From Pseudomonas fulva (lineage in GTDB: Bacteria; Pseudomonadota; Gammaproteobacteria; Pseudomonadales; Pseudomonadaceae), in NCBI RefSeq assembly GCF_015680705.1, contig NZ_JADNYP010000009.1, positions 124,001 to 188,000 on the forward strand: a DNA stretch of 64,000 nt. Direction: 5' to 3'. This document shows, piece by piece, positions 1 to 64,000 of the stretch (position 1 is its first letter; each line of letters opens with the position of its first letter). The translations under genes and the position numbers were made by a program. The notes beneath the pieces were generated by a model. That model saw only the letters and a program-made list of their open reading frames with translations, made no database searches and was not told the origin of the DNA.

Positions 1-216
1 ATATTGTCTACCTCGATGCTCTACGAGCTCATGGAGTGGGTAGGGGGTGCCTGGGTAGGCGGTGGCGACTCCTCGTTCGTCGGCGCGCAAGGCGATTTCT
101 GGGATGCGCAGAAGGACATGGCATTGGCCGCTGGCGCAAGCCTGCTGGTTCTGAGCCTTCGCGGCCAGCGTATCCGTGCCAAGGCCTCGGCGCTGGCGCA
201 GCACGTGCAGCGCTGA
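1..216 (+). CDS. DUF2238 (YjdF-like) inner-membrane protein, 3' end only
   Basis: The window opens inside this reading frame; the last 71 codons are present and no start is visible. The fragment has the YELMEW segment followed by FVGAQGDFWDAQKDM, which matches the conserved C-terminal GTQGD-WD-Q-DM region of the DUF2238/YjdF family of small multi-spanning membrane proteins. A final hydrophobic stretch (MALAAGASLLVLSL) would be the last membrane helix, followed by a basic cytoplasmic tail. The role of this family is not known. The family match is by motif recall and is fairly secure; the upstream part lies outside the window. Confidence 0.8.
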   Translation: MLSTSMLYELMEWVGGAWVGGGDSSFVGAQGDFWDAQKDMALAAGASLLVLSLRGQRIRAKASALAQHVQR

Positions 217-530
217 ATATGGCTGCGCGCCAGCAGGTCAATTCGTGTCCTGGCTTCGCAAGGTCAAGGCGGTAAGCGAGCAAGCGCTTGTCACGCGCGC
301 CACGACCGCTCAGGCGAAGACAGTCGAGGCCAGAAAAGTCCTCGACTGGCGGGGAAGACTTGAACCGGTCTTTGATGCTTCGTCTCATCGAGGGGTGCCC
401 AACGCGTCGTGCGCCCGGCCCACAGCGCAACAAACTTGTGCGAAATTTTCCTGAACCCTTCGCTTGCAGCGCCGGTCACAAAAAGTGCGGACCAACCCGC
501 TAAATGGACATGATCAAGGAGCTGTCTTCC
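217..530. other. Intergenic region before the DUF4142 gene
   Basis: No convincing coding sequence was seen in these 314 bases. The right end carries an AlgU-like promoter candidate and the ribosome-binding site of the next gene. Confidence 0.6.
453..480 (+). promoter_or_regulatory. Candidate AlgU (sigma-22/RpoE-type) promoter of the DUF4142 gene
   Basis: GAACCC at 453-458 and TCACA at 476-480 are separated by 17 bases. The AlgU consensus is GAACTT, 16-17 bases, then TCTGA-like; the -35 matches in its key GAAC core and the -10 in TC..A. The element ends about 50 bases before the start codon. This is a motif match only. Confidence 0.35.
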
Positions 531-1040
531 ATGAACAAGAAACTTCAAGCAGGCATCTGCAGCGTACTTTTCGCCTTCGGCGCACAGGCCGCCATGGCAG
601 CAAGCCCGTCCGAATTCGTCGACGAAGCATCTGCCAAAGGCATCGCTGAGATCGAAGCCGGCAAGTTGGCCCAGCAGAAAAGCCAGTCGGCGGACGTGAA
701 AAGCTTTGCCGACATGATGATCAAGGACCATACCGCGGCCAACCAGGAACTGAAGACGATCGCCCAGACCAAGAAGCTTGAAGTCGCTACCGATGCCGAG
801 CTGATGGACAAGGCCAAGAAGCTGATCCTGGATATCCGGGAGGAGTCCTTCGATCGTTCCTACGCCAACAACCAAGTCAAGGCTCACGAGCAGACCATCG
901 AACTGTTCAAGGAAGAAGCCCAGAACGGCCAGGACGCCGAGCTCAAGGCCTTCGCCAGCAAGACCCTGCCGAAGCTCGAAGCGCACCTCAAGCAAGCCAA
1001 GGAACTGGCTGCCAAGCACGGCGGCGACGCTGCCCAGTAA
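531..1040 (+). CDS. DUF4142 domain protein, exported
   Basis: The product has 169 residues. Residues 1-23 form a classical signal peptide ending AQAAMA, so the mature protein is predicted to be periplasmic or outer-membrane associated. The rest is a helical DUF4142 domain, a ferritin-like four-helix fold, with the typical FVDEASAKGIAEIEAGKLAQ opening and many Lys/Glu residues. The function of the family is unknown; members are often stress-induced. The start at 531 was chosen over an in-frame ATG at 504 because AAGGAG at 516-521 sits 9 bases upstream and the signal peptide begins here. It stands alone, with its own terminator downstream. Confidence 0.85.
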   Translation: MNKKLQAGICSVLFAFGAQAAMAASPSEFVDEASAKGIAEIEAGKLAQQKSQSADVKSFADMMIKDHTAANQELKTIAQTKKLEVATDAELMDKAKKLILDIREESFDRSYANNQVKAHEQTIELFKEEAQNGQDAELKAFASKTLPKLEAHLKQAKELAAKHGGDAAQ

Positions 1041-1060
1041 GCCGCACTGGCAGGACATCG

Positions 1061-1092
1061 AGGCGCCGCTCCCTGGGTTCGGCGCCTTTTTC
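1061..1092 (+). terminator. Rho-independent terminator of the DUF4142 gene
   Basis: A perfect 7-bp stem, GGCGCCG (1062-1068) with CGGCGCC (1080-1086), is followed by TTTTTC. It lies 21 bases after the stop codon. Confidence 0.8.
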
Positions 1093-1115
1093 ATTTCCTT
1101 GGTAGGGAAACACGC

Positions 1116-2429
1116 ATGACAAACCAGGCCCCACACACGTTGAAACGGGTCGTCAGCCTGCCGCTGCTGGTGTTCTTCATTCTTGGCGATGTGTTGGGCG
1201 CGGGGGTCTATGCCCTGGCGGGCGCCATCGCCGAGCGCGCCGGCGGCGCCATCTGGGCGCCGCTGGGCCTGGGCCTGCTGTTCGCCCTGTTCACGGCGGC
1301 TTCCTATGCGGAGCTGGTGAGCAAGTACCCACGCGCTGGTGGCGCCGCGGTGTTCGCGCAGCGCGCCTTCGGCTCGCCGATGCTGTCGTTCCTGGTCGGT
1401 TTTGCCATGCTCGCCGCCGGTATCACCAGTGCAGCTGGCCTGGCGCTGGCCTTCGCCGGCGAATACCTGCGGGTCTTTCTCGACTGGCCCGCCGCCCTGC
1501 TCGCGCCGCTGTTCCTCGCACTGATCGCCGCGCTCAACCTGCGCGGCATCAAGGAATCGCTCGGTGCCAACCTGGTCATGACGCTGGTCGAGCTGAGCGG
1601 CCTGGTACTGGTGATGATCGCCGTGGCGGCGCTGTGCGGCCAGGGACAGAGCGAGCCTGCCCGGCTGCTGGACTTCGGCAACCAGGCGCCGGGTGGTGCG
1701 ATTCTCGCGGCCGCCCTGCTCGCTTTCTATTCCTATGTGGGCTTCGAGACCTCGGCCAATCTCGCCGAGGAAGTCAAGGATGTCCGCCGCACCTACCCCA
1801 AGGCCTTGTTCATGGCATTGCTGATCGCCGGGCTGGTGTACCTCGCCGTAGGCGCCGGTGCCGCCCTGGTCATGCCGGTGGATCGACTGATCGCGGCAAA
1901 GGCGCCACTGATGGATATCGTTGGCGCTTCCGGCCTGGGCATTCCGCGCAGCTGGTTCGCGGTGATCGCGCTGGTGGCAGTGGCCAACGGCGCGTTGCTG
2001 ACGATGATCATGGCCAGTCGCCTGACCCTGGGCATGGCTCGCGAAGGCTTGCTCCCGGCGGTTCTGGGTAGGGTCTTGCCGCAGCGGCGCACGCCAGCCC
2101 CGGCCATCATCGCCACCACCGCGCTAGCCGCGCTGTTGACGTTCACAGGTACGCTCGAGGTGCTGGCCGAAACCGTGGTCCTGCTCTTGCTGTTCGTGTT
2201 CCTGAGCACCAACCTGGCCGTGCTGGTGCTCAAGCGCGACAAGGTCGAGCAGGCGCATTTCAGCATCCATCCGCTCGTGCCGGTGCTGGGCATCCTGTCG
2301 TGCCTGCTGTTACTAACCCAGCAGCCAGCGGGCAATTGGCTGCGCGCCGGTCTGTTGCTGGCAGCAGGCGTTGCGCTGCACGCGCTGGCTCGCAGATACG
2401 GGCCCCGTACCGTTGCGGCTGACAACTGA
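1116..2429 (+). CDS. APC-family amino-acid permease
   Basis: A 437-residue integral membrane protein with about twelve predicted helices. It is the amino acid-polyamine-organocation type, shown by the N-terminal helix 1 signature (FILGDVLGAGVYALAGAIAE) with its substrate-binding glycine break, and the helix 6 region AFYSYVGFETSANLAEEV, typical of the family. The length is usual for the yhdG/ctrA-like branch. The substrate cannot be named; an amino acid imported by proton symport is the general expectation. The ATG at 1116 follows GGTAGGGAAACACGC. The downstream esterase gene starts about 110 bases later and may or may not be co-transcribed. Confidence 0.85.
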   Translation: MTNQAPHTLKRVVSLPLLVFFILGDVLGAGVYALAGAIAERAGGAIWAPLGLGLLFALFTAASYAELVSKYPRAGGAAVFAQRAFGSPMLSFLVGFAMLAAGITSAAGLALAFAGEYLRVFLDWPAALLAPLFLALIAALNLRGIKESLGANLVMTLVELSGLVLVMIAVAALCGQGQSEPARLLDFGNQAPGGAILAAALLAFYSYVGFETSANLAEEVKDVRRTYPKALFMALLIAGLVYLAVGAGAALVMPVDRLIAAKAPLMDIVGASGLGIPRSWFAVIALVAVANGALLTMIMASRLTLGMAREGLLPAVLGRVLPQRRTPAPAIIATTALAALLTFTGTLEVLAETVVLLLLFVFLSTNLAVLVLKRDKVEQAHFSIHPLVPVLGILSCLLLLTQQPAGNWLRAGLLLAAGVALHALARRYGPRTVAADN

Positions 2430-2538
2430 TGGCAGTGGCCGCCTCGACCGGTGTGAGCGGCTGGCTTGCATGCGTAATGAACGGCCCGTGACGACAGGCG
2501 TCCACATGGCCGAAGCCGCAATAGAAGGTGACAGCATT

Positions 2539-3501
2539 TTGAGTAGCGATCGATTGGCATGTACCGAGCAGGAAATCCGTCAGGTTCAGGCATTCAACCG
2601 GACCCTTGCCCGGCTGCCGCGTTTCCGGATCCGCAACCGTCTCGTCCCTCGGGCGCTGCAGGGGCTGCTGCGCCTGGGCCAGATCGGTGGCGACAGCAGG
2701 CTGGCCCGACAGGGACTGGCCGTCGAACGGCGCATCGTCGGCCCCGCGAGCGCACCGGTGCCGGTACGGATCATCAGCCCAGCCGGCAGGCCCAAGGGTC
2801 TGGTGCTGGATTTCCATGGTGGTGGCTGGGTGATCGGCAACGCGCAGATGAACGACACCGTCAACGCTGCGATGGTCAAGGCCTGCGAGGTGACGGTGGT
2901 CTCAGTCGATTATCGCTTGGCGCCGGCGACCCCCATCGAAGGGTTGATGGAAGACTGCCTGAATGCCGCCCGCTGGTTGCTGACGAGTGACGATACGGCG
3001 TTCGCCGGCCTGCCAGTGGTGGTCATCGGCGAGTCCGCCGGTGCGCACCTGGCCGTCGCCACCCTGCTTGGTCTCAAGGAGACTCCCGCACTGCTGCTTC
3101 GCATCAGTGGCACGGTGCTCTACTACGGTGTCTACGACCTGGGCGCAAGCGCAAGCGTACGCGCGGCGGGCCCGGACACGCTGGTGCTGGACGGCCCAGG
3201 CATGCTGGAAGCGTTCCGTGCCTTGACGCCGGGGTTGAACGAAGCCCAGCGCCGCCGTCCACCGCTTTCACCCTTGTATGGCGACTTCGCGGCTTTCCCG
3301 CCCGCGCTGATGTTCGCTGGCGAACTGGACCCGCTCAGGGATGATACCCTTGGCCTGGCCGAGCGCTGGGCACGCTCGGCTCAGGTCGAGGTCCACCTGC
3401 TGCCCGCCGCGCCCCACGGCTTCATCCACTTCCCGTTGATGCTGGCAGACAAGGTCCTGGCCCGCACCCAGCAATGGGTGACCGAGCGGATCGGCCACTG
3501 A
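2539..3501 (+). CDS. Alpha/beta hydrolase, hormone-sensitive lipase (family IV) esterase
   Basis: From the chosen TTG start the protein has 320 residues. The oxyanion-hole motif HGGGW is at 93-97, the nucleophile elbow GESAG at 164-168 (Ser166), and the other triad members are likely Asp264 (GELDPLRDD) and His293 (APHGFIHFP). This set defines the bacterial hormone-sensitive-lipase family, which hydrolyses short-chain acyl esters. No signal peptide is seen, so it is cytoplasmic. The start is uncertain: TTG at 2539 follows GAAGGTGA at good spacing, while an in-frame ATG at 2506 (331 residues) has only a weak ribosome site. The physiological substrate is unknown. Confidence 0.85.
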   Translation: MSSDRLACTEQEIRQVQAFNRTLARLPRFRIRNRLVPRALQGLLRLGQIGGDSRLARQGLAVERRIVGPASAPVPVRIISPAGRPKGLVLDFHGGGWVIGNAQMNDTVNAAMVKACEVTVVSVDYRLAPATPIEGLMEDCLNAARWLLTSDDTAFAGLPVVVIGESAGAHLAVATLLGLKETPALLLRISGTVLYYGVYDLGASASVRAAGPDTLVLDGPGMLEAFRALTPGLNEAQRRRPPLSPLYGDFAAFPPALMFAGELDPLRDDTLGLAERWARSAQVEVHLLPAAPHGFIHFPLMLADKVLARTQQWVTERIGH

Positions 3502-3564
3502 AGATCGCCTGGAGCAGTGCGGCCTGAAATCTGCCGCGAGAGCCGCACGGCCTCCGGGGAATGG

Positions 3565-4278
3565 TTACTCGGCCAGCCCCACATAGACGTTCTGGACATC
3601 GTCGTGGCTGTCGATCTTCTCCAGAAACTCCTCGACCTCCGCCAGCGCCTCGGGGCTCAGGCTGGCCGCGCTGACCGGATTCTTCGGGGTATAGCCGATC
3701 TTGGCGGAGGTCACGGTGAAGCCGTGCTCCGGCAGGGCTTTCTGCACGGCATCCAGGTCGGTGGTATCGGTGATGAACAGGGTCGAGCCCTCTTCTTCGC
3801 CGGGTTCGAAGTCCTGTGCGCCGGCCTCGATGGCAGCCAGCTCCGGGTCGGCCTCGCCGGTGGCCGGGACGGCCTCGATCAGCCCGACATGGTTGAAGTC
3901 CCAGGACACCGAGCCGCTGGCCCCGAGCTGGCCCTTGCGGAAGGCCACGCGGATTTCGGCGACGGTACGGTTGACGTTGTCGGTGAGGCACTCGACGATC
4001 AGCGGCACCTGGTGTGGCGCGAAGCCCTCGTAGGTCACCGCCGAATACTGCACCGCGTCGCCATCGAGGCCCGCGCCCTTGCGAATCGCTCGTTCCAGGG
4101 TGTCGCGAGTCATCGAGGCCTTCTTGGCCTGTTCGACGGCCAGGCGCAGCCGCGGGTTCATGTCCGGATCGGCGCCGCTCTTGGCTGCGATCTGGATTTC
4201 CTTGGCCAGCTTGCCCATGATCTTGCCCTTGGCATTGGCTGCGGCTTCTTTATGCTTGGCTTTCCACTGTGCGCCCAT
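3565..4278 (-). CDS. YebC/PmpR (TACO1) family protein, YeeN-like paralogue
   Basis: A 237-residue member of the YebC/TACO1 family. The N terminus ([19 protein letters not shown], then [16 protein letters not shown]) resembles the E. coli YeeN branch rather than the YebC encoded beside ruvC. Members were annotated as transcription regulators; more recent work on the family links them to the ribosome and to relieving translational stalls, especially at proline runs. All three family domains appear present and the length is normal. It is monocistronic between convergent and co-directional neighbours. Naming it a DNA-binding regulator would go beyond the evidence. Confidence 0.85.
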
Positions 4279-4572
4279 GTCGACTCTCTAGTTTCGGCAG
4301 CCGGTTCAGGAAGCGACCGGCAAAGTGGGGCATTTTATACGGCCTTGCCCAGCGGATCGACAATAAATCGCAGCGCGGCCAGCGGGTCGACGCAACGGCG
4401 GGCCGGACGCGGGCATCCAGGCTGATGCCAACGGTCATCCGAAGGCCACCGTGATGCCTCATCGAATCTGCGGCGGCGGTCTGCTGCTGGCGCACCTTGC
4501 CTTCATCCTGCTGGTCCTGGCGGGCGCGTTCGGCAAGGTGCCCTCTGATCCCGAGCGAGGCCGCCGCCCAGG

Positions 4573-5334
4573 TCAGCGGGTGGCGACCAGGAACAGGCGC
4601 GGGAACGGTAGCAGCACCTTGCCGTTGGCCGTGCTTGGGTAGTCCTCCCGTATCGCCTCGGCGTAGGCCTGTACGAAGGCTTCCTGCTCCTGGGTATCGA
4701 GCCGGGCCAGGTAAGGCCGCAACGCCGAGCCCTTGAACCACTGCACTACCGCGTCGGCGTCAGGCAACGGATGGTGGTAGGTGGTGCGCCAGATGTCCAC
4801 CTGGCTGCACAGGGGCGCCAGCAGGTCGTAATAGAAGGCTGCCCCGTGTCGCGCTGGCAGTCGGGTGTCGACGAAGCGCGCCGCCCAGGGGTTCCGGCTG
4901 GCGATCTCGCGCAAGCGCCGGTGCGCCGGCTCATCGAGATTGTCCGGGGTCTGCACTGCCAGACTGCCACCTTCGCGCAGTTGACGAACCAGCTTCGGGT
5001 AGAGCTGGGCATGCCTGGGCAGCCATTGCAGCGAAGCATTGGCCAGGATCAAGTCCTGGGGACCCTCCGGCCGCCACTGGGCGATGTCGCGCAACTCGAA
5101 GCGGGCCTGGGGCAGACGCGCGCGGGCCTTGTCGAGCATGTCGCGGTCATTGTCCACTCCGACTACCTGAGCCTCGGGGTAGCGCTGCAACAGCGCCTGG
5201 GTCGAGTTGCCCGGGCCACAGCCGAGATCCGTCGCGTGGGCGACCTGCTGGGCCGGTACGCCGGCCAACAGGTCGTGCACCGCACGGGTGCGCTCGCGCT
5301 CGAAGCGTGAATATTGGGTTGCCGACCATGTCAT
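4573..5334 (-). CDS. tam: Trans-aconitate 2-methyltransferase
   Basis: A 253-residue class I SAM-dependent methyltransferase. Motif I is ATDLGCGPGNST (about 34-45), followed by the acidic strand VVGVDNDRDML and the ILANASLQWLPRH motif typical of Tam. Tam methyl-esterifies trans-aconitate, the spontaneous isomer of the TCA intermediate cis-aconitate that inhibits aconitase. Length and overall pattern match E. coli Tam (252 residues). The enzyme is cytosolic. It is transcribed leftward with no clear operon partner; the 294 bases between it and the YebC-family gene carry nothing convincing. Confidence 0.85.
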   Translation of the reverse strand: MTWSATQYSRFERERTRAVHDLLAGVPAQQVAHATDLGCGPGNSTQALLQRYPEAQVVGVDNDRDMLDKARARLPQARFELRDIAQWRPEGPQDLILANASLQWLPRHAQLYPKLVRQLREGGSLAVQTPDNLDEPAHRRLREIASRNPWAARFVDTRLPARHGAAFYYDLLAPLCSQVDIWRTTYHHPLPDADAVVQWFKGSALRPYLARLDTQEQEAFVQAYAEAIREDYPSTANGKVLLPFPRLFLVATR

Positions 5335-5355
5335 CGTGAATTCTCCTCTGCGCGT

Positions 5356-7914
5356 TCAATCATCGCGCCTGCCCTGGCCCTGCTGTTCGCTCATCAGGCG
5401 CACCAAGGCCTGGTTGTCGACCGGATGGCTGAGCAAAAAGCCCTGCACTTCGTGACATTGGTCCTGGCTGAGCAACTCGAGCTGCTCGGTGGTTTCCACC
5501 CCTTCGGCAGTGACCGTCATGCCCATGGCATTGCCGAGGTTGATGATCGCCTGCACCACGCTGCGGTCGCTGTCGCTCTTGCCGAGCGACTGGATGAAGC
5601 GCTTGTCGATCTTGATGCTGTCGAATGGATAGGTACGCAGGTAGCCCAGCGAAGAATAGCCGGTACCAAAGTCATCCATGTTCAGGCGCACCCCCAGTTC
5701 CTTGAGTGCCTGCATGGTGCGCAAGGCGCCTTCGACATCGTTGAGCATGACGTTCTCGGTGATCTCCAGCTCCAGGCGGTGAGCCGGTAGCCCGCTGGCG
5801 ATCAGCGCCTGGTGGACATCGCGGACCACGTCGCTGCGGCTGAACTGGGCAGGCGACATGTTCACCGAAACCATGACTTCCAGGGGCCAGTCACGGGCTT
5901 TCTCGCAGGCCTCGCGCAGCACCCAGTTGCCCAGCAGGACGATCAGGTCGGACTCTTCGGCCAGCGGGATGAACAGGTCCGGGCGCAACAGACCGCGCCG
6001 CGGGTGTTGCCAGCGCACCAAGGCTTCGACCGACGCCACGCAAATGCCATCGACGCGGAAACGCGGCTGGAAATGCAACAGCAGCTCGCCTTTGCCGATG
6101 CCTTCGCGCAGCTCGCGCTCCAATGCGCGCTTGTCCATCAGCGACGCACTCATCTGTTCGGAGAAATACCGCCAGGTATGCTTGCCGGCCTGCTTGGCGC
6201 TGTAGAGCGCCACGTCGGCGAAGCGCAGCAGCTCGGCAGAAGCCTGACCATGCTCGCGCGACAGCGCGACCCCGAGGCTGGCGCCGACCTGCATCGCCTG
6301 GTTGTCGAAGATGATCGGCTGGCGCACGCTTTCGATGATACGGGCACAGAAGCGGTCGAGCTCGGCTCGCTGGCCTGGCCTGAGCAGGACGATGACGAAT
6401 TCGTCGCCGCCGAGCCGGGCGACCAGATCACCGTCACGAGTCGCCTGGTCCAGTCGCGTCGCCACTTCGATCAGTACCGCATCGCCTGCAGGGTGGCCGA
6501 AGTTGTCATTGATCGGCTTGAAATTGTCCAGGTCCAGCATCACCACCGCCAGCTCGGCATGCTCGGCCTGCAGGGCTTGCTCGAGGAAGCGGAACAGCTT
6601 GTTGCGGTTCGGCAGATTGGTCAGCGCATCATGCATCGACAGATGCTGGATCTGTGCATGAGCCGCCACTTCGTCGGTGATGTCCGTGCTGGTGCCGCGA
6701 AACCCTGCACATTGTCGATGCAGGAGAATGGCTCGCGCCGAGACCCGGCAGATGCGTTGCTGCCCGGTCCGGTCGCGGTAGCAACAGCGCAGCGTACCTG
6801 CGGCGCCGGATACCGCCAGCTCATGCAGCCAGCCTTGCAGCTGGACGGTCTCGCACTCGAGCAGTTCATCGATCGGCCGCTGCAGCCAGTCGGACAGTGT
6901 CAAGCCGGTCAGCTCGGCGAAACGCGCCGAGAGATACGTCACCTTGAGCTGTGCATCGGTTTCCCAGATCCAGTCCGAAGCTGCTTCGGCGACCGCCTTG
7001 AACCGCTCTTCGCTGGTTTCCAGCGCCGCCTTGGAGGCAGCCAGCCGCTGGTGGCTGCGGTCGATGCCAGCGCTGGTCCTGATGGCATAACGGGCCATGA
7101 TGACCGTGACCAGGACGATCAGCACGATGGCCACTGCCAGAGGCGCGATGACCATGTGCACCAGCTCCGCGCCCGGTCGCGCGATGTGCCAGGTCAGGAC
7201 ATGCTCGCTCCCCTTCAAGGGCAACACGCCACGCCCGGCTTCGCTCGTCGCAGCGGTGGAAACGGCAAAGCCGTCCAGACCCACGGTCTGGCCCAACGCT
7301 TCGAGCATGCTCGGATCGAGCACACGGATGAACACCAGCACGACCTGTGAGGCGGGAAGATGGTGCACCGGAACGGGCGGGCGGATCACCGCAGCGCTGA
7401 ACAAGGCCGGTCGCCGGTCGAACACCATGAAGCCGGAGGCCGCTTGTTCCTGTTCGGCGGCCCGTCTGGCCTGGGCGATGATGCGTGCGCTGGCGGTGCT
7501 GCGCCGTTCGAGGCCAACGTCGCTCAGTTGGCCTTCGAACATGGCATAGCGGGTACCGCTGTCATCCAGCACATAGACCCCTTCATAGCCATCGGCGCTG
7601 TACAGCGTCTCGCCGATGTTGTCCTGTTGATAGGCCCAATTCACGTCGACCGGACCGGAAAGGTGATCGTAGGCAGCCTGCCAGACGGCATGCCCGAGCA
7701 GGTAGGTGCGCTCGGCTTTCTCCAGCTGATTGAGCGCGGACTCGGCCAGGAATCGGCTGCTGGCCGCCTCTCGCTCATCCAGCGAACTGGCCAGCCGGTA
7801 GAAGGACAACAACCCGACGATGAGCGCCAGCACCAGCAAGCCAGAAAAGGCCAGGATCACCTGACCGACCACATGACTGCGTGTCGACATGCCATTGTCA
7901 GAGGTAGCGTCCAT
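5356..7914 (-). CDS. Membrane-bound c-di-GMP enzyme, CHASE4-PAS-GGDEF-EAL
   Basis: An 852-residue protein: membrane helix near residues 18-40, a periplasmic CHASE4-type sensory domain (about 45-245), a second membrane helix (about 255-275), a PAS domain (about 305-425), a GGDEF domain and an EAL domain. The GGDEF active site is intact, with an I-site RDGD five residues before it. The EAL domain keeps EALVRW, VSVNMSP, LEITENV, DDFGTGYSSL, KIDK and AEGVET, so phosphodiesterase activity is plausible too. GGAG 10 bases upstream supports the start at 7914; an in-frame ATG eight codons later is possible. The signal sensed is unknown. Confidence 0.9.
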   Translation of the reverse strand: MDATSDNGMSTRSHVVGQVILAFSGLLVLALIVGLLSFYRLASSLDEREAASSRFLAESALNQLEKAERTYLLGHAVWQAAYDHLSGPVDVNWAYQQDNIGETLYSADGYEGVYVLDDSGTRYAMFEGQLSDVGLERRSTASARIIAQARRAAEQEQAASGFMVFDRRPALFSAAVIRPPVPVHHLPASQVVLVFIRVLDPSMLEALGQTVGLDGFAVSTAATSEAGRGVLPLKGSEHVLTWHIARPGAELVHMVIAPLAVAIVLIVLVTVIMARYAIRTSAGIDRSHQRLAASKAALETSEERFKAVAEAASDWIWETDAQLKVTYLSARFAELTGLTLSDWLQRPIDELLECETVQLQGWLHELAVSGAAGTLRCCYRDRTGQQRICRVSARAILLHRQCAGFRGTSTDITDEVAAHAQIQHLSMHDALTNLPNRNKLFRFLEQALQAEHAELAVVMLDLDNFKPINDNFGHPAGDAVLIEVATRLDQATRDGDLVARLGGDEFVIVLLRPGQRAELDRFCARIIESVRQPIIFDNQAMQVGASLGVALSREHGQASAELLRFADVALYSAKQAGKHTWRYFSEQMSASLMDKRALERELREGIGKGELLLHFQPRFRVDGICVASVEALVRWQHPRRGLLRPDLFIPLAEESDLIVLLGNWVLREACEKARDWPLEVMVSVNMSPAQFSRSDVVRDVHQALIASGLPAHRLELEITENVMLNDVEGALRTMQALKELGVRLNMDDFGTGYSSLGYLRTYPFDSIKIDKRFIQSLGKSDSDRSVVQAIINLGNAMGMTVTAEGVETTEQLELLSQDQCHEVQGFLLSHPVDNQALVRLMSEQQGQGRRDD

Positions 7915-8134
7915 TCATCATTTGCTCCGCGAGGGTTCAGGATGATTGACCCGGTGAGACGGCCGATGATCGCAACAGCTGACGATCGGACCTGATCTGC
8001 CCCCCAATGCGCGGGTGTTCGCTTGCCAGACCAGTGCTGTTATCGTGGACATGAGGCATGCTTGCAGATTGGCCGCGCACGACCATTACCGACGACTCGC
8101 CACCCGGCCCCGACTCGCTCAAGAGGAATTTCAC

Positions 8135-8902
8135 ATGCACAGGACCGAACTGTTCGACCTCGACGGCAGGATCGCCTTCATTTCCGGTGCAAGCCGGGGA
8201 ATCGGCGAAGCAATCGCTCACCTGCTGGCGCGCCAGGGCGCCCATGTGATCGTCTCCAGTCGCAAGCCGGAGGGCTGCCAACAGGTCGCCGATGCGATCG
8301 TGGCCGCTGGCGGCCAGGCCACGGCGATCGCCTGTCACATCGGCGAGCCGGAACAGATCCAGGCTACCTTCGCCAGCTTGCGCGAACGGTTCGGCCGCCT
8401 GGACATCCTGGTCAACAATGCGGCCACCAACCCCCAATTCAGCCATGTGCTGGACACCGATCCAGGCGCCTTCCAGAAAACCGTCGACGTGAACGTTCGC
8501 GGCTACTTCTTCATGTCAGTGCAAGCCGGCAAGCTCATGCGTGAGCAAGGAGGCGGCAGCATCATCAATGTGGCTTCGATCAACGGCGTGTCACCTGGCC
8601 TCTGCCAAGGCATCTATTCGATCACCAAGGCCGCGGTGATCAACATGACCAAGGTGTTCGCCAAGGAGTGCGCGCCGTTCGGCGTTCGTTGCAATGCCTT
8701 GCTGCCCGGCTTGACCGATACCCGGTTCGCCTCGGCGCTGGTGAACAACCCGGGCATCCTCGATAGCGCCTTGCGGCAGATTCCGCTCAAGCGAATCGCC
8801 AAGCCGGACGAAATGGCCGGTGCCGTGCTCTACCTGGCGAGCGATGCCTCCAGCTATACGACCGGTACGGTGATCAATGTCGACGGTGGCTACCTGGCCT
8901 GA
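8135..8902 (+). CDS. Short-chain dehydrogenase/reductase (SDR)
   Basis: A 255-residue classical SDR. The cofactor-binding motif is SGASRGIG near residue 18, followed by NNAATNP, the catalytic Ser in NVASINGVS, and YSITK carrying the catalytic Tyr and Lys. The C-terminal TGTVINVDGGYLA is the usual SDR ending. It should be a cytosolic NAD(P)H-dependent oxidoreductase of the FabG/glucose-dehydrogenase type, but the substrate cannot be told from sequence. The ATG at 8135 was chosen because AGAGGAA lies just upstream and the SDR fold starts 10 residues later; upstream in-frame codons give no homologous sequence. A GC-rich hairpin (8924-8939) follows the gene. Confidence 0.88.
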   Translation: MHRTELFDLDGRIAFISGASRGIGEAIAHLLARQGAHVIVSSRKPEGCQQVADAIVAAGGQATAIACHIGEPEQIQATFASLRERFGRLDILVNNAATNPQFSHVLDTDPGAFQKTVDVNVRGYFFMSVQAGKLMREQGGGSIINVASINGVSPGLCQGIYSITKAAVINMTKVFAKECAPFGVRCNALLPGLTDTRFASALVNNPGILDSALRQIPLKRIAKPDEMAGAVLYLASDASSYTTGTVINVDGGYLA

Positions 8903-9132
8903 GCGCACCAGAGGCCAACCGAGGCCGGCATGAGCCGGCCCGACGGCTTTGCCTGCGGCTACACCTCGAGCTTGAACGCGCCTTGCGAGGAGCTGCGTCG
9001 ACATGATTCCCGGCAATCGCGCCAAGATAATATCCAATTGACATCAACTGGCGGCTTGCCCACACTGCCAGAACGTCCTCCCAGGTCTGCTGTCAATGCC
9101 TGGTTACCGTTTCCCGCTTGTCGGTCCAGACC

Positions 9133-10581
9133 ATGGTGTTTCCAGCCACTTCCCGTTTGCTTCCAAGCATGTTCCTGGTCGGCCTGACCTTTGTCTTGAC
9201 CTTGGCAGGCATCCTCGCCAGGCCTATCGAATCGCTGTCCTTGTTCTGGCCTGTCAATGCCGTGCTGGTTGGTGTGCTTCTGCGTTACCCGCGCCAGGCG
9301 ACACCGCGCGGTTTCCTGCTGATCTACCTGGCCATGACGGGTGCCGATCTGGCCTGCGGTAGCGCCTGGCTGCCTGCGGTGTGGTACAACTTCTGCAATC
9401 TCGGGGCGATCTTCAGCGCCTGGCTTGTCCTGGCCAGGGCTGCTCGAGCACATCGCAAGCTGCGCACGCCGCAGGCCGTGCGCGATCTGTGCGTCGCCAG
9501 CGCCGCCGCGGCGGCAATGGCAGCCAGCCTGGCTTGCGTGGCTTCGATCGCATGGTTTGCCGAACCATTGCGGACAACCTGGCTAAGCTGGTTCAGCGAA
9601 CAGTTTTCCACCGCCATCCTGGTTCTGCCAGCGCTGCTCACCGCGCCCTCTCCCGGGGCGCTGCGGCGCGCCACCGACCGGCCTGTCAGACTGGCGCCAT
9701 TGCTCTTGCTGGCCGTCTCGCTGAGCCTGAGCCTGATGGTGGGCGGGCCGGGCGCCATCGCCTTCCCAATCGCCGCGCTGCTCTGGTGCGCCCTGAGTTA
9801 CTCGCCCTTCCTGGTCGCCTTGCTGACCATGTTCGCTGGCAGCACCTTGATCACGGCCGTGGCCCAGGACCTGCTGCGCTTCAGCTCACCGGGTGCCGAG
9901 ATAGGCATAGACGCGCTGATGTCGGCCCGCCTGGGAATCGCCATGCTGGTGCTCGGACCACTGGTGGTCGCTTGTGTCAGCCATGCCAACCGTAACCTGC
10001 TGGAGCGCCTGCAGCGCCAAGCCACGCTCGACGACCTGACCGGGGCGCTCAGCCGCAGCGCATTCCACGAGCGTGCAGGGACGTTGCTGGCAAACCGTCG
10101 ACGTCAGGCCTCAGGTTCACCGGTGACCTTGATGATGCTCGATATCGATCACTTCAAGACGATCAACGACCAGCATGGCCATGCCGCCGGTGACCAGGTG
10201 CTGCGTGATTTCACCAGCACCGTGAAGGACCAGTTGCGTACGGAGGATCTGTTCGCTCGCCTCGGCGGTGAAGAGTTCGCCATTGTCCTGCCCGGCCTGC
10301 CTCCGGAGCAGGCTTGCTTCACCGCCGAGCGCTTGCGCCGCGCGGTACAGGAAATGCCGCTGGTCAACAGCAACCGGACCTTGCGCATCACGGTCAGCAT
10401 CGGCTACTACGGCTGCGAGGCAGGTGCTCCGGCCCCGGACCTGGAGACTTTTCTGGAGCGGGCCGACCACGCGCTGTACCGAGCCAAGGCGCTGGGACGC
10501 AATCGTGTGGAGCGAGCGCAAGGACCGGCTTGCAAGGATGACCAGGACAAGCGCGGCGCCACCGTCCTGCGTAGAGGCTAG
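9133..10581 (+). CDS. MASE1-GGDEF diguanylate cyclase
   Basis: A 482-residue membrane protein. The N-terminal ~290 residues form a MASE1-type sensor of about eight membrane helices (SLFWPVNAVLVGVLLRYPRQ and the LPAVWYNFCNLGAIFSAW region are typical). The C-terminal ~170 residues are a GGDEF domain with an active GGEEF signature and the RTED inhibitory site five residues earlier, so it should make c-di-GMP from two GTP with product feedback. There is no EAL domain. The start is not firmly set: ATG 9133 has a poor ribosome site, and TTG 9118 is an alternative. No operon partner is evident. Confidence 0.87.
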   Translation: MVFPATSRLLPSMFLVGLTFVLTLAGILARPIESLSLFWPVNAVLVGVLLRYPRQATPRGFLLIYLAMTGADLACGSAWLPAVWYNFCNLGAIFSAWLVLARAARAHRKLRTPQAVRDLCVASAAAAAMAASLACVASIAWFAEPLRTTWLSWFSEQFSTAILVLPALLTAPSPGALRRATDRPVRLAPLLLLAVSLSLSLMVGGPGAIAFPIAALLWCALSYSPFLVALLTMFAGSTLITAVAQDLLRFSSPGAEIGIDALMSARLGIAMLVLGPLVVACVSHANRNLLERLQRQATLDDLTGALSRSAFHERAGTLLANRRRQASGSPVTLMMLDIDHFKTINDQHGHAAGDQVLRDFTSTVKDQLRTEDLFARLGGEEFAIVLPGLPPEQACFTAERLRRAVQEMPLVNSNRTLRITVSIGYYGCEAGAPAPDLETFLERADHALYRAKALGRNRVERAQGPACKDDQDKRGATVLRRG

Positions 10582-10791
10582 GCTGAACGGCCAACCCCCG
10601 TCCTGATCGGCGGGCCAGGGGACTGATCAAAATCTGGCCAAATTAACAGAGCCCGCCATCGGCGCTGTCTCCAGCGCTTTATCCACAGACCTACCCACGA
10701 TTTTTGTGGACAGTTTCCTCCGTGCGCTCGCGACTTGTCGTACATGCCTTGAAGACGCAGCCCTTCTCGCCTCAGCACGGCCATGCGTGGC
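10582..10791. other. Intergenic region with two inverted DnaA-box-like sequences
   Basis: No gene was recognised. TTATCCACA at 10679-10687 is an exact DnaA-box consensus. About 10 bases further on, TTTTGTGGACAG (10702-10713) contains a degenerate box in the opposite orientation. Whether DnaA binds here is unknown; the arrangement could equally be part of a dispersed Pseudomonas intergenic repeat. Confidence 0.4.
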
Positions 10792-10875
10792 TCAACCTGG
10801 CGGTATGGTCCCCAGCAGACCAATGACGAGTGTCAGGATCAGGAAACCTCCGAGAAACAAAGCAAGCTTGCCCAT
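10792..10875 (-). CDS. Putative 27-residue transmembrane peptide
   Basis: A 27-codon reading frame encodes a peptide that starts MGKLALFLGG, continues as an unbroken hydrophobic stretch (FLILTLVIGLLG) and ends TIPPG, which is the layout of a single-pass small membrane protein. AGAGG lies 5 bases before the ATG. The hydrophobic stretch is about the right length to cross the membrane. It lies downstream of, and on the same strand as, two other small genes. It overlaps a 64-codon frame (10772-10966) with a good ribosome site but no protein-like character, so at most one of the two is likely to be the real product. I do not recognise a family. Confidence 0.45.
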   Translation of the reverse strand: MGKLALFLGGFLILTLVIGLLGTIPPG

Positions 10876-10981
10876 TCGAACCTCTGCGATCTGTTGCCAT
10901 GGCCAACCAGGCCCAGGCCTGGCGATTCATGGCCGCACCGCTCGGACAGAGCGGCGGGCCAGGCATAGTGTCGCTCCTGGA

Positions 10982-10996
10982 CTGATACGGTTACAG
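10982..10996 (-). promoter_or_regulatory. Imperfect palindrome upstream of the small ORFs
   Basis: Read on the minus strand, CTGTAACCGTATCAG pairs at five of seven positions around its centre and is followed 4 bases later by AGGAG. It could be an operator of GntR/MocR type overlapping a leader. This is only a pattern match. Confidence 0.25.
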
Positions 10997-11122
10997 ATGC
11001 AGGTAGCTGGAAAAAAAGCAGATCAGTTCGATTCGGGATCATGCTGGCCTTGTTCACGCTCAGGGAACGAACGTGCTCATCGCACCACGGCGCGGGCGCG
11101 CAGGTCCGCATGATCTGGCAGA

Positions 11123-11293
11123 TCAGTGGTGTCCAGGCGCCCCTGGCTTGTCACCTTCGCTGCGCCCGGTCTGCTGGGCGGTGGTCTTGCCGTCGTCCGA
11201 GCGCGATGTATCGGTATGCGCGGCGTCGTTGTCCCGCTCCACCTCGCCAGGCTGGCGTCGCTGTGGTGCGGTACTACCCGTGTTCTTGTCCAT
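11123..11293 (-). CDS. Small hydrophilic protein, 56 residues, unknown function
   Basis: The frame encodes 56 residues beginning MDKNTGSTAPQRRQPG and ending GDKPGAPGHH. Composition is dominated by Asp, Thr, Gly, Gln, Arg and Ser, with no hydrophobic core, so the product is predicted to be disordered and cytosolic. AGAGGG sits about 9 bases before the ATG. The gene starts 6 bases after the stop codon of the 111-residue gene upstream, so the two are almost certainly co-transcribed. I do not recognise a named family. Confidence 0.6.
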   Translation of the reverse strand: MDKNTGSTAPQRRQPGEVERDNDAAHTDTSRSDDGKTTAQQTGRSEGDKPGAPGHH

Positions 11294-11299
11294 GGCTAT

Positions 11300-11635
11300 T
11301 TACCCTCTGCTTGATATACAGGCTTCGAGAGCAGCGGGCGCACTGTGGTTCAACTGCACCGGTAGGCAGGCCCGCTCCATGGCGATTCGACGCGCCCGGC
11401 CCACACCCCAGGCCAGCGCCCTGGTCATGGACTCGCCCGGACGGGTATCGTAGGCCTCCTCATGAAGCGCCATGCCAGAAGCCGCATACACGCCGATGAA
11501 CATCTGCGTCGCGCCGGTACGCGATAGCCGCACCTGGACATCGATACTGGTGCCGTCGTCCAAGGTTTCCGGGTGGGTTCGATGATGCAGGGTCGGATCC
11601 GCCCACGACCAGAAAAGATCTCCGCGTATTCTCAT
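11300..11635 (-). CDS. Conserved hypothetical protein, 111 residues
   Basis: The product is soluble, 111 residues long, beginning MRIRGDLFWSWADPTLHHRT. It has a mixed alpha/beta appearance: a predicted strand with VQVRLSRTGATQMFIGVYA, then a GESMTRALAWGVGRARRIA helix. No catalytic motif or membrane segment is evident. AGGAG is placed 7 bases before the ATG. It heads a small leftward operon with the 56-residue gene. I remember similar Pseudomonas proteins of unknown function, but no role can be assigned from sequence. Confidence 0.7.
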   Translation of the reverse strand: MRIRGDLFWSWADPTLHHRTHPETLDDGTSIDVQVRLSRTGATQMFIGVYAASGMALHEEAYDTRPGESMTRALAWGVGRARRIAMERACLPVQLNHSAPAALEACISSRG

Positions 11636-11808
11636 GCCTGCGCTCCTGCGACTTTGGTCTTATTGATCTTTCGTCAGAGACACTAGCGCAAGCGAGTCGT
11701 TATTCAACTTGCCGTCACGGTTTTGTGAAGTGAATCGGATAATCGGCAAGACGTTGGCGACAGGATGAGGCCTGGCGGAAATTTCAGTTGCCGCCAGGCA
11801 GCAACCGT

Positions 11809-13197
11809 TCAGGCGGGGTCTTTGCCGTCTGGAAGGAACCAGTTCAGCAACAGCGCACACAGCCCCCCGGTGGCCACGCCCGATTCCAGCACATTGCGCA
11901 ATGCCGATGGCATGTGCGCGAGGAACTCCGGAACCTGCGCCACGCCCAGGCCGAGCGCCAGGGAGACAGCGATGATCAGCAATGCGCGGCGATCCAGGCG
12001 GACGCTGGCCAGAATGTTGATGCCGGAGGCGGCCACGGCGCCGAACATGACCATGGCGGCACCACCGAGCACCGGCTCTGGCACGGCCTGGATGATACCG
12101 GCCACACTGGGGAACAACCCCAGCAGCACCAGCATGACGGCGATCCAGATCCCGACATGGCGACTGGCGATGCCGGTCAGTTGGATGACACCGTTGTTCT
12201 GCGCGAAGATCGAACTGGGGAAGGTATTGAAAAGACCCGCAAGCAACGAGTTGGCACCATTGACCAACACGCCCCCCTTGATTCGCTGCATCCATATCGG
12301 GCCTTCCACGGGCTGGCGCGATACCTTGCTGGTAGCGGTCACGTCGCCGATGGCCTCCAGCGAGGTCACCAGATAGATCACCAGCATCGGAATGAACAAA
12401 GTCCAGGAAAAGCCAATGCCGAAGTGCAGCGGTGTCGGCACCTGGAACCAGGCGGCCTGGTGCATGCCAGTGAAATCCAGACGTCCCAGGTAGCCGGCCA
12501 AGGCATAACCGGCGGCCAGGGCGATCACGATGGCGCAGCTGCGCATCCACACCAGCGGCATTCGATTGAGCACGATGATGATTGCCAGCACCACACCGGA
12601 CAGCAGCAGGTTTTCGCCGTTGGCGAAGGTGCCGTTACCCATCGCCGCGAAGCCCCCGCCCATGCTGATCAGACCGACCTTGATCAGCGTAAGCCCGATC
12701 ATCAGCACCACGATGCCAGTCACCAACGGCGTGATCAGGCGCTTGATGAACGGCAGGATGCGTGAGACGCCCATTTCGATGAACGAGCCGGCGATCACCA
12801 CGCCGAAGATGGCAGCCATCACGCCTTCGACCGGGGTGCCCTGTTGCACCATCAGCGCGCCACCGGCTATCAGCGGCCCGACGAAGTTGAAGCTGGTACC
12901 CTGGACGATCAGCAGACCCGCGCCGAACGGCCCGAAGCGCCGGCACTGCACGAATGTGGCGATACCTGAGATCACCAGTGACATCGAGACGATCAGGTTG
13001 GTGTCGTGCGCCGAAACGCCGAGAGCCTGGCAGATCAGCAATCCAGGCGTGACGATGGGTACGATGATCGCCAGCAGATGTTGCAATGCCGCCAACAGAC
13101 CAATCAGCAATCGCGGCTTGTCTTCAAGGCCCAGTACCAATTCGTTGTTGCCATGGGTGGACGCGGCGGCGCTCGGCCCGTGCTCGATGGAACTCAT
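11809..13197 (-). CDS. NCS2-family nucleobase (xanthine/uracil) permease
   Basis: A 462-residue membrane transporter of the nucleobase-cation symporter-2 family, with about 12-14 helices. Signatures seen are the N-terminal LLAALQHLLAIIVPIVTPGLL segment with the QH motif of helix 1, the VQGTSFNFVGP region, and FPSSIFAQNNGVIQLTG (the NxGxxxxT signature with conserved Gln/Asn). It imports a purine or pyrimidine base by proton symport; the exact base is uncertain. The ATG at 13197 begins the homologous sequence (MSSIEHG). The ribosome site is weak. An 8-bp hairpin (CCTGGCGG/CCGCCAGG) lies about 20-45 bases past the stop, without a T run. Confidence 0.87.
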   Translation of the reverse strand: MSSIEHGPSAAASTHGNNELVLGLEDKPRLLIGLLAALQHLLAIIVPIVTPGLLICQALGVSAHDTNLIVSMSLVISGIATFVQCRRFGPFGAGLLIVQGTSFNFVGPLIAGGALMVQQGTPVEGVMAAIFGVVIAGSFIEMGVSRILPFIKRLITPLVTGIVVLMIGLTLIKVGLISMGGGFAAMGNGTFANGENLLLSGVVLAIIIVLNRMPLVWMRSCAIVIALAAGYALAGYLGRLDFTGMHQAAWFQVPTPLHFGIGFSWTLFIPMLVIYLVTSLEAIGDVTATSKVSRQPVEGPIWMQRIKGGVLVNGANSLLAGLFNTFPSSIFAQNNGVIQLTGIASRHVGIWIAVMLVLLGLFPSVAGIIQAVPEPVLGGAAMVMFGAVAASGINILASVRLDRRALLIIAVSLALGLGVAQVPEFLAHMPSALRNVLESGVATGGLCALLLNWFLPDGKDPA

Positions 13198-13310
13198 GCA
13201 AGGTTCTGCCAGAGGAAAAAGGGGAGCGCATTCTACGAGCCGCGACGGGATTGGCAAAGAGGCGTCGGGCAGAGTTTGACGGTGATGCCCTCCATTCAGG
13301 ACACGCACAG

Positions 13311-13333
13311 CAAAAAGCCCGCCGAAGCGGGCC
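13311..13333 (-). terminator. Rho-independent terminator of the Bax inhibitor-1 family gene
   Basis: On the minus strand the stem GCCCGC/GCGGGC (13317-13332) with a TTCG tetraloop is followed by TTTTTG, 21 bases past the stop codon. Confidence 0.85.
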
Positions 13334-13353
13334 TTGCCTTGAAAAACGCTGGA

Positions 13354-14025
13354 TCAGTCGTCGCGGCCCATGATGCCGAACAGTTGCAACAGGCTGACGA
13401 ACAGGTTGTAGATGGACACGTAAAGGCTGATGGTGGCCATGATGTAGTTGCGCTCGCCACCGTGGATGATGGCGCTGGTCTGGAACAGGATGCAGACCGA
13501 AGAGAACAGCACGAAGCCAGCGCTGATGGCCAGTTGCAGACCGCTGATCTGGAAGAAGAAGCTGGCGATCACCGCGCCGAGCAGAACGAAGAAGCCGGCG
13601 GTAATGAAGCCGCTGAGGAAGCTCATGTCCCTGCGGGTGATCAGTACGTAGGCCGACAGCCCACCGAAGACCAGCGCGGTCATGGCGAAGGCCGAGCTGA
13701 CGACTTCCGCGCCACCGCTCATGCCAAGGTAGCGGTTGAGGATCGGACCGAGGATGAAGCCCATGAAGCCGGTCAGCGCGAAGGTCGAGACCAGGCCCCA
13801 GGCCGAATCGCGCAGCTTGGCGGTGAGGAAGAACAAGCCATAGAAGCCGATCAGCACGACGAAGACGTTCGGGTAGCCGACCCGCATCTGCTGAGCGACG
13901 AAGGCCATGACGCCGCTGAAGGCCAGGGTCAGCGCCAGCAGGCTGTACGTATTGCGCAGGACGCGGCTGACCTCCTGCTGTTCGACCTGCTGGCCGTGGT
14001 TGACGGCATAATCCTGTTCGCGCAT
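13354..14025 (-). CDS. Bax inhibitor-1/YccA family membrane protein
   Basis: A 223-residue protein with about seven membrane helices, of the Bax inhibitor-1 (TMBIM) family that includes E. coli YccA and YbhL. The N-terminal EVSRVLRNTYSLLALTLAFSGVMAF and the C-terminal ...SLYVSIYNLFVSLLQLFGIMGRDD are characteristic. YccA interacts with FtsH; others in the family conduct Ca2+ in a pH-sensitive way, but which applies here is unknown. AGGAG is placed 7 bases before ATG 14025, and upstream in-frame codons are not homologous. It is divergent from the tRNA-Ser gene and has its own terminator. Confidence 0.88.
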   Translation of the reverse strand: MREQDYAVNHGQQVEQQEVSRVLRNTYSLLALTLAFSGVMAFVAQQMRVGYPNVFVVLIGFYGLFFLTAKLRDSAWGLVSTFALTGFMGFILGPILNRYLGMSGGAEVVSSAFAMTALVFGGLSAYVLITRRDMSFLSGFITAGFFVLLGAVIASFFFQISGLQLAISAGFVLFSSVCILFQTSAIIHGGERNYIMATISLYVSIYNLFVSLLQLFGIMGRDD

Positions 14026-14114
14026 GGGGACGCTCCTGTGGTATGTGGTCCAGGTTTGAAACGTTTGGATGCAGGAAGCATAACAGAGCCTCTGCAATCA
14101 GCGACATAGAGAGT

Positions 14115-14142
14115 TTGACAGCTTGTTTCATTGAGGTATGAT
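14115..14142 (+). promoter_or_regulatory. Sigma-70 promoter of tRNA-Ser
   Basis: A consensus -35 TTGACA (14115-14120) and -10 TATGAT (14137-14142) are 16 bases apart, and the mature tRNA begins 17 bases past the -10. This is one of the strongest promoter matches in the window. Confidence 0.85.
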
Positions 14143-14158
14143 TGCCGCCGCTGTATCC

Positions 14159-14246
14159 GGAAGCGTGGCCGAGTGGTTTAAGGCAACGGTCTTGAAAACC
14201 GTCGATGGGCGACTATCCTAGAGTTCGAATCTCTACGCTTCCGCCA
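14159..14246 (+). tRNA. tRNA-Ser (anticodon UGA)
   Basis: An 88-base type II tRNA. The acceptor stem GGAAGCG pairs with CGCTTCC, followed by G73 and an encoded CCA. The D-loop contains GGTTTAAGG, the anticodon stem-loop is ACGGT-CTTGAAA-ACCGT with TGA at 14193-14195, a long variable arm follows as expected for serine tRNA, and the T-loop is GTTCGAATC. It reads UCN codons, chiefly UCA. A strong promoter lies upstream and a terminator immediately downstream. Confidence 0.97.
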
Positions 14247-14251
14247 TACTC

Positions 14252-14278
14252 AAGGCCCTGAGAAATCAGGGCCTTTTT
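14252..14278 (+). terminator. Rho-independent terminator of tRNA-Ser
   Basis: A perfect 10-bp stem, AAGGCCCTGA (14252-14261) with TCAGGGCCTT (14266-14275), closes a GAAA tetraloop and runs into a T5 tract. It begins 6 bases after the tRNA CCA end. Confidence 0.93.
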
Positions 14279-14852
14279 CGTTTCTGGAGCCTTCTGGCAG
14301 GCGGCTTTCAGCGGCCTGAAAAGGCACCACTTCCAAAAGCTTTTCGGAACACTTCCGAAACTCACGCCCGAAACACGCTTCGGATGACCGGACAGCGCCT
14401 TCAGGCGCATCAGACCCTCATGCCGAGGTTGCATACCTGTCGCGCCCCACTCCGGCATTCTGCCGCTCCCCTCTTCCTAAAATGTATCCCTGGGCTTGGC
14501 TGATCGGCTTCAGGCCATACTGTGCCCAGCCCAGGTCCCGGCCGCTGCGTACTGCTCGGGCAAGATGCGAAGCCTTTCGGCCGGTTCGGCGGTTGTGTTC
14601 TCGCATGCCACGTATCGATGGGCTCGACCGATAGCTGCGATCAGCATGATCACTCTGCGCTATACCACGCAGGGACGTCCGCGCCTGGGAGCATGAGGCA
14701 CGCGCCTCGTGAAAAGTGTCCTCGGACAGACAGGCGGACGACGAAACGACCAGTTGTCGCGGCTGATCTCCCGATCCGGAAAAAAACTGAATCCTCCCGG
14801 AAACGCCCCAGTCAAGAAGCATGAACGCAGTAAATCTGACGAGGTAACAGCA
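14279..14852. other. Gene-poor stretch downstream of tRNA-Ser
   Basis: About 570 bases without a supportable gene. Long frames exist on both strands but have no protein-like composition; the one at 14213-14458 on the minus strand runs antisense through the tRNA terminator. I saw no integrase remnant and no repeat of the tRNA 3' end that would mark an attachment site. Confidence 0.5.
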
Positions 14853-15005
14853 ATGACTATCGAAGCAGAGACACTCGTGCAATTGACCGAGGCGCTTCAG
14901 GAGCGCGGCCTGACCTTGGTTTCCGACATCATCTTCACCCGAGCGCCTTACCGGCACGATCACCGCTGGATCTGCAGCGTGGAATACCCTGCCTCCCATC
15001 GTTGA
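14853..15005 (+). CDS. Small hypothetical protein, 50 residues
   Basis: The frame encodes 50 residues starting MTIEAETLVQLTEALQERG and ending EYPASHR. The first half looks like an amphipathic helix, the middle like a strand (LTLVSDIIFTR), and the end is rich in His, Arg and Trp. The ribosome site GAGGTAACAGCA precedes the ATG at a normal distance. The reading frame is otherwise isolated, between tRNA-Ser and the convergent exporter gene. No family is recognised, but composition and ribosome site look genuine. Confidence 0.5.
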   Translation: MTIEAETLVQLTEALQERGLTLVSDIIFTRAPYRHDHRWICSVEYPASHR

Positions 15006-15082
15006 TCGCTGCTTGCCCGACCGATGCACCTGGCGCCGCGCCGCCAGGGTGCAGCACCGGTCGCCGCATCAGGCAGGCGGTT

Positions 15083-15946
15083 TCAACGAGCGAATCGCCT
15101 GGCGCCTGCCACGCAAGCCACTGCCGCAAGACTGACCAGCAGCATCGTCAGACTGACCTGCTCGCCAAGCAGCCACGCCGCCAGTCCCAGCCCCATGAAG
15201 GGTTGCAACAGCTGCAACTGCCCGACCGCGGCGATGCCGCCTTGGGCCAGGCCGCGATACCAGAACACGAACCCGACCAGCATGCTGAAAATCGCCACAT
15301 AGCCCAAGCCCAGCCAGGCGGGTGCGCCAATCGTGCCGAACGAAGCGGGTGCGCTGAGCAAGGCCATCGTCAGCATCAAGGGCAGCGCCAGTACCAGTGC
15401 CCAGCTGATCACCTGCCAGCCGCCCAGGCTGCGCGACAGACGCGCGCCCTCGGCATAGCCCAGGCCGCAGACGATGACGGCCAAGGCCATCAGCAGATCC
15501 CCTGCCAGGGACACTTGCACAGCGCCGCGCATCGCGTAGCCCGCCACAAGCATGCCGCCCAGCGCGGAAAACAGCCAGAACCCAGCCCGCGGCCGCTCGC
15601 CACCGCGCAACACACCGAAGATCGCCGTGCATAACGGCAGCAAGCCAACGAAGATGATCGAGTGGGCCGAAGTGACGTATTGCAACGCCAGGGCAGTCAG
15701 CAAGGGAAAGCCGATCACCACGCCCAACGCCACCAACCCCAGGGAAGGCAGCTCGGCGAGCCTTGGCCGGGACTGGCGCAGCATCAGCAGCATGCAAAGG
15801 CCCAGCATGGCGGCAATGCTGGCTCGGGCACTGGTGAGAAACACTGGCGTGAAGTCGGTGACCGCTATACGGGTGGCCGGTAGCGAACCGGCGAAGATGA
15901 CGACGCCAGCCAGCCCGTTGAGCCAGCCGTTCGTGCTCGTTTGCAT
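15083..15946 (-). CDS. EamA/DMT-family transporter
   Basis: A 287-residue membrane protein with ten predicted helices in two EamA repeats, of the drug/metabolite transporter superfamily. Repeat 1 includes FAGSLPATRIAV and the AHSIIFVGLLPLCTAIFGVL helix pair; repeat 2 ends QLLQPFMGLGLAAWLLGEQ. It is probably an exporter of an amino acid or related metabolite. AGGAG 6 bases before ATG 15946 fixes the start. It is transcribed divergently from the MocR regulator gene, with 120 bases between them, an arrangement that usually means the regulator controls the exporter. Confidence 0.88.
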   Translation of the reverse strand: MQTSTNGWLNGLAGVVIFAGSLPATRIAVTDFTPVFLTSARASIAAMLGLCMLLMLRQSRPRLAELPSLGLVALGVVIGFPLLTALALQYVTSAHSIIFVGLLPLCTAIFGVLRGGERPRAGFWLFSALGGMLVAGYAMRGAVQVSLAGDLLMALAVIVCGLGYAEGARLSRSLGGWQVISWALVLALPLMLTMALLSAPASFGTIGAPAWLGLGYVAIFSMLVGFVFWYRGLAQGGIAAVGQLQLLQPFMGLGLAAWLLGEQVSLTMLLVSLAAVACVAGARRFAR

Positions 15947-16028
15947 GCCCTGCTCCTTTTCTGGTCGAGCTCCAGTAAAGCATCCGCGGCGTTTTCCGGT
16001 CAGATACAATCCAGCACAATTTCTCGAA

Positions 16029-16056
16029 ACTGTTATGCTTGGAAAACCCTAACAGT
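16029..16056. promoter_or_regulatory. Candidate MocR operator
   Basis: The inverted repeat ACTGTTA (16029-16035) and TAACAGT (16050-16056) has perfect 7-bp arms 21 bases apart centre to centre, two DNA turns, in the divergent EamA/MocR intergenic region. It lies 11 bases before the regulator's start codon. The spacing suits a dimeric GntR-type protein. Confidence 0.5.
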
Positions 16057-16066
16057 GAGTGGTGCG

Positions 16067-17479
16067 ATGAAAAGGGACGGTAGCCGCATACAGCGCGTGA
16101 TCGATGATATCCAGGCACGGATCGCTGCCCGTGCCTACCTGCCGGGCGCCCGCCTGCCCTCGGTACGCGCCCAGGCGCGGGCGATGCAATGCTCGGTGTC
16201 GACGGTCCTCGAAGCCTATGATCGACTCGCGGCCGAGGGCGCCATAAGCGCCCGTCCAGGCTCGGGATTCTACGTCGCCGGGCCGCTGGCGCCGCTGGCA
16301 CTCGCCCGGCTGGGCCCCAGGCTCGACCGGGAAGTCGATCCTTCCTGGATTTCGCGCCAGGCGCTCGACTCGTCCGACACCATGCTCAGGCCCGGCTGTG
16401 GCTGGCTGCCGCCGGACTGGATGTACGAAGCGGGAATGCGTCGGGCACTGCGCAAGCTGGCCCGCAGCGATGCCTTCGGGCTGGTCGAATATGCGACGCC
16501 CCTGGGCAGCCCTGCACTTCGCCAGGTGTTGTGCCGTCGCCTGCTGGGGTTGGGCATCGAGTCATCGACCGAGCAGATCATGCTGACCGAGTCGGGGACC
16601 CAGGCCATCGACCTGATCTGCCGTTTCTTGCTCGAGCCTGGCGACTGCGTGCTGGTCGACGACCCGTGCTACTTCAATTTCCATGCACTGCTCAAGGCGC
16701 ATCGGGTCAAGATCGTGGGCATTCCCTACACCCCGCTGGGGCCGGACACCGAAGCTTTCGCCCTGGCACTGCAGCACCATGCGCCCAGGCTCTACATCAC
16801 CAATTCAGGCATCCACAACCCGACCGGCGCGCAGCTTTCGCCAGCGGTGGCCCACCGGCTGCTCACCCTGGCCAGCGCAAGCGACCTGGTCATCGTCGAG
16901 GACGACATCTTCGCCGATTTCGAGGTCAGCCTGACGCCCAGGCTAGCGGCGTTCGACGGCCTGTCGCGGGTGATCCAGACCGGCAGCTTCTCCAAGACCC
17001 TGTCGGCCTCGCTACGCTGCGGCTACATTGCCGCGCGAGGCGACTGGATCGACGGCCTGGTGGATCTCAAGCTGGCCACGTCCTTCGGCGGCGGGCGCCT
17101 GGCCGCCGACCTGGCACTGTCGGCACTGACCGACAGTGGCTATCGCCGACACCTGGAAAGCATAAGGCGGCGCCTGGGCCAGGAGATGGCCCGCACGCTC
17201 CAGCGCTTGCGGGCAATCGGCATCGAGCCGTGGCTGGTACCTCGCGCGGGCATGTTCGCCTGGTGTCGGCTGCCGCATGGGCAGGATGCGGCCAGCCTGG
17301 CGCGGGCCTGCCTGGAACAGGGCGTGGTGCTGGCACCGGGCAATGCCTTCAGCCAGTCCAGGGGCGCCAGCGATTTTCTGCGCTTCAACGTCGCCCAGTG
17401 CGCTGACACGCGGATTTTCCAGGTGTTGGCTCAGGCCTTGAATGGCCAAGCCAGGCCAGGCCCGGACAACCGAGCATGA
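16067..17479 (+). CDS. MocR-family (GntR plus aminotransferase-like) transcription regulator
   Basis: A 470-residue two-domain protein. Residues 1-70 are a GntR winged helix (GSRIQRVIDDIQARI, LPSVRAQARAMQCSVSTVLEAYDRL, GAISARPGSGFYV). Residues ~100-470 are a fold-type I aminotransferase domain; the PLP-binding lysine is expected in TGSFSKTLSASLRCGY, and ITNSGIHNPTG matches the usual substrate-pocket motif. Such proteins sense PLP or an amine ligand and usually regulate a divergent neighbour, here the EamA exporter. ATG 16067 begins the DNA-binding domain. The ligand is unknown. Confidence 0.9.
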   Translation: MKRDGSRIQRVIDDIQARIAARAYLPGARLPSVRAQARAMQCSVSTVLEAYDRLAAEGAISARPGSGFYVAGPLAPLALARLGPRLDREVDPSWISRQALDSSDTMLRPGCGWLPPDWMYEAGMRRALRKLARSDAFGLVEYATPLGSPALRQVLCRRLLGLGIESSTEQIMLTESGTQAIDLICRFLLEPGDCVLVDDPCYFNFHALLKAHRVKIVGIPYTPLGPDTEAFALALQHHAPRLYITNSGIHNPTGAQLSPAVAHRLLTLASASDLVIVEDDIFADFEVSLTPRLAAFDGLSRVIQTGSFSKTLSASLRCGYIAARGDWIDGLVDLKLATSFGGGRLAADLALSALTDSGYRRHLESIRRRLGQEMARTLQRLRAIGIEPWLVPRAGMFAWCRLPHGQDAASLARACLEQGVVLAPGNAFSQSRGASDFLRFNVAQCADTRIFQVLAQALNGQARPGPDNRA

Positions 17480-17534
17480 TGGTGACGCGTGCGTTTTGCT
17501 TTATGATGGCGGCAGTTTCCACGAAGAGTCCCCC

Positions 17535-17927
17535 ATGAGATTCGCCATCGCGGTTTTTTCACCGGCCCATGCGCCCTCCTCGCGCCGCGCGCTGCGTTTT
17601 GCCGAAGCAGTGCTCGCCAGCGGCCATCGGATCGAACGGCTGTTCTTCTACCAGGATGGCGTACACAGCGCCTCGGCCAACGTAGTCGTGCCCCAGGACG
17701 AAGTCGACATCGCCGCCCAGTGGCAGGCTTTCATCACCGAGAAGCAGCTTGACGCCGTGGTCTGCATCGCCGCGGCGCTGCGCCGCGGCGTACTGGATGC
17801 CGCGCAAGCCAGCCGCTACCAACGCGACGCGGTCAATCTCGTTGCGCCCTGGGAGCTGTCGGGGCTCGGTCAGTTGCACGAAGCGGCCCAGCTCGCCGAC
17901 CGCCTGGTCTGCTTCGGAGGAGACTGA
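17535..17927 (+). CDS. tusD: Sulfurtransferase TusD
   Basis: A 130-residue DsrE-family protein, the first gene of the sulfur-relay operon. The catalytic Cys77 is in AVVCIAAALRRGV, matching Cys78 of E. coli TusD. In the TusBCD heterohexamer it takes persulfide sulfur (from TusA in the E. coli scheme) and passes it to TusE. The protein is cytosolic. The ATG at 17535 follows AAGAGTCCCCC. A possible -10 element TATGAT is at 17502-17507. tusC begins one base after its stop codon. Confidence 0.95.
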   Translation: MRFAIAVFSPAHAPSSRRALRFAEAVLASGHRIERLFFYQDGVHSASANVVVPQDEVDIAAQWQAFITEKQLDAVVCIAAALRRGVLDAAQASRYQRDAVNLVAPWELSGLGQLHEAAQLADRLVCFGGD

Positions 17928-17928
17928 C

Positions 17929-18288
17929 ATGCACAAGTCCTTGTTGCTCATCAGTCGCCAGGCGCCCTGGAGCGGTCCTGGGGCGCGCGAAGCCTTGGAC
18001 ATCGCCCTGGCGGGCGGTGCCTTCGATCTGCCGATCGCCATGCTGTTCCTGGACGATGGCGTATTCCAGCTCGTCGACCAGCAGCAACCGGCCCTGCTGG
18101 AGCAGAAGAACCTCGGCGCCAACCTGCAGGCGTTACCCATGTTCGGCGTCGAGCAACTGTTCGCCTGCACCCGGAGCCTGAGCGCCAGGGGCCTGGCGGC
18201 CAGCGCGCTGGTCCTGCCCGTGGAGCGGCTCGAGGCCGATCAGATCCGAACCCTGCTGGCCCGCTTCGATCAGGTGATCACTTTATGA
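17929..18288 (+). CDS. tusC: Sulfurtransferase complex subunit TusC
   Basis: A 119-residue DsrF/TusC protein that forms the core of the TusBCD hexamer with TusB and TusD. The opening SLLLISRQAPWSGPGAREALDIALAGGAFDLP and the FLDDGVFQL motif are characteristic of TusC. It follows tusD at one base spacing with GGAGGAG as a strong ribosome site, and its last codon overlaps the tusB start by four bases (ATGA). TusC has no known catalytic cysteine; its role is structural within the complex. Confidence 0.93.
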   Translation: MHKSLLLISRQAPWSGPGAREALDIALAGGAFDLPIAMLFLDDGVFQLVDQQQPALLEQKNLGANLQALPMFGVEQLFACTRSLSARGLAASALVLPVERLEADQIRTLLARFDQVITL

Positions 18289-18584
18289 GCACGACCCTGC
18301 ACGTGATAGCCCATTCCCCCCATGGCGACGAGCGCCTACGCAGCTGCCTGCGTGTCATGGGCGCCCGTGATGGCCTGCTGCTGTGTGGAGACGGCGTTCA
18401 GGCCTTGCGCCCCGGCAGCGAACCTTGCCAGACCTTCGGCGCCGCTGCCCTGCAAGGCCGGCTGTTCGTTCTCGCCGAGGATCTGCAGGCGCGAGCCATT
18501 GCCGACGAGCTGGCCGAGGTCGTCGACTATCCGGGCTTCGTCGAGCTGACCCTGCGCTACGACAAGGTCAATACCTGGCTATGA
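18285..18584 (+). CDS. tusB: Sulfurtransferase complex subunit TusB
   Basis: A 99-residue DsrH/TusB protein. It begins MSTTLHVIAHSP, and the GLLLCGDGVQAL segment and the C-terminal VDYPGFVELTLRYDKVNTWL tail are typical of TusB. It completes the TusBCD complex. The start overlaps the tusC stop by four bases, and its own stop overlaps the tusE start the same way, indicating translational coupling. The role is subunit assembly around TusD rather than independent catalysis. Confidence 0.92.
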   Translation: MSTTLHVIAHSPHGDERLRSCLRVMGARDGLLLCGDGVQALRPGSEPCQTFGAAALQGRLFVLAEDLQARAIADELAEVVDYPGFVELTLRYDKVNTWL

Positions 18585-18916
18585 ACAGACTCATCGTTGG
18601 CGCCCGGCAGATAGCCCTGGACAAGGACGGTTTTCTCGTCGAGCTGGCCGATTGGTCCCCCGAAGTGGCCCAGGCCCTGGCCGAACGGGAAGGTATCGCC
18701 CTGGGCGCCGAACACTGGGAAATACTTGAACTGCTGCGCCGGTTCCATCACGAGTACCAGCTTTCCCCGGCCACCCGCCCACTGATCAAGTATGCCGCGC
18801 TGCATCTGGGCGCGGAAAAGGGCAACAGCCCGCACCTCAACCGCCTGTTCAACGGCACACCTGCCAAGCTTGCCGCCAAGCTGGCAGGCCTGCCCAAGCC
18901 GACCAACTGCATATGA
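18581..18916 (+). CDS. tusE: Sulfur carrier TusE (DsrC family)
   Basis: A 111-residue DsrC-family protein. The W-rich middle (EHWEILELLRRFHHEYQLSP) and the PLIKY motif are diagnostic, and the penultimate Cys110 in the PTNCI tail is the persulfide-carrying residue. TusE receives sulfur from TusD and delivers it to MnmA, which is encoded at 37.4 kb in this window. The gene overlaps tusB by four bases at its start and ybiB by four bases at its end, so it is tightly coupled within the operon. Confidence 0.95.
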   Translation: MNRLIVGARQIALDKDGFLVELADWSPEVAQALAEREGIALGAEHWEILELLRRFHHEYQLSPATRPLIKYAALHLGAEKGNSPHLNRLFNGTPAKLAAKLAGLPKPTNCI

Positions 18917-19914
18917 ACGAACCTCTCCCCCTGATCCTGCAGACACCGGCAGAACATCCATTCGCCGAATTCGTGCGCATTCTCGGCAAAGGCAAGCGCG
19001 GCGCCCGCGGACTCACCCGCGAGGAAGCCCGCAGCGCCATGGCCATGATCCTCGCCGACCAGGTCGAGCAGGCGCAGCTCGGGGCGTTCCTCATGCTGTT
19101 GCGGCACAAGGAAGAAACGCCCGAAGAACTGGCCGGCTTCACCGAAGCGCTGCGCGCATGGTTGCAGGCGCCACGCATCGCCGTGGACCTGGACTGGCCC
19201 AGCTACGCCGGAAAGAAACGCCACTTGCCCTGGTACCTGCTCGCCGCCAGGTGCCTGGCGGGCAACGGCCTGCGCATCTTCCTGCATGGAGGCGGCGCCC
19301 ACACTGCCGGACGGCTGTATACCGAACAACTGCTCGAGCTGTTGCGGATCCCGCTCTGCCGCGACTGGCATGCGGTGGCAGCGGCCCTGGACGCGCATGG
19401 CCTGGCCTTCCACCCGCTCCAGGACTGGTCACCGCAATTGCAGCAGATGATCGACCTGCGCAGTGCCCTCGGGCTGCGTTCGCCCATCCATTCGCTGGCG
19501 CGAGTGCTCAACCCGCTGGGCGCGCGGTGCGCCTTGCAGAGCATCTTCCACCCGGGCTATCAGGCGGTACATCGCCAGGCCAGCTGCCTGCTCGGCGACC
19601 ATGCGATCGTGATCAAGGGCGACGGCGGGGAGATCGAGATCAACCCGGATGTCACCAGTCACCTGTACGGTGCCACGTGCGGCCAGGCGTGGGACGAGCA
19701 ATGGCCGGCCTTGAGCCCGCAACGCCACGTAAAGCCAGCCAGCCTGGAGCCGCAGCACCTGTTGGCGGTATGGCGCGGCGAAGCGCAGGACAGCTACGGT
19801 GAACTGGCGACGATCGCAACCATGGCGCTGGCCCTGCGTGGCTTGGGTCATGAGCGCGAACAGGCGTTGGACAGGGCTCGCGAGTACTGGGCCGCTCGTA
19901 AACCTATCGACTGA
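18913..19914 (+). CDS. ybiB: YbiB family nucleic-acid-binding protein (TrpD2-like)
   Basis: A 333-residue protein with the fold of anthranilate phosphoribosyltransferase (TrpD). The N-terminal LTREEARSAMAMILADQVEQAQLGAFLMLLR helical domain is shared with TrpD, and the glycosyltransferase-3 core follows (RIFLHGGGAHTAGRLYTEQLL, LHPLGARCALQ-like LNPLGARCALQSIFHPGY). E. coli YbiB (TrpD2) lacks the enzyme activity, binds nucleic acid non-specifically and is LexA-regulated there. The start overlaps tusE by four bases, so it is the last gene of the tus operon. The link to sulfur relay is by position only. Confidence 0.85.
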   Translation: MNEPLPLILQTPAEHPFAEFVRILGKGKRGARGLTREEARSAMAMILADQVEQAQLGAFLMLLRHKEETPEELAGFTEALRAWLQAPRIAVDLDWPSYAGKKRHLPWYLLAARCLAGNGLRIFLHGGGAHTAGRLYTEQLLELLRIPLCRDWHAVAAALDAHGLAFHPLQDWSPQLQQMIDLRSALGLRSPIHSLARVLNPLGARCALQSIFHPGYQAVHRQASCLLGDHAIVIKGDGGEIEINPDVTSHLYGATCGQAWDEQWPALSPQRHVKPASLEPQHLLAVWRGEAQDSYGELATIATMALALRGLGHEREQALDRAREYWAARKPID

Positions 19915-20011
19915 CTGGATAGGATCGCGGCAGTATTTGCGCGTCTTCATCGAACGGCAGGCCCTACACTGAGCTCCAACGCCAACCAATGTGTTTTTCG
20001 AGGAGCTCGAA

Positions 20012-20971
20012 ATGGGTCTTTTGATCGACGGCCAGTGGCATGACCAGTGGTACGAGAACGGCAAGGATGGCGCTTTCCAGCGCGAAGAAGCCCAGCGCCG
20101 TGACGCCTTGCCAGCCGCCGAAGCCGGCCGCTACCACTTGTACGTCTCGCTTGCCTGCCCCTGGGCCCATCGAACACTGATCATGCGTTCGCTCAAGGGG
20201 CTGGCCCCATTGATCGACGTGTCGGTGGTCAGCTGGCTGATGGGCGAACAAGGCTGGACCTTCGACCGCAGCCAGGGCTCCACGGGAGACCCACTGGATG
20301 GTTTCGACTACCTGCACCAACGTTACACCCGGGACGATCCGCACTACACCGGCCGCGTGACCGTGCCGGTGCTGTGGGACAAGCAGTGCCAGCGCATCGT
20401 CAACAACGAATCGGCAGAAATCGTTCGGATCTTCAACCACGCCTTCGATGCCTTGACTGGAAATACTCGGGATCTGTATCCGGCACCTTTGCGAGCGCGT
20501 ATCGATGCGCTCAATGAACGCATCTATCCTGCCGTGAACAATGGTGTTTACCGAGCCGGTTTCGCCACCCGCCAGCAGGCCTATGAGCACGCTTTCGACC
20601 AGCTGTTCGCCGAACTGGACAGTCTCGAGCAGTTGCTTGGCCAACAGCGCTACCTGGCCGGCGAGTACCTGACCGAAGCCGACATCCGGCTGTTCACCAC
20701 GCTGGTCCGTTTCGATGCGGTCTACCATGGCCACTTCAAATGCAACCTACGTCGGCTGGCGGACTACCCGAGCCTGTCCAACTGGCTCCGCGAGCTGTAC
20801 CAATGGCCGGGTGTAGCGCAGACGGTGGACATGCAGCATATCCAGAAACACTACTACCTCAGTCACAAGACCATCAACCCGAACGGCATCGTGCCCAAGG
20901 GGCCGGCACAGGACTTCAGCGCCCCGCACGATCGCGAACGCCTGCCGGGACGAGGGATCTGGCAGGCGTGA
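20012..20971 (+). CDS. yqjG: Glutathionyl-hydroquinone reductase
   Basis: A 319-residue glutathione-transferase-like protein of the xi class (YqjG/EcM4). The active-site motif CPWAH is at 49-53, with Cys49 the catalytic residue. The VTVPVLWDK and NNESAEIVRIFN motifs belong to the glutathione-binding thioredoxin fold, and the C-terminal helical domain ends in the KTINPNGIVPKGP tail typical of the family. It reduces glutathionyl-hydroquinones to free hydroquinones and glutathione. ATG 20012 was chosen because AGGAG lies six bases upstream; a frame start at 19991 has no such site. It is monocistronic. Confidence 0.9.
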   Translation: MGLLIDGQWHDQWYENGKDGAFQREEAQRRDALPAAEAGRYHLYVSLACPWAHRTLIMRSLKGLAPLIDVSVVSWLMGEQGWTFDRSQGSTGDPLDGFDYLHQRYTRDDPHYTGRVTVPVLWDKQCQRIVNNESAEIVRIFNHAFDALTGNTRDLYPAPLRARIDALNERIYPAVNNGVYRAGFATRQQAYEHAFDQLFAELDSLEQLLGQQRYLAGEYLTEADIRLFTTLVRFDAVYHGHFKCNLRRLADYPSLSNWLRELYQWPGVAQTVDMQHIQKHYYLSHKTINPNGIVPKGPAQDFSAPHDRERLPGRGIWQA

Positions 20972-21047
20972 AAGGCGGCCGCTGGTGCCGGTGGTGCTTG
21001 CGTGCCATCGTCGGGTCCCTTCTGACAGATCCTGAGGCTGCCACGAT

Positions 21048-21064
21048 GGCCCGCACAGCGGGCC
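21048..21064 (-). terminator. GC-rich hairpin between yqjG and cysG
   Basis: A perfect 7-bp stem, GGCCCGC/GCGGGCC with a 3-base loop, sits between the convergent yqjG and cysG genes, just past the cysG stop. It lacks a T tract on either strand, so termination here is only a possibility. Confidence 0.35.
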
Positions 21065-21070
21065 CAAGAC

Positions 21071-22462
21071 TCAGTCGTTCTGTGCCCCTTCGAACCAGGC
21101 CAGCTTGTCACGCAGCTTCACCACTTCCCCGACGATGACCAACGTCGGCGCATGCACCTCATGGCGCGCCACCAGCTCGGGCAGGTCCGCCAGGGTGCCG
21201 GTGAACACTCGCTGGTTGCGGGTGGTACCCTGTTGTACCAGCGCCGCTGGCGTACTGGCAGCTCGGCCATGGCGTATCAGTTCGGCGCAGATGGTCGGCA
21301 AGCCGACCAACCCCATGTAGAAGACCAGGGTCTGGGCTGGCGCCACAAGATCATGCCATGGCAGGTTGCTGGTGCCGTCCTTCAGGTGACCGGTGACGAA
21401 ACGCACCGACTGCGCGTGATCCCGGTGCGTCAACGGGATACCGCCATAGGCGGAGCAGCCACTGGCCGCGGTGATGCCAGGCACGACCTGGAAGGGAATA
21501 CCCTCCTCGGCCAGTTCCTCGATTTCCTCGCCACCCCGCCCGAAGATGAACGGGTCGCCCCCCTTGAGTCGCAGAACCCGCTTGCCCTGGCGGGCCAGAT
21601 CGACCAGCAGGCGATTGATCTGCTCCTGCGGCACGGCATGCTCGGCGCGACGCTTGCCGACATAGATCCGCTCGGCATCACGCCGGCACATCTCGATGAT
21701 CGCCGGGGCCACCAGCCGGTCGTAGAGCACCACGTCAGCCTGCTGCATCAGACGCAAGGCGCGGAAGGTCAGCAGGTCCGGGTCTCCGGGACCTGCGCCG
21801 ACCAGATAGACCTCGCCACCCTGCTGTACCGGCGCCCCCTCGACCATGGCCTGCAACAGTCGCTCGGCCTCGCCCCCCTGCCCGGCCAGCTGGCGTTCGG
21901 CGATCGGCCCCTGGAACACCGTTTCCCAGAATCCGCGCCGCTGGTTGACGTCCGGATAGAGCGACTTGACCTTGTGTCTGAAGCGCGCCGCCAGTCCGGC
22001 CAGCTCGCCGTAGGCAGCGGGAATCCACGCCTCGAGCCTGGCCCGGATCAGGCGTGCCAGAACCGGCGCATCGCCGCCACTGGACACGGCGACCACCAAC
22101 GGCGAGCGATCGACGATGGCTGGGAAGATCACCGTGCACAAAGCCGGTGCGTCGACCACGTTGACCGGCACGCAGCGTTGCTGGGCGTCGGCCGAAACCT
22201 GGGCGTTGAGCGCTGGGTCATCGGTCGCGGCAATGACCAGGCGACAGCCTTCCAGGTCACCGACCTGGTAGCCACGCACCTGGACATCCCCGCCCCCCTG
22301 GCCAGCCAGTTCGGCGAGCTGGCTGTCGACCTGCGGCGCGACCACGCGCAAGGCGGCGCCGGCATCGGCCAGCAATCGCGCCTTGCGCAAGGCGATCTCG
22401 CCGCCACCGACCACCAGTACCCGGCTGCCCTGCAGCTTGTGGAACAGCGGCAGGTAATCCAT
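21071..22462 (-). CDS. cysG: Siroheme synthase (multifunctional)
   Basis: A 463-residue fusion that makes siroheme from uroporphyrinogen III. The N-terminal ~210 residues are the precorrin-2 dehydrogenase/ferrochelatase (Rossmann [15 protein letters not shown]; the segment ISSGGDAPV-like [17 protein letters not shown]). The C-terminal part from ~218 is the SAM uroporphyrinogen methyltransferase ([39 protein letters not shown]). Siroheme is the cofactor of sulfite and nitrite reductases. The gene is directly adjacent to serS with no gap, so it ends the ftsK-lolA-rarA-crcB-serS-cysG operon. Confidence 0.96.
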
Positions 22463-23755
<1,293 letters not shown>

Positions 23756-23770
23756 TTATAGATGTGTTGT

Positions 23771-24145
23771 TCAGATTTTGGTCAGGCACAGGCCGGCCCA
23801 GGTCGCGAGCAGCCCGCCCAGTACACTGGCTGCAGCATAACCGAAGGCCAGCGGCGCCTGCCCGCTCTCGAGCAGGCGCACGGTGTCCAGGGAGAAGGAG
23901 GAAAAAGTGGTCAGCCCGCCGACGAAACCGACGATCAGCCCGGTCCGCAGTTCGATCGGCAGCGTCGGCCGGCTCAGGAAAACACCGTAGAGCACGCCGA
24001 TGACCAGGCAACCAGCCAGGTTGACTGTCAGCGTGGCCAGGTAGAAGTGCCGAGGCCAATGGGCGCTGACCCAGTTGCCTGCGGCAAAGCGCAGCAGCGT
24101 GCCGGCGATGCCGGCCAGGCTGACCGAGACGAGCAGGCCGATCAT
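23771..24145 (-). CDS. crcB: Fluoride channel CrcB (Fluc)
   Basis: A 124-residue four-helix membrane protein. The signature [16 protein letters not shown], which lines the fluoride pore, is intact, and [11 protein letters not shown] is the conserved N-terminal part with the invariant Arg and Asn. It exports fluoride as a dual-topology dimer. No fluoride riboswitch was seen upstream: it is buried in the operon, with its start overlapping the rarA stop by four bases. Expression is therefore probably not fluoride-specific here. Confidence 0.94.
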
Positions 24146-25467
24146 GGTTTCCTCCGTTGTCGGGGGCTGCCACGGTCGAGTTCGTCGAGATGGCGCAGCT
24201 TCTCGCCTATCTTGAGTTCCAGGCCACGGGGCACCGGCTGGTAGTACGGACGTGGCTGCAACGCCTCGGGGAAGTAGTCCTCGCCGGCGGCATAGCCTTC
24301 GGGCTCGTCGTGGGCATAACGGTACTCGTCGCCGTGACCGAGCTGCTTCATCAACTTGGTGGGCGCGTTGCGCAAGTGCAGCGGCACTTCCAGCGAGCCG
24401 TGCTCGGCGACGTCACGCCTGGCGGCCTTGAAGCCCATGTAGACGGCATTGCTTTTCGCAGCGCAGGCCAGGTAGGTGATGGCCTGCGCCACGGCCAGTT
24501 CGCCTTCAGGGCTGCCCAGCCGCTCTTGCACGTCCCAGGCAGCCAGGCACAGACTCAGGGCTCGCGGGTCGGCATTGCCGATGTCCTCGCTGGCCATGCG
24601 TACCACTCGCCGGGCGATGTACAGCGGGTCGCAGCCACCGTCGAGCATGCGCGCATACCAGTACAGGGCGGCGTCCGGATCGGAACCGCGCACGGACTTG
24701 TGCAATGCCGAAATCTGGTCGTAGAACGCTTCACCGCCCTTGTCGAAGCGGCGCCGGCCATCGCCCAGAAGGTTCTGCAACAGCTCGACACCAATCTGGG
24801 CACCGTCTTCGGCCAGGTCGGAGGCGTTTTCCAGCAGGTTCAGCATGCGCCGTCCATCGCCATCGGCAGCTGCCACGAGCATCTGGAACGCGTCGTCAGC
24901 GATGCGCAGCCGACGTTTTCCCAAGCCGCGCTCATCGCTCAGCGCACGCTCGACCAGCTTGCGCAGCGCCGGCTCGTCCAGGCTCTTGAGCACATACACC
25001 CTGGCGCGCGACAGCAGGGCATTGTTCAGCTCGAAGGAGGGGTTCTCGGTGGTCGCGCCGATAAACAGCAAGGTGCCATCCTCGACGAAGGGCAGGAAGG
25101 CATCCTGCTGGGACTTGTTGAAGCGATGGACCTCGTCGACGAACAGGATGGTCCGCCGTCCGTACTGGCCGGCCTGCTGCCTGGCGACTTCCACCGCATG
25201 GCGAATCTCCTTGACCCCGGCCAGCACCGCCGAGACCGTTTCGAAATGCGCATCGCAGAATCGTGCCAGCAGCCGCGCCAGGGTGGTCTTGCCAACCCCG
25301 GGCGGCCCCCAGAAGATCATCGAATGCAACGCGCCCTGCTCCAGCGCCTCGCGCAGCGGCTTGCCGCGCGCAAGCAGGTGCTCCTGGCCCACGTACTCGT
25401 CCAGGTTGGACGGGCGCAACCGGGCAGCCAGGGGCTGGGCGACAGGTTCGCTTCGAAACAGGTCCAT
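24142..25467 (-). CDS. rarA: Replication-associated recombination protein A
   Basis: A 441-residue AAA+ ATPase (RarA/MgsA, relative of Mgs1/WRNIP1 and clamp-loader subunits). Walker A is [11 protein letters not shown] near residue 54, Walker B is [10 protein letters not shown], and the sensor 1 region is [18 protein letters not shown]. The C-terminal tetramerisation domain ([28 protein letters not shown]) follows. It acts at stalled replication forks. ATG 25467 begins the homologous sequence ([19 protein letters not shown]). It is separated from lolA by 19 bases and overlaps crcB by four. Confidence 0.95.
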
Positions 25468-25486
25468 GGCGGGCTCTCTATGGTCT

Positions 25487-26110
25487 TTATTCCTGGATGA
25501 CGTCGGCGCCTTCCGGGATCTTGAACTGGAACTTGCCAGCGGCAATGGCGCCATTGGCCTTCACCCCGTTGAACAGGATGTTGGTGCGTTGGCCGACGCT
25601 GTCGATCAACTGCATGTCATTGATCAGGCCACGCCGGAACGACACGCGCAACGAATCGAACAGCGTGTCCCTGGCCTTGGGCTTGAGCGTGAAGTCCATG
25701 ACTTCGCCCTGTTCCTTGGAGCTGATATCGAAACTCTGGCTGATCTTCGAGACATCGCCAGAGAGCAACAGGGCCGGGGTCTGGCTCAGCCGCACGTCGA
25801 GCTTCTTGACCGTCGCCTGCTCCAAGTCCGGGTCCCACAGGGTGACTTTCTGACCATCGGACACTACCACCTGCTCCTGCGGAGCGTCGGTATGCCAGTA
25901 GAACAGCCCGGGGCGCTTGACCGCCATCTGCCCGCTGGTCTCCTGCAGGCTGGTGCCACTGGCATCCAGGGTCAGCTGGGAGAACCGGGCTTCGATGGTC
26001 TGGGACTTTTCCAGCAACTGGGTCAGCCTGGCCACGTCCTTCTCGTCGGCGTGCGCCGGCAGGGTGGCCACGGCCAGGGCAGATGCCAACAGCATGCGAA
26101 TCGCGCGCAT
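25487..26110 (-). CDS. lolA: Outer-membrane lipoprotein carrier protein LolA
   Basis: A 207-residue periplasmic protein. Residues 1-20 are a signal peptide ([21 protein letters not shown]). The mature part has the LolA fold with [34 protein letters not shown] and the C-terminal [12 protein letters not shown] tail, all conserved. LolA ferries lipoproteins from LolCDE to LolB. GAGGAT before ATG 26110 and the signal peptide decide the start. It follows ftsK by 61 bases. Confidence 0.95.
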
Positions 26111-26171
26111 GGAAATCCTCGTCGAACAGTGAATGGAACGGACGCCACGACGGCGCCCGTCAGGGTGATCA

Positions 26172-28658
26172 TCAATCGCGTGGGCCGCCGGGTGCAATCA
26201 CTTCCCGGGAACCATTGCTGTTCATCGGGGTGACCACGCCGGCCATTTCCATCGCCTCGATCATGCGCGCGGCGCGGTTGTAACCGATCTTGAGCTTGCG
26301 CTGCACGGCGGAGATCGAAGCGCGGCGGCTTTCCAGAACGAACTGCACGGCTTCATCGTACAAGGCATCGGTCTCGGAGTCTTCGCCGTCGCCGCCTCCG
26401 GCGCCACCACCGTCGAAGCCGCTGCCGGCTTCCTCGACCCCATTGAGGATGTCGTCGTTGTAGTCCGGCGCGCCGCGCAGCTTCCAGGCCTCGACCACGC
26501 GGTGAACCTCGTCGTCGGACACGAAAGCACCATGCACCCGGATCGGCAGGCTGGTGCCCGGTGGCATGTAGAGCATGTCCCCGTGACCGAGCAGCTGCTC
26601 GGCGCCGCCCTGGTCGATGATGGTCCGCGAATCGATCTTGCTCGATACCTGGAAGGCCATGCGCGTGGGAATGTTGGCCTTGATCAGGCCGGTGATCACG
26701 TCGACCGACGGCCGCTGGGTCGCCAGGATCAGGTGGATGCCGGCGGCTCGGGCCTTCTGGGCGATACGGGCGATGAGCTCCTCGACCTTCTTGCCGACGA
26801 TCATCATCATGTCGGCGAACTCGTCGACCACCACCACGATGGTTGGCAGGGTCTTGAGCACCGGCGGCTCGTCATCCATGCTCTCGCGGCGATACAGCGG
26901 ATCGGCGATCGTCTCGCCGGCGTCCTGGGCATCCTTGATCTTGCGGTTGAAGCCGGCCAGGTTGCGCACGCCCATGGCAGCCATCAGCTTGTAGCGCCGC
27001 TCCATCTCGGCCACGCTCCAGCGCAGCGCGTTGGCGGCATCCTTCATGTCGGTGACCACCGGGCAAAGCAGGTGGGGGATGCCTTCGTAGATCGACAGCT
27101 CGAGCATCTTCGGGTCGATCATGATCAGGCGGGCCTCCTGCGGGCTGGACTTGAACAGGATCGACAGGATCATGGCGTTCACGCCCACCGACTTGCCGGA
27201 ACCGGTCGTACCGGCGACCAGCAAGTGCGGCATCTTGGCCAGGTCGGTGATGACCGGCTTGCCACCGATGTCGTGGCCCAGGGCCAGGGTGACCGGCGAT
27301 TTCGCCTCGTCGTAGGGCGCCGAGGACAGCACTTCCGAGAAGCGCACCATCTGGCGATTCTCGTTGGGAATCTCGATACCTACGGTGGTCTTGCCCGGGA
27401 TCACCTCGACCACCCGCACGCTGGTCACCGCCAGGGAACGGGCAAGGTCCTTGGCCAGGTTGGAAATGCGACTGACCTTGACCCCGGCGGCCGGCTGGAT
27501 TTCGTAGCGGGTGATCACTGGCCCTGGATGGATCGAGTCCACGGAGACCTCGACCCCGAACTCCTTGAGCTTGATTTCCAGCAACTGGCCGACGCCAGCC
27601 AGCGACTCTGGCGAATACTCGATCTTCTTCTGCTCGGCGGGATCGAGGATGGAAATCGATGGCAACGTGCCTTCTACGGCACTGTCGACGAAGACCGGAG
27701 CGGGCTTTTCCTTCTCGATGCGCTTGCTCGGCTCGGCTGTCCTGGCGGTCGGCGGCACGATGACAGGCGCGGGGGCAGGCTGTGGCTGGGGCCGGGCCGG
27801 TGGCGCGGCGACGGGCCGGGTCGAAGCCTCGTCGGGCTCGACGACACGCTCCCGCGGCCTGGGCTGCTCGCGCTTCTCTTGCGCCGACTGCATCGGCTGC
27901 ATCGGCTGCACCGACGCAGGTGCCGGTGCGACAGGACGAGCCACCGGCTCGCGCCGCGGGGCCGGCTCGTCCACCTCGCGCAACTGGGCGACCAGGCGCT
28001 TGCGCTCGTTGCGCGCTTCCCACCAGCGACTGGCTGCCCCACGCACCAGCTCGAACAGGTCCAGGGTGAGCTTGCCGGTCAGGTCCATCACCTTGAACCA
28101 GGACAGGTCGGTGAAGACCGTCAGGCCGAACAGGAACAAGGCGATGAACACCAGGGTACTGCCCTGCACGTTCAACAGGTTGCGCGCCAGGTCGCCCAGG
28201 CTTTCGCCCAGGGCGCCGCCTGCGGAGAACGGCAGGCCCGCCGGCGGATGGAAGTGGATGTGCGCCAGCGCGGCGCCCGACAGCACCAGGAACACCAGGC
28301 CAATCATGCGCCAGGAAATCAGCCAGCCACTCCACTGCCATGGCTGGTGGCGTTCGCGGAAGATCTGCCAGGTCTTGACCGCCAGCAACAGTGGAAAGAT
28401 ATAGGCGAAATAGCCGAGCACCATGAACAGGATGTCGGCGAAGTAGGCCCCGGCCCGGCCAGCGGCGTTCTGCACCTGGTCGACGTTGCTGGTGTGGCTG
28501 AACCCTGGGTCTGCCGTGTCGTAGGTCAGCAGCGCCATCCACAGGTACAGGCACAATGCACCCACGGCAATCAGCGCACCTTCCTTGAGGCGATAATGCA
28601 GATGCTGCCGCCACTGGGGCACGGGCAGAGGGGTCGGAGAGGTGGTGGATTTCTTCAA
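26172..28658 (-). CDS. ftsK: DNA translocase FtsK
   Basis: An 828-residue septal DNA pump. The N-terminal ~190 residues contain four membrane helices. A linker rich in Pro, Arg and Glu (about 215-330) follows. The motor domain has Walker A ([17 protein letters not shown]) and Walker B ([13 protein letters not shown]). The last ~65 residues are the winged-helix gamma domain ([28 protein letters not shown]) that reads KOPS sites and activates XerCD at dif. It is the first gene of the leftward operon to cysG and divergent from aat. Confidence 0.97.
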
Positions 28659-29006
28659 AACGCGTCTATTCCTGCGCTCGCTGCGCGTCCAAGAGTGATC
28701 GACCCAAACGAACAGTCAATGAATCACTACTTTTAACATTACTACCCGCCAGTCGTCATGGCGCAATGCCAGCCAAGGAAGCAACCAGCGGCGGTCGGCC
28801 CATGGCTGTAATTTGAGCATGCATTTTCTTCCATGACAAAGGCTTATGCTGTGTTTTTGCACAGGTGTGACAGCAAGTCCGCCAGCAAGTTGCGCCAGCA
28901 TGCCTTCGTGCCCCGCGCCTGGTGGCCACCAATGCCTGCCTGGAGATTGACCTGCGCGCACGCGCAGGCCATGCTCGCCCCACCCCTCCCCCACCGCAAA
29001 AAGACC
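28659..29006. other. Divergent intergenic region between ftsK and aat
   Basis: No supportable gene was seen in these 348 bases. An 8-bp GC hairpin (CCTGCGCG/CGCGCAGG near 28951-28968) is present. A frame continuing upstream of aat has no family character. Promoters for both genes must lie here but I cannot place them with confidence. Confidence 0.5.
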
Positions 29007-29687
29007 ATGCTGACCTGGCTCAATCGCGACACGTTCGACTTCCCGCCCCTGCACAAGGCCCTGCACGAGCCGAACGGCTTGCTGGCCGCTGGCGGCGATC
29101 TCAGTCCCGAGCGCCTCATCCACGCCTATCGACACGGCTGCTTCCCCTGGTTCCAGGAAGGCCAGCCGGTGCTGTGGTGGTCGCCCGATCCACGCACGGT
29201 ACTGTTCCCCGACGAGCTGCACGTTTCCCGCTCGCTCGCCAAGCTGCTGCGCCAGCAGCGCTACCAGGTCAGCTTCGACACCGATTTCCCGGCCGTGATC
29301 GCCGGCTGCGCGGCGCCGCGCGACTATGCCGATGGCACCTGGATCACCGAGCAGATGCAGGCGGCGTACTGCCAGCTGCACCGCCAGGGGGTTGCTCACT
29401 CGGTCGAGGTCCGGCAACAGGGCGAACTGGTAGGCGGCCTTTACGGCCTGGCCATGGGCAGGCTGTTCTTCGGCGAATCGATGTTCAGTCGTGCCGACAA
29501 CGCCTCCAAGGTCGGATTCGTGACCTTGGTCGAGCATCTCCGGCAGGCCGGGTTCGTGCTCATCGACTGTCAGATGCCGACCGACCATCTGCGCAGCCTC
29601 GGTGCCCGCTCCATCGACCGGGCGGATTTCGCCACCTACCTGGCACGCCATCTCGATCAGCCGGCCACCGTCAACTGGGCCTGCTAG
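29007..29687 (+). CDS. aat: Leucyl/phenylalanyl-tRNA-protein transferase
   Basis: A 226-residue enzyme of the Aat family. The motifs [26 protein letters not shown] and the [16 protein letters not shown] segment are diagnostic, and [21 protein letters not shown] continues the catalytic core. It transfers Leu or Phe from tRNA to N-terminal Lys or Arg of proteins, creating destabilising residues. ATG 29007 begins the conserved protein; upstream in-frame codons are not homologous. It is 56 bases upstream of bpt, and ClpS/ClpA, which recognise its products, are encoded just beyond. Confidence 0.95.
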
Positions 29688-29743
29688 GCGAGTTCTCCCA
29701 GCTGGCATACACTAGAGGGCAACGTCTTGCCGAGGGGTCGACC

Positions 29744-30451
29744 ATGACAGAGCTGGCGCGCTTGAAGTTCTATGCCACTCAGCCCCATTCCTGCAGCTAC
29801 CTGCCCGAGGAGCAAGCCACCACGCTGTTCCTCGATCCCAGCCAGCCGATGGACGTGCATGTCTATGCCGATCTGTCCGAAATGGGCTTTCGCCGCAGCG
29901 GTGACCATCTTTATCGTCCGCACTGCCAGAACTGCAACGCCTGCGTGCCGGCTCGGATCCCCGCCGCCCGCTTCATCCCCAGCCGGCAGCAGAAACGCAT
30001 CCTCAAGCGCAATGCCGACCTGGTAGTGACAGCCGCGCGCCCGGCCTTCAAGGAAGAATACTTCGATCTGTACCGCCGCTATATCGAACAGCGACACTCC
30101 GATGGTGACATGTACCCTCCCAGCCGCGACCAGTTTTCGACGTTCCTGGTGCGCGACCTTCCGTTCTCCTGGTTCTACGAGTTTCGCCTGGACGGCCACC
30201 TCATGGCGGTCGCGGTATGCGATCTCCTGCCTAACGGGCTGTCGGCGGTCTACACGTTCTACGAACCGCAAGAAGAACGGCGCAGCCTGGGTCGCTTCGC
30301 CATTCTCTGGCAGATCACCGAAGCGCTGCGCCAGGACCTGGATGCCGTCTACCTGGGCTATTGGATCAAGAACTGCAAGAAGATGAACTACAAGACCCAG
30401 TACCGTCCGATCGAGCTGCTGATCAATCAGCGCTGGGTCAGCCTCAACTGA
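29744..30451 (+). CDS. bpt: Aspartate/glutamate leucyltransferase (Ate-family)
   Basis: A 235-residue protein of the arginyl-tRNA-protein transferase fold, bacterial leucyl type (Bpt). The cysteine set CSYLPEEQ and CQNCNACVP, expected to bind metal or an iron-sulfur cluster, is intact, and [27 protein letters not shown] and the [13 protein letters not shown] tail complete the family. It adds Leu to N-terminal Asp or Glu. ATG 29744 starts at GAGGGGTCGACC. It sits between aat and infA on the same strand. Confidence 0.94.
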
Positions 30452-30456
30452 AATCC

Positions 30457-30486
30457 TTGGCTTGATCCGCAGTTTTCGGGCATAAT
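30457..30486 (+). promoter_or_regulatory. Candidate infA promoter
   Basis: TTGGCT (30457-30462) and CATAAT (30481-30486), 18 bases apart, lie just after the bpt stop codon and 69 bases before the infA start, a reasonable sigma-70 promoter with a moderate-length leader. Confidence 0.4.
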
Positions 30487-30554
30487 CCACGCCACTTTTT
30501 TACCTGACGCGCTGTCGTGTCGGGCGATCACTGGATTACCGAGGGCTCTACTGC

Positions 30555-30773
30555 ATGTCGAAAGAAGACAGCTTCGAAATGGAAGGCACTGTCGTCGACA
30601 CCCTGCCCAACACCATGTTCCGTGTGGAGTTGGAAAACGGGCACGTCGTAACCGCGCATATCTCCGGCAAGATGCGCAAGAACTACATTCGTATTCTGAC
30701 CGGTGACAAGGTCCGGGTGGAACTGACCCCCTACGACCTCAGCAAGGGCCGCATCACCTACCGCGCCCGCTAA
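30555..30773 (+). CDS. infA: Translation initiation factor IF-1
   Basis: A 72-residue S1-fold protein, the standard length. It begins [20 protein letters not shown] and contains [33 protein letters not shown], typical of IF-1. It occupies the ribosomal A site of the 30S subunit during initiation. It is followed by a strong hairpin terminator and faces clpA, an arrangement common in gamma-proteobacteria. Confidence 0.98.
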
Positions 30774-30782
30774 GTCGCTGTC

Positions 30783-30818
30783 AAAAAGAAGCCCGGCCAA
30801 TGTGCCGGGCTTCTTTTT
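30783..30818. terminator. Bidirectional terminator between infA and clpA
   Basis: A 15-bp perfect stem, arms 30783-30797 and 30804-30818, has GCCCGGC at its core and A5/T5 flanks, so it can terminate infA rightward and clpA leftward. It lies 9 bases after infA and 100 bases after the clpA stop. Confidence 0.92.
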
Positions 30819-30850
30819 GGCTGCAAGACATGGACCATGCGCTACAAGCA

Positions 30851-30908
30851 AGAGCGGGAGTGCGGCGCCGATCCGTTTTTGCTTGCAGCTTGCCGCCAGG
30901 GGCCTGCC
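30851..30908 (+). repeat. Intergenic repeat, copy A
   Basis: GCGGCGCCGATCCGTTTTTG, then CTTGCAGCTTGCCGCC, resembles copies B (36851-36898) and C (39161-39210, opposite strand). The shared core is a GCGGCGGC run, a CGCTTTTGCTTGC box and a GC-rich end. It lies between the infA terminator and clpA. Confidence 0.45.
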
Positions 30909-30919
30909 ACTTACGCGGC

Positions 30920-33190
<2,271 letters not shown>

Positions 33191-33219
33191 AGCTTCACCT
33201 CATACCCAAGTGGTCGGCG

Positions 33220-33582
33220 TTAACCGTCCTTCTCGATTTCACAGAGTAGCGGATGCTGGCTTTCCCTGGCGTACTGGTTGACCTGCATGGCCTTGGTTTC
33301 GGCGATGTCGCGGGTAAACAATCCGCACACGGCCCGTCCCTCGGTATGGACGGTCAGCATGATCTTGGTCGCCAGCTCGCGGTTCAGACTGAAGAACGTC
33401 TCGAGCACCTCGACGACGAAATCCATCGGTGTGTAGTCATCGTTGAACAATACCACCTTGTACATGGGTGGCGCCTGCAGGATCGGCTTGGATTCCTGGA
33501 CTGCCAGGCCGGAACCGTCGTCCTCATGCGACTGCGGGCGATCCTGATTGAATGTTAGTCGAATCTGGCTGAATGCATGCAT
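33220..33582 (-). CDS. clpS: ClpS adaptor protein
   Basis: A 120-residue ClpS protein. A flexible N-terminal tail precedes the core beginning [24 protein letters not shown], in which NDD forms part of the N-degron pocket, and continues through [23 protein letters not shown]. It binds the ClpA N domain and selects proteins with Leu, Phe, Trp or Tyr at the N terminus. ATG 33582 begins the family sequence. It is upstream of clpA on the same strand, and divergent from cspD. Confidence 0.97.
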
Positions 33583-33809
33583 GGAAAGAATTTCATCACA
33601 TCGACAGGTTAAGGTTGTGGGTTGACCGCAAAAGGCCGCCGACGACGCAGCTGCCACGTGACCTTGACTATCGGCTAAAGGGTGTTACAACCAATAAGAG
33701 CCCACCGTGGTCAATAAAGATCCGCGCGGTCGACCAGATTTTTCACAGGTTCGAATGCGGATGACGTCGATGATACTCCAGTGATGGAGCCTTTGCAGAG
33801 GACATAAGG

Positions 33810-34067
33810 ATGGCAACCGGCAAAGTCAAGTGGTTCAACAATGCCAAGGGCTACGGCTTCATCAATGAAGAAGGCAAGGCCGACGAGGATTTGTTCGCTC
33901 ATTATTCAGCTATCCGGATGGACGGTTACAAGACCTTGAAGGCCGGACAGCCCGTGACCTTCGACATCATCCAGGGTCCCAAGGGGCTGCATGCGGTGAA
34001 CATCCAGAGCGCCTCGGCGGACATCGCCGCCCCGGCGCTGGCTCCGGCCCGCACCGCCGAAGCCTGA
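33810..34067 (+). CDS. cspD: Cold shock domain protein CspD
   Basis: An 85-residue protein with a 67-residue cold-shock domain carrying RNP-1 (KGYGFI) and RNP-2 (DLFAHYSAI), plus an Ala/Pro-rich C-terminal tail. CspD in E. coli binds single-stranded DNA and inhibits replication in stationary phase; the same position beside clpS-clpA is conserved in Pseudomonas. AGAGGACATAAGG precedes the ATG. The length and tail fit CspD rather than CspA. Confidence 0.92.
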   Translation: MATGKVKWFNNAKGYGFINEEGKADEDLFAHYSAIRMDGYKTLKAGQPVTFDIIQGPKGLHAVNIQSASADIAAPALAPARTAEA

Positions 34068-34229
34068 GACGTCTCTTCTGCATGCGCCTGTCACGACCGG
34101 CCGCCCACCAGTGGGTCGGCCGGCCTGCTCCGCCAGTTGGCATGCTGGCCTGCCATGGCCGATCCCTGCATCGCCCAACCGAAACGCCACTCGCCCGACC
34201 GCTGCCACCCCCCTACACTTTGGTCTTAT

Positions 34230-34248
34230 AAACGAACCGATATCGTTT
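34230..34248. promoter_or_regulatory. Inverted repeat upstream of the idh promoter
   Basis: AAACGA (34230-34235) and TCGTTT (34243-34248) are perfect 6-bp arms with 7 bases between. They lie just upstream of the idh promoter candidate and could be an operator. Confidence 0.3.
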
Positions 34249-34252
34249 CGCC

Positions 34253-34283
34253 TTGCTGATTACGACGAAGGGTTTGGTATACT
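34253..34283 (+). promoter_or_regulatory. Candidate idh promoter
   Basis: TTGCTG (34253-34258) and TATACT (34278-34283) have 19 bases between them, slightly wide. The -10 is good. Transcription from here would give a leader of about 235 bases before the idh start. Confidence 0.4.
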
Positions 34284-34403
34284 CCAGCCCTGACCGCAGG
34301 GTCACCAAGACGAGCCCGTGAAGCAGGCGGCTCGCCTTTCGGCCCTCGCCGGCCAGCAAAGCCTGGGCTGTTACCGCATCCCAGCCGTTTGACGCTCGAC
34401 TGA

Positions 34404-36749
<2,346 letters not shown>

Positions 36750-36850
36750 GACTCGCTCGAGCAACAGCAAGGACCCCGGCCACGCACCGGGGTTCGTGCT
36801 TTCCGGGCCTCGGGTTGGCTGGCGGCAGGTCCGGATCCGGTTCGCCACAG

Positions 36851-36898
36851 CGCCAGGCGGCGGCAGACTCGCTTTTGCTTGCGGCTCGCAACCTGCCA
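36851..36898 (+). repeat. Intergenic repeat, copy B
   Basis: CAGGCGGCGGC, then two bases, then ACTCGCTTTTGCTTGCGGC closely matches the reverse complement of copy C at 39161-39210 and more loosely copy A. It sits between idh and nudJ, just upstream of the nudJ ribosome site. Confidence 0.5.
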
Positions 36899-36918
36899 CC
36901 CTTAAGGAGAACGAACGA

Positions 36919-37359
36919 ATGTCCTGGCACCCTCACATCACCGTCGCCACCGTCATCGAAGACCAGGGCCGGTTCCTCATGGTCGAGGAATTCAAGGCAG
37001 GCAAGCCTGTCTTCAACCAGCCTGCCGGGCATCTGGAGCCGGACGAAACCCTGCTCCAGGCAGCGCTGCGCGAAACCCTCGAGGAGACCGCCTGGGAAGT
37101 CGAGCTGACCGGCGTGGTGGGCATCTACCTGTACACCGCGCCGAGCAATGGCGTGACCTACCAGCGCATCTGCTTCGCCGCGCGCCCGCTGCGCCGGCAG
37201 GCCGGGCGCGCCCTGGACAGCGACATCGTGCGCGCCGTCTGGCTCAGCCGTGACGAACTGCTCGCCGAGCCTTCACGCTGGCGCAGCGAGCTGGTCCCGC
37301 GCTGTATCGACGATTACCTGGCAGGCCCGCTGCACAGCCTGGCGCTGCTGCGTGACTGA
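36919..37359 (+). CDS. nudJ: Nudix hydrolase, NudJ type
   Basis: A 146-residue Nudix protein. The Nudix box is GHLEPDETLLQAALRETLEETAWEV, intact in its REU-EE core, although the residue after EET is Ala rather than the usual Gly. The order nudJ-mnmA-hflD-purB is that of E. coli, where NudJ hydrolyses hydroxymethylpyrimidine pyrophosphate and similar substrates. AAGGAGAACGAACG before the ATG fixes the start. Specificity in this species has not been shown. Confidence 0.85.
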   Translation: MSWHPHITVATVIEDQGRFLMVEEFKAGKPVFNQPAGHLEPDETLLQAALRETLEETAWEVELTGVVGIYLYTAPSNGVTYQRICFAARPLRRQAGRALDSDIVRAVWLSRDELLAEPSRWRSELVPRCIDDYLAGPLHSLALLRD

Positions 37360-37416
37360 CGAGGATGGCCTGGGCCTGATAGAATCGGCGCTTTTCCCAG
37401 ATACACACCGGTAGCC

Positions 37417-38541
37417 ATGACCAGCCCAGCACTCAAAGACCCCGCCAAGACCCGTGTCATCGTCGGCATGTCCGGCGGCGTGGACTCCTCCGTCTCCGCC
37501 TTGCTCCTGCTCGAGCAGGGCTACCAGGTGGAAGGCCTGTTCATGAAGAACTGGGAAGAGGACGACGGCACCGAATACTGCACTGCCCGCGAGGATCTGG
37601 CCGATGCCCAGGCCGTTTGCGATCGCATCGGTATCAAGCTGCACACGGCCAATTTCGCCGCCGAATACTGGGACAACGTGTTCGAGCACTTCCTCGAGGA
37701 ATACAAGGCAGGCCGCACGCCGAACCCGGACATCCTCTGCAACCGCGAGATCAAGTTCAAGGCGTTCCTCGAGTATGCGCTGTCCCTGGGAGCCGACCTG
37801 ATCGCCACGGGGCACTATGTACGCCGCCGCGACACCAGCGACCAGACCCAGCTGCTCAAGGGCCTGGACCCGAACAAGGACCAGAGCTACTTCCTGCACG
37901 CCGTCGGCGGCCAGGAAATCGCCCGTACGCTGTTCCCGGTCGGTGAACTGGAAAAGCCCCAGGTGCGCGCCATCGCCGAGAAGCACGGCCTGGCCACGGC
38001 CAAGAAGAAGGACTCGACCGGCATCTGCTTCATCGGCGAGCGACGCTTCAGCGATTTCCTCAAGCAATACCTGCCCGCGCAGCCTGGCGACATCGAAACG
38101 ACCGACGGCGAGGTCATCGGCCGTCATCACGGCTTGATGTACCACACCATCGGCCAGCGCCAGGGCCTGGGCATCGGCGGGATGAAGGATGCCGGCGACG
38201 AACCCTGGTACGTGCTGGAGAAAGACCTGGCGCGCAACGTGCTGATCGTCGGCCAGGGCAATGAGCATCCGTGGCTGTTCGCCCGCGCACTGCTGGCCTC
38301 GGAAATCTTCTGGGTCAATCCGCTCGACCTGTCCGAGCCGCGCCGCCTGACCGCCAAGGTACGCTATCGCCAGGCCGACCAGGCCTGCACCCTGGAACGC
38401 ACGGCCGACGGCTACCGCGCCGTGTTCGACGAGGCCCAGCGTGCCGTCACTCCCGGGCAGTCGGTGGTGTTCTATGACGGCGAGGTATGCCTGGGGGGCG
38501 GTGTGATCGAAGCCGCCGAACCTTGGAGCCCACGCGCATGA
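37417..38541 (+). CDS. mnmA: tRNA-specific 2-thiouridylase MnmA
   Basis: A 374-residue enzyme. The PP-loop SGGVDSS is at 19-25, and the catalytic cysteines are in [12 protein letters not shown] and [13 protein letters not shown]. It uses ATP and a persulfide sulfur, delivered by TusE, to make 2-thiouridine at position 34 of tRNA-Lys, -Glu and -Gln. A possible -10 element TAGAAT lies at 37380-37385. The stop overlaps the hflD start (ATGA), so the two are coupled. Confidence 0.97.
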
Positions 38542-39158
38542 ACCAGACCCAGGAGCAACTGGTCGCGCTGGGTGGAGTGTTCCAGGCCGCGGTACTGGTC
38601 GATCGCATCGCCCGCACCGGCCAGGCCAGCGAAGCCGACATCGGCTGCATGCTCGGCAGCCTGCTGGTACGCGACCCCAAGGACACCCTGGAAGTCTTCG
38701 GCGGCGACGACCTCAACCTGCGCGACGGCTACCGGGCGCTCATCGGCGCCCTCGAGCGCGACCCCAGCAGCCTGCAGCGCGAGCCGCTGCGCTACGCCCT
38801 GTCCATGCTCGGGCTCGAGCGACACCTGGCCAAGCGTGCCGACATGCTCGAAACCATCGGCAACCGGCTGCCGCAGATCCAGTCCCAGGCAGACCATTTC
38901 GGCCTGGTTCACGACAACGTCATCGCCTCCAGCGGGGCTCTCTACCAGGACACCCTGAGCACCCTGCGCCAGCGCATCCAGGTGCATGGCGACATGCGCT
39001 TCCTGCAGCAGGCCGGCAACGCCTCGAAGATTCGCGCCCTGCTGCTGGCCGGCATCCGCGCCGCGCGGCTATGGCGCCAGCTGGGCGGCCACCGCTGGCA
39101 GCTGATCTTCAGTCGTCGCAAGCTGCTCAACGAGCTGTACGGGATGATGCGGGCCTGA
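38538..39158 (+). CDS. hflD: HflD family protein
   Basis: A 206-residue helical protein of the HflD (YcfC) family. The region [28 protein letters not shown] and the [26 protein letters not shown]-like middle are conserved. In E. coli HflD was reported to interact with lambda CII, and the cellular role is unclear. It overlaps mnmA by four bases and purB follows 207 bases later. Confidence 0.93.
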
Positions 39159-39160
39159 GG

Positions 39161-39210
39161 CGGGGCAGGCTGCAGGCAAAAGCGAGTTCGCCGCCGCCTG
39201 TCGTTGCGCC
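39161..39210 (-). repeat. Intergenic repeat, copy C
   Basis: On the minus strand CAGGCGGCGGC, then two bases, ACTCGCTTTTGCCTGCAGC matches copy B at 36851-36898. A related GCTTGAAGCTTG / GCTTGCAGCT pair lies further along the same gap (39254-39293). All are in the hflD-purB intergenic region. Confidence 0.5.
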
Positions 39211-39269
39211 TACGCAAGGCTGGAACCTGCCGCCCAACCAACGCCATTGCAAATCGGCTTGAAGCTTGA

Positions 39270-40736
<1,467 letters not shown>

Positions 40737-40753
40737 CCTGCGCCCTGCGTTCG

Positions 40754-40778
40754 ACGCCCGGCTCAGCCGGGCGTTTTT
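40754..40778 (+). terminator. Rho-independent terminator of purB
   Basis: Stem ACGCCCGGC (40754-40762) and GCCGGGCGT (40766-40774) with a 3-base loop, then TTTT, 17 bases after the purB stop. Confidence 0.93.
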
Positions 40779-40817
40779 ATTCCAGCTTGAAAATCAAGTT
40801 CTTTCAATAGGTTGAAC

Positions 40818-41984
40818 ATGAATCCCGATACTCCACTTCAGCTTCTGGGTGGGCTGACCGCTCGCCAATTCCTGCGCGACTACTGGCAGAAGAAGCCCTT
40901 GCTGGTCCGCCAGGCCTTCACCGACTTCGAAAGCCCCATCGATCCAGACGAGCTGGCCGGCCTGGCGCTGGAGGAAGAAGTCGAGTCGCGCCTGGTCCTG
41001 GAGCATGGCGAGCGCCCCTGGGAGCTGCGTCGCGGCCCGTTTGCCGAAGACGCCTTCGCCGACCTGCCGGAGCGCGACTGGACGCTGCTGGTGCAGGCAG
41101 TCGACCAATTCGTGCCGGAGGTAGCCGAGCTGCTCGAACACTTCCGCTTCCTGCCCAGCTGGCGTATCGACGATGTGATGATCAGCTTCGCCGCCCCTGG
41201 CGGTAGCGTCGGGCCGCATTTCGACAACTACGATGTGTTCCTGCTGCAAGGCGTGGGCAAGCGCAACTGGAAGATCGGCCAGGTCTGCGACAGCGACAGC
41301 CCGTTGCTCGAGCATGCCGACCTGCGCATCCTGGCGGACTTCGAGCAGAGCGCCGAGTGGACCCTGGAGCCGGGCGACATGCTCTACCTGCCGCCGCGCC
41401 TGGCGCATTATGGCGTGGCCGAGGACGATTGCCTGACCTACTCGGTCGGTTTCAGGGCGCCGAGCGCGGCCGAAGTGCTGACCCATTTCACCGATTTCCT
41501 CAGCCAGTTCCTGCCGGACGAAGAGCGCTACAGCGACGCGGACGCCGAGCCGGTCCGCGACCCGCACCAGATCCAGCACGACTCGCTCGACCGCCTCAAG
41601 GCCCTGCTCGACGAGCACATGAATGACGAGCGACTGCTGCTGACCTGGTTCGGCCAGTTCATGACCGAACCTCGCTATCCGGAGCTGGTCAGCGGCGAGC
41701 CGCTGTCCGAGGAGGAGCTGATCGATACCCTGGAGCAGGGTGCGATCCTGATCCGCAACCCCAGCGCACGCCTGGCCTGGTCGGAAGTCGACGACAACCT
41801 GCTGCTGTTCGCCAGCGGCCAGAGCCGCCTGTTGCCGGGTCATCTTCGCGAGCTGCTCAAGCTGATCTGCGCGGCCGACGCTCTGCATGTGGAGAACATC
41901 GCGCAGTGGTTGGGCGACGAAGACGGCCTGACCTTGCTGTGCGAACTGGTCAAGCAAGGCAGCCTGGGATTCGCCAATGAATAA
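40818..41984 (+). CDS. roxA: Ribosomal oxygenase RoxA (YcfD-like), L16 arginine hydroxylase
   Basis: A 388-residue cupin (JmjC-like) 2-oxoglutarate/Fe(II) oxygenase. The facial triad is formed by His and Asp in GPHFDNYDVFLLQ and by a His in the LAHYGVAE segment. The N-terminal LGGLTARQFLRDYWQKKPLLVRQA is typical. The C-terminal dimerisation and winged-helix regions follow. It hydroxylates an arginine of ribosomal protein L16. ATG 40818 was chosen. It overlaps the GNAT gene by 8 bases. Confidence 0.92.
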   Translation: MNPDTPLQLLGGLTARQFLRDYWQKKPLLVRQAFTDFESPIDPDELAGLALEEEVESRLVLEHGERPWELRRGPFAEDAFADLPERDWTLLVQAVDQFVPEVAELLEHFRFLPSWRIDDVMISFAAPGGSVGPHFDNYDVFLLQGVGKRNWKIGQVCDSDSPLLEHADLRILADFEQSAEWTLEPGDMLYLPPRLAHYGVAEDDCLTYSVGFRAPSAAEVLTHFTDFLSQFLPDEERYSDADAEPVRDPHQIQHDSLDRLKALLDEHMNDERLLLTWFGQFMTEPRYPELVSGEPLSEEELIDTLEQGAILIRNPSARLAWSEVDDNLLLFASGQSRLLPGHLRELLKLICAADALHVENIAQWLGDEDGLTLLCELVKQGSLGFANE

Positions 41985-42426
41985 GATCAGCGTACGCCTG
42001 GCCGACTGGCAAAAGGACAATGCCGCCATCCGGCGTATTCGCGAGGCCGTGTTCGTTGCCGAGCAGCATGTGCCACCGGAGCTGGAGTGGGACGCCGAAG
42101 ATCCGACCGCCGTGCATTTCCTGGCCCTGGAAGGCGACTATCCGATCGGTACCGCGCGCCTGCTCGCCGACGGCACCATCGGGCGCGTATCGGTACTCAA
42201 GGACTGGCGCGGCCTGAAGGTGGGCGACGCGCTGATGCGGGCGGCAATCCTCGAGGCACAGCAACGCGGGCTCGAGCAGCAGATGCTCAGCGCCCAGGTA
42301 CATGCCACCGCCTTCTATCAAAGGCTGGGCTTTCGCGTAGTCAGCGAGGAATTCCTCGAAGCAGGCATTCCCCATGTAGACATGCTCCGCGACGACCTGG
42401 CCCTGCCGGACAGCCCAGGCGTCTGA
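41977..42426 (+). CDS. GNAT-family N-acetyltransferase
   Basis: A 149-residue acetyltransferase of the ElaA/GNAT type. The core contains IRRIREAVFVAEQHVPPELEWD and IGRVSVLKDWRGLKVGDALM, the acetyl-CoA binding motif region, and ends HVDMLRDDLALPDSPG. The substrate is unknown. It overlaps the roxA stop by 8 bases (ATGAATAA), so it is translationally coupled with roxA. A GC-rich hairpin (GACCAGCCCGC/GCGGGCTGGTC) follows without a T run. Confidence 0.83.
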   Translation: MNKISVRLADWQKDNAAIRRIREAVFVAEQHVPPELEWDAEDPTAVHFLALEGDYPIGTARLLADGTIGRVSVLKDWRGLKVGDALMRAAILEAQQRGLEQQMLSAQVHATAFYQRLGFRVVSEEFLEAGIPHVDMLRDDLALPDSPGV

Positions 42427-42509
42427 CCTGGACAACGACAGACCAGCCCGCATTGGCGCGGGCTGGTCTGCTGGCGTTGCGGCTGCGTCAGGCTCGGCCA
42501 CCAGCGAAG

Positions 42510-42525
42510 CTGTACATGCATACAG
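42510..42525. promoter_or_regulatory. Candidate LexA (SOS) box upstream of topB
   Basis: CTGTACATGCATACAG matches the gamma-proteobacterial LexA consensus CTGT-N8-ACAG exactly at both ends with an AT-containing centre (ACATGCAT). It is 74 bases before the topB start codon. A weaker CTGTACAG lies near 42569-42576. Confidence 0.55.
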
Positions 42526-42598
42526 ATAAAGCTTGCCTCCTCCCCACGCATTGCGCATGCTACCGAGCCTGTACAGAAGCTTCGGAACTTCCGCGCCC

Positions 42599-44566
<1,968 letters not shown>

Positions 44567-44690
44567 GGCGTGACGCAGCCCAGCGTGGGGCCTCGGCCTT
44601 AGGCCCGAGCTGGAAACGACCGACCTGGCTTGGGTACCATGGGGCTCTTTCCACGCGGCCTCTGCCGCGCCTTCTCGAAAAGCGAACCCC

Positions 44691-45470
44691 ATGCCCTTCG
44701 AACTCACCGTAGAACCCCTGACCTTGCTGATCCTGGCCGGTGTCGCCTTCCTTGCCGGCTTCATCGATGCCATCGCCGGTGGCGGTGGACTGCTCACCGT
44801 ACCGGCACTGCTCACGGCTGGCATGCCCCCACACCTGGTGCTGGGCACCAACAAGCTCAGTTCCACCTTCGGCTCGGCCACGGCCAGCCTTGCCTACTAT
44901 CGGCGCAAGCTCTTTCATCCAGCGCAATGGCAGCTAGGATTGTGGGGCACGCTGGTGGGCGCGCTGCTGGGCGCATTGATCGCCCATTACCTGCCCGCCG
45001 AATGGCTGAACAAGATGTTGCCGGTGGTGGTCTTCGCCTGCGGCCTGTACCTGCTGTTCGGCGGCACGCCCAAGGCCCCGCTGGACGCCAACGCTGCGAT
45101 CAAGCGCCGCTGGCAACTGCCACAGGGCCTGACCCTCGGCTTCTATGACGGGGTTGCCGGCCCCGGCACTGGCGCGTTCTGGACCGTCAGCACGCTGTTG
45201 CTCTACCCCATCGACCTGGTCCGGGCCAGCGGCGTGGCGCGCAGCATGAATTTCGTCAGCAATGCCGCTGCGCTGTCGGTGTTCGTCTTTTCCGGCCAAG
45301 TCGACTGGCTGGTCGGCCTGGCCATGGGCCTGTCGGTCATGGCCGGGGCCTTCTTCGGCGCGCGCACGGCCATCAGTGGCGGCAGCAAGTTCATCCGCCC
45401 CGTGTTCATCGCCGTGGTGCTGGCCTTGACCGTGCGCCTAGCTTGGCAGCACTGGTTCGGGCAGGCCTAG
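44691..45470 (+). CDS. TSUP-family membrane permease (YfcA-like)
   Basis: A 259-residue protein with about eight helices, of the TauE/SafE (TSUP) family. The signature [19 protein letters not shown] followed by [22 protein letters not shown] is that of the YfcA branch. The substrate is probably a sulfur-containing or carboxylate anion but cannot be named. The 3' end overlaps the convergent nudC gene by 33 bases. Between topB and this gene are 124 bases without clear promoter. Confidence 0.87.
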
Positions 45471-46268
45471 ACGTCGCGCCACGTACAAGTCGATCAGGTA
45501 GCGGGCGATCGAGCGGCTGGCCGGCAGCGGCGGCAGGCGCCTGATGTCGAACCAGCGCGCGTCCTCGATTTCATCGGCCTGCATGACGATCTCGCCACCG
45601 GCATATTCGGCGTGGAAACCCAGCATCATCGAATGCGGGAACGGCCAGCACTGGCTGCCGATGTACTGAATGTCACGCACCTGCACGGCCACTTCTTCGC
45701 GAACCTCGCGCACCAGGCACTGCTCGGCCGATTCGCCAGGTTCGGCGAAGCCTGCCAGGGTGCTGTAGACCCCGGCGACGAAGCGGGGCGAACGCGCCAG
45801 CAGCACCTCGTCGCCGCGCGTGACCAGCACGATCATGCTCGGCGAGATGCGCGGATAGCTGCGCAGGTCGCAGGTCTGGCAGTGCATGGCGCGCTCCCAG
45901 CGGATCTGGCTCATCGGCTGGCCACAGCGGCCGCAGAAACGATGCTCGCGGGCCCAGGTAGCGATCTGCGCGGCATAGCCGAGCATCTGGTAGGTCAGCG
46001 GGTCGCCCTCTAGCATGAACGTGCGCAAGCCGCGCCAGCCGTGACCGTGCGGAGCCGCGGTGTTGCGCACTTCGAGCAGGAACACCGGCTGTTCGTCGAA
46101 ATGGCCGAGACCGTGCTCGCACACCAGGTCCAGGCCTTGGGCCTTCGCCCAGTCGCGCGCGAACAGCGCTCCCTGGTCGCCACACAGGAAGCCTTCGGGG
46201 CCATGGACGATGGCCAGCCCCGCGGGCAGTTGGGGGTCGAGTACTGCGGTGCTCCAGCGTGCCGACAT
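45438..46268 (-). CDS. nudC: NADH pyrophosphatase NudC (NAD-cap decapping)
   Basis: A 276-residue Nudix hydrolase. A four-Cys zinc site (CGRCGQP and the following CQTC) precedes the Nudix box [21 protein letters not shown]. The NudC-specific motif is SQCWPFPHS (usually SQPWPFPxS). It cleaves NADH and removes NAD caps from RNA. The 3' end overlaps the convergent TSUP gene by 33 bases. The crotonase gene upstream is 35 bases away and may share the transcript. Confidence 0.93.
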
Positions 46269-46303
46269 CTTGGTTTTCCCTCCAGGCGTGGCCGCCAGGG
46301 AAG

Positions 46304-47116
46304 TCAGTCGGCGAACACGGGTTTCTGTTTGCTCATGTGCGCAGCGATCGCCAGGCGCAGGTCTTGCGATTGCAACATGGCGGCGTTCCAGGTGGCAACG
46401 TAGTCCAGACCATCGTCGACCCCATGATCGCGCATGTAATGAAGCATGCGCTTGGTGCCGGCAACGGCCAGGGGCGATTTCTCGGCGATCTGCGCGGCCA
46501 GCGCCAGCACACCGTCGAGCAGTTGCGCTGGCGTCTCGTAGACGCGGTTGACCAGGCCGATGCGCTGGGCTTCCTCACCGAGCACCTCGCGCCCGGTATA
46601 GGCCAGTTCGCGCAGCATGCCGTCGCCGATGATACGTGGCAAACGTTGCAAGGTGCCGACATCGGCGGCCATGCCCATGTCGACCTCCCTGATCGAGAAG
46701 CGTGCATCACGGCTGCAATAGCGCATGTCGCAGGCCGATACCAGGTCGATGGCGCCACCGATGCAGTGCCCCTGGATGGCCGCCAGCACCGGTTTGCGGC
46801 AATCGTCGACCGCGTTGAACGACGCCTGCAGACGCAGGATGTCACGCCGCAGCAGGCGTGCGTTGCGACCGACATCGGGGCCGAGCTGTCCGGCGAGCGC
46901 GGCCAGCAGTTGCAGGTCGATGCCGGCCGAGAAATGCTTTCCGGCGCCGCTGAGCACCACCACACGCACGGCGTCGGTATCGTCGATCCAACGGAAGATC
47001 TCGACGATCTCCTCCCAGAAGGCCGCATTCATCGCGTTGGCCTTCTCGGCGCGATCGATACGCACATGTGCGACCTGCCCGTTGAGTTCGACCTGGAATG
47101 CACTGTATTGGGCCAT
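46304..47116 (-). CDS. Enoyl-CoA hydratase/isomerase family (dienoyl-CoA isomerase-like)
   Basis: A 270-residue crotonase-fold protein. The oxyanion-hole motifs [10 protein letters not shown] and [20 protein letters not shown] are intact. Acidic residues in the [18 protein letters not shown] stretch resemble those of delta-3,5-delta-2,4-dienoyl-CoA isomerase (ECH1) more than classical hydratase. It probably acts in fatty-acid oxidation. It is leftward, 35 bases upstream of nudC, with the c-di-GMP gene 84 bases further upstream. The exact reaction needs a biochemical test. Confidence 0.85.
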
Positions 47117-47200
47117 GCGGTTGCTCCTGCGACAATGGACTGCGCCAGACTATAGCCCAGCTGCCGGGCCGCACATTGGCCAAATGCCGGACTGCAGCCG

Positions 47201-49309
47201 CTAGCGCGCCTGGGTCAGGTGAATGGGCACGCGCGTCTGGCGCTGCGCGGCAGGTACCGGACGGCCGAACAGGTAGCCTTGCAGATGAGTGCAACCTTCG
47301 GCGGACAAGCGTGCCATCTGCTCACCCGACTCGACCCCCTCGGCCGTGGTCTTGATCAACAGGCTGTTGCTCAGCCCGGTAATGGCGCGGATGATCGACA
47401 GCGCTTCGCGGCTTTCGCCCATCTCGTGGACGAACGACTTGTCGATCTTGATGCGATCGAAGGGAAACGAGCGCAGATAGCCGAGCGACGAGTAGCCCGT
47501 GCCGAAATCATCCAGGGAAATCGCCACGCCCAGGGTCTTGAGCGCGCGCAAGGTGCGGATGTTCTCCTCGCTGTTGTCGAGCAGCACCGACTCGGTGATT
47601 TCCAGCTCCAGGCGTGCCGGAGCCAGGCCCGAATCCAGCAGCGCCAGGGTGACGTCCTCGATCAGCTGGCCACTCTTGAACTGCTTGGGCGACAGGTTCA
47701 CCGCCACGCTCCGTGCATCTTGCCAGCTGGCCGCCTCCTGACAGGCCAGGTTGAGCACGCGCCGCCCCACCTCATGGATCAGCCCGGATTCCTCGGCCAC
47801 CGGGATGAAGTCCATGGGCATGATCATCCCTTTGCCGGGATGCTCCCAGCGCACCAGCGCCTCGTAACCGGTGATGGCTTGGCCTTTGTGGTCGACGATC
47901 GGCTGGTAATGCAGCTGCAACTGGCCCAGGTGCAGGGCCGCGCGCAAGTCGGTCTCCACCAGGCGTCGCTTGCGGGCAGCCACGTCGAGCTCGACGTGGA
48001 ATGCCTCATGGCGGTTGCGGCCGTTGCGCTTGGCCTGGTAGAGCGCCATGTCGGCATAGCCGAGCAACTGCTCGGCCTGGCGATGGTCGTCGGGCGCTAT
48101 CGCCAGGCCGATGCTCAGCCCGACCGAAAACTGCTGCCCCTCGATATGGAACGCTGGGCCGACGGCCTCGATCAGCCGCCGGGCCGTGGCATGCGCCGCC
48201 TCCCGACAGTCCAGGTTGGCGAGCACGATGGCGAACTCGTCGCCGCCCAGGCGCGCCAGGGTGTCGTCGTCGCGCAGTTCGCGCCTTAGCCGACCACTCA
48301 ATGCACGCAGCAGCTTGTCGCCGAACGCATGCCCCAGGGCATCGTTGATGTTCTTGAAATTGTCCAGATCCAGGCACAGCGCCGCAGTCAGCCGGCCACT
48401 CTGCTCGCCCTGCTTGAGCGCCTGACGCAGCCGTTCCTGGAACAAGGTACGGTTGGGCAGCCCGGTCAAGGCATCGTGATGGGCCATGTGATGGATCCGC
48501 GCGTGGGCCGCCAGTTCCTCGGTGACATCCTCGGCCACGAACAGCACATAGCTGTCCTGCCCCGGACTGTCCTCGCAGCGCAAGGTACGGCTGCGCAAGG
48601 TACGGCAACCCTGGCGGGTCTGTACCTGGCACTCGGCGACCTGAGCCTGGGTCCGCTCGGCGCCACGCTCGAACTGTTGCCGCAGGTAGCGCGCCACGCC
48701 CGCCGAGACGGTATGCTCGGGCAGTTGCCCGACCATGCCGGCGGCATGCTCGCAAAACAACTGCTCGGCCTGCTGGTTGGCCAGCAGGATGCGCTGGCTG
48801 CGCACATCCTGCACCACCACGCTGGCCGGTATATGGGCGATCACCGAGTCGAGAAAGCGCGACAAGGCATGCATTTCCTGGCTATAGCGCTCGGCCAGCT
48901 CCTTGGCCGCGAGCAGTTCCAGGTCGTGCCGACGGCGCTCGCTGATATCGCGAGTGACCTTGGCGAAGCCGATCAGTTGGCCGGCTTCGTCGTGCACCGC
49001 ATCGATCACCACATGGGCCCAGAAGGCCGAACCATCCTTGCGATAGCGCCAGCCCTCTTCCTCGAAACGTCCTTCCCGGCGCGCCACCTCGATGTTGCGC
49101 TGGGGAACCCCAGCCATCCGCTCCGCTTGGCCATGGAACACCGAATAGTGCTGGCCGACGATGTCTTGCGCGGTGTATCCCTTGGCCCGCTCGGCCCCGA
49201 GGTTCCAGTTGGCCACTATCCCTTCAGGCGTCAGCATGTAGATGGCATAGTCGACCACGCTCTGGACCAGCAGGCGGTACATCACATCGGAATAGGCAAC
49301 AGACAGCAT
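47201..49309 (-). CDS. PAS-GGDEF-EAL c-di-GMP enzyme, cytosolic
   Basis: A 702-residue protein without membrane helices. An N-terminal PAS domain (10-130; GYTAQDIVGQHYSVFH, EEEGWRYRKDGSAFWAHV) is followed by a second PAS-like domain (~145-265), a GGDEF domain with intact GGDEF and I-site RDDD, and an EAL domain with EALVRW, AVNLSP, LEITESV, DDFGTGYSSL, KIDK and AEGVES. Both activities are possible. It sits between the crotonase gene and the GH15 gene, 100 bases from the latter. The signal is unknown. Confidence 0.92.
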   Translation of the reverse strand: MLSVAYSDVMYRLLVQSVVDYAIYMLTPEGIVANWNLGAERAKGYTAQDIVGQHYSVFHGQAERMAGVPQRNIEVARREGRFEEEGWRYRKDGSAFWAHVVIDAVHDEAGQLIGFAKVTRDISERRRHDLELLAAKELAERYSQEMHALSRFLDSVIAHIPASVVVQDVRSQRILLANQQAEQLFCEHAAGMVGQLPEHTVSAGVARYLRQQFERGAERTQAQVAECQVQTRQGCRTLRSRTLRCEDSPGQDSYVLFVAEDVTEELAAHARIHHMAHHDALTGLPNRTLFQERLRQALKQGEQSGRLTAALCLDLDNFKNINDALGHAFGDKLLRALSGRLRRELRDDDTLARLGGDEFAIVLANLDCREAAHATARRLIEAVGPAFHIEGQQFSVGLSIGLAIAPDDHRQAEQLLGYADMALYQAKRNGRNRHEAFHVELDVAARKRRLVETDLRAALHLGQLQLHYQPIVDHKGQAITGYEALVRWEHPGKGMIMPMDFIPVAEESGLIHEVGRRVLNLACQEAASWQDARSVAVNLSPKQFKSGQLIEDVTLALLDSGLAPARLELEITESVLLDNSEENIRTLRALKTLGVAISLDDFGTGYSSLGYLRSFPFDRIKIDKSFVHEMGESREALSIIRAITGLSNSLLIKTTAEGVESGEQMARLSAEGCTHLQGYLFGRPVPAAQRQTRVPIHLTQAR

Positions 49310-49409
49310 GGCAAGCGACCTCGAGTGCGCGACGGGCCGGGCTGCGCCAGGCGGGGCAACCCATGCAGGCTACCTTAGCACCACCCGATAATGGCATAAA
49401 GCCACGCAC

Positions 49410-51254
49410 TCAGCGGCCCGTGGCTGCCTCGCCTACCGGCACCGCCGCTTGCCTGGCGGTTTCGCCTCTGGCCCGGTCCCTGGCCGGACACTGGGTACGG
49501 TGCAGGTTCAGTGCCGTGTTGACGATGCCGATATGACTGAACGCCTGGGGAAAATTGCCGAGCATGCGCCAGCCTGCCGGGTCGTACTGTTCGGCCAGTA
49601 GCCCGACATCGTTGCACAAGCCGGTCAGACGCTCGTAGAGCGCCAGCGCTTCTTGCTGGCGCCCCAGCAGCACATAGACGTCGGCCAGCCAGAACGAGCA
49701 GACCAGGAACGTCCCTTCGCCCGGCGACAGGCCGTCGCAACTGCTGCCGCTGTCGTAGCGATACACGAACCCGTTGTGCAGCAGCCGTTTCTCGATCTGC
49801 GCCAAGGTTTCCAGGAAGCGCGGATCCTCGGCCGGCAGAAAGCCGGTCAGGGCGATCTGCAGCAGGCTGGCATCCATTTCGTTCGAGCCATAGGACTGGA
49901 CGAAATGCCGACGCTGTGGATCGAGCCCCTGTTCACAGACCTCACGATGGATCTGCTCGGCCACCTGTCGGTAGTGCAGGCTGCGCTCACGGTCTTGGTC
50001 GTTGAGCTCGGCCAGGCTGGCGGCTCGGTCGAAGGCCACCCAGGCCATGACCTTGGAATGCACGAAGTGCCGCGAGCCACCGCGCACCTCCCAGATACCT
50101 TCGTCCGGCTGCTGCCAGATGCGCTCCAGGTACGGCATGATCAGCCGGGCAAGCGCGGCACTGCGTGGGTGCGGTGGCAACCCGCCCTTGATCGCCTGGC
50201 TCATGGCATCGGCCACTTCACCATAGATGTCCAGCTGGTGCTGCTGCGCCGCGCCGTTGCCGACCCGCACCGGCCGCGAGTGTTCGAACCCGGCCAGCCA
50301 GGGCAACTCATGCTCCGGCAAGTCCCGTTCGCCGGACAGGCCATACATGATCTGCATCTGCTCGGGATTGCCGGCGATCGAGCGCAGCAGCCATTCACGC
50401 CAGGCCTGGGCTTCCTCGAAGTAGCCCAGGTTCATGAATGCCAACAAGGTCATGGTGGCGTCGCGCAGCCAGCAGTAGCGGTAATCCCAGTTGCGCTGGC
50501 CGCCGATCCATTCCGGCAGCGAGGTGGTCGCTGCCGCGACGATCCCACCGGTGGGCGCATAGGTCAGCGCCTTGAGCGTCAGTAGCGAGCGACGAACCAG
50601 CGGCGTCCATTGGCCAACCTCCGGGCAGCGCGCGGCGAACGCGCGCCACTGCTCGACACTGTGCCGCACCGCCTGGTCGACATCGAAAGGCGGCGTCGGT
50701 GGCAGGTGCGACAGCTGGTGGGTCAGGCTGAACACATGGCGCTCGCCAGGCCGGACGCGAAAGCGACAGACACTGTGATGGTCCATGCCATGGGTCTCGA
50801 CGGTACTGCGCAACAGCAGGCGGTCAGGCCCGGCCACCGCGCTGATGGTCAGCGGGTCGAGCTTTTCCACCCAGGGCACGCTGCGGCCATAATCGAAGCG
50901 CAGCACCAGGTCCATTTCGAAGCACACCTCGCCAGCCAGGCCTTCGACGATCCGCACCACGGTATTGTGTTCGCCCATGGGCATGCAGTCGCTCACCCGT
51001 GCCTGGCCATTGGCGGTCAGGTAGGTGGTCTGCAGCATCAGGGTGTCATCCAGGTAGGCCCGGCTGACGTCTTCCAGCGGTTCGCTCGGCGCGATGCGCC
51101 ACCGACCGTTTTCCTCGTTGCCCAGCAAGGCAGCGAATACGGCCGGCGCATCGAAGCGCGGCAGACACAGCCAGTCGAGCGAACCGTCGCGGCTGACCAG
51201 CGCGGCACTACGGCAGTTGCCCAGCAAGGCATAGTCTTCGATCATTGCAGGCAT
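49410..51254 (-). CDS. Glycoside hydrolase family 15 protein
   Basis: A 614-residue protein of the glucoamylase/trehalase-like GH15 family, starting MPAMIEDYALLGNCRSAALVSRDGSLDWLCLPRFD, with the catalytic (alpha/alpha)6 barrel beginning at GIVAAATTSLPEWIGGQRNWDYRYCWLRDA. Glu513 of GEGTF is the likely general base. It should hydrolyse alpha-glucosidic bonds of glycogen fragments, trehalose or similar. It is 17 bases downstream of zwf. The start at 51254 follows TGGAG; no signal peptide is seen, so it is cytosolic. The sugar substrate is uncertain. Confidence 0.88.
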   Translation of the reverse strand: MPAMIEDYALLGNCRSAALVSRDGSLDWLCLPRFDAPAVFAALLGNEENGRWRIAPSEPLEDVSRAYLDDTLMLQTTYLTANGQARVSDCMPMGEHNTVVRIVEGLAGEVCFEMDLVLRFDYGRSVPWVEKLDPLTISAVAGPDRLLLRSTVETHGMDHHSVCRFRVRPGERHVFSLTHQLSHLPPTPPFDVDQAVRHSVEQWRAFAARCPEVGQWTPLVRRSLLTLKALTYAPTGGIVAAATTSLPEWIGGQRNWDYRYCWLRDATMTLLAFMNLGYFEEAQAWREWLLRSIAGNPEQMQIMYGLSGERDLPEHELPWLAGFEHSRPVRVGNGAAQQHQLDIYGEVADAMSQAIKGGLPPHPRSAALARLIMPYLERIWQQPDEGIWEVRGGSRHFVHSKVMAWVAFDRAASLAELNDQDRERSLHYRQVAEQIHREVCEQGLDPQRRHFVQSYGSNEMDASLLQIALTGFLPAEDPRFLETLAQIEKRLLHNGFVYRYDSGSSCDGLSPGEGTFLVCSFWLADVYVLLGRQQEALALYERLTGLCNDVGLLAEQYDPAGWRMLGNFPQAFSHIGIVNTALNLHRTQCPARDRARGETARQAAVPVGEAATGR

Positions 51255-51271
51255 GTGTTCTCCAGTACCGC

Positions 51272-52777
51272 TCAACCCAGCGAGTGCCATTCACGCTTGT
51301 CACGAGCCAGCAGCTCATCGCCAGCCTGTGGACCATCCTTGCCGGCCGGGTATTCATGCACCTCGCCGCCACAGGCCCAGGCATCGAGGAACGGCTGCAC
51401 CGCACGCCAGCCGTTCTCGATGTTGTCGGCCCGCTGGAACAAGGTCTGGTCGCCGGTCAGGCAGTCGTAGATCAGCGTCTCGTAGCCGGTGGCCGGGGTC
51501 ATCTGGAAGAAGTCCTTGTAGGCGAAACCCAGTTCGACATTCTCCATGACCAGCTCCGGCCCCGGCCGCTTGGCCTGCAGGTCGAACCACATGCCTTCGT
51601 TCGGCTGGATCTGGATCTTCAGGTAGTTGGGCTTGGGTCGCTCGGCTTCCGACTCACGGAACTGCGCATAGGGCGCCGGCTTGAAACAGATGGCGATCTC
51701 GGTGTCGCGCACGCTCATGCGCTTGCCAGTACGCAGATAGAACGGCACGCCGACCCAGCGCCAGTTGTCGATCATCACCTTGAGCGCCACATAGGTTTCG
51801 GTCTGGCTGTCAGCGGCGACGTTGGGCTCTTGCCGGTAACCAGCCAGACGCTTGCGGCCCTGCTTGCCCGCCACGTACTGGCCACGCACCGAGTTCTTCA
51901 AGGCCATCTTGGTGGACCAGGGCCGGATCGCGCCGATCACCTTGGCCTTCTCGCTGCGCACGGCATCGGCGGCGAAGGCCGCGGGCGGCTCCATGGCGAC
52001 CATGGCCAGCAGCTGGAACAGGTGGTTGGGGACCATGTCACGCAAGGCGCCGGTGCCGTCGTAGAAACCGCCGCGGGTTTCGACACCGACCGTCTCGGCG
52101 GCCGTGATCTGCACATGATCGATGTAGTGGTTGTTCCAGAAAGACTCGAACAGACCGTTGGAAAAACGGCTGACCAGGATGTTCTGCACGGTCTCCTTGC
52201 CCAGGTAGTGGTCGATCCGGTAGATCTGCCGCTCGCTCATCACCTTCAGCAAGCAGGCATTGAGTGCCTCGGCGCTGGCCAGGTCGGTACCGAAGGGCTT
52301 TTCCACCACCAGGCGGCGAAAGCCACCTTGGCTTTCATCGAGCAGCCCAGCCTCACCCAGACGCCGTGCCACCTCGGGAAAAAAGCGCGGCGCGGTGGCC
52401 AGGTAGAAGATCGCGTTGCCGTGACTGGTCTTGCTCACCCGCGCGGCGATCGCGGCATAGGTGGCCGGATCGAGAAAATCCCCTGTCAGGTAGTCCAGGC
52501 GTTTGGCCAGGCGCGCCCAGACCTTGTCGTCGAGTTGCCGATCGGCTCCTTCGCCGCCCTGCTCGCGCTGGCGCATGAAGGCGTGCAGGCGATCGGCGAA
52601 AGCCTGGGCGCTGGCGGCATTGTGATCGACCCCGATGATTCGCAGGTTGCGGTCGAGCAAGCCATCCCGGCTTAGATTGTACAGTGCCGGCATCAGCAGG
52701 CGCTTGACCAGGTCCCCGTTGGCACCGAACAGGAACAGCGTGCAGGGGGGCGCGGCGGGAATGGAGTTGTTCTTCAT
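51272..52777 (-). CDS. zwf: Glucose-6-phosphate 1-dehydrogenase
   Basis: A 501-residue enzyme. The coenzyme-binding motif is [19 protein letters not shown], where the family more often has [15 protein letters not shown] at 187-195 includes the catalytic His. It oxidises glucose 6-phosphate to 6-phosphogluconolactone. It overlaps the gnd stop by four bases and is followed by GH15 17 bases later. The isoform resembles the gnd-linked Zwf of Pseudomonas rather than the edd/pgl-linked one. Confidence 0.94.
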
Positions 52778-53754
52778 TCAGGCTTCTCGACATGACCACC
52801 GAAACCCAGGCGCATGGCCGACAGCAGCTTGTCGCCGTAGGTGCCCTGCTGCTGGCGCGAGCGGAAGCGCGCGAACAGCGCGCTGGACAACACCGGTACC
52901 GGTACGGCCTGCTCCACCGCCGCCTCGATGGTCCAGCGCCCTTCGCCGCTATCGGCGACCGAGCCACTGAAGGCCGCCAGCTGCGGGTCTGCCGTCAGGG
53001 CATCGGCAGTCAGGTCGAGCAGCCAGGACGTCACCACGCTGCCGCGCCGCCAGACTTCGGCGATCTCCCCCAGGTCCAGCTCGAAACGCTCATCGGCCGG
53101 CAGCTGCTCGCTGCCCTTGCTGCGCAGCAGGTCGAAGCCTTCGGCGTAGGCTTGCATCAAGCCATATTCGATACCGTTGTGAACCATCTTCACATAATGA
53201 CCAGCGCCAGGCGGTCCGGCATGGATGTAGCCCTGCTCGGCGCGGCCCGGTTCGCCATCGCGGCCGCGCGTGCGGGCGATGCTGCCGACCCCCGGCGCCA
53301 GCGCCGCGAACAGCGGTTCGAGGCGCTGGAACACATCCTTCTGACCGCCGATCATCATGCAATAGCCGCGCTCCAGTCCCCAGACCCCGCCGGAAGTGCC
53401 TACGTCCAGGTAATGCAGGCCGTGCTCGCTCAACGCCTTGGCCCGGCGCACATCGTCCTTGTAGAAGGTATTGCCGCCATCGATGATCGCATCGCCAGGC
53501 TCGAGCAACAGGGCCAGCCGGGCAATGGTCTGCTCCGTGGGCTGTCCAGCCGGCAGCATGACCCACACCGCTCGCGGCGCCTGCAGGCCGTGAACCAGCG
53601 CCTCCAGGTCGTCGGCGCCGATGGCGCCCTCGCCTGCCAAGGTTGCGATGACATCGCGATTGCGGTCATGCACCACGACCTGATGCCCGGCGCGCATCAG
53701 CCGCCTTGCGATGTTGCCGCCCATGCGGCCAAGCCCGACGATTCCCAATTGCAT
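52774..53754 (-). CDS. gnd: 6-phosphogluconate dehydrogenase (short form)
   Basis: A 326-residue enzyme of the short, GntZ-like 6PGDH type. It begins [24 protein letters not shown], has [20 protein letters not shown] and the catalytic [19 protein letters not shown]. It decarboxylates 6-phosphogluconate to ribulose 5-phosphate; short-form members often prefer NAD+. AAGGAG 9 bases before ATG 53754 supports the start. It is the first gene of the gnd-zwf-GH15 operon, divergent from glgA. Confidence 0.93.
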
Positions 53755-53906
53755 GTGCCGATGCTCCTTCTTGATCGGTGACGGGGCGAATCCGTTTCAG
53801 ATTAGTCCAGCGCACGGTCCGAGGGTTCGGTGCAGGTGCGGTCGGCGTGCCGCGATGGGCCGCAACGCAGCCGGTCCAGCCAATGGATTGAGCGTCCATA
53901 ACGAAA

Positions 53907-53922
53907 GTGACCAGCGGGTCAC
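53907..53922. promoter_or_regulatory. Candidate operator palindrome, gnd/glgA region
   Basis: GTGACC (53907-53912) and GGTCAC (53917-53922) are perfect inverted arms around AGCG. It lies upstream of the gnd-zwf operon, between divergent carbohydrate operons, consistent with a dimeric repressor or activator site. The regulator cannot be named; the sequence does not resemble a known HexR site. Confidence 0.35.
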
Positions 53923-53995
53923 ATTTTTATCTCCTTCTCTCCTACACTCAGGAAGCTGCCCTTGGACCACCTGGAAGATGCGTCAAAAACAAGTC

Positions 53996-54024
53996 GAACT
54001 TTCCAGATCGGCGACGGGTCATCA
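53996..54024 (+). promoter_or_regulatory. Candidate AlgU (sigma-22) promoter of the glgA operon
   Basis: GAACTT (53996-54001) is an exact -35 consensus, with 17 bases to TCATCA (54019-54024) whose TC matches the -10 TCTGA. It would give a 200-base leader before glgA. Osmotic and envelope-stress control would suit a trehalose operon. Confidence 0.4.
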
Positions 54025-54196
54025 ATTAAGCAGGCGACGATAGGCGGATTCACCCCGCCCGGCCTGCCCACCCCTAGCCAGATCACTCCCCTTGCGGCAG
54101 GAGCGCCGTGACGTGGAGTACCTGCATGCATTACCCCGGGGCATGGATCGCAATACGCAAGTACGAATTAGAGAGACCAACGCTTGAGATAACACT

Positions 54197-54215
54197 ACGG
54201 GTGCCGGGCACCCGT
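54197..54215 (+). promoter_or_regulatory. Hairpin beside the glgA ribosome-binding site
   Basis: ACGGGTGC (54197-54204) pairs perfectly with GCACCCGT (54208-54215) with a 3-base loop. It ends 8 bases before the GGAGAG ribosome site, without a T tract, so a role in leader structure rather than termination is possible. Confidence 0.3.
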
Positions 54216-54234
54216 CAAAGGGACGGAGAGAAGT

Positions 54235-55794
54235 ATGATCAGTGCCGCTGTCGAGCCTCATGTAAATGCCTTCACCCAGAATGACCGCGAATCGTTCCGA
54301 TCGGACTTCGCCACGACAGCCAAGGTCCCGAGCGCCCAACGTCAGCAGAACCCTCGCAAGAGAAAAGTGTTGTTCGTCACGTCCGAAATCGCCGACCTGG
54401 TGAAGACCGGCGGCCTGGGTGACGTTTCCTCCGCCCTGCCAAGGGCAATGCGCCAGTTGCATGATGTACGCATCCTGATTCCGGGTTATCCCCAGGTCAT
54501 GGACAGCAACAACCCTATCCATATCGTCGGCGAGCTGGGCGGCCACGCGGCCTTGCCCGCCTGCAAGATCGGCCGGATGGATCTGCCTGACGGGCTGGTC
54601 ATCTATGTGCTGATCTGCCCCGAGCTCTATCAGCGCGATGGCACCCCCTACGGCGGTAACGATGGACGCGACTGGCCGGACAATCATATCCGCTTCGCCC
54701 GGCTGGGCCTGGCGGCCGCCGAGATCGCCGCAGGCGAAGGCATGACCCACTGGCGTCCCGAACTGGTCCACGCCCACGACTGGCCCGCGGGCCTGGCACC
54801 GGCCTACATGCACTGGCGCGGCCTGAACACGCCGACCCTGTTCACCATCCACAACCTCGCCTACCAGGGCGTCTATAGCCGTGGCTGCTGCCCGGAGCTG
54901 GCCATTCCCGAACACGCCTTACAGCAGGAAGGCATGGAATTCTACGGCAAGCTCTCCTTCCTCAAGGCCGGGTTGGCCTATTCCAGCCACATCACCACCG
55001 TCAGCGCCACCTATGCCCGCGAGATCACTACGCCCGAGTTCGGCTGCGGCCTGGACGGCTTCCTCGCCAGCAAGGCGCAAAGCGGCTTGCTCGGCGGTAT
55101 TCCCAATGGCATCGACGAAAGCTGGGACTCGGCCACCGATCGCCACCTGACCCACAATTTCAGCATCAACGATTGGGAAGGCAAGGCACGCAATGCCGAT
55201 CAGGTACGCGAACTGTTCCAGCTCGAACCCTCGGACGGTCCGCTGTTCGCGGTGGTCTCGCGCCTGGTCTACCAGAAAGGCCTGGACCTGACCTTGGGTG
55301 TGGCTGACTACATCGTCGAGCAAGGCGGCCAGATTGCGATCATCGGCCGCGGCGAGCCGGAAGAAGAACAGGCCATGCGTGAACTGGCCTTGCGTCATCC
55401 TGGCCGTATCGGCGTGCGCATCGGCTTCAACGAGACCGATGCACGGCGCATGTTCGCCGGCAGCGATTTCCTGCTCATGCCGTCGCGCTACGAGCCTTGC
55501 GGGCTGAGCCAGATGTACGCGCAACGCTTCGGTTCCCTGCCGGTCGCGCGCAATACCGGGGGCCTGGCCGACACCATCGAGAACGGTGTCACAGGCTTTC
55601 TGTTCGATGAGTCGACCGTCGAGAGCTATCGCGAAGCACTGGGCCGGGCGTTCTACGTTCACCAGAAGAAGGACCTGCTCAATGCCATGCGCTGCCTGTC
55701 GATGACCCAGCCGTTCAACTGGTGCCAGGCGGTCGAACCCTACGCGCGGCTGTACGAAGACCTGGTCTGCCAGGCTCAGGCCGCCCACTACTGA
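54235..55794 (+). CDS. glgA: Glycogen synthase
   Basis: A 519-residue GT5 glycosyltransferase. About 40 N-terminal residues precede the catalytic start KVLFVTSEIADLVKTGGLGDVSSALP, whose KTGGLGD binds ADP-glucose. The C-terminal domain has VSRLVYQKGLDL and PSRYEPCGLSQMYA. It adds glucose from ADP-glucose to alpha-1,4-glucan. It opens the operon that ends in glgX. GGAGAG before ATG 54235 supports the start. treZ starts 15 bases later. Confidence 0.95.
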   Translation: MISAAVEPHVNAFTQNDRESFRSDFATTAKVPSAQRQQNPRKRKVLFVTSEIADLVKTGGLGDVSSALPRAMRQLHDVRILIPGYPQVMDSNNPIHIVGELGGHAALPACKIGRMDLPDGLVIYVLICPELYQRDGTPYGGNDGRDWPDNHIRFARLGLAAAEIAAGEGMTHWRPELVHAHDWPAGLAPAYMHWRGLNTPTLFTIHNLAYQGVYSRGCCPELAIPEHALQQEGMEFYGKLSFLKAGLAYSSHITTVSATYAREITTPEFGCGLDGFLASKAQSGLLGGIPNGIDESWDSATDRHLTHNFSINDWEGKARNADQVRELFQLEPSDGPLFAVVSRLVYQKGLDLTLGVADYIVEQGGQIAIIGRGEPEEEQAMRELALRHPGRIGVRIGFNETDARRMFAGSDFLLMPSRYEPCGLSQMYAQRFGSLPVARNTGGLADTIENGVTGFLFDESTVESYREALGRAFYVHQKKDLLNAMRCLSMTQPFNWCQAVEPYARLYEDLVCQAQAAHY

Positions 55795-55809
55795 TCCAAG
55801 GAGCCGAAG

Positions 55810-57564
55810 ATGCACAGGCATGGCGCACACTTTCTGGACGCCACGTCGGCGCGCTTCGCCCTTTGGGCGCCAAATGCGCGTAGCGTGAGCGTGATGCTCG
55901 AGCAGCAGCCCCCCATCGAGCTGCTGCCCGAGGACGATGGCTGGTTCACCGGTGTCGCCGCCTGCCAGGCTGGCGACCAGTATTGCTACAGGATCGTCGA
56001 CAAGGATGGGCAGACGCTGGAAGTCGCCGACCCGGCTTCTCGCTATCAGCCAGACGGCGTGCATGGCCGCAGTCAGCTGGTCGATACCTCCAGCTTCGAG
56101 TGGCAGCATGACTGGAAGGGGCGCCCTTGGCGCGAAGCGGTGATCCACGAGCTGCATGTTGGCGTGCACGGTGGCTATGCCGGCGTGGCTGGCCAGTTCG
56201 AACGCCTGGCCGAACTGGGTGTGACCGCCGTCGAACTGATGCCGGTGGCGCAGTTTCCTGGCAAGCGCAACTGGGGCTATGACGGCGTCCTGCCGTTCGC
56301 GCCACAGAACAGCTATGGCAAGCCCGCCGAGCTAGGCCGGTTGATCGACCAGGCCCACGGCCAGGGCCTGATGGTGATGCTGGACGTGGTGTACAACCAC
56401 TTTGGTCCGGATGGCAACTACCTGCACCAGTATGCCAGCGAGTTCTTCGACGAAAGCCGGCAGACCCCGTGGGGGGCGGCCATTGACTTCAACCGGCCGG
56501 CGGTGCGCGAATTCTTCATCCAGAACGCCCTGATGTGGATTACCGAGTACCGCTTCGACGGCCTGCGCCTGGATGCCGTGCATGCCATCGACAACCCCGA
56601 TTTCCTGGTCGAACTGGCCCGCCGGGTGCGCGAGGCGGTCGAGCCTGGGCGCGAGGTCTGGCTGGTGCTGGAAAACGAGCACAATCAGGCATTCCTGTTG
56701 GAACAGGGCTTCGATGCGCAGTGGAACGACGACGGCCACAACGCCTTGCACGTACTGCTCACTGGCGAGACCGAAGGCTATTACGAAGACTACAAGGACC
56801 GGCCGATCGAGAAACTGGCCCGCTGCCTGGGTGAAGGCTTCGTCTTCCAGGGCCAGGCGAACCGTCATGGCACACCGCGCGGCGAACCTAGCGGGCACCT
56901 GCCTCCCAGCGCTTTCGTGCTGTTCCTGCAAAACCACGACCAGGTCGGCAACCGCGCCCTGGGCGAGCGTCTGACCCGTCTGTGCCCGCCGCAAGCCTTG
57001 CGCGCGGCCACCGCCTTGCTGCTGCTCACGCCGATGATCCCGCTGTTGTTCATGGGTGAAGAACAAGGCAGCCGCAGCCCATTCCTGTTCTTCACCGACC
57101 ACCATGACGAACTGGCCGATGCAGTACGCGAGGGCCGCCGTGCCGAGTTCAAGGGGTTCGCCGCCTTCGCTTCGCCCGAGAAGCGCGAACAGATCCCCGA
57201 CCCGAACCAGGCCAAGACCTTCGAGGATTCGCGCCCGCTCACCGACACGCCCGAAGCCGTCGAGTGGCAGGCCCTGTACCGCAGGCTGCTCGACCTGCGC
57301 AGACAACATGTCGTCCCGCATTTGCCCGCCATCCGCGCCGAGGGCGCCCGGGTCTTGTCCGACAAGGCGCTCACCGCCAGCTGGCGGCTTGCCAACGGCG
57401 AGCGCCTGCGCATCGATCTCAACCTTGCCGAGCACCCCTGCCCCCTCGACCTGCCTGGGCAGGAGCGCTGGCTGTTCGACAGTTCCGACCACCACGAGGG
57501 AGCCACGGCGTTGGCTGGCCATAGCTGTGTAGTGAGCCTGCTACCGCCCGACGAGGAAGCATGA
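55810..57564 (+). CDS. treZ: Maltooligosyl trehalose trehalohydrolase
   Basis: A 584-residue GH13 enzyme. An N-terminal carbohydrate-binding module (FALWAPNARSVSVML) precedes the (beta/alpha)8 barrel with DVVYNHFGPDG, the nucleophile in GLRLDAVHAI, the acid in LVLENEH, and FLQNHDQVGNR. It cuts trehalose from maltooligosyl trehalose made by TreY. AAGGAG before the ATG fixes the start. It overlaps malQ by four bases. Confidence 0.95.
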   Translation: MHRHGAHFLDATSARFALWAPNARSVSVMLEQQPPIELLPEDDGWFTGVAACQAGDQYCYRIVDKDGQTLEVADPASRYQPDGVHGRSQLVDTSSFEWQHDWKGRPWREAVIHELHVGVHGGYAGVAGQFERLAELGVTAVELMPVAQFPGKRNWGYDGVLPFAPQNSYGKPAELGRLIDQAHGQGLMVMLDVVYNHFGPDGNYLHQYASEFFDESRQTPWGAAIDFNRPAVREFFIQNALMWITEYRFDGLRLDAVHAIDNPDFLVELARRVREAVEPGREVWLVLENEHNQAFLLEQGFDAQWNDDGHNALHVLLTGETEGYYEDYKDRPIEKLARCLGEGFVFQGQANRHGTPRGEPSGHLPPSAFVLFLQNHDQVGNRALGERLTRLCPPQALRAATALLLLTPMIPLLFMGEEQGSRSPFLFFTDHHDELADAVREGRRAEFKGFAAFASPEKREQIPDPNQAKTFEDSRPLTDTPEAVEWQALYRRLLDLRRQHVVPHLPAIRAEGARVLSDKALTASWRLANGERLRIDLNLAEHPCPLDLPGQERWLFDSSDHHEGATALAGHSCVVSLLPPDEEA

Positions 57565-59729
57565 TGAGCACAACCGCCCTGCATGTGCTGGCCGAGAAAG
57601 TCGGTATCGCCCGTGACTGGACCGATGCCAACGACAAACCCCAGCAGGTGGCCGATGATGTCCTGCGCCAGGTACTGATCGGGCTCGGCCATCCGGCCGA
57701 GAATGACCAGGCCGTGCGGGACAGCCTCGAGCGCCTCGAGCAGGCAGCCACTGGCGATACGCTGGCGCCGCTGCTGACCGTGGTTCAGGACCAGGTGCTG
57801 GAACTGGATCCGCGCCTGGCCGGCTCCAGCCCTGTACGCATCACCCTGGAAGATGGCAGCTCACTGGAACGCAGGATCGATGAGCGGGGCCGGCTGCACG
57901 CGGACCTACCACTTGGCTACCATCAGGTCGACCTGGCGCAGCACAGTTTCACTCTGGCCGTAACGCCCGCGCGCTGCTACAGCCTGGACGATGCGGTTGC
58001 CGAGCCACCGGCCCGCTGCTGGGGCATCGCGGTGCAGCTGTATAGCCTGCGACGTCAGGGCGGCGGTGGTTACGGCGACAGCCTGGCGCTCGAGCAACTG
58101 GCGCGCCGGGCCGCCGAACGTGGAGCCGACGCGCTGGCCATCAGCCCGGTGCATGCCTTGTCTTCCATGGAGCGCAGCCAGTTCAGCCCCTACTCCCCGT
58201 CCAGTCGCCTGCTGCTCAACACCCTGTACGCCAGCCCCTCGGTAATCCTCGGTGAGCGCGCCATGCAGCTGGCCATCGAAGCGTCTGGCTTGCAAGCCAC
58301 GCTGCGGGAGCTCGAGGCGCAGGAGCTGGTCGACTGGCCACGTGCGGCAGAAGCCCGGCACCAGCTGTTCAAGGCGCTCTACAAGGATTTCAACAGCAGC
58401 GATCAGCCATTGCGCGAGGATTTCGACAGCTTCCGCATTGCCGCGGGACAGGCCCTGGAGCTGCATTGCCGTTTCGAGGTGCTGCAAGCCCAGGCTGTCG
58501 AGAAAGGCCTTGGCGCCGACTGGCGCCAGTGGCCGGCCGACTGGCAGGATCCTGCCAGCCCGACCGTGCAGGAGCAGACCTCGAGCCACCCGAGCGAGCT
58601 GGAATTCCACGCGTTCTGCCAGTGGCTGACCGAGCGCAGCCTGCAACGCGCCCAGGAAGCGGCGCGCGGTGGTGGGATGGCCGTCGGCCTCATTGCCGAC
58701 CTGGCCGTCGGTGCCGATGGCGCAGGCAGCCAGGCCTGGAGTCGCCAGGACGAGTTGCTGGCGGACCTGACGGTCGGTGCGCCACCCGACATCCTCAACC
58801 GTTGCGGACAGGACTGGGGGATCAGCGCCTTTTCGCCGGAAGGCCTCAAACGCAATGGCTACAGAGCATTCATCGAAATGCTCCGGGCCAATTTCGCCCA
58901 CGCTGGCGGCTTGCGTATCGACCATGTCATGGGCCTGTGCCGTCTGTGGCTGATTCCGCGTGGCTGCAAACCCGATCAAGGCGCCTATGTCGAGCTGCCG
59001 CTGCAGGACCTGCTCAGGCTGCTGGCGCTGGAATCGGTTCGACACAAGGCAATCGTGCTCGGCGAAGACCTGGGCACGGTGCCCGACGGCCTGCGCGAGG
59101 CGCTGGCGGAAAGGGCCATCCTCGGCATGCGGGTATTGCAGTTCGAGCAGGACTCGCCCGGGCAGTTTCTGCCCGTGGCCGACTGGCCAGACGACGCCCT
59201 GGCGACCACCGGGACCCACGACCTGCCGACGCTTGCCGGCTGGCTGGAACGACGGGACATCGATTGGCAGAAACGCCTGTGCCTGATCGACGAGGCCGCC
59301 GAAAAAGACTGGCGCAAATCGCGTGAAATCGAATGCGAAGGCTTGCAACGCAGCTTCGTGGAGACGTTCGGCCCTCTGCAGGACACGTCCACCTCCAGCC
59401 TGATCGATGCCGCCATCCGCTATGTCGGCCAGACCCGCGCGCCCCTGGTGCTGATCCCGCTAGAGGACCTGCTGGGCTGCCAGGAACAGCCGAACCTGCC
59501 GGGCACCACCGAAGGCCATCCGAACTGGCGGCGCCGCTTCGACCGTCCGGTCATCGAACTGCCTGACGATGTCGATGCCATGGCGCCGGCCGATCCGCTT
59601 GCCGATCAAGACGCGATGCCGCGTCCGGAGCTGCTCGACGACGAAGATGCCGCGCGACGTATCGAATTGCTGGCCCAGGCCCGCGAACAAGCCTGGGAAC
59701 GCGATCGGGCCAAGGAGAGTGAGCGATGA
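57561..59729 (+). CDS. malQ: 4-alpha-glucanotransferase
   Basis: A 722-residue GH77 amylomaltase. Conserved blocks are DWGISAFSPEGLKRNGYRAFI, GLRIDHVMGL, VLGEDLGTVP and TGTHDLPTLAGW. It disproportionates maltooligosaccharides. After the HPNWRRR motif (residue ~659) about 63 residues follow, rich in acidic residues and longer than in E. coli. ATG 57561 overlaps treZ; a second ATG at 57564 is possible. The stop overlaps treY by four bases. Confidence 0.92.
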   Translation: MMSTTALHVLAEKVGIARDWTDANDKPQQVADDVLRQVLIGLGHPAENDQAVRDSLERLEQAATGDTLAPLLTVVQDQVLELDPRLAGSSPVRITLEDGSSLERRIDERGRLHADLPLGYHQVDLAQHSFTLAVTPARCYSLDDAVAEPPARCWGIAVQLYSLRRQGGGGYGDSLALEQLARRAAERGADALAISPVHALSSMERSQFSPYSPSSRLLLNTLYASPSVILGERAMQLAIEASGLQATLRELEAQELVDWPRAAEARHQLFKALYKDFNSSDQPLREDFDSFRIAAGQALELHCRFEVLQAQAVEKGLGADWRQWPADWQDPASPTVQEQTSSHPSELEFHAFCQWLTERSLQRAQEAARGGGMAVGLIADLAVGADGAGSQAWSRQDELLADLTVGAPPDILNRCGQDWGISAFSPEGLKRNGYRAFIEMLRANFAHAGGLRIDHVMGLCRLWLIPRGCKPDQGAYVELPLQDLLRLLALESVRHKAIVLGEDLGTVPDGLREALAERAILGMRVLQFEQDSPGQFLPVADWPDDALATTGTHDLPTLAGWLERRDIDWQKRLCLIDEAAEKDWRKSREIECEGLQRSFVETFGPLQDTSTSSLIDAAIRYVGQTRAPLVLIPLEDLLGCQEQPNLPGTTEGHPNWRRRFDRPVIELPDDVDAMAPADPLADQDAMPRPELLDDEDAARRIELLAQAREQAWERDRAKESER

Positions 59730-62500
59730 AACCCTTGACAGCGACCATCCGCCTGCAACTGCACAGTGATTTCACCCTCGATGATGCCGTCCCCCTGGTG
59801 CCCTACTTCGCCCAGCTGGGCATCAGCCATGTGTATGCCTCGCCGATCCTGACGGCCCGTGCCGGCTCGCGCCACGGCTACGACGTGGTCGACCCTACCC
59901 GGGTCAACCCCGAGCTGGGCGGCGAGGCGGCCCTCGAACGACTGATCGCTGCCCTGCGCCAGCATGGCATGGGGTTCCTGCTCGATACGGTCTCCAACCA
60001 TATGGCGGTCGGCGGTGGCGACAACCCCTGGTGGCTGAGCGTACTGGCCTGGGGCCGGCGCAGCCCCTATGCGCAGTTCTTCGACATTCAGTGGCATTCC
60101 AGCGACCCGTTGCTCGAAGGCCAGCTGCTCTTGCCGTTTCTCGGCAGCGACTATGGCACGGCGCTGAAAAATGGTGACATTCCGTTGAAGTTCGATGCGC
60201 ACCAGGGCGTGCTGCAGATCGAACACTACGAACATCGCTTCCCGATCTGCCCGCTCGACTACGGGCAAGTGCTCGAGCTGAGCGAGGATCCGCAACTGCG
60301 GGCGCTGGCCCAGCGTTTCGCCGCGCTGCGCACCTGCAGCGATCCATTGCTCGAGGCCGTGCAGCTGCATCGGCAACTGGCCCGGTTGGCCACCCAGGGC
60401 GCCAGGCTCGACGATGCCCTGGCCCTGTTCGACGGCCGTACCGAGGCAGGCTTCAAGCGCCTGCATGCGTTGCTGGAGCGCCAGACCTATCGGCTGGCCA
60501 GCTGGCGCACCGCGGCCGACGACATCAACTGGCGACGTTTCTTCGATATCAACGAGCTTGGCGGGTTGCGGGTCGAGCGCCATGCGGTATTCGAGGCGAC
60601 CCATGCCAAGCTGTTCGGGCTGATCGAGCGCGGCCTGGTGGACGGCCTGCGCATCGACCATATCGACGGCCTGGCCGACCCTCGCGGCTATTGCCGCAAG
60701 CTGCGCCGCCGGGTCGAGGGGCTGCTGGCGGCACGTCCGGCGCAAGCGGCCTTGGAACACTTCCCGATCTACGTGGAGAAAATCCTCGGCAGCGGCGAGC
60801 ACCTGCACAAGGACTGGCAGGTCGACGGTACCACCGGTTATGAGTTCATGAACCAGGTCTCGCTGTTGCAGCATGATCCGGCGGGCGAAGCGCCGTTGAC
60901 GGAACTCTGGCAATCCCTCAGCGGGCGACCGGAGTTCGCCGAAGAGGTTGTCCAAGCGCGCCAGCTGGTGCTCAACGGCACCTTGGCCGGTGATTTCGAG
61001 TCGGTGGCCCAGGCTCTGCTCGCGGTGGCCCGCGACGACCTGATGACCCGCGACCTGACGCTTGGCGCGATTCGTCGCGCGCTGCAGGCGCTGGTTGCCC
61101 ACTATCCGGTCTACCGCACTTACATCAATGCCGGGGGACGTCCGGCCGAGGACGAGCGCTTCTTCCAGCAGGCCGTGGCCGGGGCCCGGCAGATGCTGCA
61201 TGAAAACGACTGGCCGCTGCTCGAACAGTTGCAGGTCTGGCTTGGTGGCCAGTCTTGGCGGAGCCTGCCGCCAGGCCGTGCGCGCAAGCGCCTGCGTCAT
61301 GCCTGTGTGCGTTTCCAGCAACTGACGGCGCCGAGCGCGGCCAAGGCCGTGGAAGACACCGCCTTCTATCGCTCGGCCAGACTGCTGTCGCGCAACGACG
61401 TAGGCTTCGAGGCGGAACTGTTCAGTGCCGAGCCGCAAGCCTTCCATGACGAGGCGCTGGGCCGTCTGCGCGACTTCCCCGACAACTTGCTGGCGACCGC
61501 GACCCATGACCACAAGCGTGGCGAAGACTGCCGGGCACGACTGGCCGTGCTGAGCGAGCGTGCCGGTTGGCTGGCCAGCCAGGTGCACGCCTGGCGCGAG
61601 CTGGCAGCCCCCTTGCGTCAATCGCTGGACGATGGCGTGGCGCCCAGTCCAGGCGATGAGATGCTGCTGTTCCAGACCTTGCTCGGCAGCTGGCCACTCG
61701 ACCTGTCGCTCGATGACGAAGATGCCTTGCGCAACTACGTGCAGCGCCTGCGCCAATGGCAACAGAAAGCCCTGCGCGAGGCCAAGTTGCGCAGCAGCTG
61801 GAGCGCGCCCAACGAAGCCTACGAAGGCGCCTGCGGGGCCTACATCGACAGCCTGCTGCTGGACCCACGCCACCAGGCGCTGCGTCAGTCGCTGGCCGAC
61901 GCCGCTCGCTCGATCGACAGCGCCGGAGCCCTCAATGGACTGACGCAATGCCTGCTGCGCATGACGGTGCCTGGCGTACCGGACCTTTATCAGGGCAACG
62001 AGTACTGGGACCTGAGCCTGGTCGATCCGGACAACCGGCGTCCGGTCGACTACCAGGCGCGGCGCCAGTCGCTCGACGACAGCGCGCCGCTGCCCGAGCT
62101 GCTCGAACACTGGCGCGACGGACGAGTCAAGCAAATGCTGATCGCACGCGTCCTCGACGTCCGTCGTAGCCACCCCGAGCTGTTCAGCCGTGGCCAATAC
62201 ATTCCGTTGGCCGTGCAAGGACGTCATGCCGATCGGGTCCTGGCCTTCGCCCGCGTGGGCACCGATGCGCGAGCCATCGTGATCGCGCCACGGCTGGCCA
62301 GTGCGCTGCTGGGCAACGCACCGGCACCCCTGGTGGCAGCCCAGGACTGGGGCGACACCTGCGTGATTCTGCCGTCCGAGCTGTCGGTCACTACTTGCAA
62401 GGGACTTTTTGCCGGCGACGCTGTCAGCCATTCAGGGCAACTGAAGTTGAGCAGCGTACTGGCTGAGTTCCCGGTCAACGTGTTGTTTGAACACCTTTGA
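59726..62500 (+). CDS. treY: Maltooligosyl trehalose synthase
   Basis: A 924-residue GH13 enzyme. Motifs are LGISHVYASPILTARAGSRHGYDVVDP, FLLDTVSNHMAV, GLRIDHIDGLADP, YVEKILGSGE and ATATHDHKRGEDCRAR. It isomerises the terminal alpha-1,4 bond of maltodextrin to alpha-1,1, giving maltooligosyl trehalose. The start overlaps malQ by four bases, and the DUF2934 gene follows at 17 bases. The C-terminal portion after ~700 holds the extra domain usual for TreY. Confidence 0.95.
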   Translation: MKPLTATIRLQLHSDFTLDDAVPLVPYFAQLGISHVYASPILTARAGSRHGYDVVDPTRVNPELGGEAALERLIAALRQHGMGFLLDTVSNHMAVGGGDNPWWLSVLAWGRRSPYAQFFDIQWHSSDPLLEGQLLLPFLGSDYGTALKNGDIPLKFDAHQGVLQIEHYEHRFPICPLDYGQVLELSEDPQLRALAQRFAALRTCSDPLLEAVQLHRQLARLATQGARLDDALALFDGRTEAGFKRLHALLERQTYRLASWRTAADDINWRRFFDINELGGLRVERHAVFEATHAKLFGLIERGLVDGLRIDHIDGLADPRGYCRKLRRRVEGLLAARPAQAALEHFPIYVEKILGSGEHLHKDWQVDGTTGYEFMNQVSLLQHDPAGEAPLTELWQSLSGRPEFAEEVVQARQLVLNGTLAGDFESVAQALLAVARDDLMTRDLTLGAIRRALQALVAHYPVYRTYINAGGRPAEDERFFQQAVAGARQMLHENDWPLLEQLQVWLGGQSWRSLPPGRARKRLRHACVRFQQLTAPSAAKAVEDTAFYRSARLLSRNDVGFEAELFSAEPQAFHDEALGRLRDFPDNLLATATHDHKRGEDCRARLAVLSERAGWLASQVHAWRELAAPLRQSLDDGVAPSPGDEMLLFQTLLGSWPLDLSLDDEDALRNYVQRLRQWQQKALREAKLRSSWSAPNEAYEGACGAYIDSLLLDPRHQALRQSLADAARSIDSAGALNGLTQCLLRMTVPGVPDLYQGNEYWDLSLVDPDNRRPVDYQARRQSLDDSAPLPELLEHWRDGRVKQMLIARVLDVRRSHPELFSRGQYIPLAVQGRHADRVLAFARVGTDARAIVIAPRLASALLGNAPAPLVAAQDWGDTCVILPSELSVTTCKGLFAGDAVSHSGQLKLSSVLAEFPVNVLFEHL

Positions 62501-62517
62501 GCATCAGGAGTGTCGTG

Positions 62518-62886
62518 ATGAGTGTCAATGAGGAACGTATCCGCGTATTCGCCTACCAGATCTGGGAATCGGAGGGCAAACCCGAAGGCCAGGAAGAGCG
62601 CCACTGGGACATGGCCCGCAAGCTGGCCGAAGCCGAATCCCTGGCACCCAAGGCAACCCCCAGGAAGCCTGCGACCAGGACCAGGTCCACAGTCGACGCG
62701 AAAGCATCTGATGGCAAGGTGGCAGCACCGCCCAAGCCGGCCAGCGCTGGCAAGGCCGCGGCGCAACCCAAGCCAACCAGCAACGGCAAGGCTTCCGCTT
62801 CTGCCCAGAAGACTGCCGCCAGCCCTGCTGAAAAGCCGGTAGCGACAAAGAAGCCGCGGGCCTCGAAGAAGCCTGAGGCAGGCTGA
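62518..62886 (+). CDS. DUF2934 protein with a Lys/Ala/Pro-rich tail
   Basis: A 122-residue protein. Residues 1-40 form a DUF2934 domain (NEERIRVFAYQIWESEGKPEGQEERHWDMARKL). Residues 45-122 are low-complexity Lys, Ala and Pro (histone-H1/AlgP-like), so it may bind nucleic acid or be a flexible anchor. AGGAGTGTCGTG precedes ATG 62518. It is 17 bases after treY, so it should be part of the glg/tre operon. DUF2934 has no known function; small members are common beside glycogen genes in Pseudomonas. Confidence 0.85.
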   Translation: MSVNEERIRVFAYQIWESEGKPEGQEERHWDMARKLAEAESLAPKATPRKPATRTRSTVDAKASDGKVAAPPKPASAGKAAAQPKPTSNGKASASAQKTAASPAEKPVATKKPRASKKPEAG

Positions 62887-62915
62887 CCTGCGGGCGCCTG
62901 CAAGAGTCTTCTGGA

Positions 62916-62935
62916 GCGGGGCTGGCCAGCCCCGC
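62916..62935. repeat. Perfect 20-bp palindrome, REP-like
   Basis: GCGGGGCTGGCCAGCCCCGC reads the same on both strands. With the flanking GGA and GATTGG it resembles a degenerate Pseudomonas REP element. It follows the DUF2934 gene by 29 bases and could act as a terminator. Confidence 0.5.
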
Positions 62936-63161
62936 GATTGGTCCGACAGATCGACCATGACCGCTACGGCTAGCTGACAGCCATGTGCGGCGTGTGAATG
63001 CTTCCTGCCTCTAGGGCAGGGCCGCTCGCTGTCGCCAGTCGATCGCGCAAGGAGGCGCGAGTTCATCTGCTGCATGCCTCGGCGGCCAGGACAGCATGCG
63101 TCTGGCGGAGGGTCTCGAGTGCGCGGTTCTTATTGCATATATCGGTCGAAGAGAGGACGTC

Positions 63162-64000
63162 ATGGCTCCACGTACACCCAAGAAACACAATCGCTCCGTC
63201 GCGCCCACACGCATCCGCGAAGGCTTGCCCTTCCCGCTTGGCGCCACCTGGGACGGCCTGGGCGTGAACTTTGCCCTGTTTTCCGCCAATGCGACCAAGG
63301 TCGAGCTGTGCATTTTCGATTCCAGCGGCGAGAAGGAGCTCGAGCGCATCGAGCTGCCCGAGTATACCGACGAGATCTATCACGGCTACTTGCCCGACGC
63401 CCATCCCGGCCTGGTCTACGGCTATCGTGTCCATGGCCCCTACGAGCCGGAGAATGGCCACCGGTTCAACCCCAACAAATTGCTGATCGATCCCTATGCC
63501 AAGCAACTGGTCGGCGAGCTGAAATGGTCCGAAGCGCTGTTCGGCTACACCATCGGCCATCCGGATGGCGACCTTAGCTTCGATGAGCGCGACAGCGCCC
63601 CGTTCGTCCCCAAGTGCAAGGTGATCGATCCGGCCTTTACCTGGGGCCGCGATCGGCGCGTGCAGACCCCATGGGAGCAGACCATCATCTACGAGGCCCA
63701 TGCCCGCGGCATCAGCATGCGCCATCCAGCGGTCCCGGAAAGCGAGCGTGGCACCTTCGCCGGCCTGAAGAACGATGAGTTGCTCAAGCACATCAGGGAC
63801 CTGGGGGTCTCGGCCATCGAGCTGTTGCCGATTCATGCCTTCGTCAACGATCAGCACCTGCTGGAAAAAGGCCTGAACAACTACTGGGGCTACAACAGCA
63901 TCGCCTTCTTCGCGCCGCACCCGCGCTACCTGGCCAGTGGCAAGATCGCCGAATTCAAGGAAATGGTCGCCCACCTGCACGATGCCGGGCTCGAACTGAT
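63162..64000 (+). CDS. glgX: Glycogen debranching protein GlgX, 5' part
   Basis: The first 279 codons of a GH13 debranching enzyme, cut by the window end. The CBM48-type N-terminal domain (PFPLGATWDGLGVNFALFSANATKVELCIFD) and the beginning of the catalytic domain (IIYEAHARGIS, ELLPIHAFV, NNYWGYN) are present. GlgX hydrolyses alpha-1,6 branches of glycogen. GAGGACGTC before ATG 63162 fixes the start. It is 275 bases after the DUF2934 gene, so may have its own promoter. Confidence 0.94.
   Translation, partial: MAPRTPKKHNRSVAPTRIREGLPFPLGATWDGLGVNFALFSANATKVELCIFDSSGEKELERIELPEYTDEIYHGYLPDAHPGLVYGYRVHGPYEPENGHRFNPNKLLIDPYAKQLVGELKWSEALFGYTIGHPDGDLSFDERDSAPFVPKCKVIDPAFTWGRDRRVQTPWEQTIIYEAHARGISMRHPAVPESERGTFAGLKNDELLKHIRDLGVSAIELLPIHAFVNDQHLLEKGLNNYWGYNSIAFFAPHPRYLASGKIAEFKEMVAHLHDAGLEL

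Follow-up and report, generated by a model that had tools for sequence, protein, structure and literature searches.

Does the LexA-like palindrome in front of topB, the gene for DNA topoisomerase III, mark this gene of Pseudomonas fulva as part of the SOS response, and what would LexA do from the place where the palindrome lies? We examined a window of 64,000 nucleotides (the whole stretch of DNA that was analysed), whose features around topB are collected in Table 1. A sequence-only reading had reported an exact match to CTGT-N8-ACAG in a 172-base gap between a GNAT-type acetyltransferase ORF (41977-42426), the upstream neighbour, and topB. Both the match and the gap were borne out, as the ORF ends at 42426 and the ATG of topB is at 42599. 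The placement upstream of topB also stood, while the distance of 74 bases given for it did not: 73 bases were counted between box and ATG, and the first base of the box lies 89 bases before the ATG. The inverted repeat 3' of the GNAT gene is possibly a terminator that insulates topB from the upstream gene; the terminator scan made no call at this repeat.

Table 1. Features at the topB locus, in window coordinates.
Feature	Coordinates	Strand	Basis
Perfect 13-base inverted repeat, 6-base loop, 3' of the GNAT gene	42439..42470	.	Repeat search
Candidate LexA (SOS) box, CTGTACATGCATACAG	42510..42525	.	Sequence (exact fit to the CTGT-N8-ACAG core), top matrix score in window, genus conservation
A+T-rich linker ATAAAGC, box to -35	42526..42532	+	Conserved in 114 in-register orthologues
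Predicted -35, TTGCCT	42533..42538	+	TTG at same spacing in 114/122 listed orthologues
Predicted -10, CATGCT, 17 bases past -35	42556..42561	+	CATnCT, each fixed base in 113/114 in-register orthologues
topB, DNA topoisomerase III, 655 aa	42599..44566	+	NCBIfam NF005829 (865 bits) and TIGR01056 (693 bits), both above cut-off

By itself, the CTGT-N8-ACAG rule is weak evidence. The window contains three matches against a mean of 0.70 in 100 shuffles, three of which also reach three, and the whole genome has 25 such sites against 17 for a reversed control pattern. The other two exact matches in the window are at 2133, inside a permease-like ORF, and at 28849, between ORFs. The box ahead of topB is the sole site in the window within three mismatches of CTGTATATATATACAG (shuffles gave none), and its score of 22.5 bits is the best in the window for a LexA matrix (runner-up, 13.1 bits), falling inside the range of the training sites, which are recA/recN/lexA-type boxes (15.0-27.3 bits). 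This matrix was symmetrised and built from 25 boxes, none of them a topB site: 19 distinct boxes from recA, recN and lexA1, and six from the genome itself. The upstream regions of recA, recN and lexA1 were drawn from 30, 30 and 21 Pseudomonas genomes, respectively (one more recA match and one more recN match had no locus and were left out), and boxes were present in 30/30, 29/30 and 21/21 of them, with two boxes each near lexA1. The six own-genome boxes were hand-picked from the genome's CTGT-N8-ACAG matches and precede a YebG protein, a DUF1654 protein, a dinB-like ORF (which we take to be dinB) and three uncharacterised ORFs. The TA that flanks several of the own-genome LexA boxes is absent at the topB box.

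Conservation was assessed by searching 149 genomes of the genus with TopB, and every genome gave some match. Among the matches listed, 122 were judged to be chromosomal orthologues (73-100% identity; L280 and L281 are partial), with one match at 37% identity (G146:C14) and a second fragment of G080 left out of this set; the remaining 27 genomes had either weak matches only (25) or a more distant copy (G071 and G078). The sequence-only reading had named absence of the palindrome from close relatives as a refutation. We applied this check, and close relatives do have the palindrome: in 116 of the 122 listed orthologues the 100 bases before the ATG contain a site scoring 14 bits or more, and six score below 14 bits. 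Over 50 dinucleotide shuffles, the number of such orthologues averaged 0.22 and never exceeded 2. The best matrix site lies at -92..-80 in 119/122 listed orthologues and, within 380 upstream bases, this site has all eight core bases in 89, seven in 27 and six in six. By comparison, topB copies of greater divergence (56-65% identity; n = 26), which are perhaps genes of mobile elements, had no box, the best score being 4.4 bits. A second, named set consisted of the 80 loci of highest similarity among 543 confirmed relatives, which is not an even sample (77 labelled Pseudomonas, one Azotobacter vinelandii, one a Pantoea sp. and one a Paucimonas MAG). All 80 have their best site at -93..-82, with eight core bases in 50, seven in 29 and six in one. 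Since only 31 of these 80 loci have the GNAT gene as immediate upstream neighbour, at a distance of up to 400 bases (L020, with just 202 upstream bases, has a neighbour that is not judgeable), while the box is present at all 80, the box travels with topB, and we rejected the possibility that it serves the GNAT gene or another variable neighbour as operator. Because conservation upstream of topB settles the question, we regard the palindrome, on sequence grounds, as a genuine LexA-type site that did not arise by chance.

The right end of the box reads CCAG in 20 of the 122 listed topB orthologues, which does not speak against LexA, as CCAG is also found in 27/30 recN boxes and 19/21 upstream lexA1 boxes; 16/30 recA boxes start with CTGG. 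The topB site belongs to the same 16-base sequence class as the Pseudomonas recA, recN and lexA1 operators, the CCAG variant of the right end included. The centre of the box is altered in A. vinelandii (L073) and P. sp. R5(2019) (L080), both of which keep CTGTAT/ATACAG. One feature is not explained by LexA alone, namely the asymmetry of the right half: the palindrome lacks its final G in 11/122 listed orthologues (nine in register, plus L279 and L281; examples are L105, L110 and L274), and the left CTGTA is invariant in all 114 orthologues that share the register of the promoter elements described below. Lineages that have lost the final G or score below 14 bits may no longer control topB through LexA; alternatively, the left half could have some other function there. 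At other genes, the uvrA/uvrB-type SOS operators of E. coli similarly combine a canonical CTGT half with an imperfect partner.

The position of the box relative to the promoter is less ordinary. TTGCCT-N17-CATGCT is predicted to be the topB promoter, a weak one of sigma-70 type, although the promoter consensus scan made no call at this pair. The in-register set of 114 of the 122 listed orthologues was selected by a TTG at fixed spacing, so the count for the -35 equals the selection rule. In these orthologues the order is gapless: CTGTAYATCCATACAG (commonest bases), ATAAA, two bases, TTGCC, 17 bases and CATnCT. The first A and the T of the linker are found in all 114 and the next three A in 110, 111 and 90, with ATTTT in place of ATAAA in a few variants; the linker is possibly an UP-like element. 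Seven bases separate the end of the box from the predicted -35, which puts the box centre at about -50 relative to the predicted start, and this spacing holds in 114/122 listed orthologues and in 80/80 named loci (best 80 of 543). The spacing is two bases longer in L233, L240, L255 and L279 and one base longer in L281. In three further orthologues (L276, L277 and L278), the LexA-like box of topB has moved with respect to the start codon: it sits at -54 in degraded form in L276 and L278, and that of L277 lies against the predicted -10 and start region, where a repressor classically binds. A -10 within the tail of the box (GATAAA) was also considered and set aside; the sequence 17 bases further upstream of it is not conserved, and therefore the downstream -35/-10 pair was preferred. 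Separately, a perfect 8-base palindrome, CTGTACAG, lies at 42569-42576 near the predicted topB start site and pairs with the left portion of the SOS box; it was considered as a second operator, but has no spacer and was not seen in 23 aligned relatives.

Given this predicted promoter, topB lacks the overlap with promoter or start region that is typical of LexA boxes, if not obligatory for them, L277 being the exception. The first possible start codon lies 17-54 bases from the first base of the box at eight other boxes of the genome, versus 89 bases for topB, and the recN and lexA1 boxes of the sampled Pseudomonas genomes start at most about 45 bases from the start codon, whereas the topB box is upstream of the predicted -35. 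Judged from these sequences, the operator position just upstream of the promoter is unusual, and with the likely -35 lying downstream of the box, a point that the sequence-only reading missed, simple promoter blockage should not be assumed.

Outside the family, we used two samples. The class-level sample was even: of 30 matching genomes other than our own, 24 contributed a single locus each (G335, G248, G212, G381, G224 and G355 were left out). A nearby LexA-like box was present at 3 of 23 topB loci outside the family (G295, G412 and G299) and at the same-family locus G318. In two orders outside the family, a box of at least 14 bits was found within 100 bases at 25/39 topB loci, covering 11 of 18 families, and the other 14 loci of these orders had no box; the 39 loci come from 45 matches, six of which had no locus. 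In 200 shuffles the number of loci with such a box averaged 0.145 and was never above 2, and stretches taken as 3' controls had it at 0/39. The proportion of 25/39 is not a class-wide rate, because the two orders were chosen for having a representative that already carried a box. Counted from the start of the profile match, which may be a few bases off the true start codon, 21 of the 25 boxes are at -24..-34 and four at -68..-83. As these boxes differ from the Pseudomonas one in sequence and place, either the link was retained with operators moved or it has several origins.

Published precedents agree that the association exists beyond Pseudomonas. EMSA showed binding of V. parahaemolyticus LexA to the topB promoter, which the authors do not regard as conclusive proof of regulation (PMC3323433), and V. 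cholerae topB (VC2043) is a known SOS regulon gene with a ratio of 4.8 with versus without mitomycin C (PMC5963079). Both resemble the present case in that topB has an upstream LexA site; however, Vibrio belongs to another order, and the Pseudomonas box starts 89 bases ahead of the ATG, on the upstream side of the predicted -35. In Shewanella piezotolerans WP3, the topoisomerase III gene is among the common up-regulated core LexA genes upon lexA deletion (PMC4471891), a case that differs in being deduced from a mutant transcriptome and in that the paper labels the gene topA. The literature that we searched, which did not include Abella 2007 (P. putida lexA1/lexA2) or Cirz 2006 (P. aeruginosa SOS), yielded no report of LexA control of Pseudomonas topB. 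The sequence-only reading had proposed a new link between DNA damage and decatenation in one species. That claim was overstated on both counts, since topB-LexA binding and induction in Vibrio and the Shewanella lexA mutant are published, and the site spans the genus Pseudomonas. The LexA assignment itself gained from the matrix score within the recA/recN/lexA range, the conservation in the genus, the absence from all 26 distant copies and the topB boxes in other families. What is new is the genus-wide conservation in Pseudomonas together with the unusual operator position; the SOS-topB link was already known in Vibrio.

On this evidence, we consider it likely that the palindrome is an operator of the canonical LexA, LexA1, kept for SOS control of chromosomal topB, with LexA repressing the gene and damage inducing it. 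The genome encodes LexA1, with both domains (PF01726, DNA-binding, and PF00717, S24), at C5:55220 and has a second lexA gene at C58:103051. Upstream regions of second lexA genes (n = 9) matched seven of the eight core bases in one case and had no match in eight, and the topB site does not appear to resemble the LexA2 motif. LexA1 and LexA2 regulons are described for P. putida (PMC3901139). In undamaged cells, a LexA dimer would sit at about -58 to -43, directly 5' of the weak promoter TTGCCT-N17-CATGCT, and would lower topB transcription, most likely by hindering the contacts of RNA polymerase with the A+T-rich DNA upstream of the -35. After damage, RecA would trigger the self-cleavage of LexA, the site would empty and Topo III would rise, which could help to resolve converging forks or recombination intermediates. 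As a LexA-type site is found in nearly all of the topB-carrying Pseudomonas examined, topB is probably damage-induced. Repression is the favoured sign because of the Vibrio data, the relocated box of L277 and the start-proximal boxes elsewhere. LexA binding, the sign and size of the regulation, the start site and the physiological role are what we infer.

The place of the box suggests variants in which LexA does more than block. In one, which we hold to be doubtful, LexA at an activator-type site near -50 beside an A+T-rich element would tune, and perhaps support, basal topB expression in addition to the release upon damage, an old SOS-topB operator having shifted out of the start region to the promoter's upstream side. 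If this is true, the move of the operator in the genus altered the kind of topB control and not its strength alone. It is improbable that LexA bound here acts outright as an activator or in a dual role from about -50, in which case topB would fall or would first need LexA. The fixed spacing of box and -35 and the weak promoter would suit this, and LexA activation is on record for recA of Rhodobacter sphaeroides (cited in PMC8565304). However, the spacing is longer in five of the listed orthologues and the box relocated in three, in L277 onto the predicted -10; other-family boxes lie near the start codon in 21/25 cases; and V. cholerae topB rises with mitomycin C (PMC5963079).

Improbable, too, is that the site belongs to another regulator, perhaps an activator that reads the asymmetric CTGTAYATCCATMCAG-ATAAA, and that its likeness to LexA sites is superficial. 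The left half and the start of ATAAA are indeed kept more strictly than the final base of the right half, and the position is activator-like. However, a search that allowed up to three mismatches placed the extended motif at topB in each of the 11 genomes (out of 24, ours among them) that had it, with one extra weak match in G002, so that no wider regulon is apparent; a MocR/GntR or other activator site was also considered, and the motif marked no other gene family in the 24 genomes. The changed centres of L073 and L080, with CTGTAT/ATACAG kept, the good fit to the LexA matrix and the LexA-type boxes at topB in other families also argue against another regulator. That the palindrome is a functionless product of chance is hardly credible: a window should hold 0.7 matches to the bare pattern by chance, and of the loci examined only 4/30 (own included) retain the second match, at 28849, but the conservation of the topB site (116/122 listed orthologues versus a shuffle mean of 0.22) contradicts this.

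Several other LexA-type boxes were seen along the way. The match at 28849-28864, CTGTGTTTTTGCACAG (13.1 bits), lies between an ftsK-like ORF on the minus strand and an aat-like ORF, presumably ftsK and aat themselves. Similar sites (13.1-17.5 bits) were present upstream of aat in four of the 30 loci (own included) and missing in 26, and the site can therefore be no more than a clade-specific candidate SOS box of ftsK, a gene that is SOS-regulated in E. coli. Elsewhere in the genome, two related small proteins beginning MNIDDTGFELG and MDIDTTGFELG are each encoded directly behind a strong LexA-type box (L135, G000:C59:193704-193719, and L128, G000:C4:128454-128469, respectively) and had no Pfam match over the cut-off. 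Counted from the first base of the LexA-type box CTGTATGTATATACAG (L129, G000:C5:149028-149043), a 101-aa ORF, which likewise matched nothing in Pfam, begins 38 bases away, and the box ahead of the DUF1654 protein is at G000:C4:64039-64054 (L127).

With the palindrome read as a LexA1 operator, topoisomerase III would be a likely SOS gene across Pseudomonas, a large and well-studied genus. The link between the SOS response and topoisomerase III recurs, in Vibrio, in Shewanella and, by LexA-type boxes, in several other gamma-proteobacterial families, if not in every lineage, and the upstream box of Pseudomonas topB would offer a natural test of LexA regulation from outside the core promoter.
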